Assembly: GCA_003133745.1 (NCBI GenBank)
Contig: PKZD01000018.1
Location: 1 to 40,723 of the forward strand
Reading direction: 5' to 3'
DNA from: Candidatus Tyrphobacter aquilonaris
Lineage (GTDB): Bacteria; Vulcanimicrobiota; Vulcanimicrobiia; Vulcanimicrobiales; Vulcanimicrobiaceae
DNA: 40,723 bases
The position numbers and the translations under genes were made by a program. Positions 1-40,723 of the stretch are shown piece by piece (position 1 is the stretch's first letter; the number at the start of each line of letters is the position of its first letter). Below the pieces are notes generated by a model. That model was not told the origin of the DNA, ran no database searches, and saw only the letters and a list, made by a program, of their open reading frames with translations.

Positions 1-265
1 CCCCGATGCTCAGTCGCTTCAAAGCTTCCTCCTAGGTTGAAATGAGGACCTTCGGATTGTCCCCCGTTGCTGCAAACCTGAAGCGGCAGCTCCGGCCGCC
101 GTGCCGGTCCTCGGCACACCGGCGCTCGAGCCACCCCGAGGGCAATCCTTGCGGCATCACTTCGGGGGGCTGGTTAGCCCCCCTGCAACGGCTGCCCGTT
201 GGACGAGGGAACCTCAGAGGGCCTCAAGAGCGGCCAAAGCGCGCCGGGAAGGGTGCTCCTGGGTG

Positions 266-661
266 CTAGGAGAGCTTGTCTTTGAGCTTTGCCAGGAACT
301 TCGAACGGTCGATGAGGTAGCGCTCGTGGCTCCCTTCGGCGACAGCCTCCTGCTCGTCGAAGACGCGGACGGCGAACGTGATTCGGGGTCCGTCGATCGT
401 GACGATCTCGACCTCGATCCGGACGATGAAGCCGACTGGGACCGGTTCGCGGTGCTCGAGGTCGATGCTGGTCCCGAGGCTGAGCCGGCCTTCCTCTAAG
501 ACGGGGGCCAGGCAGTCCAGGCAGGCCTGTTCTATCATCTGAACGAGGACCGACGTCGCAAGGACGTCTACGCCCTTGTTCCCGGCCCGTTCGGCGGTCA
601 TCCACTCCTCGACGCGGCTCTGCAAGCTATGCGAGCGCCCGATGTCGAGTTTCGCGCTCAT
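266..661 (-). CDS. FlK-like hotdog-fold thioesterase
   Basis: 131 aa ORF; pattern LATSVLVQMIEQAC...EEGRLSLGTSIDLEHREPVPVG...GSHERYLI resembles fluoroacetyl-CoA thioesterase-like proteins (Thr/Glu/His arrangement). Confidence 0.75.
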   Translation of the reverse strand: MSAKLDIGRSHSLQSRVEEWMTAERAGNKGVDVLATSVLVQMIEQACLDCLAPVLEEGRLSLGTSIDLEHREPVPVGFIVRIEVEIVTIDGPRITFAVRVFDEQEAVAEGSHERYLIDRSKFLAKLKDKLS

Positions 662-753
662 CTACCGCGCGGGATACGTCGGAGAAGCCGCCGTTCCCCG
701 CTTCTTCAGCGCCGACCCAGGATTTGGCGATAGGCGTTGAATCATCGGGCGAC

Positions 754-773
754 TCCCACCGTATAGGTAGGGA
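754..773. promoter_or_regulatory. candidate TetR-type operator (imperfect palindrome TCCCACC-N5-GGTAGGGA)
   Basis: tcccaccgtataggtaggga lies between the divergent thioesterase and efflux genes; near-match to the perfect palindrome at 8192-8211. Confidence 0.5.
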
Positions 774-806
774 GACGAATCCCCGATGACTTAGAATCAG
801 GAGAGT

Positions 807-2036
807 ATGCAGCATCACGGTTTAGCCGCGGCGGCGCTCGCGGTGCTCGCCCTTGCCGCTTGCGGCCAGGGCGCGGCGCAACAGGGCCCGCCCGCGCTCA
901 ACGTCGACATCGCGACCGCAAAGCGCCAAGACATTGCAACCTATCTCTCGCTTGACGGCCAAATCGCGCCTCTCGAGCAGTCGTCGCTCGCATTTCAGCA
1001 GAGCGGCGCGATCACCGACATCGACGTGAACGTCGGCGATCGCGTGAGCCGCGGCGAGTTGCTCGCACAAATCGACAGTTCGTTATTGCGCGCACAGCTC
1101 TCGCAAGCGGAGGCATCCTACGAGCAAGCGTCGGCAACGGCGCGCGGTGCGGTGGTCGGCCTTCCCGTGACGCAAAGTCAAAACACGACCGCGGTTTCCA
1201 CGACGAAGGCCGCATATGACAACGCGCGTCTCGTCTATCAGCAAGACAGCACGCTCTATCACGAAGGCTACGTTTCGCAAGCGGCGCTCGAGTCGGCGCG
1301 CTCCGCGTACGTCCAGGCACAGAACGCCTATGCGAACGCGGCGATCGGCATCCGGAGCAATCAAGTCGCCGGCGAGAACGTGCAGGCATCGCTCGCGGGT
1401 GCGCAGAGTGCGCTTGCGCAGGCGCATCTTCTCGAGACGGAGATCGCGCAGACCTATCTCTATGCGCCGTACGACGGCGTGATCACGGCGCGGTTCATGG
1501 ACCCCGGATCGCAAGCTGGTCCCGCGGCGCCCGTGCTCGCGATTTCGCGCGTCAACGACGTCTGGATCAACGTCAACGTGCCGGACTCCGATCTCGCGTA
1601 CGTGACCCCCGGAAAACTGCTCTCGTTCCAGAGCGATTCGCTTCCCGGGCGCACGTTCCGCGGTCACGTTACGGCCGTCAACGCCGTTCCCACAGCCGGA
1701 ACGCTTTCGTATTTGGCGCGGATCGACGTGCCGAATGCGGGGAGCTTGCTGCGCGGCGGCATGCTCGTCAACGTGGTCGTGACGCAGGCGCGGCACCACA
1801 ACGCGATCGTCGTTCCGCGCTCGGCGGTTGCGCAGACCGATCAGGGCACGTTCGTCTACGCCGTCAACGGCGGCCACGCGAAGCAAGTTTCGGTGCGCGT
1901 CGGACTGCAGACCGACACCCTCTCCGAGGTCGTCAGCCCTCAAATCACCGCGGGAACGGTGGTGATCACCACGCGTCCGGATGCGCTGCGTGACGGCAGC
2001 GTCGTGGCCGTCTCCGGCGCCACACCGGCGCCATGA
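807..2036 (+). CDS. RND/HlyD-type efflux periplasmic adaptor (lipoprotein-like N-terminus)
   Basis: MQHHGLAAAALAVLALAACGQ signal; adaptor/barrel-sandwich sequence DGQIAPLEQSSLAFQQSGAITDIDVNVGDRVSRGELLAQID; preceded by aggaga RBS. Confidence 0.9.
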   Translation: MQHHGLAAAALAVLALAACGQGAAQQGPPALNVDIATAKRQDIATYLSLDGQIAPLEQSSLAFQQSGAITDIDVNVGDRVSRGELLAQIDSSLLRAQLSQAEASYEQASATARGAVVGLPVTQSQNTTAVSTTKAAYDNARLVYQQDSTLYHEGYVSQAALESARSAYVQAQNAYANAAIGIRSNQVAGENVQASLAGAQSALAQAHLLETEIAQTYLYAPYDGVITARFMDPGSQAGPAAPVLAISRVNDVWINVNVPDSDLAYVTPGKLLSFQSDSLPGRTFRGHVTAVNAVPTAGTLSYLARIDVPNAGSLLRGGMLVNVVVTQARHHNAIVVPRSAVAQTDQGTFVYAVNGGHAKQVSVRVGLQTDTLSEVVSPQITAGTVVITTRPDALRDGSVVAVSGATPAP

Positions 2037-3493
2037 TGAGAAACATCGCGCGTTGCTCCGCGTTCCTGCTCGCTCTCGCGTTGCTGCCGCTCGGCGCGCT
2101 CGCGCAGGGCAATCCGATTCCGGTGCCGACACCGGAGCCGACGACCGCGCCGGCGCAGTCGCCGTTGCCCTATCCCGCGTACGGAGCGCCGGCACCCGAC
2201 GTCCAACTGCTCGTTCCGCACCGCGGCGTTCCGCCGCACGTTTCGCTGACGCAGGCGATCGATATCGCCGTTGCGGTTTCGCCGACGTTCGCGTCGGAGC
2301 GCGCGGTCTACAGCGAGCTTCGTGCCCGGTATAGCGCGGAGCAACAGGCGCTTTTCCCCGCGATCAGCGCGTCCGGTTCGTGGGAAAAGAACTACGGCAG
2401 CAGCACGTACTGCCCGGCCGGTGGGGGTTCGTGCATTCGAACGAACTCGATCACGACCACCGAAACTGGGGGATACACGGTTTCGCAGTTGATCTTCGAC
2501 GGCGGTCGCGTGATCGCGGCGATCAAGTCTGCGAAGGAGAACGAGCTTGCGGGGCGAGGCACGCTGTTGCGCCAGCTCGACACGCTCGCCTATGACGTCG
2601 CTCAGGATTACTACGCGGTGCTGCAGGATAAGGCGTCGGTCGATTCGGATGAGCAGCTGGTTCGCGAGTTCGCGACCGAGGAAAATGCCGTGCGCGCGCA
2701 GATCCGCAACGGCGTCGCGGCGCTCTCGAATCTCGCGCAGGCCGAATACCAGACGGCGAAAGCCCGTGGGCAACTCGTCACGGCGCAGGGCGCGGCGATC
2801 ACCGCACAAGCGCAGTTCGCGACGCTGCTCGGACTCGATGCCGACACGCAGATCGTGCCCGAACCGCTCGGCCCCGATACGTACACGGCAACGCCGACCT
2901 ACGCGAAGTCGCTGCAGCAAGGGCTGCTGCTGCGCCCGGACTACGAGTCGGCGCAGTACACGGTGAGCGCCGACCGAGACAATCTGCGTTACGCGGAGTT
3001 GGGACGCATGCCGTCGGTCACGGGGACGTGGAACAGTTCGACTTCGCGCCAGTTTCCGGTCTCGCCGATTCGCGGCGCAAACGGCCAATGGAATCCTTCG
3101 AGCTCGCTCGTCGCCAACATCTCGCTCCCGATCTACGACCAGGGCCAGACTTGGTACAATATCGAGGTCGCGAAGTACACGCTCGACGAGGCGAACGCCT
3201 CGCTGATGCAGACGCGCTTGCAAGTAGAGTCGGACGTGCGCTCAGCGCTCGCGCAGTTGATCAGCGCTCGCGCGAACTTCGTTCAAGCGCAGTCGGAGTT
3301 GGCGAGCGCGCAGGTCGCGATGCAGGCCGCGCAGGCCAGCTATCGCGTGGGCGTCGATACGATTCTCGATCTCGTAACGGCGGAGGGGAACTTGGCGACG
3401 GCGCAGAGCGATTACATCACCGCGCTCTACGGCGTGCGCACGGCCGAGCAGAACTACCTCTACGCAACCGGGTTGAGCGACCTTCGCCTATAA
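2033..3493 (+). CDS. TolC-family outer membrane efflux protein
   Basis: 486 aa with signal peptide; SLTQAIDIAVAVSPTF and repeated coiled-coil TolC pattern; overlaps the adaptor stop. Confidence 0.9.
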   Translation: MMRNIARCSAFLLALALLPLGALAQGNPIPVPTPEPTTAPAQSPLPYPAYGAPAPDVQLLVPHRGVPPHVSLTQAIDIAVAVSPTFASERAVYSELRARYSAEQQALFPAISASGSWEKNYGSSTYCPAGGGSCIRTNSITTTETGGYTVSQLIFDGGRVIAAIKSAKENELAGRGTLLRQLDTLAYDVAQDYYAVLQDKASVDSDEQLVREFATEENAVRAQIRNGVAALSNLAQAEYQTAKARGQLVTAQGAAITAQAQFATLLGLDADTQIVPEPLGPDTYTATPTYAKSLQQGLLLRPDYESAQYTVSADRDNLRYAELGRMPSVTGTWNSSTSRQFPVSPIRGANGQWNPSSSLVANISLPIYDQGQTWYNIEVAKYTLDEANASLMQTRLQVESDVRSALAQLISARANFVQAQSELASAQVAMQAAQASYRVGVDTILDLVTAEGNLATAQSDYITALYGVRTAEQNYLYATGLSDLRL

Positions 3494-3494
3494 C

Positions 3495-4646
3495 GTGGCG
3501 ACGGTTCCGGCGAACCTTTCCGATCCGACGAATGCGGCGATTCTCGCCGTCTCCGAGGATCGCTTAGCCGGATTTCAGCCAGATCCGTTCGGCGAGATCG
3601 CGTCGCGGACCGGCGTCGACGTCGATCGCGTGATCGAGCACATCGTTGCGATGTTGCGCGGCGGAACGATTCGCCGCGTACGTCAAACGCTGATGGCGAC
3701 GAACCTCGCGCGCGGTGCGCTCTGCGCGTGGGAGGTCCCGAACGAGCGGCTCGATGCCGCCTTCGAGTTCATGGCGCGCGAGGATCCGTTCTCCGGCCAC
3801 GTCGTGATTCGCAACACGGATGCCGCGTCGCCCGGAAGCAGCTATCGTCTCTGGACGACGCTGAAGGTTCCGCAGGGATTCTCGCGCCGCAAGCACGCCG
3901 AGTTTCTCCGCGATCGCGTCGGAGCGGCGCGTTTCCGCCTGATGCCCGCGCGCATGCTCTTCGCGCTCGGAGTCGGGCACGTGCGGCGACGAGGCCTCGA
4001 ACCCGGTTCTCGAGCGGAGGTGCTCGCGGAGCCGCTCGATACCGCAATCGTCGAGTTATCCGACCTCGAATGGCGCGTCCTCACCACGCTCAAGCGCGAG
4101 TTCGCACCGGAGGAAATCGTGCGCGATGCGTGGCGCGCGCGCGCCGCGGAAGCCGGCGTCGATATCGAGACGTTCGTGAGCGTTGCGCATGAGCTGAATG
4201 CGCGACGCGTCATCGGCCGCTTCTCCACGTTCTTAGAGCACGTCAAGCCGACGGCGGACGGCGAGCGCGTGACGCGTTACAACGCGCTCTTTCATTGGGC
4301 CATACCGCAGGGGCGCGAGATCGACGCAGGCCGCGAGGTCGGGCGCCATCACATTATCACGCACGCGTACTGGCGCGAGGGCGGAGCCGAGTTCCGCAAC
4401 GTCAACGTCATGGCCGTCGCGCACGGCACGGAGAAGGAAACGGTGCTCGCGCACAAGGCGGCGATCGATGCGCACCTCTGCGAAGCCGGGATCGACTTCG
4501 GCTATACGAACGTCTTTTGGGGCGGGCGCAGCGAGATCAAGCCTTCCGAGATCGCGCCCGCGGCCTACATCGCGTTCTGCGCGCGCCATGGGATCGACCC
4601 CGAGAGCATGCGCCTCGAGTCGGAGGAGGAAGCGAGCGCGGTCTAG
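3495..4646 (+). CDS. Two-domain AsnC/Lrp-like protein related to siroheme decarboxylase (AhbA/AhbB, NirD/L) family
   Basis: GTG start 1 nt after the tolC-like stop; two halves each with AsnC-like pattern (GGTIRRVRQTLMATNL..W.VPNERLD; RYNALFHWAIPQGREIDAGREVGRHHIITHAYWR..NVNVMAVAHG). Confidence 0.65.
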   Translation: MATVPANLSDPTNAAILAVSEDRLAGFQPDPFGEIASRTGVDVDRVIEHIVAMLRGGTIRRVRQTLMATNLARGALCAWEVPNERLDAAFEFMAREDPFSGHVVIRNTDAASPGSSYRLWTTLKVPQGFSRRKHAEFLRDRVGAARFRLMPARMLFALGVGHVRRRGLEPGSRAEVLAEPLDTAIVELSDLEWRVLTTLKREFAPEEIVRDAWRARAAEAGVDIETFVSVAHELNARRVIGRFSTFLEHVKPTADGERVTRYNALFHWAIPQGREIDAGREVGRHHIITHAYWREGGAEFRNVNVMAVAHGTEKETVLAHKAAIDAHLCEAGIDFGYTNVFWGGRSEIKPSEIAPAAYIAFCARHGIDPESMRLESEEEASAV

Positions 4647-4660
4647 GGGAGTATCCCGTA

Positions 4661-6312
4661 TGAAGCGACTTGCCGCCGCCGCCACGCTTGGCCTTCTCCT
4701 CATCGCAGGGTGCACGCAGTCCTCAAGCAACTCGACCACGACGAGTACCACCGCAGCATCGGGACGCGTCAACTCCTGGACGCAGCCGCATGTGCTCCGC
4801 TATGCGACCGCGGAGGACATCCAGACCCTCAATACCGCGCTTGGCCAGCAGACGACCTTGGGACTCATGTCCTCCCTGACGGCGGCGTGGCTGATCAAGT
4901 GGGATCACCAAAATCGCCCGATTCCCGAGATTGCGACGCAAGTGCCGACGCAGGCGAACGGCGGCGTGAGCGCAGACGGCTTGACGATCACCTATCACCT
5001 ACGCAAGGGCGTGCGGTGGTCCGACGGGACGCCGCTCAACGGCGACGACATCGTCTGGTCGATCCATGCGATCCTCAATCCCGCGAACAACGTCGTGAGC
5101 CGAACGGGTTGGGACCTCATCAAGCGCATCGACGAGCCGAACAAGTACACCGTGATTCTGCACCTCTCGAAGCCGTACGCACCGTTTGTCGTCGTTTTCT
5201 TTTCTAGCGCGGGCGCGAACCCGTCGATCCTGCCCGAGCATATCCTCGCGCAGTATCCGAACATGAATAACGCACCGTTCAACGCGCTGCCGATCGGCGC
5301 CGGGCCCTTCATGTACAAGGCATGGAATCGCGGACAGGACGTCGTCATGGTCCCGAACCCCTACTACTGGCACGGGCAGCCGAAGCTCACGGAAATCGAT
5401 TTCGAGATCATTCCCGACCGAAACACGCTCACGACGCAACTGCAAGCACATGCCCTCGACATGTGGTATCCGGTGCCCGGCAGCTACTTCGTGCATCTGG
5501 AAAGCCTCCCGGGCTTCACGTACATCCGCCAGCCCGCGTACTACTACAATCACCTCGACTTCAACGTGACCCGACCCGGAGTCAGCGATCCGATCGTGCG
5601 CCGCGCGCTCGAATACGCACTCGATCGCAAGACGTTGATCGCGAAGATCGGCCGTGGCGTCGGAATTTTGCAGGAAGAGCCGGCGCCGAGGAGCGCGCCG
5701 TATTACGATCCCAACATTCCGCTCGTGCCCTTCGATATTGCGAAGGCGAACCAAATCTTGGACGCCGACGGCTGGACGCGTGGGCCAGACGGCATTCGTG
5801 CGAAGAACGGCGTACGCCTCGACCTACAGTTGGCGACCTCGGCCGGAACGCAAGACACTGACAACCAGATCACGCTGATACAGCAATGGTGGAAGCAGAT
5901 CGGCGTCTCTCTCGACGTGCGCCGCTATGAAACTCCACAACTGTTCGCGCCGGTGCAAGACGGCGGCATCATCTACGGCGGCAAGTGGGATATCGTGCTC
6001 TTCGCGTGGGGCGACGACCCGATCGGCGACTACTCTTTCATCTACGCATGCGACGAGATTCCGCCGAATGGGCAAAACGATCCACGGTGGTGCAATCATA
6101 CGGCCAACGCGGCGATGCACGCCTTGTACTCACACTACGACCAAGCCCAGCGTAACGCGGACGACGCGATCCTCTTCGCGCAACTCGCGCACGACCTGCC
6201 GATGATCGTGACGTCGAGCCGCGAGGATATCTACGTCTTCAACAAAGACCTGAAGAACTTCCATCCGAACGCGGTCACGCCGTTCGACGACTTCATGAAC
6301 GTCGACATCTGA
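4661..6312 (+). CDS. ABC transporter substrate-binding lipoprotein, oligopeptide/SBP family 5
   Basis: Start MKRLAAAATLGLLLIAGCTQ (lipobox); LTITYHLRKGVRWSDGTPLNGDDIVWSI typical of SBP_bac_5. Confidence 0.9.
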
Positions 6313-6465
6313 TGGGCTCGGGGTAAGGTTCGTCCAACCGAGGAGGCTGTGAACGAGCCCCGGAGCCATGGACGGCGAGAGGGGCGAGGAACGCAGTAGG
6401 AGCGAGCCATGGACGGCGAGCGACGAACGGCTCCGAGGTGGACGAACCTTACCCCGTTGCCCATC
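6311..6465. repeat. Palindromic element with ~26-bp terminal inverted repeats and an internal 17-bp direct repeat
   Basis: Left gatgggctcggggtaaggttcgtcca (6311-6336); right tggacgaaccttaccccgttgcccatc (6439-6465); gagccatggacggcgag at 6363-6379 and 6404-6420. Confidence 0.8.
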
Positions 6466-6490
6466 ATGAAATCGCGTCAGTGCGCCGCGA

Positions 6491-7513
6491 CTAGATCCAA
6501 GGTTCGGTCGGGCCTGCATAGACGTTCGTGTAGAGCGACTCCGGCGCGGGCAGCGGCTCCTCCTCGACGGCATCCGTCGTTTCGTTGACCGTCCGTGCGA
6601 TCTCCGAGCGGAGGCTTTCGATCTGCTCGCTCGTCAGCACGCGTTTTTCGATGAGGTGACGCTCGAAACGCGGGACGGGATCGTTCGTGCGCTGCTGCGC
6701 GACCTCTTCGCGCGTCCGATACGTGCGCTCGTCGTCGTCGGTCGTGTGCGAGAGGAAGCGGTAGGATTTCGCTTCGACGAGCGTCGGACCGCCGCCGCCG
6801 ACGGCTTTCTCTCGCGCCGCCTTCACCGCGAGGTAGACGGCGACGGGATCGAAACCGTCGACGATGACGCCTTCGAAGCCGTAGCCTTGCGCGCGCTCGG
6901 CGACGTTCGGGTTTGCCATCTGCTTGCTGATCGGCGTCGAGATTGCCCACTGGTTGTTCTCGCAGAGAAAAATCACGGGCACCTTGTGAATCGCGGCAAA
7001 GTTCATCGCTTCGTGCCACTCCCCCTCACTCGTCGCGCCTTCACCGAAGGTGCAGAGCACGGCCCGGTCGCGTTGGCTCCGGTACTTGAACGCGTACGCG
7101 GCGCCGACCGCGTGCGTACACTGCGACGCGATGATCGAAGAGATCGACGCGATGCCTTTGGCCTTGTCGGTGACGTGATTGATGATGGAACGGCCGCCGG
7201 TCGTATCGGTCGCGCGCGCGAACTGCGAGCGGAAGAGATCGGCAAGCTCGAAGCCGCACGCGAGCAAAATTCCGGTGTTCCGGTAGTACGGGTAGAGCAC
7301 GTCCTTGCCGCGGACGAAGGCCATGCCCGCTCCGGCTTGGGTCGCTTCGTGGCCTTCCGAGCCCATCGCGATCCCGATCTTTCCTTGGCGATTCAACTGG
7401 AAGCCGCGCGTATCCACGGCGCGCTGCAAGAGCATGTTGCGCAGGAGCGTGACGAGCTGCTCGTGTGAGAGCGTCGCCTCGCCGGAGGAAGCGCCACGCG
7501 GTTTGGTCGCCAT
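6491..7513 (-). CDS. 2-oxoacid (pyruvate/branched-chain) dehydrogenase E1 component, alpha subunit
   Basis: 340 aa; GEGATSEGEWHEAMNFAAIHKVPVIFLCENNQWAIS ThDP-binding motif; SHTTDDDERTYRTREEV. Confidence 0.9.
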   Translation of the reverse strand: MATKPRGASSGEATLSHEQLVTLLRNMLLQRAVDTRGFQLNRQGKIGIAMGSEGHEATQAGAGMAFVRGKDVLYPYYRNTGILLACGFELADLFRSQFARATDTTGGRSIINHVTDKAKGIASISSIIASQCTHAVGAAYAFKYRSQRDRAVLCTFGEGATSEGEWHEAMNFAAIHKVPVIFLCENNQWAISTPISKQMANPNVAERAQGYGFEGVIVDGFDPVAVYLAVKAAREKAVGGGGPTLVEAKSYRFLSHTTDDDERTYRTREEVAQQRTNDPVPRFERHLIEKRVLTSEQIESLRSEIARTVNETTDAVEEEPLPAPESLYTNVYAGPTEPWI

Positions 7514-7575
7514 CGCTGCTGAACGTGCGACATGGCCGGCAGGCCCTCCCGCCTCGGGATGCGGATACTCTTAGG

Positions 7576-8160
7576 ATGGAGTCGCGGCGCCCGTACGACA
7601 TCGACTCGTTGACCGACATCGCGTTTCGGCTCTTCGCCCAGCGCGGCTTCGACGCGACGTCGATGGACGAGATCGCGAAGGCTGCCGCGATCACGAAGGC
7701 GAGCATCTATCACCACGTACCCGGAAAGGAAGCGTTGCTCGCGCGAGGTCTCGACCGCGCGCTCGCCGCGCTCTTCGCAATCCTCGACGAGCGCGAAGCG
7801 AAAGAAGGTACGCCGCGCGCCCGCCTCGAGACGATCGTCGCGCGCGTTGCCGAGGTGACGATGCGAATGTTTCCCGAGGTGAGCGTGCTCTTTCGCGTAC
7901 GCGGCAACTCGAAGACGGAGCGTGAGGCGATGGAGCGGCGTCGCGCGTTCGATGCGATCGTCACCGACCTCGTTCATGCCGCGCAACGGGAAGGCGCGAT
8001 CCGCGCCGACGTCGACCCCGCGCTCGTGACGCGCCTGGTCTTCGGAATGTCGAACTCCGTCGTGGAATGGTACCGGCCGAGCGGCCGTATCGCGGCAACG
8101 GAGATCGCGACGGCGATCTCCCGGTTGGTCTTCGAGGGAGCCGCCGGAACGCCCGATTGA
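7576..8160 (+). CDS. TetR/AcrR family transcriptional regulator, probably of the paa cluster
   Basis: AFRLFAQRGFDATSMDEIAKAAAITKASIYHHVPGKEALL TetR HTH; ATG at 7576 inside the longer ORF 7465-8160; adjacent to paaZ. Confidence 0.9.
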   Translation: MESRRPYDIDSLTDIAFRLFAQRGFDATSMDEIAKAAAITKASIYHHVPGKEALLARGLDRALAALFAILDEREAKEGTPRARLETIVARVAEVTMRMFPEVSVLFRVRGNSKTEREAMERRRAFDAIVTDLVHAAQREGAIRADVDPALVTRLVFGMSNSVVEWYRPSGRIAATEIATAISRLVFEGAAGTPD

Positions 8161-8191
8161 CGGCTCCGCGCCGGAAGCGATACAATGGGCT

Positions 8192-8211
8192 TCCCTACCG
8201 TTTGGTAGGGA
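8192..8211. promoter_or_regulatory. candidate TetR operator: perfect palindrome TCCCTACC-GTTT-GGTAGGGA
   Basis: 8-bp perfect inverted repeat with 4-nt spacer between tetR and the paaZ start. Confidence 0.7.
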
Positions 8212-8231
8212 GCGGGAGAGGAGCTGGGGTC

Positions 8232-10295
8232 GTGAAGTTGCGCAGCTACGCGTGCGGCCGTTGGTTCGAGGCGAAAGGCGGCTTCGTTGACGTACGCTCC
8301 GCGATCGACGGACACGTCGTCGCGCAGGTATCGAGCGAGGGTCTCGACTTCGCCGCGGTTCTCGACCACGCGCGCAACGTCGGCGGCCCGGCGCTGAGGC
8401 GCATGACCTTTCACGAGCGCGCCGACCTTGTGAAGCGGCTCGCGCTGCACCTCGCCGAGCGGAAGCAAAAGTTTTACGATCTCTCCTTCGATACCGGCGC
8501 GACGCAGAAGGACTGCTTCGTCGACATCGACGGCGGAATCATGACGCTCTTTTCGTTTGCTTCGAAGGGCCGCCGCGAACTGCCGAACTCGCGCGTCGCG
8601 ATTGACGGCGCGCTCGAGCCGCTCTCGAAAGGCGGGAGGTTCGTCGGGCGTCACATCCTGACGCCGCTGCAGGGCGTTGCGATCCAGATCAACGCGTATA
8701 ATTTTCCGTGTTGGGGAATGCTCGAGAAGCTCGCCCCGGCGATCATCGCCGGCGTACCGGTGATCGCCAAGCCCGCGACACCCTCCGCCTACGTCGCGTA
8801 CGCGGTCTTCGAAGAGATCGTGCGCTCGGGGATCTTTCCGGAAGGCAGCGTCCAGTTCGTCGCCGGCGGCCTTGGCGATACGCTCGATCGCTTGACGGGA
8901 CAAGACGTCGTCTCGTTCACGGGCTCGCGCGGTACGTCGAGCAAGCTTCAGGCCGTGCGCGCGATCGGCGAGAACGCCGTGCGCTTCATCGCCGAGCAGG
9001 ATTCGCTCAACGCCTCGATCCTCGGGCCCGATGCCGCGCCCGGAACGCCGGAGTTCGATCTCTACGTCAAAGAAATCGTGCGCGAGCTCACGGCGAAGGC
9101 AGGGCAGCGCTGCACGTGCATTCGCCGCGCGATCGTGCCGCGCGCCTTCATCGACGACGTTGAGCGCGCGCTCATCGAGCGGCTCGGCAAAGTCGTCGTC
9201 GGCGATCCGCATGCCGAGGGCGTGACCATGGGAGCGCTCGTGAGCCTCGCACAGCGCGCGGACGTGCGCGCGCGAGTCGCTGAGTTGGCGAGCGAGGCGA
9301 CGATCGTCTACGGCGATCCGATGCACGTCGCCGCTGTCGGCGGCAGCGATGCCGAAGGCGCGTTCATGTCGCCGATCGTCCTGCGCTGCGATCGCCCGCT
9401 CGAGGCTGCGAGGGTTCACGACGTCGAAGCGTTCGGTCCCGTGACGACGCTCATGCCGTTTGACAGCGTCGCCGACGCGATTGCGATCGCGAATCGTGGC
9501 GAGGGCAGCCTCGTCGCGTCAATCTTCAGCTACGACGGCCATGCCGCGGACGAGATCGTGCTCGGCATCGGCTCCTATCATGGGCGCGTGCTCGTCGTCG
9601 ATCGCGATTGCGCAAAGGAGCAGACGGGACACGGATCGCCGCTCGCCCCGCTCGTTCACGGCGGCCCCGGGCGGGCCGGCGGCGGCGAAGAGATGGGCGG
9701 AGTGCGTGGCGTCTTCCACTATATGCAGCGCACGGCGGTGCAAGGATCGCCGCAGCGCCTCGCAACGGTGACGGGGCAATGGAACCCCGGTGCCGCGGAG
9801 CAGAAGACAGAGCATCATCCGTTCGAGCGCCCCTTCGAATCGCTGACGGTCGGCGAAACGTTTTACACCGGTACGCGTGAGATCACGCTCGCCGACATCG
9901 AGCACTTCGCGGAGTTCACCGGCGATCGGTTCTACGCGCACATGGACGAAGCGGCCGCAAAGACGAGCCCATTCTTTGACGGACGCGTCGCGCACGGCTA
10001 CTTGCTGCTCTCCTTTGCGGCGGGGCTGTTCGTGAAATCCGAACTCGGCCCGGTCCTCGCAAACTACGGAATCGAAGGCCTGCGTTTCGTGAAGCCGGTC
10101 TATCCCGGCGATACGCTGCACGTCCGGCTCGCGGTCAAAGAGAAAGCGCCGCGCAAGCCGGAGTACGGTGAAGTGCGCTGGTCGGTGACGCTCTTCAATC
10201 AAGACGACGACGTCGTCGCGCAGTATGACCTGCTGACGATGAACGCAACCGCCGCGCATGTTCCAGTGCTTGGCGAAGCCGTCGCGGCTTCATAG
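8232..10295 (+). CDS. paaZ: PaaZ-like bifunctional protein (aldehyde dehydrogenase + MaoC-like hydratase)
   Basis: GTG start V/MKLRSYACGRW; ALDH core (ITPLQGVAIQINAYNFPCWGMLEKLAPAI, AGQRCTCIRRAIVP) and C-terminal MaoC domain (FTGDRFYAHMDE..FFDGRVAHGYLLLSFAAGLF). Confidence 0.93.
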   Translation: MKLRSYACGRWFEAKGGFVDVRSAIDGHVVAQVSSEGLDFAAVLDHARNVGGPALRRMTFHERADLVKRLALHLAERKQKFYDLSFDTGATQKDCFVDIDGGIMTLFSFASKGRRELPNSRVAIDGALEPLSKGGRFVGRHILTPLQGVAIQINAYNFPCWGMLEKLAPAIIAGVPVIAKPATPSAYVAYAVFEEIVRSGIFPEGSVQFVAGGLGDTLDRLTGQDVVSFTGSRGTSSKLQAVRAIGENAVRFIAEQDSLNASILGPDAAPGTPEFDLYVKEIVRELTAKAGQRCTCIRRAIVPRAFIDDVERALIERLGKVVVGDPHAEGVTMGALVSLAQRADVRARVAELASEATIVYGDPMHVAAVGGSDAEGAFMSPIVLRCDRPLEAARVHDVEAFGPVTTLMPFDSVADAIAIANRGEGSLVASIFSYDGHAADEIVLGIGSYHGRVLVVDRDCAKEQTGHGSPLAPLVHGGPGRAGGGEEMGGVRGVFHYMQRTAVQGSPQRLATVTGQWNPGAAEQKTEHHPFERPFESLTVGETFYTGTREITLADIEHFAEFTGDRFYAHMDEAAAKTSPFFDGRVAHGYLLLSFAAGLFVKSELGPVLANYGIEGLRFVKPVYPGDTLHVRLAVKEKAPRKPEYGEVRWSVTLFNQDDDVVAQYDLLTMNATAAHVPVLGEAVAAS

Positions 10296-10316
10296 GATCG
10301 TCTCATTTATACGCAG

Positions 10317-11285
10317 ATGAGTGACGGGATCGAAGGCGATGCGAGCGTCTCGGACGAGCGCGAGCGCGCGTTCAACGAGCGCCTCGACCGGTCGTTGAAG
10401 ATCGAGCCGACGAACTGGATGCCCGACGCGTACCGCAAGACGCTCGTGCGGCAGATCTCTCAGCACGCGCATTCCGAGATCGTCGGGATGCTGCCCGAGG
10501 GAAACTGGATCACGCGCGCCCCGTCCTTGCAGCGCAAGTTGATCCTCCTTGCGAAAGTGCAAGACGAAGCCGGGCACGGGCTCTATCTCTACAGCGCGGC
10601 CGAAACGCTCGGCACGCCGCGCGACGAGATGGTCGCGGCGCTTCACGCCGGCAAAGCGAAATACTCGAGCATTTTCAACTATCCCACCCTGCAGTGGGCA
10701 GACGTCGGGGCGATCGGTTGGCTTGTCGACGGCGCCGCGATCATCAACCAGATTCCGATCACGCGTTGTTCCTACGGCCCGTATGCGCGCGCGATGGTGC
10801 GCATCTGCAAAGAGGAGAGCTTCCATCAGCGGCAGGGATTCGACATCATGTGGACGCTCGCGCATGGGACGCCGGAACAACACGCGATGGCGCAGGACGC
10901 GCTCGACCGTTGGTGGTGGCCCGCCGTGATGATGTTCGGGCCGCCGGATACGGACTCTACCCACAACGAGCAGTCGCTGCGCTGGAAGATCAAGCTCTTT
11001 ACGAACGATGAGTTGCGGCAGAAGTTCATCGATCAGACCGTTCCGCAAGCCGAGCAGTTGGGTCTCGTGATTCCGGATCCGCACCTACGCTGGAATGCGG
11101 AGAAGGAGCATTACGAGATCGGCTCGATCGATTGGGACGAGTTTTATCGCGTGATTCGTGGCGATGGCCCCTGCAACAAGGATCGCCTGCAGACGCGGAT
11201 CGAGGCATGGGAAGAAGGCGCGTGGGTTCGCGAGGCGGCCGCCGAGTACGCCCGCAAACGCGGCGCGCAAAGTGCGTCGCCATGA
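10317..11285 (+). CDS. paaA: 1,2-phenylacetyl-CoA epoxidase, catalytic subunit PaaA
   Basis: [25 protein letters not shown] di-iron motif; [12 protein letters not shown]. Confidence 0.95.
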
Positions 11286-11572
11286 AAAAGAAGCACGAGT
11301 GGCCGCAGTGGGAAGTGTTCGTGCGGAGCGAAGCGGGTCTCGCGCACAAGCATGTCGGCAGCTTGCACGCAGCGGACGCGCGGATGGCCCTCGAGAACGC
11401 GCGCGACGTCTACACGCGGCGGAACGAGGGCGTGAGCATCTGGGTCGTCAAGTCGGACGACGTGTACGCGACCGATCCGTCGGAGAGCGAGGAATTCTTC
11501 GATCCTTCGGAAGGCAAGAGCTACCGCTATCCGACGTACTACCATGTCCCGGAAGGCGTGAAACACCTGTGA
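11282..11572 (+). CDS. paaB: 1,2-phenylacetyl-CoA epoxidase subunit PaaB
   Basis: [47 protein letters not shown]; overlaps the paaA stop. Confidence 0.95.
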
Positions 11573-12333
11573 TCGCAACGGCGCGCGATCCACGCGTGGA
11601 GTACGTGATGCGTCTGGGCGACAACGCGCTCGTGCTCGCGCAGCGCCTCTGCGCGTGGATTGCGCACGCGCCCGTCATGGAAGAAGACGTCGCGCTCGCA
11701 AATGTCTCGCTCGATCTCTTCGGGCAAGCACGTCTTTGGCTCGGCTATGCCGGCGAGCTCGAAGGCGCCGGGCGCGACGAGGACCATTTCGCGTTCCATC
11801 GCGCGGCAAGCGGGTTCCGCAACGTGCTGCTCGTCGAGAGGCCGAATGGAGATTTTGCGGCGACGACGGTGCGCGGATACTTCTTCGATCTCTGGTCCTA
11901 TCTCGCGCTCGGCGAACTCGCGCGTTCGCGCGACGAGCGAATCGCGGCGATTGCGGGAAAGACGCGTAAGGAGACCGCATATCATCTGCGGCGCAGCGAG
12001 GATTGGTTGATCCGTCTCGGCGACGGCACGCCGGAGAGTCATGCGCGCACCCAACACGCGGTGAACGATCTCTGGCGCTACACCGGTGAGCCGTTCTTGC
12101 GCGACGAGATCGATGCTGCGATGCTCGATGCCGGCGTCGGCTTCGATCCGGCGACGCTGCTCGATCCATGGAACGAGCGCGTGCGCTCGGCCTTCTCCGC
12201 GGCGACGTTGGCTATTCCGAGCGACCCGTGGATGCAGCGCGGCGGCAAGTCGGGCCTGCACACGGAGCAACTCAGCTATCTGCTCGCGGAGATGCAAGCG
12301 TTACCGCGCTCGATGCCGGAGGCGGCCTGGTGA
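11569..12333 (+). CDS. paaC: 1,2-phenylacetyl-CoA epoxidase subunit PaaC
   Basis: GTG start overlapping the paaB stop; RLGDNALVLAQRLCAWIAHAPVMEEDVALANVSLDLFGQARLW. Confidence 0.93.
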   Translation: MIATARDPRVEYVMRLGDNALVLAQRLCAWIAHAPVMEEDVALANVSLDLFGQARLWLGYAGELEGAGRDEDHFAFHRAASGFRNVLLVERPNGDFAATTVRGYFFDLWSYLALGELARSRDERIAAIAGKTRKETAYHLRRSEDWLIRLGDGTPESHARTQHAVNDLWRYTGEPFLRDEIDAAMLDAGVGFDPATLLDPWNERVRSAFSAATLAIPSDPWMQRGGKSGLHTEQLSYLLAEMQALPRSMPEAAW

Positions 12334-12827
12334 AGACGCTTCCTGCGCTTGCGACGGTCCGCGACTGGCTTGACGAGATCGAGGATCCGGAGATCCCGGC
12401 GCTTTCGATCACCGATCTCGGCATCGTGCGCGACGTCCGTTACGTCGACGACGTGCTGGAGGTCGCGCTGACGCCGACGTACGCCGGGTGCCCCGCGACG
12501 CAAGTGATTCGCGACGACGTCGAGCGCACGTTGCGCGCGCGTGGAGTCGATCGGCTCCGCATCACCGAACGCCTCGCCCCCGCGTGGACGAGCGAGTGGC
12601 TGAGCGTGCGTGGCCGCGAGCGGCTTCACGAGTATGGGATCGCGCCGCCGCACGCGGCCGCCGAGGCGGGGTTGGCTCTCGGTCCAATCGCAAGCGCCAT
12701 CGTCCGCTGCCCGCGATGCGCTTCGGGTGAGACTCGCGAGCAGAGCCGTTTCGGCTCGACGCCGTGCAAGGCGCTCTACCGCTGCGATGCGTGCGGGGAA
12801 CCGTTTGAATATTTCAAGCCGCATTAG
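12330..12827 (+). CDS. paaD: PaaD, DUF59/metal-sulfur cluster assembly factor with C-terminal CxxC zinc ribbon
   Basis: GTG start overlapping paaC end; IEDPEIPALSITDLGIVRDV; TPTYAGCPATQVI; CPRCASGETREQSRFGSTPCKALYRCDACGEPFEYFKPH. Confidence 0.93.
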   Translation: MKTLPALATVRDWLDEIEDPEIPALSITDLGIVRDVRYVDDVLEVALTPTYAGCPATQVIRDDVERTLRARGVDRLRITERLAPAWTSEWLSVRGRERLHEYGIAPPHAAAEAGLALGPIASAIVRCPRCASGETREQSRFGSTPCKALYRCDACGEPFEYFKPH

Positions 12828-12839
12828 CGCGAGCGCGGA

Positions 12840-13937
12840 ATGAAGTTTCGCGCCCTTACGGTGCGCGCCGTGCGCAAGGAGACGCGTGATGCGATCGTCG
12901 TCGAGTTCGACGTGCCGGAACGGCTCCGCGACGAGTTCGCGTTCGTACAGGGGCAGTATCTCACGCTTCGCGCGGTGCTCGACGGAAGCGAGGAGCGGCG
13001 CTCGTATTCGATCTGCTCGAGCCCCACGCGAGGACCGCTGCGCGTCGCGATCAAGCGCGTCGACGACGGAGTTTTTTCGGCCTGGGCGAACGCGACGCTC
13101 GCGCCCGGCATGCAACTCGAAGTTGCGCCCCCGGATGGGCGTTTCTTTCTTCGACTCGATCCGGCGCAGCGCCGGCATTATCTGGCGGTCGCGGCGGGCA
13201 GCGGGATCACGCCGATCCTCTCTCTGCTCGAAACGACGCTTGCGATCGAGCCGCAGAGCCGGTTTACGCTCATTTACGGGAATCGTGCATCGTCGTCAAC
13301 GATGTTTCGCGAGGACCTCCTGCGCCTCAAAGACCGGTACGTCGGGCGTTTCGCTCTGATCTTCGTGACGAGCCGCGAGAAGCAGGACGTCGAGCTCTTC
13401 AACGGTCGGATCGATCGCGAGCGCATGCTGGCCCTCACGCAGAAGTGGATCGATCTCGAAGAGGTCGACTACGCATTTCTGTGTGGCCCCGAGACGATGA
13501 TGGAGAGCGTGATTGCGGCCTTTGAGGAGCGTGGGTTCGATCGAGCGCGTGTGATCGTCGAGCGATTTGCGACCGACGGAGCGCAACGCCCCACGCGCCC
13601 CGAACGCGCCGCGACGAGTCCCGACGACATCTGTCATGCGAGCGTGGTCATGGACGGAGCGACGCGAACGTTCGACGTGCACAAAGGGCGCGAGTCGATT
13701 CTCGATGCCGGGCTACGAAGCGGCATCGACCTCCCGTTTTCGTGTAAGAGCGGCATCTGCTCGTCGTGCCGCGCACAGCTCGTCGGAGGTGAGGTAGATA
13801 TGGACGTGCATTTTGCGCTCGAAGATTATGAAGTGCGCAGCGGAGTCGTCCTGATGTGTCAGAGCCATCCCGTGACGGACCGCGTCGAACTCGACGTCGA
13901 CGCGATCGGCGCACAGCTCCTGGGTTCACTGCGATGA
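12840..13937 (+). CDS. paaE: 1,2-phenylacetyl-CoA epoxidase reductase PaaE
   Basis: FNR-like domain RRSYSICSSP; AAGSGITPILSLLET; C-terminal 2Fe-2S ferredoxin CKSGICSSCRAQLVGGEV..LMCQSHP. Confidence 0.94.
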   Translation: MKFRALTVRAVRKETRDAIVVEFDVPERLRDEFAFVQGQYLTLRAVLDGSEERRSYSICSSPTRGPLRVAIKRVDDGVFSAWANATLAPGMQLEVAPPDGRFFLRLDPAQRRHYLAVAAGSGITPILSLLETTLAIEPQSRFTLIYGNRASSSTMFREDLLRLKDRYVGRFALIFVTSREKQDVELFNGRIDRERMLALTQKWIDLEEVDYAFLCGPETMMESVIAAFEERGFDRARVIVERFATDGAQRPTRPERAATSPDDICHASVVMDGATRTFDVHKGRESILDAGLRSGIDLPFSCKSGICSSCRAQLVGGEVDMDVHFALEDYEVRSGVVLMCQSHPVTDRVELDVDAIGAQLLGSLR

Positions 13938-14713
13938 GCGAGCAGCTTCTCGCCGTGCGGGAGGGCGGCATTTTGCGCCTCACGATGAACCGGCCGCAAA
14001 AGCTCAACGCGTTGACCGGCGAAATGGCCGACGCGGCGCGTTCGGCTTTCGAGGAAGCGGGCCGAGACGAGCAGACGCGCGTCGTCCTCCTGACCGGGGC
14101 CGGACGTGCGTTTTGTGCGGGACAAGATCTCGGTGAAGAAGGCGTCGCGCCGGGAAGCGATCTCGGTGCGGTGATCGAACGGCACTACAATCCGCTCGTT
14201 CACGCAATACGCACGCTCGAGAAGCCGGTAATCGCGCGCGTCAACGGCATTGCGGCCGGGGCGGGTGCGAATCTCGCTTTCGCCTGCGACCTCGTCGTTG
14301 CGGCGGCCTCCGCACAGTTCGTGGAGTCGTTCGCGCGCATCGGGTTGCTTCCCGACTCGGGCGGCACGTGGATGTTGCCGCGCTTGATCGGGCACGCGCG
14401 CGCCGTGGGGCTCGCGATGCTGGGGACGCCGATCGGGGCGCAACAAGCCTACGAGTGGGGTGCGATCTGGAAAGCGGTCGAGGACGTGGGGCTCGACGCG
14501 GAATGCGACGCGCTCGCGAGCGCGCTGGCTTCCGGCCCGACGAAGGCGTTCGGCGCGATCAAGTCCGCGATCGCGGCCGCCTGGAACAAGGACATCGACG
14601 CGCAGCTCGAACTCGAACGCAACATGCAGCGCATGCTCGGTGCAACCGGCGATTTTCGTGAGGGGGTCGAGGCGTTCACGGAGAAACGCGCGCCGTCATT
14701 CCGAGGAGAATAG
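13934..14713 (+). CDS. paaG: Enoyl-CoA hydratase/isomerase, PaaG-like
   Basis: LTMNRPQKLNALTGEM; GAGRAFCAGQDLGEEG; FARIGLLPDSGGTWMLPRLIG. Confidence 0.8.
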   Translation: MSEQLLAVREGGILRLTMNRPQKLNALTGEMADAARSAFEEAGRDEQTRVVLLTGAGRAFCAGQDLGEEGVAPGSDLGAVIERHYNPLVHAIRTLEKPVIARVNGIAAGAGANLAFACDLVVAAASAQFVESFARIGLLPDSGGTWMLPRLIGHARAVGLAMLGTPIGAQQAYEWGAIWKAVEDVGLDAECDALASALASGPTKAFGAIKSAIAAAWNKDIDAQLELERNMQRMLGATGDFREGVEAFTEKRAPSFRGE

Positions 14714-14721
14714 ATCTGACG

Positions 14722-15153
14722 TTGAAGGCAGAGGAACAAGCGCTCGCGGAGCGGTGTGTCACCGCGATGTTCGAGCGAGATCGCGCCTCGCAAGCCGCCG
14801 GCATGCGCATCGAGTCGGTCGCTCCGGGTTACGCGCGCGTTTCGATGCCGCTCGATCCGGCGATGATCAACGGGCACGAGACGGCGCACGGCGGCGCGGT
14901 CTTCACGCTCGCTGATTCCGCGTTCGCCTTCGCCTGCAATTCGCGCAACGTGCCCTCGGTTGCGCACCACTGCTCGATCACCTATGTCACGCCCGCTCGT
15001 GAGGGGGAATTGCTCGTTGCGGAGGCGCGAGAGACCGATCTCACGGGCCGTTTCGGGATCTACGATGTCACGGTAGCCGCGCAGGACGGGCGCGTCGTCG
15101 CGCTCTTTCGCGGTCATTCCGCCGCCGTTCGCGGATCGGTCGTTGAGGCATGA
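14722..15153 (+). CDS. paaI: PaaI-type hydroxyphenylacetyl-CoA thioesterase
   Basis: GYARVSMPLDPAMINGHETAHGGAVFTLADSAFAFACNSRN; probable TTG start. Confidence 0.88.
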   Translation: MKAEEQALAERCVTAMFERDRASQAAGMRIESVAPGYARVSMPLDPAMINGHETAHGGAVFTLADSAFAFACNSRNVPSVAHHCSITYVTPAREGELLVAEARETDLTGRFGIYDVTVAAQDGRVVALFRGHSAAVRGSVVEA

Positions 15154-16352
15154 ACGCCGCATTTCTCTGCGATGGCGTGCGAACGCCGATCGGGCGGTAC
15201 GGCGGCGCCCTCGCGAGCGTGCGTACCGACGATTTGGCTGCGATCCCGATCCGTGCCCTCGTCGAGCGGAACTCCGGCGTCGATTGGGGAGCCGTCGACG
15301 ATGTCTATCTCGGATGCGCGAATCAGGCGGGCGAAGATAACCGCAACGTCGCGCGAATGGCGTCGCTGCTCGCGGGTTTGCCGTACGGCGTTCCCGGATC
15401 GACCGTGAACCGTTTGTGCGGCTCCGGCATGGACGCAATTGCGATCGTCGCGCGGGCCATCGTCGCCGGAGAGATCGATCTCGCGATCGCCGGCGGCGTC
15501 GAGAGCATGAGTCGTGCGCCCTTCGTCATGCCGAAGGCGAGCAGTGCGTTCGCGCGCGAGAACGTCGTCTACGACACGACGATCGGCTGGCGCTTCGTGA
15601 ACCCGGTGCTCGAGGAGCGGTACGGAATCGACAGCATGCCGGAGACGGGTGAGAACGTCGCCGAAGACTTTCGCATCGGTCGCGCGGAGCAGGACGCCTT
15701 TGCGCTACGCTCGCATCAGCGCGCGGTCGCGGCGATCGCTTCGGGACGGATGGCACGAGAGATCGTTCCGGTGACGATCGAGCAGAAGAAGTCGACGACG
15801 ATCGTCGATCGCGACGAGCATCCGCGTGCGGAGACGTCGCTCGAGGCGCTCGCGAAGCTCAAGACGCCGTTTCGCGAAGGCGGCACGGTCACTGCCGGCA
15901 ACTCATCCGGGGTCAACGATGGCGCCGCGGCGTTGATCGTTGCTTCCGAAGCGGCGATCGCGCGCCACGGCCTGACGCCTCGCGCGCGCATCGTGGCGGC
16001 AGCCACGGCCGGGGTCGAGCCGCGCATCATGGGGATGGGGCCTGTTGCAGCAACGAGAAAACTCCTCGCGCGCACTCGCCATGCGATCGGTGATTTTGAT
16101 CTCATCGAGTTGAACGAGGCATTTGCATCACAATCGCTCGCATGTTTACGTGAGCTCGGAATCCCCGACGACGCATCGCACGTGAATCCGAATGGTGGAG
16201 CGATTGCACTCGGACATCCACTCGGCATGAGCGGCGCGCGGCTCGCGCTCACCGCTTCGATCGAGCTTTCGAGCGGGAGCGCGAAACGCGCGCTCTGCAC
16301 GATGTGCATCGGTGTCGGGCAGGGCATCGCCATGATTCTCGAAGCGGTATGA
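15150..16352 (+). CDS. paaJ: Acetyl-CoA acyltransferase / 3-oxoadipyl-CoA thiolase
   Basis: CDGVRTPIGRYGG; VNRLCGSGMDAI; NPNGGAIALGHPLGMSGAR; CTMCIGVGQGIAMILE. Confidence 0.9.
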   Translation: MNAAFLCDGVRTPIGRYGGALASVRTDDLAAIPIRALVERNSGVDWGAVDDVYLGCANQAGEDNRNVARMASLLAGLPYGVPGSTVNRLCGSGMDAIAIVARAIVAGEIDLAIAGGVESMSRAPFVMPKASSAFARENVVYDTTIGWRFVNPVLEERYGIDSMPETGENVAEDFRIGRAEQDAFALRSHQRAVAAIASGRMAREIVPVTIEQKKSTTIVDRDEHPRAETSLEALAKLKTPFREGGTVTAGNSSGVNDGAAALIVASEAAIARHGLTPRARIVAAATAGVEPRIMGMGPVAATRKLLARTRHAIGDFDLIELNEAFASQSLACLRELGIPDDASHVNPNGGAIALGHPLGMSGARLALTASIELSSGSAKRALCTMCIGVGQGIAMILEAV

Positions 16353-16362
16353 TGAACGCGCG

Positions 16363-17067
16363 CTAGAAGGCGCTCCCGGGTCGCGTTCCGAGCGTTGCGT
16401 ACGCCTGCCATGTCACCGCGATCAGACCGACGAGCGTCGCGAGATACCAGGCGCCGATGACAAAGCGCGTGCCGAGCGGCGTCGCGCGCGCCGAGAAGAC
16501 GACGCGGCCGCCGTCAAACGGCGGAACCGGAATCATGTTGAAGAGATTCAAGAACGCACCGACCGCGGCGCAGGCGAACCAGAATCGGTCGTGCAGTGCG
16601 GCGCCGAGCGCGTAGCAGGCGGCGGCGAGGCCGAAGCCGACGAGCGGTCCCGCGAGCGCGATGTATGCGCCGTGCTCGGGATCCTGCGGAGCGGCTCCGG
16701 CCGTGAATGCGCCGAGAAACGGTATGAACACGGGAAGGCGGACCGGTAGGCCGTAGGCCCGAAACGCAGCATAGTGTCCGAGTTCGTGCGCGAGAATGAG
16801 GAAGACGAGCGCGACGCCGAAACTCCAACCGAAGGCGAGGACGTAAAACCAGAGCGTTATGATGAGCGTCCAACTCGATGCGAGCAATTTGCCGAGCAGC
16901 AGCACCCACTTGAACTGGAGCAGTAGCGCGAGCAGCACCTTGAACTTCAGGAGCAGCGCGAGGGCCGCGGCGCCGACCGCACCGGCGCCACGGGCAAGCT
17001 TGCCGCGCGTGGCCGGCTTCGGCTTCTGCGATTCCTGGGATTCCGGCGACGGCGGGAAGGCTTGCAC
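16363..17067 (-). CDS. Site-2-protease-type M50 family metalloprotease
   Basis: Multiple TM segments; LILAHELGHYAAF zinc motif; NMIPVPPFDGGRV motif; GTG start. Confidence 0.85.
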   Translation of the reverse strand: MQAFPPSPESQESQKPKPATRGKLARGAGAVGAAALALLLKFKVLLALLLQFKWVLLLGKLLASSWTLIITLWFYVLAFGWSFGVALVFLILAHELGHYAAFRAYGLPVRLPVFIPFLGAFTAGAAPQDPEHGAYIALAGPLVGFGLAAACYALGAALHDRFWFACAAVGAFLNLFNMIPVPPFDGGRVVFSARATPLGTRFVIGAWYLATLVGLIAVTWQAYATLGTRPGSAF

Positions 17068-17070
17068 GTC

Positions 17071-18408
17071 ATGAGCCGTACGACGCCGCGCATCGTCATC
17101 CTCGGCGGCGGTTTCGCCGGGATCGCCGTCGCCTCACGCCTGGAGCGCAGACTGCGTCCGGACGAAGCGGAGTTGACGTTGATCGGGCGCGAGAACTTCA
17201 GCGTCTTCACGCCGATGCTGCCCGAGGTGTGCTCGGGTGCGCTCGACGTGCGGCACGTCGTCACGCCGATCCGCTCGCAGCTGCATCGCACGAGCTTCGT
17301 GCTCGCCGACGTCGACGCGCTCGATATTCGCGGTCGCAGCGTCACGTACACGCACACGCTGACCGGAATCGCGGAAACGCTCGCGTACGATCACATCGTG
17401 CTCGCATTGGGCTCGGCGACTTCGACCTTCGGCCTTCCCGGCGTCGCGGAGCGCGCGTTTGCGCTCAAGACCCTCGAAGATGCCGCAATCTTGCGCAATC
17501 GTCTGGTCTGGCTGCTCGAGCTCGCCGATTCCACCGATGATCCGGCTGCGGTGCGGCGCCTGCTCACGATCGTCGTCGTGGGCGGCGGCTTCACCGGCGT
17601 CGAGGCCGCGGGAGAGATCGTCGACCTGTTCAAGAGCGTGTTGCGCTTTTATCCGCACATCCCGCGTGGGGGCGTGCGCGTCGTACTGCTCGAGGGCGGG
17701 AGCGCTCTGCTTCCCGGACTTCCACCACGGATGGGCGAGTATTCCGCGCGAGCGCTCGCGATGCGCGGCGTCGAGGTCATGACGGGTGACGGCGTCGCAC
17801 GTGCCGACGACGCAGGTTTGGTGCTGCAGAGCGGCACGCACATCGAGACGTCGACGATCGTCTGGAGCGCCGGCGTCAAGCCTTCGCCGATCGTCGCGAC
17901 GACGCCGTTGCCGCAAACCAAACGCGGGGCGGTGATCGTCGGCGAGGACCTGCGGGTTGCGGAGTTTCCGAGCGTGTGGGCGGCGGGCGACTGCGCGGCG
18001 ATCCCCGACGGTGCGGGTGGTTTCTATCCGCCCACCGCGCAGCACGCGATTCGCGAAGGGCCGGCGCTCGCCGACAATATCGTCGCCGTCTTGCGCGCGA
18101 CGCAGACGAAGCCGTTCCGCTTCACGGCCTTAGGGATGATGGCGTCGCTCGGTGCCCGCAAAGCCGTGGCGCAACTGCCCGGCAATCGCGTCCTCACGGG
18201 ATTCCTCGCATGGTTCCTCTGGCGGACGTATTACTTGCTTCGTCTCCCCGGGTTGGACCGCAAACTGCGCGTCGCGTTTGACTGGACGCTCGAAATGCTC
18301 TTTCCCCGCGACGTTGCGGAGTTACGCGTGTACAGCCGGCGAGCGAGTTCGAGCGCGGCCGCGGATGCGGGGCTCGCACCGCGCGACGAACCCGTCGTTC
18401 ACCTCTAG
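17071..18408 (+). CDS. Type II NADH dehydrogenase-like NAD(P)/FAD-dependent oxidoreductase
   Basis: IVILGGGFAGIAVA; TIVVVGGGFTGVEAAGEI; VWAAGDCAAIPDGAGGFYPPTAQHAIREG. Confidence 0.9.
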   Translation: MSRTTPRIVILGGGFAGIAVASRLERRLRPDEAELTLIGRENFSVFTPMLPEVCSGALDVRHVVTPIRSQLHRTSFVLADVDALDIRGRSVTYTHTLTGIAETLAYDHIVLALGSATSTFGLPGVAERAFALKTLEDAAILRNRLVWLLELADSTDDPAAVRRLLTIVVVGGGFTGVEAAGEIVDLFKSVLRFYPHIPRGGVRVVLLEGGSALLPGLPPRMGEYSARALAMRGVEVMTGDGVARADDAGLVLQSGTHIETSTIVWSAGVKPSPIVATTPLPQTKRGAVIVGEDLRVAEFPSVWAAGDCAAIPDGAGGFYPPTAQHAIREGPALADNIVAVLRATQTKPFRFTALGMMASLGARKAVAQLPGNRVLTGFLAWFLWRTYYLLRLPGLDRKLRVAFDWTLEMLFPRDVAELRVYSRRASSSAAADAGLAPRDEPVVHL

Positions 18409-19232
18409 CTCGCGAGGGCGCCCATGCGCCACGTCGCGGCGAAGGCTTTGAAGACGACGGCATAGTCGTCGTGCGTGAAGCGCACGCTGCGACCGCCGGT
18501 GCGCTCAAAGCCGGGAATCGTCGCGACGAGGTCGGCTTGACCCGCGGAGACAAGTTGTACGTCAAGTGAGATCGGCGGCTCGAAGCGGTACGGCTTCGCA
18601 TCCTGCGCGCGAGCGATCGCATCGCGCGCAGCATCGCGAATGAGTCGCTGCGCCGCCGGCGGCGAGATCGAATCGGCGGCGAAGGAGCCGATCGACTCCT
18701 TCACGATCGCACCGCGAACCCACGGCATCTGCGCCTGCACGCCTTCTACGGTCGTGCGATCTCCCGTGACGAGCAGCAGCGGAACGCCGTAATGCCCCAG
18801 TAGCCCCGCGTTGATCGTCGCCTCGCTGCATGGAACGCCGTTGAGGCGCGCTTCGTAGATCACCGACGGCGTATACGTATGGCAGAGGACTGCGTTCGCG
18901 TCGCCGGCCCCGCCGTGATAGCCGACGAAGAACGCGCCGTCGAAGCCGCGATCTGCGTCCTGCACCATCGAGTAGGGCTTTCGATTGCCGAAGATAACGC
19001 GAATGTCGGAGGGCAGTTCGTCGAGGAGGAGGTTGCGCATCGGGCCGTGGGAATCGTTGACGAGCACGTCGCCGGCACCCGCCTCGCGCGCGCCCTCAAT
19101 CGCCGCGCGCACCTCCTGCGTGTAGGAGCGGCGAAAGATGGCGTACTCCGGATGCGGCGCGCGCGCGTCGACCTGCTGCCACGCGGTGATGCCGGCGACG
19201 CCCTCCATATCGCTCGAGACGTAGAGCCTCAT
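18405..19232 (-). CDS. M55 family D-aminopeptidase (DppA-like), copy 1
   Basis: MRLYVSSDMEGVAGITAWQQV; VLVNDSHGPMRNLL; FFVGYHGGAGD. Confidence 0.9.
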   Translation of the reverse strand: MRLYVSSDMEGVAGITAWQQVDARAPHPEYAIFRRSYTQEVRAAIEGAREAGAGDVLVNDSHGPMRNLLLDELPSDIRVIFGNRKPYSMVQDADRGFDGAFFVGYHGGAGDANAVLCHTYTPSVIYEARLNGVPCSEATINAGLLGHYGVPLLLVTGDRTTVEGVQAQMPWVRGAIVKESIGSFAADSISPPAAQRLIRDAARDAIARAQDAKPYRFEPPISLDVQLVSAGQADLVATIPGFERTGGRSVRFTHDDYAVVFKAFAATWRMGALAS

Positions 19233-20062
19233 GCGCGCACGTTCGCCGCGCCGCCGAGCCGCACGGCCGCGACAAAGGCACGGTATGCCGTCGCATAGTC
19301 GGGCGCGGTGAAACGCACGCTTCGACCGGCGATGCGCTCGAAGCCCGGCATCAGTTCGATGTAATCGCAGTTCTCGACGCGCACGGTTTCGAGCACGACT
19401 TCGACCGGAGAAGTGAAGGTGAAGGGCTTGGCGCGAGCGATGCTCGCGACCGCTTCGCGCGCGCCGGTGCGGATCGCGGCCTGCGCCGCGGAGGGCGTGA
19501 GTGAGTTCACGGCGTTGAAGCCGATCGCGTCCTTCACGGCGACGCCGGTGGCCCACGGAAGCGCGCGCAGCGTTTCGTCGACGATCCTGCGATCCCCGGT
19601 GATGAGCACGACCGGAACATCGTGCGCGCCGGCGAGCGCCGACACGAGCAGTGCCTCGCTGCACTCGGTCCCATTCACCGTGACGCGATGGACGGTTTCA
19701 TCGCTGAACGTATGCGCGAGCACGCCGTCGCCGTCGCCTCCCTTCGCATGGTAGCCGGTGAGAAAGACGGCGTCGACGCCGTCGTCGATTCGCTCCGCCA
19801 TCGAATGCGGTTTCGGCGCGCCGGAGACGACGCGCACGTCGTCGGGGAGTTCCTCCCAGAGCAGGTTTCGCATCGACCAGTGTGAGTCGTTGATCAAGAA
19901 CTCCGTCGCGCCGCCTTCGCGCGCACCCTCAATCGCCGCGCGCACCTCCTGCGTCATGTACCGCCGGTAGATCGGGTACTCGTCGCGATTCTCCGGATCG
20001 CACTGGTTCCACGAGCAGACGCCCGCGGTGCCCTCCATGTCGCAGGAAATGTAGATTCTCAT
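19229..20062 (-). CDS. M55 family D-aminopeptidase (DppA-like), copy 2
   Basis: MRIYISCDMEGTAGVCSWNQC; FLINDSHWSMRNLL; LTGYHAKGGDGDG; tandem paralogue of the adjacent gene. Confidence 0.9.
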   Translation of the reverse strand: MRIYISCDMEGTAGVCSWNQCDPENRDEYPIYRRYMTQEVRAAIEGAREGGATEFLINDSHWSMRNLLWEELPDDVRVVSGAPKPHSMAERIDDGVDAVFLTGYHAKGGDGDGVLAHTFSDETVHRVTVNGTECSEALLVSALAGAHDVPVVLITGDRRIVDETLRALPWATGVAVKDAIGFNAVNSLTPSAAQAAIRTGAREAVASIARAKPFTFTSPVEVVLETVRVENCDYIELMPGFERIAGRSVRFTAPDYATAYRAFVAAVRLGGAANVRA

Positions 20063-20472
20063 CGTGCGGAATCCTGGAGGCCCTGCTGCGCCTCGGAGAG
20101 CCCCGCCTGTGCCGCGACGTTGTGCGAGTTCGCGGCGAGTGCGCGCCGGTAGAACGGGATCGCGTCGGCGAAGCGATTCGCCGCGAGATACATGTCGCCG
20201 AGCTGCGTCAACGCGACGTCGTCGTTCGGGTGCGCCGCAATGCGGGCGCGGAGCGTCTGCAACTGCAGCATCACGGCCGGCGGGGGACCACCTTCGACGC
20301 GTTGCTGGGCGTCTTGGCTCGCGGCGTTGGCGCCGCCCGCGCCGAAGACCGAGCCGCCGACGCCGAAGCCCTGAGCGACCAAGTAGGCCATCGCGCCGAG
20401 AAAGACGACGGCAAAGGGGATCACGAAGCGCAGGTAGATCCGCGGTGGGAGCCCGCGCGGCGAGGGGTTCAC
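20059..20472 (-). CDS. Membrane-anchored TPR protein
   Basis: Probable GTG start (VNPSPRGLPPRIYLRFVIPFAVVFLGAMAYLV TM) and TPR-like C-terminus; the longer ORF start at 20637 overlaps the SprT gene and is disfavoured. Confidence 0.65.
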   Translation of the reverse strand: MNPSPRGLPPRIYLRFVIPFAVVFLGAMAYLVAQGFGVGGSVFGAGGANAASQDAQQRVEGGPPPAVMLQLQTLRARIAAHPNDDVALTQLGDMYLAANRFADAIPFYRRALAANSHNVAAQAGLSEAQQGLQDSAR

Positions 20473-20482
20473 GAAGAGTCGT

Positions 20483-21073
20483 TTGGACGCGCGGCGAATC
20501 GAATCATTCGTGCTGCCTTCCGAGGCCGATTTACAGTTGCTGTTCGCGCGCCTGAACAACGAGCATTTCAACGGCGCCGCCCCGGATTGCCGCATCGCGT
20601 ACAACGAGCGCTTCTCGAACTCCGCCGGGCGCATCACCTACGGCCGTAGGCCGCTCCTCATCGAGCTCTCGCCCAAGCACTTCCGCAAATATCCGGAGGC
20701 GCTGGAGGAGACGCTCTTGCACGAAATGGTGCATGCGTGGTGCTACGACCGTTTTCGCGATACGGGGCACGGTCTGCGCTTCCGGCGCAAGATGCGCGAG
20801 TGCGGCCTCGGATCGATTTACCACGAGCTTGGCCACGTGCGACCGCACCGGGAGTCGGGCAAGCGGTACATCCTGCGCTGCGAATCCTGCGCGTTCGAGG
20901 TGCTGCGCCGGCGGGCGCCGCGCAAGCCGACGAGCTGTCCGCGCTGCAACCACCGCCACTTCGACGCCCGCTTTCTGCTCTCGATCTACGAGATCGTCGC
21001 GCTTCGCCCGGCGGAAAAGGCGGGCGCGAGGGTGAGCGCGACGGCCGCCTCGGCCGCGCCGCCCCGTCATTGA
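20483..21073 (+). CDS. SprT-like zinc metalloprotease-domain protein
   Basis: LLHEMVHAWCYDRF..GHGLRFRRKMRECG; C-terminal zinc ribbon CESC...CPRC. Confidence 0.88.
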   Translation: MDARRIESFVLPSEADLQLLFARLNNEHFNGAAPDCRIAYNERFSNSAGRITYGRRPLLIELSPKHFRKYPEALEETLLHEMVHAWCYDRFRDTGHGLRFRRKMRECGLGSIYHELGHVRPHRESGKRYILRCESCAFEVLRRRAPRKPTSCPRCNHRHFDARFLLSIYEIVALRPAEKAGARVSATAASAAPPRH

Positions 21074-21122
21074 GACTTAAGGCCGGGCTTCGACGCAGAG
21101 AAAGCGTAAGAATAGGCTTGTA

Positions 21123-22523
21123 ATGACGAAGATGCGCTCTGAATCCGACTCGATGGGCACGATCGACGTCCCTGCGGAGAAGTATTACGGCGCGCAATCC
21201 GCGCGCTCGCTCATCCACTTTGACATCGGTGAAGGCAACTGGCCGCGCGACGTGATGCCGCGCGCCGTTATCCATGCGATGGCGACGTTGAAAAAAGCGG
21301 CTGCGCTCGTCAATCGCGATCTTGGGAAGCTCGATGCCGAGAAGGCGAAGTTGATCGTCGCGGCCGCGGACGAGATCGTCGAGGGAAAGCTCGACGCGCA
21401 TTTTCCGCTGCGCATCTGGCAGACGGGCTCCGGCACGCAGACGAACATGAACGTCAATGAGGTGATCTCGAATCGCGCGATCGAGCTCGCCGGCGGAGAG
21501 ATGGGCTCGAAGAAGCCGATCCATCCCAACGACGACGTGAACATGTCCCAATCGTCGAACGATACGTTCCCGACGGCCATGCACGTTGCCGCCGCGCAGG
21601 CGATCGTCGCGATGCTGCCCGCAGTGGAAGCGCTGCGCGACGCGCTCGCGGCGAAGGCCGATGCGTGGAAGAACATCGTGAAGGTCGGCCGCACGCATCT
21701 CCAGGATGCGACGCCGCTCACGCTCGGACAAGAGTTTTCCGGCTACGCGACGCAGCTCGACCGCGCGGTCGCGGCGTGCCGTAAGGCGCTCGATCCGCTC
21801 TACGACCTCGCGATCGGCGGCACCGCCGTCGGCACCGGCCTCAACGCGCACCCCGAGTTCGGCGAGCGCACTGCGAAAAAGATCGCGGAGTTGACCGGCT
21901 TGCCGTTCCGCTCGCACCCGAACAAATTTGCGGCGCTCGCCTCGCATGACGACTTCGTCTTTGCCTCCGGCGCGCTGAAGATGCTTGCGGCCGCGTTGAT
22001 GAAGATCGCCAACGACATTCGCTGGCTCGGCTCCGGACCGCGCGCCGGCATCGGCGAGTTGATCCTGCCGGAGAACGAACCCGGCAGCTCGATCATGCCC
22101 GGGAAGGTGAACCCGACGCAGTCGGAGGCGATGACGATGGTCTGCGTCCAGGTCTTCGGCAACGACCTCGCGGTGAGCTTCGGCGCGTCGCAAGGAAACT
22201 TCGAGCTCAATGTTTTCAACCCGGTGATGATCTCGAACTTCCTCCATTCGGCGACGCTGCTCCGCGGCGCGTGCATGATGTTCCGCGAGCACTGCATCGA
22301 AGGATTGCTGCCGAACGAAGAGGTCATCAAGCGCTACCTCGACGAGTCGTTGATGGTCGTCACCGCGCTCTCACCGCACATCGGCTACGACAAGGCGGCG
22401 CAGATCGCGAAGAAGGCACACCATGAGAAGACGACGCTGCGCGCCGCCGCGCTCGCACTCGGCGTCGGCGCGGAGCAGTACGACAAGGTTGTCGTACCCG
22501 CGGAGATGACGAAACCGAAGTAG
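21123..22523 (+). CDS. fumC: Class II fumarate hydratase
   Basis: [64 protein letters not shown]. Confidence 0.95.
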
Positions 22524-22532
22524 GGCGAAGTT

Positions 22533-22646
22533 GACGTGTAGCCTGAGACGCTAGCATGCCGCGGGTTCGATTCCCGCGCGCTCCACCGGCGCCTTGCGCG
22601 CCAGGGTCCTGAGTGATACGGTAGCGTCAGTCTCAGGCTACGTGTC
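22533..22646 (+). ncRNA. candidate structured RNA containing a tRNA/tmRNA-like T-arm + acceptor 3' strand enclosed in a long imperfect stem
   Basis: gacgtgtagcctgagac (22533-22549) pairs with gtctcaggctacgtgtc (22630-22646) with two G-U pairs; interior GCGGG-TTCGATT-CCCGC-GCGCTCC-ACC at 22561-22587; terminator follows. Confidence 0.5.
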
Positions 22647-22649
22647 ACG

Positions 22650-22682
22650 GAGGCCGCCCGACGGGGCGGCCTCTTCGTTTTC
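22650..22682 (+). terminator. Rho-independent-like terminator
   Basis: gaggccgcc-cgacgg-ggcggcctc hairpin followed by ttcgtttt. Confidence 0.8.
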
Positions 22683-23805
22683 AAGAGCCCGTAACCGCGG
22701 AGACCTCGAAGACAGCGGCGGTACCGTTGTGCGTTCCGACGCCGAAGACTTGATGGTGTGGCCCGAATGCGAAGACCGATTCGAAGCGCCATCCCGCCGC
22801 GTGCACGACGTCGTCGAGCAGATAGAGGTTGCCGTCGATCCAAAGGAAGGCGCGATGTATCCCGTTGGCGTCGACGAGCATGCCGCCGGCGATATGGGCG
22901 TGCCCCGCGTTTTCGATTGCATACGCGATGCTCGAGCGTGCAGCCGGCGCGAGCGCGACGGATGTACCGTCGGGATGCCACAGCATTGCGTGAGGAGTGC
23001 AGCATGAAAATGTTTCGGTGCTCCCATTCGCACTCTCGGTCTCGCTCTCGTGGATGGGCGGAGCGTCGGCGCCGACGGCGGTGCCGTCCTGCGCGACGGC
23101 CATCGCGACACCGGGGCCGAGCTCGGTGAGGCTTCCGGCGTGGATGCGCACGGCGACGTAGCGCTGGCGATCGGGATCGAGATCCGTCGGTGCGATGTAT
23201 TGCCCGAGATAACCGCGGAAGCCGACGGCGAAGGCGCCGTTCACGTCGCGAATCGACGCGCGGCCGAGCAGCGTGCATGCTCCCCCCTGGAGGCGCACCG
23301 CATACGGCGCAAGGTCGCTCGTCTGGTCGCCGTCGAGCACCTCCGTTGAATCCGGCGATTCGTACGTTAGATAGATCGCATCGGCGGCGACGTGTTCGAT
23401 GTGAGGAAGGAAGTCGGGACTCGTGACGGCGTCGCACGGCTTGAGATAGAGCGGTGCAAATGCGTTGTGCGGATAGAGGCCCGGCACCGTCTCGTTCCCG
23501 CCGGCCTCCAGCTCCATCGACTTCACGAGCGTCGCATAGATCGTCCCGGCTCCGTCAAAGCCGCCCAGTTCGAGGCCCGCGGAGAGCTCGCCGGGATCGA
23601 GACCGACCGGCGGCGCAAGGAGATGCGCAACGCGTGCCGTGTTCCACACGACGATTCGCGATGAACCCGAGGGGTCCGTAAGCGTGGCGGTCGCGGCGAG
23701 CGTTTCCTCGGGGCCGATCTGCAACGGCACGCGCTGCTGAACGGGATCGACGCGCGTATGCAGCGGAAGGGAGAACGCGAAGAGCAGGGTGAGGAGCAGG
23801 CGCAT
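22681..23805 (-). CDS. Secreted protein with HAF-repeat-like segments, function unknown
   Basis: MRLLLTLLFAFSLPLHTR signal; repeated HAMLW/RAFLWIDG/VFGVGTHNG..AAVFE motifs. Confidence 0.7.
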   Translation of the reverse strand: MRLLLTLLFAFSLPLHTRVDPVQQRVPLQIGPEETLAATATLTDPSGSSRIVVWNTARVAHLLAPPVGLDPGELSAGLELGGFDGAGTIYATLVKSMELEAGGNETVPGLYPHNAFAPLYLKPCDAVTSPDFLPHIEHVAADAIYLTYESPDSTEVLDGDQTSDLAPYAVRLQGGACTLLGRASIRDVNGAFAVGFRGYLGQYIAPTDLDPDRQRYVAVRIHAGSLTELGPGVAMAVAQDGTAVGADAPPIHESETESANGSTETFSCCTPHAMLWHPDGTSVALAPAARSSIAYAIENAGHAHIAGGMLVDANGIHRAFLWIDGNLYLLDDVVHAAGWRFESVFAFGPHHQVFGVGTHNGTAAVFEVSAVTGS

Positions 23806-23807
23806 CG

Positions 23808-24581
23808 CTAGAGGTGACGCAGTACGAGCGAGACCGCGCCGACGACGAGCGCGATCGCGACGAGGACGAGCAACTGCGGAGATTTCAGGCGCAGGGAGAG
23901 GCGCGCGCCGATCGGACCGCCGCAGAGACCGCCGAGCACGAGGGGCAGGATCTCGGTAACGCGGATATCGTGTTGCCAGGCGTGCGCGGCGAGTCCGACC
24001 GGCGACGTCAAGAAGATGCCGAAGTGGGAGGTCGCGCTGATCGCGTGCGCCGGGAGATCGGAGAAGTAGAGCAGCGTCGGAACGAGCACGATGCCGCCGC
24101 CGACGCCGAACATGCTGGAAACGAGGCCGACGAGAAAGCCGACTGCGACAGCGCCCGTGGTATGCATTCCGCGTAGCGAATCGATGCTCGCCGTAGGGTC
24201 GTCACGCGCCGCCACGTGCTTTCTACGACGCATCAGCATGTCGAGAGCCACGAAGACAAGCAGTGCCGCAAGCAGCGCGTCGAAGAGCGCCGGCGCAATG
24301 TGCTTGACAAGCAGCGCGCCGGCGATGCTGCCCGGCCACCCGCCCGCGGCGAAGAGTAACCCGATCCGCACGTGAACGCGCCGCTGCAAGAGATAGGTGA
24401 AAGCGCCGCTGGCGCTGTTCGCAACGACGAGCACGAGCGCCGTCCCCGATGCCTCCGCCGGGGCTAAACCGAAGAAGAGACGCAGCACCGGCACGAGGAT
24501 GAAGCCTCCGCCTAGTCCGACCATGGAGCCGAAGACGCTCGCCAGAAGCGCGACGACGAAGAGCGTGACGGCGGTGGCCAC
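23808..24581 (-). CDS. TauE/SafE (TSUP) family sulfite exporter/permease
   Basis: SVFGSMVGLGGGFILVPVLRLFFGLAPAEASGTALV; VGLVSSMFGVGGGIVLVPTLLY. Confidence 0.92.
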   Translation of the reverse strand: MATAVTLFVVALLASVFGSMVGLGGGFILVPVLRLFFGLAPAEASGTALVLVVANSASGAFTYLLQRRVHVRIGLLFAAGGWPGSIAGALLVKHIAPALFDALLAALLVFVALDMLMRRRKHVAARDDPTASIDSLRGMHTTGAVAVGFLVGLVSSMFGVGGGIVLVPTLLYFSDLPAHAISATSHFGIFLTSPVGLAAHAWQHDIRVTEILPLVLGGLCGGPIGARLSLRLKSPQLLVLVAIALVVGAVSLVLRHL

Positions 24582-24590
24582 GCTTGGATA

Positions 24591-25154
24591 CTACGCGCTG
24601 ACGCGGCCGATGTAACGGCGGTCGCGCGTATCGATGCGGATGACGTCGCCGCTCTCGACGAAGAGCGGAACCTGAACGGTTGCGCCGGTTTCGAGTTTCG
24701 CCAGCTTCGTCGCATTCGTGGCCGTATCGCCTCGAAAACCTGGATCGGTCTCGACGATCTTCAGCTCGACGTGCGGTGGCAGCTCCACGCCGATTGCCGT
24801 GCCGTCGTGGAACTGGACGTCGATGACCATGCCGTCTTTGAGAAAGTCCGCGGGATCGCCGATGAGGTCGCGTTGGAGCGTGACGTTCTCGAACGACTCC
24901 TGATCCATGAAATGGAAGCCGTCGGCATCGTTGTAGAGCATCTGCATCTCGCGGTTGTCGAGCGTGGCGCGTTCGAGTTTTTCCCCGGCGCGAAAGGTCC
25001 GCTCGAGTGTCGTTCCCGCCTTGACGTTCTTCAGGCGCGTGCGGACGAAGGCCGAACCCTTGCCGGGTTTGACGTGAAGGAACTCGATCACGGTCCAAAG
25101 CTGGCCGTCGACCAAGATGGTAACGCCGTTGCGAAGGTCGTTCGACGAAATCAT
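24591..25154 (-). CDS. efp: Elongation factor P
   Basis: MISSNDLRNGVTILVDGQLWTVIEFLHVKPGKGSAFVRTRLKN; 187 aa. Confidence 0.96.
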   Translation of the reverse strand: MISSNDLRNGVTILVDGQLWTVIEFLHVKPGKGSAFVRTRLKNVKAGTTLERTFRAGEKLERATLDNREMQMLYNDADGFHFMDQESFENVTLQRDLIGDPADFLKDGMVIDVQFHDGTAIGVELPPHVELKIVETDPGFRGDTATNATKLAKLETGATVQVPLFVESGDVIRIDTRDRRYIGRVSA

Positions 25155-25193
25155 AAGCGCCCCGAATACGGGCTCTCGCCCCGGGAGCCCTCG

Positions 25194-25802
25194 TTACTCT
25201 TGCTCATGGCGCGCAGAGAGGCTGATCGGGTTCTCGCTGCCGTCGCGCAAGCGAGCGATGTTTTCGCGGTGCGTCACGAGGATGATCGCAAGAGCGAAGA
25301 GGCCGTAGAGCGTCTCCGCGAGCGAGCCGCCGGAGAAGATGTAGAGCGCGACGGGCGCGAGCAGGCTGCCGAAGAAGGAGCCGACCGAGGAGTACTGCGT
25401 CGCGAGCGCTCCCGCGATCCAGCCGAGGATCGCGATGACGCCCGCATAGGGATTGAGCGCGATGATTGCGCCGAAGGACGTTGCGACGCCCTTTCCGCCG
25501 CGCCCGCGCAGCCATGGCGAGAAGCAGTGACCGAGCACCGATCCGCCCGCGGCGATCGACGCGACGACGTCACCGTATCCGAAGGCGAGTGCGGCGAATG
25601 CCGGAGCGAAGCCCTTGATCGCATCGAGCAGCAGCACGGCGGCGGCGCCGACCTTGCCGAGCGCTCGCAGTGCGTTCATCGCGCCGATGTTCCCCGATCC
25701 GTGCTCGCGGATGTCGACGCGGTAGACGAAACGGCCGATCAGATAGCCGAAGGGAATCGATCCGACGGCAAAAGCCACGATAAAGGCGAGAAAGTAGATC
25801 AC
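25194..25802 (-). CDS. plsY: Glycerol-3-phosphate acyltransferase PlsY
   Basis: GSIPFGYLIGR; GSGNIGAMNALRALGK; RGRGGKGVATSFG. Confidence 0.95.
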   Translation of the reverse strand: MIYFLAFIVAFAVGSIPFGYLIGRFVYRVDIREHGSGNIGAMNALRALGKVGAAAVLLLDAIKGFAPAFAALAFGYGDVVASIAAGGSVLGHCFSPWLRGRGGKGVATSFGAIIALNPYAGVIAILGWIAGALATQYSSVGSFFGSLLAPVALYIFSGGSLAETLYGLFALAIILVTHRENIARLRDGSENPISLSARHEQE

Positions 25803-27157
25803 GCGACGGCCTCCTCGACGCGGCGGGGGCGAAACTGAAAGGTCAGCGGGACGCCTTCAAACTCGAAGTGCGTGCGAAGCACTCGTTCGAGAAAGCGTTC
25901 GTAGGCTGGCGGCACAAGTTCGGGATCGTTGCAATGAAAAACGAAGAGCGGTGGGTGCGTCTCCGGTTGCGATACGTAATAGACGCGCAGCACTTTTCCG
26001 CCGATCGCGGGCGCCGGGTGCGTCATCACGGCGTCGCGCACGACGTTGTTGAGCGCCGGCGTTGCGATGCGGCGATCGAGGTTTGCGGCAACCTGTTCGA
26101 CGAGCGGCATGAGGCTACCGAGGCGCCGGTGCGTCTTCGCAGAGAGAAACGTAATCGGCGCGAATCGGGCGAAGGGGATGAGATCGTGGATGGCGTTCGC
26201 GAGCTCGCCTTGACTGAAGTCTCCACCCTGCTCGCGCGCGAGGTCCCACTTGTTGCCGACGAGGATCAGACCTTTGCGCTGTTCGATGATCGCGCCGGCG
26301 AGCCGCCGGTCCTGTGTCGTCACGCCCACGGTAGAGTCGAAGAGCAGCAACGCGATGTCGGAGCGCGCGATTGCGGCGACGGAACGCAACGCTGCGTAGT
26401 ATTCGATCGCTCCATGCGCCTCCGGCTTCTTGCGAACGCCGGCCGTGTCGATGAGGCGCAGCGTCCGATCGCGACGGCGAAGGATCGTGTCGATCGCGTC
26501 GCGCGTCGTTCCGGGAACGTCGGAGACGAGGACGCGCTCCTCGCCGAGAAGCGCGTTGAGCAGGGAACTCTTCCCGACGTTCGGACGACCGACGATCGCG
26601 AGCGCCAACTCGTCCGGCGCGGCCGGTTCCTCTTCACGTGACGGCAGCAGGTCGACGATGCGATCGAGCAGATCGCCCGTCCCTTCGCCGTGAATCGCCG
26701 AAACCGCGACCGGTTCGCCGAAGCCGAGGGAGGAGAACTCGGCATGAACTGACGCGGCTGCATTAGGCGACTCAGACTTGTTGGCGACGAGCACGATCGG
26801 GCGCCGCGTGGCGCGCAGAATCCCCGCGACCTCTTCGTCGAGTGGATGACGCCCGCTTTGCGCGTCGACGACGAAGAGGACGACGTCGGCTTGCTGCGCT
26901 GCGGCCTCGGCTTGGCGGGCAGTCGCCGCGGCGATCTCGTCCTCAGGACGCTCGCGGCCCGCATCGGGGTCGATGCCGGCGGTGTCGACGAGGCTGAAAC
27001 TGCGGCCGCGCCAATCGCCGAGGGCGTAGAGACGGTCGCGCGTGACGCCTGCCGTCGCCTCCACGATGGCGAGCCGGCGGCCGATCAGACGATTGAAGAG
27101 CGCACTCTTGCCCACATTAGGGCGGCCGACGATCGCGACGGTTGCCGGCTGGAACAC
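25799..27157 (-). CDS. der: GTPase Der (EngA)
   Basis: Two G domains: VAIVGRPNVGKSALFNRL and LAIVGRPNVGKSSLLNAL; NKWD; C-terminal KH-like domain. Confidence 0.97.
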   Translation of the reverse strand: MFQPATVAIVGRPNVGKSALFNRLIGRRLAIVEATAGVTRDRLYALGDWRGRSFSLVDTAGIDPDAGRERPEDEIAAATARQAEAAAQQADVVLFVVDAQSGRHPLDEEVAGILRATRRPIVLVANKSESPNAAASVHAEFSSLGFGEPVAVSAIHGEGTGDLLDRIVDLLPSREEEPAAPDELALAIVGRPNVGKSSLLNALLGEERVLVSDVPGTTRDAIDTILRRRDRTLRLIDTAGVRKKPEAHGAIEYYAALRSVAAIARSDIALLLFDSTVGVTTQDRRLAGAIIEQRKGLILVGNKWDLAREQGGDFSQGELANAIHDLIPFARFAPITFLSAKTHRRLGSLMPLVEQVAANLDRRIATPALNNVVRDAVMTHPAPAIGGKVLRVYYVSQPETHPPLFVFHCNDPELVPPAYERFLERVLRTHFEFEGVPLTFQFRPRRVEEAVA

Positions 27158-27195
27158 GGGGAGAAGCGTTCGCTAAATGGAAATGCGCCCCTCGT

Positions 27196-28626
27196 ATGCC
27201 GCGCATCTATATCGAAACCCACGGTTGCCAGATGAACGAGGCGGATTCGCAGTACATCGTGGATCGTGCCGTCGATGCCGGTTATACCCTCGCCGTTCGC
27301 CCCGAGGATGCGAACGTCGTCGTGCTCAACACCTGCACCGTACGCGACAAGGCGGAGCGCCGCGCCTACGGGCGCATGCACCATTTCAAACGACTGAAGG
27401 AACGCGACCCCGCGGTGCGACTCGTTGTCGCCGGCTGCCTTGCCGAGCAGGATCGCGATCGCATGCAGCGCGTCGCGCCGCACGTGGACGCGGTGTTCGG
27501 AACGAGCGAGTTGGCGGCGTTGGGCGACCGCCTCGACGCATGGCAACCCGAGTACGACGACCTCGCGGCGCTCGACGACGAAACGCTCGCGAGCGATCGC
27601 ACGCTCTTCGAACCGCTCGGGGGAACCGCCGACTGCATTCCCGGCGCATTCTCGCATCTGCGCGCGTTTGTCACCGTGCAGCGCGGTTGTTCGTACTATT
27701 GCACGTTCTGCATCGTGCCGCACGTTCGCGGCCGCTTCGACCATCGCCCGCTCCACGACATCCTTGCCGACGTACGCGAGCGCGTCGTCGCGGGTGCCCG
27801 TGAAGTGATGCTCGTCGGCCAGACCGTCAACGCCTGGCGCGACGCCGCACGCAACGCCGACTTCGGCGATCTCTGCCGCGCAGCCGCGTCCGTCGAAGGG
27901 CTCGAGCGACTGACGTTCATCTCGCCGCACCCGAAGGATTTTACCGAGAAGATGATCGCCGAGTTCGCAGCGATCGAACCGCTGAATCCGCGCATCCACC
28001 TGCCGCTGCAATCGGGGAGCGATGTCGTCCTGCGTCGGATGAACCGCAAGTATACGCGCGCCGGATTCGAGGAACGCGTACGCGCGATCCGCCATTTCTT
28101 GCCGAACTGGGCGATTACGACCGACATCATCGTCGGGTTCCCCGGCGAGAGCGAAGAAGACTTCGAGCAGACGCTCGACATCGTGCGCGACGGCGTGTTT
28201 GCCAATGCATTCACGTTTATGTATTCGCCGCGCCGCGGCACGCCGGCGGCGCGCTGGGCAGCGGTCGACAAGAATATCGTTGCGGCGCGTTTTCGCAGGC
28301 TCGTTCAACTGCAAAACGATATTATCCAAGCGTATCACGCGCGCAAGATCGGTAGCGTCACGCGCTGCCTCGTCGTCGGAACGTCGAAGAAAGACCCGAT
28401 GAAGCTCACCGCCAAGGCGCTCGACAACGTGACCGTCGTCGGACCGAAACCGCCGGACTACGACGAGGAGCGCTACGCGCGCGAGCCATGGCTCGACGTC
28501 GAGATCGAGACGGCGCACGCGTGGGGCTGCACGGGGAGCATCGTGCGCCGCGCGGAGCGATTTGCCGACTGCGGAATTGCGGTCCCGACTCCGGCCATCG
28601 ACCTGGCGCTCGCGATGAGGGCATGA
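27196..28626 (+). CDS. miaB: tRNA-2-methylthio-N6-dimethylallyladenosine synthase MiaB
   Basis: MPRIYIETHGCQMNEADSQ; QRGCSYYCTFCIVPHVRG radical SAM motif; C-terminal TRAM region. Confidence 0.95.
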   Translation: MPRIYIETHGCQMNEADSQYIVDRAVDAGYTLAVRPEDANVVVLNTCTVRDKAERRAYGRMHHFKRLKERDPAVRLVVAGCLAEQDRDRMQRVAPHVDAVFGTSELAALGDRLDAWQPEYDDLAALDDETLASDRTLFEPLGGTADCIPGAFSHLRAFVTVQRGCSYYCTFCIVPHVRGRFDHRPLHDILADVRERVVAGAREVMLVGQTVNAWRDAARNADFGDLCRAAASVEGLERLTFISPHPKDFTEKMIAEFAAIEPLNPRIHLPLQSGSDVVLRRMNRKYTRAGFEERVRAIRHFLPNWAITTDIIVGFPGESEEDFEQTLDIVRDGVFANAFTFMYSPRRGTPAARWAAVDKNIVAARFRRLVQLQNDIIQAYHARKIGSVTRCLVVGTSKKDPMKLTAKALDNVTVVGPKPPDYDEERYAREPWLDVEIETAHAWGCTGSIVRRAERFADCGIAVPTPAIDLALAMRA

Positions 28627-31109
28627 GCGAGGCGCACAAGTATCCGCCGATGCTCGAGCAGTACTTCGGAATGAAGGCGAAGCATCCCGAAGCGATTCTG
28701 CTTTCGCGCGTCGGCGATTTCTACGAGGCGTACGGTGAGGACGCGGAGACCGTCGCCCGCGCGCTTCAAATTGCGCTGACGAGCAAAGAGGCGGGAGGCG
28801 GACGGCGAGTCGCGATGGCGGGCGTGCCGCATCACGCGCTCATGCAGTACCTGGCAAAGCTCGTGCAGCAACGCTGCGTCGTCGCGCTCGCGGACCAGCT
28901 TGAGGTTCCTCAGCCCAACAAGCTCGTCGCGCGCGACGTGACGCGCATTGTCACGCCCGGAACGCTCGTCGAAGAACAATTCCTCGACGGCAAGCAGAAC
29001 AACTATCTCGTTGCGATCGCGGCGATCGACGACACGTTCGCCCTCGCGTACGCGGACATCTCGACGGGCTTGTGTGCGGCAACGGCGTTCTCGCAGGAGA
29101 GCGCCTACGACGACGCCATGGCGGAGCTCGCGCGCATCGCTCCCACCGAAGTGATCGCTGACCTGCCCGCCGAGGTCCGTGCGACGATGGCCTTCGCCGT
29201 CGAGGAGCTCGGCGCGCGCCTGGCGGCGCCGCCGATCGGCCTCGTCGAGACGCGCGAGCGTGCCGCAATCGACGGATTCTCGCTCGACGAGTCGCTCGCC
29301 GTGCATCGCGCGCTCGATGCGCTCGGCGGATTCATTCGACGCACGGCGATGAGCGAATCGGCTACGCTCCTCGAGCCGCACTACTATCGAGCGCGGACGT
29401 TCCTCTCACTCGACCCGTCGACGCGCAAGAACCTCGAGTTGACGAAGGCGCAGGGACAGAATCCGCGCGCGACCTTGCTCGCGACGCTCGATGCCTGCGC
29501 GACCGCCATGGGCTCGCGCATGCTCGCCCGGTGGATTCTCGCGCCGCTCGTGGATCGCGAGGCGATCGCGGTGCGCCAAGACGCGGTGCAGGTGCTCATC
29601 GACGAGCATGCGCGACGCGAGCATCTGCGCGAGTTGCTGCGCGGCTGTTTCGATCTCGAACGAATCGCGCAGCGCGTGCGCTTCCGGCGTGCGACGCCGC
29701 GCGACCTCGCCTCGTTGCGCCGCACGCTCGATACCTTGCAGCCGCTGCGCGCCGCCGCGCCCACCGCGTTGGCGGAGCGCCTCGCAAGCCTCGAAGGCTT
29801 CGATGATCTGCTCGAGGACCTGCGCCGTACGCTCGTGGAGGAACCGCCGGCGCAGTTGCAGGCCGGGGGCGCAATTCGGCCCGATGCCGATCCCGAGCTG
29901 GCCGAGTGCGTCAGCCTGCGGACGGATGCGCGCACGCGGCTCTCCGAGCTCGAAGAGCGCGAACGCGAGCGCACCGGCATCAAGACGCTGAAGGTGAAGT
30001 TCGCGAGCGCGTTCGGATATGCCATCGAGGTCAGCCGGGCATACGCCGATCGCGTTCCGGCGGATTACGTTCGCAAGCAGACGCTCACGAACGGCGAACG
30101 GTACGTCACGCCGGAACTCAAGGAACTGGAGCTAGCGATCTCGACCGCGCAATCGCGTCAGGAACGCCTCGAACAGCGGTTGTACGAAGAGCTCTGCGAG
30201 CGCGTCGGCGCGCGCTGCGACTCGCTGCTGCAGTCGGCGCAGGCGCTCGCCGAGATCGACGTTCTAGCGGCGCTCGCGCACTGCGCGGCCGAGCGCGGTT
30301 ACGTGCGCCCGCGTTTTGTGACCGAGAGCACCGTTGCGATCGAGGACGGTCGTCATCCCGTCATGGAGGCGGTGCTTCACGCGAGCTTCGTCCCCAACGA
30401 TCTTCGGTTGCGCGAGGGCGAGCATCGCTTCATCCTCCTCACCGGCCCGAACATGGGCGGCAAGTCGACATACCTGCGGCAAGCCGGTTTGCTCGTGATT
30501 ATGGCGCAGATCGGCTCCTTCGTTCCGGCGAAGGCGATGGAACTGGGCATCGTCGATCGCATCTTCACGCGCATCGGGGCCGGCGACGATCTCGCCGCCG
30601 GCCATTCTACCTTTTATATGGAGATGACGGAAGCGGCGAACATTCTGCGCCGCTCGACGCGACGCTCGCTGCTCCTCATCGACGAGGTTGGGCGCGGCAC
30701 CGGCACGATCGACGGCCTCGCAATCGCCCAGGCGATCTCCGAGTACTTGCTCGGCCTCGACGAACAGGCGCCGATGGCGCTCTTCGCGACGCATTTCCAC
30801 GAGCTGTGTGCGCTCGTCGAACACTGGCCGCTCGTTGCAAACTACCATATTACGGCGGTCGAGAACACGGCCCGCGACGGCGCGCCGGTCTTCTCGCATC
30901 GCGTGCAGCCGGGGAGTTCCTCGCGCTCCTTCGGGATCGAGGTGGCGCGCATGGCCGGATTGCCCGACGCGGTGATCGAGCGCGCGCGAGAGATCGCCGA
31001 CGCGCTCTCGGGGAGCGCCGATGTCGAAGCGCAGGTTCCGCTGAAGAAACGCCTGCGCAACGTCTCGGCATCTGATGTCCAACTCTCGTTCTTGCGCTCC
31101 GATGGCTGA
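28623..31109 (+). CDS. mutS: DNA mismatch repair protein MutS
   Basis: MLEQYFGMKAKHPEAILLSRVGDFYEAYGEDA; TGPNMGGKSTYLRQAGLLVIMAQIGSFVPA; DEVGRGTGTIDG. Confidence 0.97.
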   Translation: MSEAHKYPPMLEQYFGMKAKHPEAILLSRVGDFYEAYGEDAETVARALQIALTSKEAGGGRRVAMAGVPHHALMQYLAKLVQQRCVVALADQLEVPQPNKLVARDVTRIVTPGTLVEEQFLDGKQNNYLVAIAAIDDTFALAYADISTGLCAATAFSQESAYDDAMAELARIAPTEVIADLPAEVRATMAFAVEELGARLAAPPIGLVETRERAAIDGFSLDESLAVHRALDALGGFIRRTAMSESATLLEPHYYRARTFLSLDPSTRKNLELTKAQGQNPRATLLATLDACATAMGSRMLARWILAPLVDREAIAVRQDAVQVLIDEHARREHLRELLRGCFDLERIAQRVRFRRATPRDLASLRRTLDTLQPLRAAAPTALAERLASLEGFDDLLEDLRRTLVEEPPAQLQAGGAIRPDADPELAECVSLRTDARTRLSELEERERERTGIKTLKVKFASAFGYAIEVSRAYADRVPADYVRKQTLTNGERYVTPELKELELAISTAQSRQERLEQRLYEELCERVGARCDSLLQSAQALAEIDVLAALAHCAAERGYVRPRFVTESTVAIEDGRHPVMEAVLHASFVPNDLRLREGEHRFILLTGPNMGGKSTYLRQAGLLVIMAQIGSFVPAKAMELGIVDRIFTRIGAGDDLAAGHSTFYMEMTEAANILRRSTRRSLLLIDEVGRGTGTIDGLAIAQAISEYLLGLDEQAPMALFATHFHELCALVEHWPLVANYHITAVENTARDGAPVFSHRVQPGSSSRSFGIEVARMAGLPDAVIERAREIADALSGSADVEAQVPLKKRLRNVSASDVQLSFLRSDG

Positions 31110-32778
31110 GATTCGGCTGCTCGACGCGGTTACCGTCGGGCAGATCGCCGCCGGCGAAGTCATCGAACGGCCCGCATCGGTCGTGAAGGAGTTGCTCGAG
31201 AACGCCGTCGATGCCGGCGCGACGCGGATTACGGTCAACGTCGAGCGCGGAGGCGCCGATCTGATCGAGGTGACCGACGACGGCGCAGGGATTCCGCCGG
31301 ATCAACTGCCGCTCGCGGTGCGGCGGCACGCGACGAGCAAGCTTGCGGAGACGAGCGATCTCGATGCAATTGCAACGCTCGGATTTCGCGGCGAAGGCTT
31401 GGCGTCGATCGCGGCAGTCTCGCATCTCGAGATCCTTTCGCGCACGCCGGATGCCTCGATCGCAATGCGAATCGAAGCGCACGGCGAGCAGTCGACGGCG
31501 CCCGAACCGGTTGCCGCGCCCGTCGGCACGAGCGTGCGCGCACGCTTGCTCTTCGCTGATCTGCCCGTACGCCGGGAGTACTTGCGTTCCCCGAGCACGG
31601 AGTTCACGCGGATCTCGAGCTTCCTCTCGACCTTCGCGCTCGCGTATCCGCGGATCGCGTTCGCGCTCCGTCACGACGGCAAGGACGTGTGGGTGATGCC
31701 GCAGACTGCGCAACCCGTCGAGCGTCTGGCGATGGTCTTCGGTCGCGACAACGCGCGTGCGTTGATTCCGCTCGCGCAAGCGGATCGCAGCATCGGCGGG
31801 GCGTTGAGCGGATTCGTGAGCGCGCCCGGCCACGATCGCCCCGACCGGCGCATGCAGGTCCTTTTCATCAACGGACGCTTGTTGCGCAGCACGTTGATGT
31901 CCGGGGCCTGGAGCGGCGGATACTCGACCTTCGCGATGATCGGGCGCCAGCCATACGGCGTCCTCTTTCTCGAGCTTTCGCCGGAGAGCGTCGACGCGAA
32001 CGTGCATCCCACGAAAAGCGACGTCCGGCTGCGGTACGGAACGCAGGTCGCCGACGGCGTCCGTCGCACGATTGCCGTAACTTTGCGCGCGCACGCAACG
32101 CAGCGGTACGAGGAGCACGTTGCAGCCGGCGGAGGCGCGATCTCCGCAATGCCGGAGAGCTCCGACGCGGCGCTCGCCTCGCTCTTCGAGATCGTTCCGA
32201 CGGATGAGGAGAGGACGCCGTCACGCCGGTTGCGCGTGCTCGGCCAACTGCAGCGGACGTACATCCTGGCGAGCGACGGCGATACGCTCCTGCTCGTCGA
32301 TCAGCACGCCGCGCACGAACGGATCGCCTACGAAGGGATCGTTGCGCGCGCGAAAGAGGGCGCCCCCGGCGAGCCGATGCTCGTGCCGCACGTCGTCGAA
32401 CTCGATGCGGCGCAGAGCGAAGCATTGCTCCAGACGCTCGAGTCGCTCCGTGAGGGCGGCCTCGAAATCGAGCCGTTCGGAGATCGCAGTTATCGCATCC
32501 TCGCCACGCCGGCGGGATATGGCGCGCGCGCCTTCGATCTTCGCGGCTTCATCGACGATCTCGGCGAGGAGCCGAAGCAGCGCGCCGTGCGAGAGCGCGT
32601 TTGGGCCTCGCTCGCGTGCCATTCGGTCACGGTTGCCGGCGAATCGCTCGGGGTCGAGGAGATGACGAGCCTCGTCGATCGGCTGCAGGCGTGCGCGAAC
32701 CCGATGCACTGTCCGCACGGGCGTCCAACGATGGTGAAACTCGGGCAGACGGAGATCGCGCGCATGTTCAAGCGCTGA
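31102..32778 (+). CDS. mutL: DNA mismatch repair protein MutL
   Basis: LLDAVTVGQIAAGEVIERPASVVKELLENAVDAGA; TLGFRGEGLASIAAVS; DQHAAHERIAYE; CPHGRPTMVKL. Confidence 0.97.
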   Translation: MAEIRLLDAVTVGQIAAGEVIERPASVVKELLENAVDAGATRITVNVERGGADLIEVTDDGAGIPPDQLPLAVRRHATSKLAETSDLDAIATLGFRGEGLASIAAVSHLEILSRTPDASIAMRIEAHGEQSTAPEPVAAPVGTSVRARLLFADLPVRREYLRSPSTEFTRISSFLSTFALAYPRIAFALRHDGKDVWVMPQTAQPVERLAMVFGRDNARALIPLAQADRSIGGALSGFVSAPGHDRPDRRMQVLFINGRLLRSTLMSGAWSGGYSTFAMIGRQPYGVLFLELSPESVDANVHPTKSDVRLRYGTQVADGVRRTIAVTLRAHATQRYEEHVAAGGGAISAMPESSDAALASLFEIVPTDEERTPSRRLRVLGQLQRTYILASDGDTLLLVDQHAAHERIAYEGIVARAKEGAPGEPMLVPHVVELDAAQSEALLQTLESLREGGLEIEPFGDRSYRILATPAGYGARAFDLRGFIDDLGEEPKQRAVRERVWASLACHSVTVAGESLGVEEMTSLVDRLQACANPMHCPHGRPTMVKLGQTEIARMFKR

Positions 32779-32782
32779 TCGG

Positions 32783-33688
32783 ATGAGTGAGGGCGTTCTT
32801 CTCTTGGGCGGCGCGACCGCCTCGGGAAAAACGGCGCTGGCGATCGCGCTCGCCGGGGAGTTCGACGCGGAGATCGTCGGCGCGGATTCGCGCCAGATCT
32901 ATCGCGAGATGCCAATCGGCACGGCGGCTCCGAGTGCGGCGCAGCAAGCCGCGGTTCGACATCACCTGGTCGGCGTGCTGGATCCGCACGAGCGCTATTC
33001 GGCGGCGCGGTATGCGATCGATGCGATGCATGCGATTGAATCGATTCGCGCGCGCGGAAAGCGCGCGATCGTCGTCGGCGGCACCGGCTTCTACGTTCGA
33101 GCGCTTGCGGGAGGCGTTGCGCTTGCGCCGCAGTTCGACGCGGATCTCCGCGAACGGCTCGCCCTGGAGGCACGCACGCATCCGCCGGAGGTGTTGCACG
33201 AATGGCTCGCACTGCGCGATCCCGCACGTGCGGCGGCGCTGCACCCGGGCGACGCATATCGAATCGTGCGCGCGCTCGAGATCGTGCTCGCGACGCGCGA
33301 AGCGAGCGATCGGGGCGCCGAGCTCCCGAGTCTGTCTTCGGCGGGCATCGACTTCGCATACGGCGTCATCGACCTGCCCCTCGCGGAGCTGGACGAACGC
33401 ATCGAGCGGCGCGTCGATGCCATGCTCGCTTGCGGATTCGTCGAAGAGGCGGAACGGATCGGTGCCGAAGCGCCGGCCGCCAACGCGGTCGGATATCCGC
33501 TCGCGCTTGCCTGGACGCGCGGCTGGAGCACGCCGACCGAGTTGCGAGCATCGCTCGTGCGCGCAACGCGCCGCTACGCGCGACGACAGCGCTCGTGGTT
33601 TCGCGGCGAGCGCAGCGCGCAGCCGATGATGCCGAGCGCCGTGGCGGCGTACGCGAGGGAGAAACTCGGCTGGGGCTCAAAGTCCTAG
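32783..33688 (+). CDS. miaA: tRNA dimethylallyltransferase MiaA
   Basis: LLGGATASGKTALAIALA; GADSRQIYREMPIGTAAPS; RYARRQRSWFRGE. Confidence 0.95.
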   Translation: MSEGVLLLGGATASGKTALAIALAGEFDAEIVGADSRQIYREMPIGTAAPSAAQQAAVRHHLVGVLDPHERYSAARYAIDAMHAIESIRARGKRAIVVGGTGFYVRALAGGVALAPQFDADLRERLALEARTHPPEVLHEWLALRDPARAAALHPGDAYRIVRALEIVLATREASDRGAELPSLSSAGIDFAYGVIDLPLAELDERIERRVDAMLACGFVEEAERIGAEAPAANAVGYPLALAWTRGWSTPTELRASLVRATRRYARRQRSWFRGERSAQPMMPSAVAAYAREKLGWGSKS

Positions 33689-33691
33689 ATC

Positions 33692-34447
33692 GTGCGCCTG
33701 ATCAAGATGCATGGCGCGCGCAACGACTTCATCGTCGCCGACGCGCGCCGGCAATCCATTCCCGATCCGAGTGCGCTTGCCGTTCGGCTTTGCGATCGCC
33801 GTAGCGGCATCGGCGCGGACGGCTTGCTGCTCGTGGAGCCCTCCGATGTCGCGCACGTGCGCATGCGCGTCGTCAACGCCGACGGCAGCGAGGCCGAGAT
33901 GTGCGGGAACGGCATTCGCTGCCTCGCGCGATACCTCGACGAAGCCGGCGAAGGAGCGACGCTGCGCATCGAAACCGATGCGGGCGTGATCGAAACGTGT
34001 GTCCTCGAGCGCGAGCCCGAGTACCGCGTTCGCGTTGCGATGGGCACGCCGCGTTTCGAAACGCGGGCGCTCGACATCGGCGACGCACACTTCGTCTCAC
34101 TCGGGAATCCGCACGTCGTGCTCCTACGCCGGAGCGACGACATCGACTTGGTTGCAACGGCGCTGGAACTGCAGCGCTCTCCGGCGTTACCCGAAGGTGC
34201 GAACGTGCACGTTGCGGTGGTCGAGGGAGATCGGGCGCTGCGCGTGCGTCATTGGGAACGCGGCGTCGGCTTGACGCAGGCGTGCGGAACCGGCGCGGTG
34301 GCATCTGCGGCAACGGCGATTCGCTTGGGGCTCGTGCGCTCGCCGGTGGACGTGAAGGTTCCCGGCGGAGAGCTTGTCGTCGAATGGGACGGTGAAGGCG
34401 AGGCACATCTCACCGGACCGGCCGAGCGCGTCTTTGAAACAGGGTAG
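33692..34447 (+). CDS. dapF: Diaminopimelate epimerase
   Basis: KMHGARNDFIVAD; EMCGNGIRCLARYL; LTQACGTGAVASAATAI. Confidence 0.95.
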   Translation: MRLIKMHGARNDFIVADARRQSIPDPSALAVRLCDRRSGIGADGLLLVEPSDVAHVRMRVVNADGSEAEMCGNGIRCLARYLDEAGEGATLRIETDAGVIETCVLEREPEYRVRVAMGTPRFETRALDIGDAHFVSLGNPHVVLLRRSDDIDLVATALELQRSPALPEGANVHVAVVEGDRALRVRHWERGVGLTQACGTGAVASAATAIRLGLVRSPVDVKVPGGELVVEWDGEGEAHLTGPAERVFETG

Positions 34448-35654
34448 CGCCGGCCTCGCGTACTGCGATCGGCACGGAAGAATCTACTATGACGAGCGCA
34501 GCGTCCCGCTCGCCGACGGCGGCGTCGTTCGTGAGGTGCGCGCCGACGAACTGATCCCTGCCCCGCCGGGGACGGTGCCCATGCTGCTGCCGCAACGGCG
34601 CCCGCTCACGCGGAGCGGCCCGGCCGCTCGGCGCTTCACGCTCGCGGTCGCGCTCCCCGCGGGGTACACGCGCCTGCTCGTACCGGCCTACGAGCGTGAG
34701 GGGGATGCACCCGCGCTGCCGCTCTTCGGCTATACGTTCGCGTGCGTCGTCGACGACGCGTTGCACGTTGCGGCGATCCGCACCGATGAAAGCGAGGATT
34801 GGCAGCCGCGCACGTTCGCGGAGGGAGAGCTCGAGGCGTTGCTCGAGCGACGGCTGCAGGAGGATCCCGCAAACCGCGTCCTCCGCCAAGTCGCGCGCTG
34901 CTCGCTCGAGTACGGCTGCTTCACCGCGCAGAATGTTTTCCTCGATCGAGGCGAGGCGGCGCTGCCGGTTTCGCCGCGCTGCAATGCTCGCTGCATCGGG
35001 TGCATTTCCGAGCAAGAGCCCGAAACGCGCATTCCCTCGCCCCAGGAGCGCGTCACGTACGAGACGACGGCGCAGGAGCTTGCACGCATTGCGATGCGGC
35101 ATCTCGAGCGCGTCGCCGACGGAATCGTCTCGTTCGGGCAGGGATGTGAAGGCGAGCCGTTGCTGCGCTCCACCGAGATCGCGCGTGCGATCGAGCTCAT
35201 CCGGGAACGGCGAAGCAACGGTACGATCAACCTCAACACGAACGGGAGCCTCGCGAAGAACCTCGCGCGCTGCATCGACGCGGGTCTCGACGCCGTGCGC
35301 ATCAGCCTGAACTCGTTTCGGCCCGGCGTCTACGCGGCGTACTATCGCCCGATCGGGTACGCGCTCGACGATGTCCTCGACTCGGTCCGGCTCTGCGTCG
35401 ATCGCGGCTTGCGCGTCTCGCTGAACTTGCTCACGCATCCGGGCGTCACCGACGATGCCTCGGAGATCGCAGCGATGCGCGCGTTTCTCCACGACGTTCG
35501 CGTCACGATGGTGCAGACCCGCACGTTGAACATCGATCCCGAGTCATACTTCGCGGCCGTCGGGCGGCCCGATGAACCGATCGGCATGCGCGTCGCGCTC
35601 GATGCGATCCGCGAAGCGGGCGCGCTCGTCGGTAACTTCACGCACACGCATTGA
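34434..35654 (+). CDS. Radical SAM domain protein of unknown function
   Basis: PRCNARCIGCISEQEPETRIPS (CX3CX2C); FGQGCEGEPLLR; INLNTNGSLAKNL; probable TTG start overlapping dapF. Confidence 0.85.
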   Translation: MKQGSAGLAYCDRHGRIYYDERSVPLADGGVVREVRADELIPAPPGTVPMLLPQRRPLTRSGPAARRFTLAVALPAGYTRLLVPAYEREGDAPALPLFGYTFACVVDDALHVAAIRTDESEDWQPRTFAEGELEALLERRLQEDPANRVLRQVARCSLEYGCFTAQNVFLDRGEAALPVSPRCNARCIGCISEQEPETRIPSPQERVTYETTAQELARIAMRHLERVADGIVSFGQGCEGEPLLRSTEIARAIELIRERRSNGTINLNTNGSLAKNLARCIDAGLDAVRISLNSFRPGVYAAYYRPIGYALDDVLDSVRLCVDRGLRVSLNLLTHPGVTDDASEIAAMRAFLHDVRVTMVQTRTLNIDPESYFAAVGRPDEPIGMRVALDAIREAGALVGNFTHTH

Positions 35655-36742
35655 AACTCCAATACATCATTGTACTGGTCCTTGCAGGTCTGGCGTACGG
35701 CTTGATCGAGCCCGGGCGGTTGACGTATGCCTTCGGCCACGCCACGCTGTACATGCTGCTTCCGCCACTCCTCTTTGAGGCCGCGTGGAACTTACAGTAT
35801 CGGGCGATGGTTCGACAGTGGCGCGCGATTCTCACGCTCGCGATTGCCGGCGTCGCCCTGACCGCCGTCGTCGTCGCCGGAGCGCTTTCAGTCGTACACG
35901 CGCCGTTTGGCGTGGCGCTGCTCGCCGGCGCGATCCTGAGCGCTACCGACCCGATTACCGTGGTCGGCGTCTTTCGCCGTCTGAAGGTTCCGCAGACGCT
36001 TCGCGTCATCGTGGAATGCGAAGCGCTCTTCAATGACGCCGTCGCCGTCGTGCTCTATCGCGCCGTCTTGCTCTACCTTCTCGCCGGCGCCGGAGGCGGA
36101 TACATTGTGCGCATCGCGCTGGAGTCCGTCGCTGGATCGTTCGGCGGCATCGGCATCGGCGTCGTGGTTGCCTTTGCGGTCGCAAGAATACTGCGCAAGC
36201 AAATGCCCTACGAGGCGCAAATCGTCGCCACGGTTCTGTGTGCGTACGGCACATATTTCGGCGCCGAGGCGCTCTCGTGCTCGGGAATCTTCGCGGTGAT
36301 CTCCTGCGGTATCGCCCTTCGATATTTCGAACGGCGCTGGATATCGCTGCAGGTAGCCGAAGACGTGAACAGGTTCTGGGATCTTGCTGCCCTAGCGGCA
36401 AACGCGATGGTGTTTTTCCTCGTCGGGGCCGCGCTGCACATCTCCATCCTGACGTACGCGCCCGCGTTCGTGATAGCGGCGCTGATCGGCGTGGCCGTCT
36501 CGCGAGCGGCGGTTTCCGGGCTCCTGCTCCCGGCGCGTTTCCCGCGTGAATGGCTCGAGCTGCTTCAGGTCGCCGGGATGCGAGGCGCTCTTTCGCTCGC
36601 ACTTGCAGTCGCGCTGCCGCAAGCCGTGCCCTATCGCGATGCGATTATCGCCGCGACCTTTGCGGTGGCGCTCGGAACGATCGTTGCGAGCGGACTTACG
36701 CTGCAGCCGGTCGTCGAGCGGGTCGCGCGCGCCCGGCGATAG
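35651..36742 (+). CDS. CPA1/NhaP-type cation:proton antiporter
   Basis: GAILSATDPITVVGVFRRLKVPQTLRVIVECEALFNDAVAVVLYR; about 10 TM segments; start overlaps preceding stop. Confidence 0.9.
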   Translation: MKLQYIIVLVLAGLAYGLIEPGRLTYAFGHATLYMLLPPLLFEAAWNLQYRAMVRQWRAILTLAIAGVALTAVVVAGALSVVHAPFGVALLAGAILSATDPITVVGVFRRLKVPQTLRVIVECEALFNDAVAVVLYRAVLLYLLAGAGGGYIVRIALESVAGSFGGIGIGVVVAFAVARILRKQMPYEAQIVATVLCAYGTYFGAEALSCSGIFAVISCGIALRYFERRWISLQVAEDVNRFWDLAALAANAMVFFLVGAALHISILTYAPAFVIAALIGVAVSRAAVSGLLLPARFPREWLELLQVAGMRGALSLALAVALPQAVPYRDAIIAATFAVALGTIVASGLTLQPVVERVARARR

Positions 36743-36748
36743 ACCCCG

Positions 36749-36771
36749 TCCGTTCGGATCATCCGTTCGGA
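36749..36771. promoter_or_regulatory. Direct repeat TCCGTTCGGA-N3-TCCGTTCGGA upstream of the porin-kdp genes
   Basis: Exact 10-bp repeats, 13-bp phasing, 50 bp before the beta-barrel protein start. Confidence 0.4.
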
Positions 36772-36820
36772 GGCTCCCGCGTCCGGGCGAGAAAGCGTAC
36801 CGTCAGGACGGAGGTCTACG

Positions 36821-37969
36821 TTGAATCCACGCTCCCTCGCAATGCTCTTGCTGCTGACGGTGATCTGCGCGGCGCGCGCGCACGCGCAAACGGCTCCCGC
36901 GACGCCGACGCCGAGCGCCACGCCGACGCCAGCCCCGGCATACTCGCTGGATGGCGCGTTTTCGCTTTTCTCGGCGCACACGAACGGCGTAAACGCGAGC
37001 GGAGCGCTTGACACTCCCACCGGCGCGGATGGGATCTCGCGCACGGATCTGAGCAACGGGATGCTCATCGTGACGAAGAACAGCGGCTGGTTTCGCTTCG
37101 GCATCACGGCGGGGGTCTACGCGCTTCCAGTGGTCGGCGAAGCTCTCAATCCGACGACGCAAGGCGGAGCCAACACTTCGCTGTACGGCTACGTTCCTCA
37201 GGCGTACTTCGCTTTTGTTCCGAACGACCACGTCACGATCACCGTTGGTCAGTTAGCGACCTTGCTCGGCCAAGAGGACGGCTTCACGTACCAGAACATC
37301 GACATTCAGCGCGGGCTTGTGTGGGCGGCCGAGTCGACCTTTAGCCGCGGTCTGCGCGTAACATACGTGCAGGGTAAGTTTACCGGTGACCTCGAGTACA
37401 ACGACGGCTTTTACACCGGCAATTGGCGCGCGTTCGAAGGGCTGGCCGGGTGGGCGCCGAGCGCGAACACGGACGTGCAGTTCGCGTTCATCGCACCGAA
37501 TCCAAATACGCCTGGCAACGCGACGACGTCGATTGCGAACAAGACCGAGTACGATTTCATGTTCACGCAACAGATCGGGAAGTTGCAGCTCCTGCCGTAC
37601 GTGCTGTTCGTGAACTCGCCTGCTTCGGCCAGCCTCGGCTACCCATCGAGCGAGAACGCGACGGGAGAAGCATTTCTCGCATCATACGCCTTCAACGGCA
37701 CGTACTCCGTCGGTGGGCGCTACGAATGGTTCGTCAATCACTCGGGCGTCACGGATATGTCGCCGAATGCGGACTTTCTCGGGTACGGCCCGGGAAGCCG
37801 AGCGTCGAGCTTCACGATCACGCCGGCATATCGCGAGAACCTCTTTTTCGTGCGGGCCGAGTTTTCGTTGGTCCACGCCGCCGACGCGGCGCCGGGCCTG
37901 GCGTTCGGGGGCGCGGGACTCTCCGCGACACAAACTCGCGTCCTCGTGGAAACCGGGGTGCAGTTCTGA
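36821..37969 (+). CDS. Outer-membrane beta-barrel/porin-like protein
   Basis: Signal MNPRSLAMLLLLTVICAARAHAQ; alternating aromatic beta-strand pattern and C-terminal LVETGVQF; TTG start. Confidence 0.75.
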   Translation: MNPRSLAMLLLLTVICAARAHAQTAPATPTPSATPTPAPAYSLDGAFSLFSAHTNGVNASGALDTPTGADGISRTDLSNGMLIVTKNSGWFRFGITAGVYALPVVGEALNPTTQGGANTSLYGYVPQAYFAFVPNDHVTITVGQLATLLGQEDGFTYQNIDIQRGLVWAAESTFSRGLRVTYVQGKFTGDLEYNDGFYTGNWRAFEGLAGWAPSANTDVQFAFIAPNPNTPGNATTSIANKTEYDFMFTQQIGKLQLLPYVLFVNSPASASLGYPSSENATGEAFLASYAFNGTYSVGGRYEWFVNHSGVTDMSPNADFLGYGPGSRASSFTITPAYRENLFFVRAEFSLVHAADAAPGLAFGGAGLSATQTRVLVETGVQF

Positions 37970-38052
37970 TGCTCGACGCGCTGCTCTTGCTGCTCACGCT
38001 GGTGTTCTTCGCGATGACCGAACTGTACGTCCGTGGTTGTGAGAAGCTATGA
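37969..38052 (+). CDS. 27-aa single-TM small protein in the kdp operon
   Basis: MLDALLLLLTLVFFAMTELYVRGCEKL; tgATG coupling to the upstream gene and atgA coupling to kdpF. Confidence 0.65.
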   Translation: MLDALLLLLTLVFFAMTELYVRGCEKL

Positions 38053-38138
38053 ACCTTGACGATCTGCTCGGACTGGTGTTAACGGTCGGCGGCCTCGTCT
38101 ACCTCGTCTATGCGATGCTGCGTCCGGAGAACTTCTAG
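38049..38138 (+). CDS. kdpF: KdpF-like small subunit of the K+-ATPase
   Basis: 29 aa MNLDDLLGLVLTVGGLVYLVYAMLRPENF immediately before kdpA. Confidence 0.85.
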   Translation: MNLDDLLGLVLTVGGLVYLVYAMLRPENF

Positions 38139-38141
38139 GCG

Positions 38142-39842
38142 ATGACCATGATCGGCTGGGTTCAAGCCCTTGTATTCTTCGCGATCGTGCTTGCGTTGAC
38201 CAAACCGATCGGGCTCTACATGGCGCACGTCTTCGAGGGCGAGCGCACGTGGCTCTCACCGGTATTACGGCCCGTGGAGCTGGTGATCTATCGGCTCGGC
38301 GGCGTCCGCGAGGACGACGAGATGCCATGGTATGGCTACGCGCTGGCGATGCTCGCGTTCTCCTTGGTCGGATTCTTGTACCTCTACCTGTTGCTACGAA
38401 CGCAGAAGTGGCTGCCGCTCAATCCGCAGCACCTCGACAACATGCCGACGGATCTCGCATGGAACACCGCGCTGAGCTTCCTCACCAACACGAACTGGCA
38501 GTTCTATTCGGGCGAGAGTTCGATGAGCTATCTCTCGCAGATGTCGGGCTTGGCATGGCACAATTTTGTCTCGGCCGCAGTCGGCATCGCGACGGCGGTT
38601 GCAGTCGTGCGCGGCATTGCGCGCACGACCGTGAGCACGCTCGGTAACTTTTGGGTCGATCTCACTCGCTGCTGTCTCTACGTGCTGCTGCCGATCTCGA
38701 TCGTCGTCGGATTGTTCTTCGTCGCGCAAGGGATGCCGCAGAACTTTCATGCGTATCAGACGGTCACATCCGTGTCGGGCTTCTCACAGGCGATAACCGG
38801 TGGCCCGATGGCGTCGCAGGAAGTCATCAAAGAGCTGGGCACCAACGGCGGGGGATTCGTGAACGCGAACTCGGCGGCGCCGAACGAAAACCCGACGCCG
38901 TTGACGAACCTCGTTGAATTGATTCTGATATTCTCGCTGGGCGCCGGCCTGACGTATATGTACGGCCGAATGGTGCGTGACACGCGCCAAGGCTGGGCGA
39001 TCTTTGCGGCCATGGCGATCTTGTTCTTTGCGGGGTTTAGCGTTGCGTACTGGGCGGAAGCGGCGGGCAACCCGATCGTGCACCATCTCGGCGTTGCGGG
39101 CGCGAACATGGAGGGAAAGGAGTGTCGTTTCGGCATCGCCGCATCTTCGCTCTTCGCAACCGTTACAACCGATACGTCGTGCGGCGCCGTCAACGCGATG
39201 CACGATTCGTTCATGCCGCTCGGCGGTCTCGTGCCGCTCGCGAACATGCAGTTAGGCGAGATCGTCTTCGGCGGCGTCGGCAGCGGTCTCTACGGGATGA
39301 TCGCCTTTGTCGTGCTCACGGTCTTTATCGCCGGACTGATGGTCGGGCGCACGCCGGAATATCTTGGGAAGAAGATCGAGCGGCGTGAGGTGCAGTTCGC
39401 CCTGCTAGCAGTCCTCGTAACGCCGGTGCTCTGCCTCGTACCGACCGCAATCGCGGTGCTCCTACCGGCGGGCCTGGCCACGTTGAACAATGCTGGACCG
39501 CACGGATTTTCGGAGATACTGTATGCGTTCACGTCCACGAACGCCAACAACGGCTCCGCGTTCGCCGGCCTCGGACCGAATCGATTTTACGACATCATGA
39601 CCGGCGTCAACATGTTCTTCGGTCGCTTTGCGGTCGCCGTCGCCGTGCTCGCCCTCGGTGGCGCGCTCGCTGGTAAGAAGGCGGTTATGGCCAGCGCGGG
39701 TACGTTCACGACGAACTCGCCGATCTTCGTCGCTTTGCTTATCGGCGTGATCGTCATCGTGGGCGCCCTGACGTTCCTTCCGGCGGACGCGCTCGGGCCG
39801 ATCGTCGAACATGTACTCGTCCTGCAAGGAAAAACGTTCTGA
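38142..39842 (+). CDS. kdpA: K+-transporting ATPase subunit KdpA
   Basis: [64 protein letters not shown]. Confidence 0.97.
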
Positions 39843-40723
39843 TGTTGTCTCAACGTCGCTTGGAGCGCCGACCGAGAGCACGTTCTCTTTTCGACCGTGC
39901 GATCGTCATGCGCGCGATCGCGGATTCGTTCAAGAAGCTCAATCCGCGCTGGATGGCTCGCAACCCGGTCATGTTCATCGTCGAGGTCGGTGCGGTTGCG
40001 ACGACGCTCTTCTTCGTGCGCGACATCATCTCGAAACAAGGAAACAGCGGATTCGATTTCGCGATCGCGGCATGGCTGTGGTTCACGGTCTTGTTTGCGA
40101 ACTTTGCCGAAGCCGTCGCCGAAGGGCGCGGCAAGGCGCAAGCGGAGTCGCTGCGTCGAGCGAAAACCGACACGCTCGCCAATAAGGTCGACGACAAAGG
40201 GAATGTGACTCGGATTTCCGCGACGGCGCTGCGCAAAGGCGATGTCGTGCGGATCGAGGCGGGCGAGTTGATTCCAGCGGACGGCGACGTGGTTCAAGGA
40301 GCTGCGACCGTCGACGAATCGGCGATCACCGGTGAATCGGCGCCCGTCATTCGTGAGTCCGGCGGCGACCGCAGCGCCGTCACCGGCGGAACGCGCGTGC
40401 TTTCCGATTCGATCCTCGTACGCGTCACGGCCAATCCCGGTGAGTCGTTCCTCGATCGCATGATCGCCCTGGTCGAGGGAGCGCAGCGACAGAAGACGCC
40501 AAACGAGATCGCCCTCTCGATTTTGCTTGCGGGGCTCACGATCGTTTTCCTGATCGCAGTTGCGACGCTGGCGCCGTACTCGATTTACGCCGGCGCCCAT
40601 CAAAGCGTGACCGTGCTCATCGCGCTGCTCGTCTGCTTGATTCCGACGACGATTGGCGGCCTACTCTCGGCAATCGGCATCGCCGGCATGGACCGGGTGA
40701 TGCAGCGCAACGTGCTCGCGATG
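39842..40723 (+). CDS. kdpB: K+-transporting ATPase ATP-binding subunit KdpB, 3' truncated by window end
   Basis: [59 protein letters not shown]; frame open to the last base. Confidence 0.95.

Follow-up and report, generated by a model that had tools for sequence, protein, structure and literature searches.

We describe a family of bacterial gene units in which an RNA resembling an alanine tRNA is followed, on the same strand, by a gene for an RNA complementary to its 5′ half. Read from their sequences, intact units very probably share one order: a weak promoter, a tRNA-like RNA of about 72 nt, a strong extended −10 promoter, an antisense RNA of about 60 nt and an intrinsic terminator. We propose that the alanine-type tRNA look-alike and its own antisense RNA probably operate together, as a toxin–antitoxin-like or inducible-mistranslation module. 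To our knowledge, such a bacterial gene unit has not been described before, and the family is absent from Rfam.

One copy lies around positions 22524–22682, with all its parts on the plus strand, of a 40,723-nucleotide stretch from Candidatus Tyrphobacter aquilonaris (GCA_003133745.1, contig PKZD01000018.1, positions 1–40,723 of the forward strand; the whole stretch is referred to as the window). It directly follows an open reading frame of 466 amino acids (21123–22523) that we, like a preliminary description of this DNA, take from its sequence to be fumC, the gene for class II fumarate hydratase; the end at 22523 given there is confirmed. The fumC stop codon overlaps the first nucleotides of a degenerate tRNA-like RNA (22522–22585) of 64 nt, compared with about 72 nt in intact copies, which our covariance model R1 matched with 47.8 bits (E = 8.6e-8) in a search of the host genome. 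The preliminary description had seen no matching 5′ half ahead of the T-arm. One is present: a degenerate acceptor strand, GGGCG (22523–22527), pairs with CGCTC (22579–22583) according to sequence, constrained folding and the family alignment, and it is followed by an intact 24-nt anticodon-like arm (CGTGTAGC-CTGAGAC-GCT-A-GCATG, 22535–22558), which folds in the layout of intact copies into 8 bp, including the one-nucleotide bulge of the family, closed by the 7-nt loop CTGAGAC (22543–22549). The T-arm (GCGGG-TTCGATT-CCCGC, 22561–22577; helix 4 of the family alignment, with 99.3% of cells paired) and the 3′ acceptor strand GCGCTCC (22578–22584), with discriminator A73 (22585) and CC next to it, lie where they had been reported. 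Pairs 1:72 and 7:66 are broken, G3:U70 (22524–22582) and A73 are retained, and AAGTTGA stands where intact copies have a D-arm of about 14 nt; that is, the D-arm is deleted. The upstream promoter is also missing, with the end of fumC in its place.

The downstream part of the window copy carries a predicted promoter, TTGCGC-17-TACGGT with a TG extension. Its −35 box, TTGCGC (22594–22599), lies in the loop region of a small hairpin already located by the preliminary description, and its extended −10 element, TG-A-TACGGT (22614–22622), has the TGnTAnnnT pattern common to the family. The segment GTCTCAGGCTACGTGTCA (22630–22647) is complementary to 22532–22549, covering the loop and 5′ strand of the anticodon-like arm, and the intrinsic terminator (22650–22681; a 10-bp GC hairpin at 22650–22673 followed by TTCGTTTT) was found by sequence and folding where it had been placed before. 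The 17-bp complementarity between 22533–22549 and 22630–22646, with two G–U pairs, is likewise present, but it had been read as an intramolecular helix of a permuted tmRNA. Because the downstream RNA, predicted to have its own promoter, is complementary to the 5′ half of the tRNA-like RNA, this stem is a sense–antisense relation and not a helix within one molecule.

Compared with shuffled sequences, folding gave z scores of −5.85 for 22524–22682 and −4.74 for 22533–22646, whereas the tRNA-like part by itself reached −0.36 in the window copy and −4.16 in an intact copy. Neither ARAGORN nor Rfam matched the window copy to anything. Since the D-arm, two pairs and the upstream promoter are lost and the tRNA-like part folds like shuffled sequence, the window copy appears to combine a decayed tRNA-like RNA with an antisense gene that has survived, the first half dead or crippled and the second apparently intact.

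A DNA search across genomes of the host's taxonomic family returned partial matches at other loci that on inspection were complete units. Model R1, built from 23 full-length members, gave matches at E ≤ 1e-4 in 48 of the 99 genomes of that family, a few of them ordinary tRNAs with no more than 38 bits; genuine copies almost all scored 43–94 bits. The covariance model thus yields about 80 copies in roughly half of these 99 genomes (Candidatus Eremiobacterota), counts that are not phylogenetically independent, as the copies share ancestry. The first seeds were picked by a T-arm/acceptor pattern, which biases the acceptor sequence of the seeds; later copies came from the model, and three loci that are ordinary tRNAs (L169, L170 and L171) were removed. 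Genomes carry one to five copies, in some cases in tandem (L024, L026, L029, L031 and L034), and the host has three: C69:70186–70257 (86.0 bits), C62:17940–18010 (82.3 bits) and the window copy, C17:22522–22585 (47.8 bits). Scanning 85,462 species genomes for an exact pattern returned 31 stretches, of which the records named by lineage all belong to Candidatus Eremiobacterota or WPS-2 and several others coincide with genomes of the host's family. A search of 149 genomes across the phylum added only two members, from another family of the same class, with divergent sequence and an unchanged layout.

Known phage and plasmid records showed no similar DNA. An intact copy was seen on the 64.5-kb viral contig IMGVR_UViG_3300047171_000080 (L130:5188–5259, minus strand), near a phage-type DNA polymerase exonuclease gene; its acceptor, GGGGGGC/GCCCTCC, has changed in a compensatory manner with G3:U70 kept. 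In one tandem-array copy (L028:2021–2111) foreign sequence stands in for the 5′ acceptor and the antisense fits a neighbouring copy type instead, so that tandem units have apparently recombined there.

Most copies have a convergent gene downstream, which marks the unit as a free-standing gene and rules out a leader or attenuator of that gene. Recurrent sites lie between genes that we take from their sequences to be sucC and an acyl-CoA dehydrogenase gene, and beside a presumed rlmN. The unit is therefore inherited at a few sites and duplicated, and is not a neighbouring gene's leader; its few conserved sites and vertical inheritance are less typical of selfish modules. The fumC site differs in that fumC orthologues in six same-genus genomes (86–89% identical) are followed by unrelated DNA in which the element was not found, pointing to a recent arrival here or a recent loss elsewhere.

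Upstream, intact copies show a weak promoter pattern, TTG around −37 and an A-rich element spanning −14 to −9; the GCT conserved at −3 to −1 suggests a start at −3. The tRNA-like RNA measures a near-constant 72 nt to the discriminator (70–73 nt among copies). It comprises an acceptor stem, GGGGCGN/NCGCTCC, a 4-bp D-stem with a UGGU(G)-type loop of only 3–5 nt, a 24-nt anticodon-like arm of about 8 bp (7–8) with one bulge and a 7-nt YYGNNAN loop, a 2-nt variable region and a canonical T-arm with TTCGATT. In an alignment of 81 distinct copies (A3), which was fitted to the model structure so that its figures lean towards that structure, 96.0% of cells were paired compared with 78.3% after shuffling, and double changes numbered 298 compared with 77.5, the D-, anticodon- and T-stems included; sliding the partners by one column destroyed the pairing, and a MAFFT seed alignment agrees. 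Covariation backs the acceptor, D-stem and T-stem. A small peptide starting at an ATG in the D-loop was rejected, as lengths of 70–73 nt leave no common reading frame and some copies lack the ATG; no toxic small protein encoded by the target RNA was found.

Because the T-arm and acceptor resemble the 3′ end of tmRNA and the upstream flank pairs with downstream sequence, the preliminary description had considered a tmRNA that is circularly permuted or made of two pieces, or an acceptor piece of tmRNA with a gene of its own. The host, however, carries a full-length tmRNA on the same contig as the window, about 31 kb further downstream (G000:C17:53699–54050), with a 3′ end (CGGGGGGCAGCACCCCGACAGCTCCACCA) and T-arm that differ from those of the element, and Rfam tmRNA models matched all 41 genomes searched, 38 of them above the family cut-off. 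In a whole-genome tmRNA search the window gave only an 18-nt, 18.9-bit sub-threshold match (22560–22577) and none at the gathering score. Intact relatives carry the 5′ half upstream in normal 5′-to-3′ order, with continuous arms within about 72 nt and no mRNA-like domain with a tag reading frame, and the promoter and antisense start some tens of nucleotides further on. The element shares with the tRNA-like domain of tmRNA (Rfam RF00023) the alanine identity pair and A73, a reduced D-arm, the T-arm and a longer stem at the anticodon-stem position; it differs in its lack of an mRNA-like domain or tag, in a D-stem that pairs and covaries, in a loop that closes the stem and in having a separate tmRNA in its host. 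The complete host tmRNA with its different 3′ end removes the permuted or two-piece reading, to which we give practically no weight, along with a copied tmRNA attachment end.

An attachment-site or tRNA/tmRNA 3′-end remnant of an integrative element would likewise explain the likeness to a tRNA 3′ end, and the restriction of the fumC-site copy to this genome among its six same-genus relatives would suit it. A complete canonical ssrA sharing this exact 3′ end would have pointed the same way: the gene exists, but the shared end does not, and a search of the host genome for any intact gene with the 3′ end seen here returned, as best matches, further copies of the element and short tRNA T-arms. 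With about 80 full covarying units conserved as wholes far larger than a 3′ fragment, and with housekeeping genes such as sucC and rlmN rather than integrases as recurring neighbours, we consider a remnant very unlikely. A new tRNA-mimic RNA, another option raised at the outset, was correct in essence.

As a separate observation, tmRNAs of the host's family (f1) and a second family of its order (f2) lack the canonical UUCNA in the T-loop (L214, the host's own tmRNA, and L050–L068), having GGCAGCA, GGCAGTA, GGCGGTT or TGGCAGT instead, and those of f3 (L039–L049) have a normal TTCAACT. ARAGORN reported no tmRNA in either f1 locus tested (L214 and L065).

The conserved features of the acceptor are those of an alanine tRNA. 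Of 81 distinct copies, 76 have G3:U70 and two more A3:U70, and G3:U70 stays constant while pairs 4:69, 5:68 and 6:67 change compensatorily; A73 is found in 75 of 77 copies. G3:U70 is the main determinant for alanyl-tRNA synthetase (AlaRS) and is enough for charging (PMC11415595), and host alanine tRNAs have the same GGGG/CUCC end with A73, likewise with no encoded CCA. In no copy of the tRNA-like RNA does CCA directly follow A73. We dropped this as grounds for excluding a tRNA: about half of the ordinary tRNAs in these genomes, including most listed alanine tRNAs, have no encoded CCA, so its absence means little. On this acceptor anatomy, AlaRS is on balance the favoured partner of the tRNA-like RNA.

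The loops are not those of an alanine tRNA. Among 77 seven-nucleotide loops, the anticodon position mostly reads GAU, GUC, GAC or GAG, the alanine anticodon GGC is absent, and position 33 is always a pyrimidine (U in 50, C in 27). ARAGORN called 7 of 24 tested loci, the window not among them, and the Rfam tRNA model 1 of 16. The clearest case is L172 (L172:4053–4124, plus strand, equivalent to G074:C2:148252–148323), a genuine cloverleaf (Rfam tRNA, 63 bits) that ARAGORN calls tRNA-Gly(GCC), with an alanine-type acceptor, GGGGCCG/CGGCTCC, A73 and G3:U70; the same genome contains a normal tRNA-Gly(GCC), GCGGAAG, as well. A complementary RNA, GGCGACACGGCAAACTTACGCTACG, also lies 3′ of L172. ARAGORN further calls L164 tRNA-Asp(GTC) and L166 tRNA-Leu(GAG), both of which keep G3:U70. 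These three loci support reading the common form as a tRNA-derived RNA of alanine identity with foreign anticodons.

The second half of the unit is equally regular. Between the tRNA-like RNA and the complementary segment, TGnTAnnnT occurs in 79 of 80 copies (3 expected in shuffled sequences), with TTG 17–18 nt before the −10 in 69 of the 79; after ordinary tRNAs in two genomes the same pattern occurred in 4 of 67 cases. The antisense is complementary mostly to nt 4–36 of the tRNA-like RNA, the whole 5′ half up to the anticodon. Its pairing score was 30.4 for own pairs, 19.2 for foreign pairs and 16.0 for ordinary tRNAs of two genomes, and duplex energies for 78 copies were −49.7 kcal/mol with the cognate RNA, −35.8 with non-cognate RNAs and −32.0 with shuffled RNA. 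Relatives thus conserve the pairing first noted in the window, through changes that compensate one another from copy to copy. Downstream of the antisense, 68 of 78 copies have a terminator-like hairpin, compared with 10 of 78 shuffles. These features amount to a cognate antisense RNA with its own predicted promoter and terminator, as is expected of a type I toxin–antitoxin locus. Promoter and antisense are kept in all 66 copies with an intact tRNA-like RNA, and the few cases of antisense loss occur only among damaged tRNA-like RNAs (none among intact ones), a contrast of 66 with 0 that fits a toxin–antitoxin pair, although the numbers are small and general decay could give the same pattern.

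Together, these features suggest how the unit may operate. The weak promoter would start at about nt −3 and yield a tRNA-like RNA of about 72 nt with an alanine identity set and a non-alanine loop; the second, consensus-like promoter downstream on the same strand would yield a short RNA able to pair through its 5′ part with nt 4–36. This antisense RNA would pair with the exposed loop first and then invade the 5′ half, so that the tRNA-like RNA could not fold, be charged or remain stable, and silencing of this kind is likely. Left unsilenced, the tRNA-like RNA would engage AlaRS and perhaps the ribosome, and translation would be disturbed; we advance such a toxic or misdecoding effect tentatively. 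In its most specific form, an RNA-only toxin–antitoxin or switchable mistranslation system, the toxin would be an alanine-accepting tRNA with Ile, Asp, Val, Leu or Phe anticodons and the antitoxin the adjacent 5′-half antisense diversifying with the anticodon arm, a proposal we regard as doubtful.

Several predicted features weigh against normal decoding, namely the anticodon-like stem of about 8 bp, the 3–5-nt D-loop and C33 in 27 of 77 loops. In most copies the leader also pairs with the trailer (−1:73, −2:74 and −3:75, with covariation at −2:74) to give a 10-bp helix, which would hinder RNase P. Because the long anticodon stem, C33 and leader–trailer pairing argue against efficient decoding, the main rival is an AlaRS-binding decoy or regulator, whose extended acceptor helix would make it a non-productive ligand of AlaRS (or of EF-Tu or RNase P): neither charged nor used by the ribosome, it would have its level tuned by the antisense. 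That the covarying leader–trailer helix ends at the predicted start site and that CCA never follows A73 would suit such a decoy, but the latter is a weak point given how many ordinary tRNAs share it, and the conserved 7-nt YYGNNA loop and the normal cloverleaf of L172 speak against it, so that we consider a decoy possible, if somewhat unlikely. The YUNR-like loop can be explained by the needs of antisense recognition alone.

The roles might also be reversed: the antisense would then do the regulating, acting on mRNAs or on ordinary tRNAs that share the anticodon loop, and the tRNA-like RNA would serve as its sponge. Its promoter looks the stronger one, it outlives a decayed tRNA-like half in the window and at L018, and some loops are identical to those of host tRNA-Val(GAC) and tRNA-Asp(GTC). 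However, from one copy to the next the antisense changes together with the tRNA-like RNA beside it, and a sponge would have no need of the strong constraint on the tRNA fold, G3:U70 and A73, which makes this arrangement improbable.

The proposed module of a tRNA look-alike and its silencer recalls several known systems. Some type I toxin–antitoxin loci, such as those of the zor–Orz, shoB–OhsC and dinQ–agr type, typically have a neighbouring antisense RNA that does not overlap its target. Such loci resemble our units in being small and tandemly duplicated, in having an adjacent short RNA with complementarity of about 18 nt or longer and a strong antitoxin promoter, and in losing the antisense only with a damaged partner; the putative toxin here is a tRNA-like RNA with no conserved frame, in contrast to the membrane peptide mRNA there. 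The toxin CreT, which does not adopt a tRNA-like fold, works by sequestering tRNAs. In CreTA, an RNA-only toxin acting on tRNA or translation is paired with an RNA antitoxin, as proposed here, with the difference that CreA acts through CRISPR Cascade at a promoter (PMC8501985, PMC9458426). Naturally mistranslating bacterial tRNAs are known in tRNA-ProX of Streptomyces and Kitasatospora (reviewed in PMC11415595), which similarly joins the acceptor identity of one amino acid to the anticodons of others, has a non-U33 loop and exists alongside a normal tRNA set. The identity is proline there and alanine here (G3:U70, A73), the arms are non-standard here, and an antisense RNA after each gene is not described there. 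No partner synthetase gene was seen here. The bacterial Y RNA YrlA, a short non-coding RNA that also has a tRNA-like module with D- and T-loops, was ruled out, because its Ro60/TROVE partner (PF05731) is absent from all 31 genomes searched.

We know of no description of a tRNA or tRNA mimic that is controlled by antisense from a neighbouring gene dedicated to it, and the literature within reach, most subscription journals being outside it, yielded no report of a tRNA-like gene accompanied by an antisense gene of its own. Should the tRNA-like RNA prove to be alanylated and to decode, the family would represent programmed mistranslation or a toxin made from a tRNA; otherwise its members would form a new class of regulatory RNA directed at AlaRS. 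In both cases the family is sizeable, and the phylum to which it belongs has been little studied.

Elsewhere in the window, positions 18405–20062 on the minus strand encode a pair of neighbouring paralogous proteins, whose starts include MRIYISCDMEGTAG and MRLYVSSDMEGVAG and which we presume from their resemblance to be DppA-type D-aminopeptidases.
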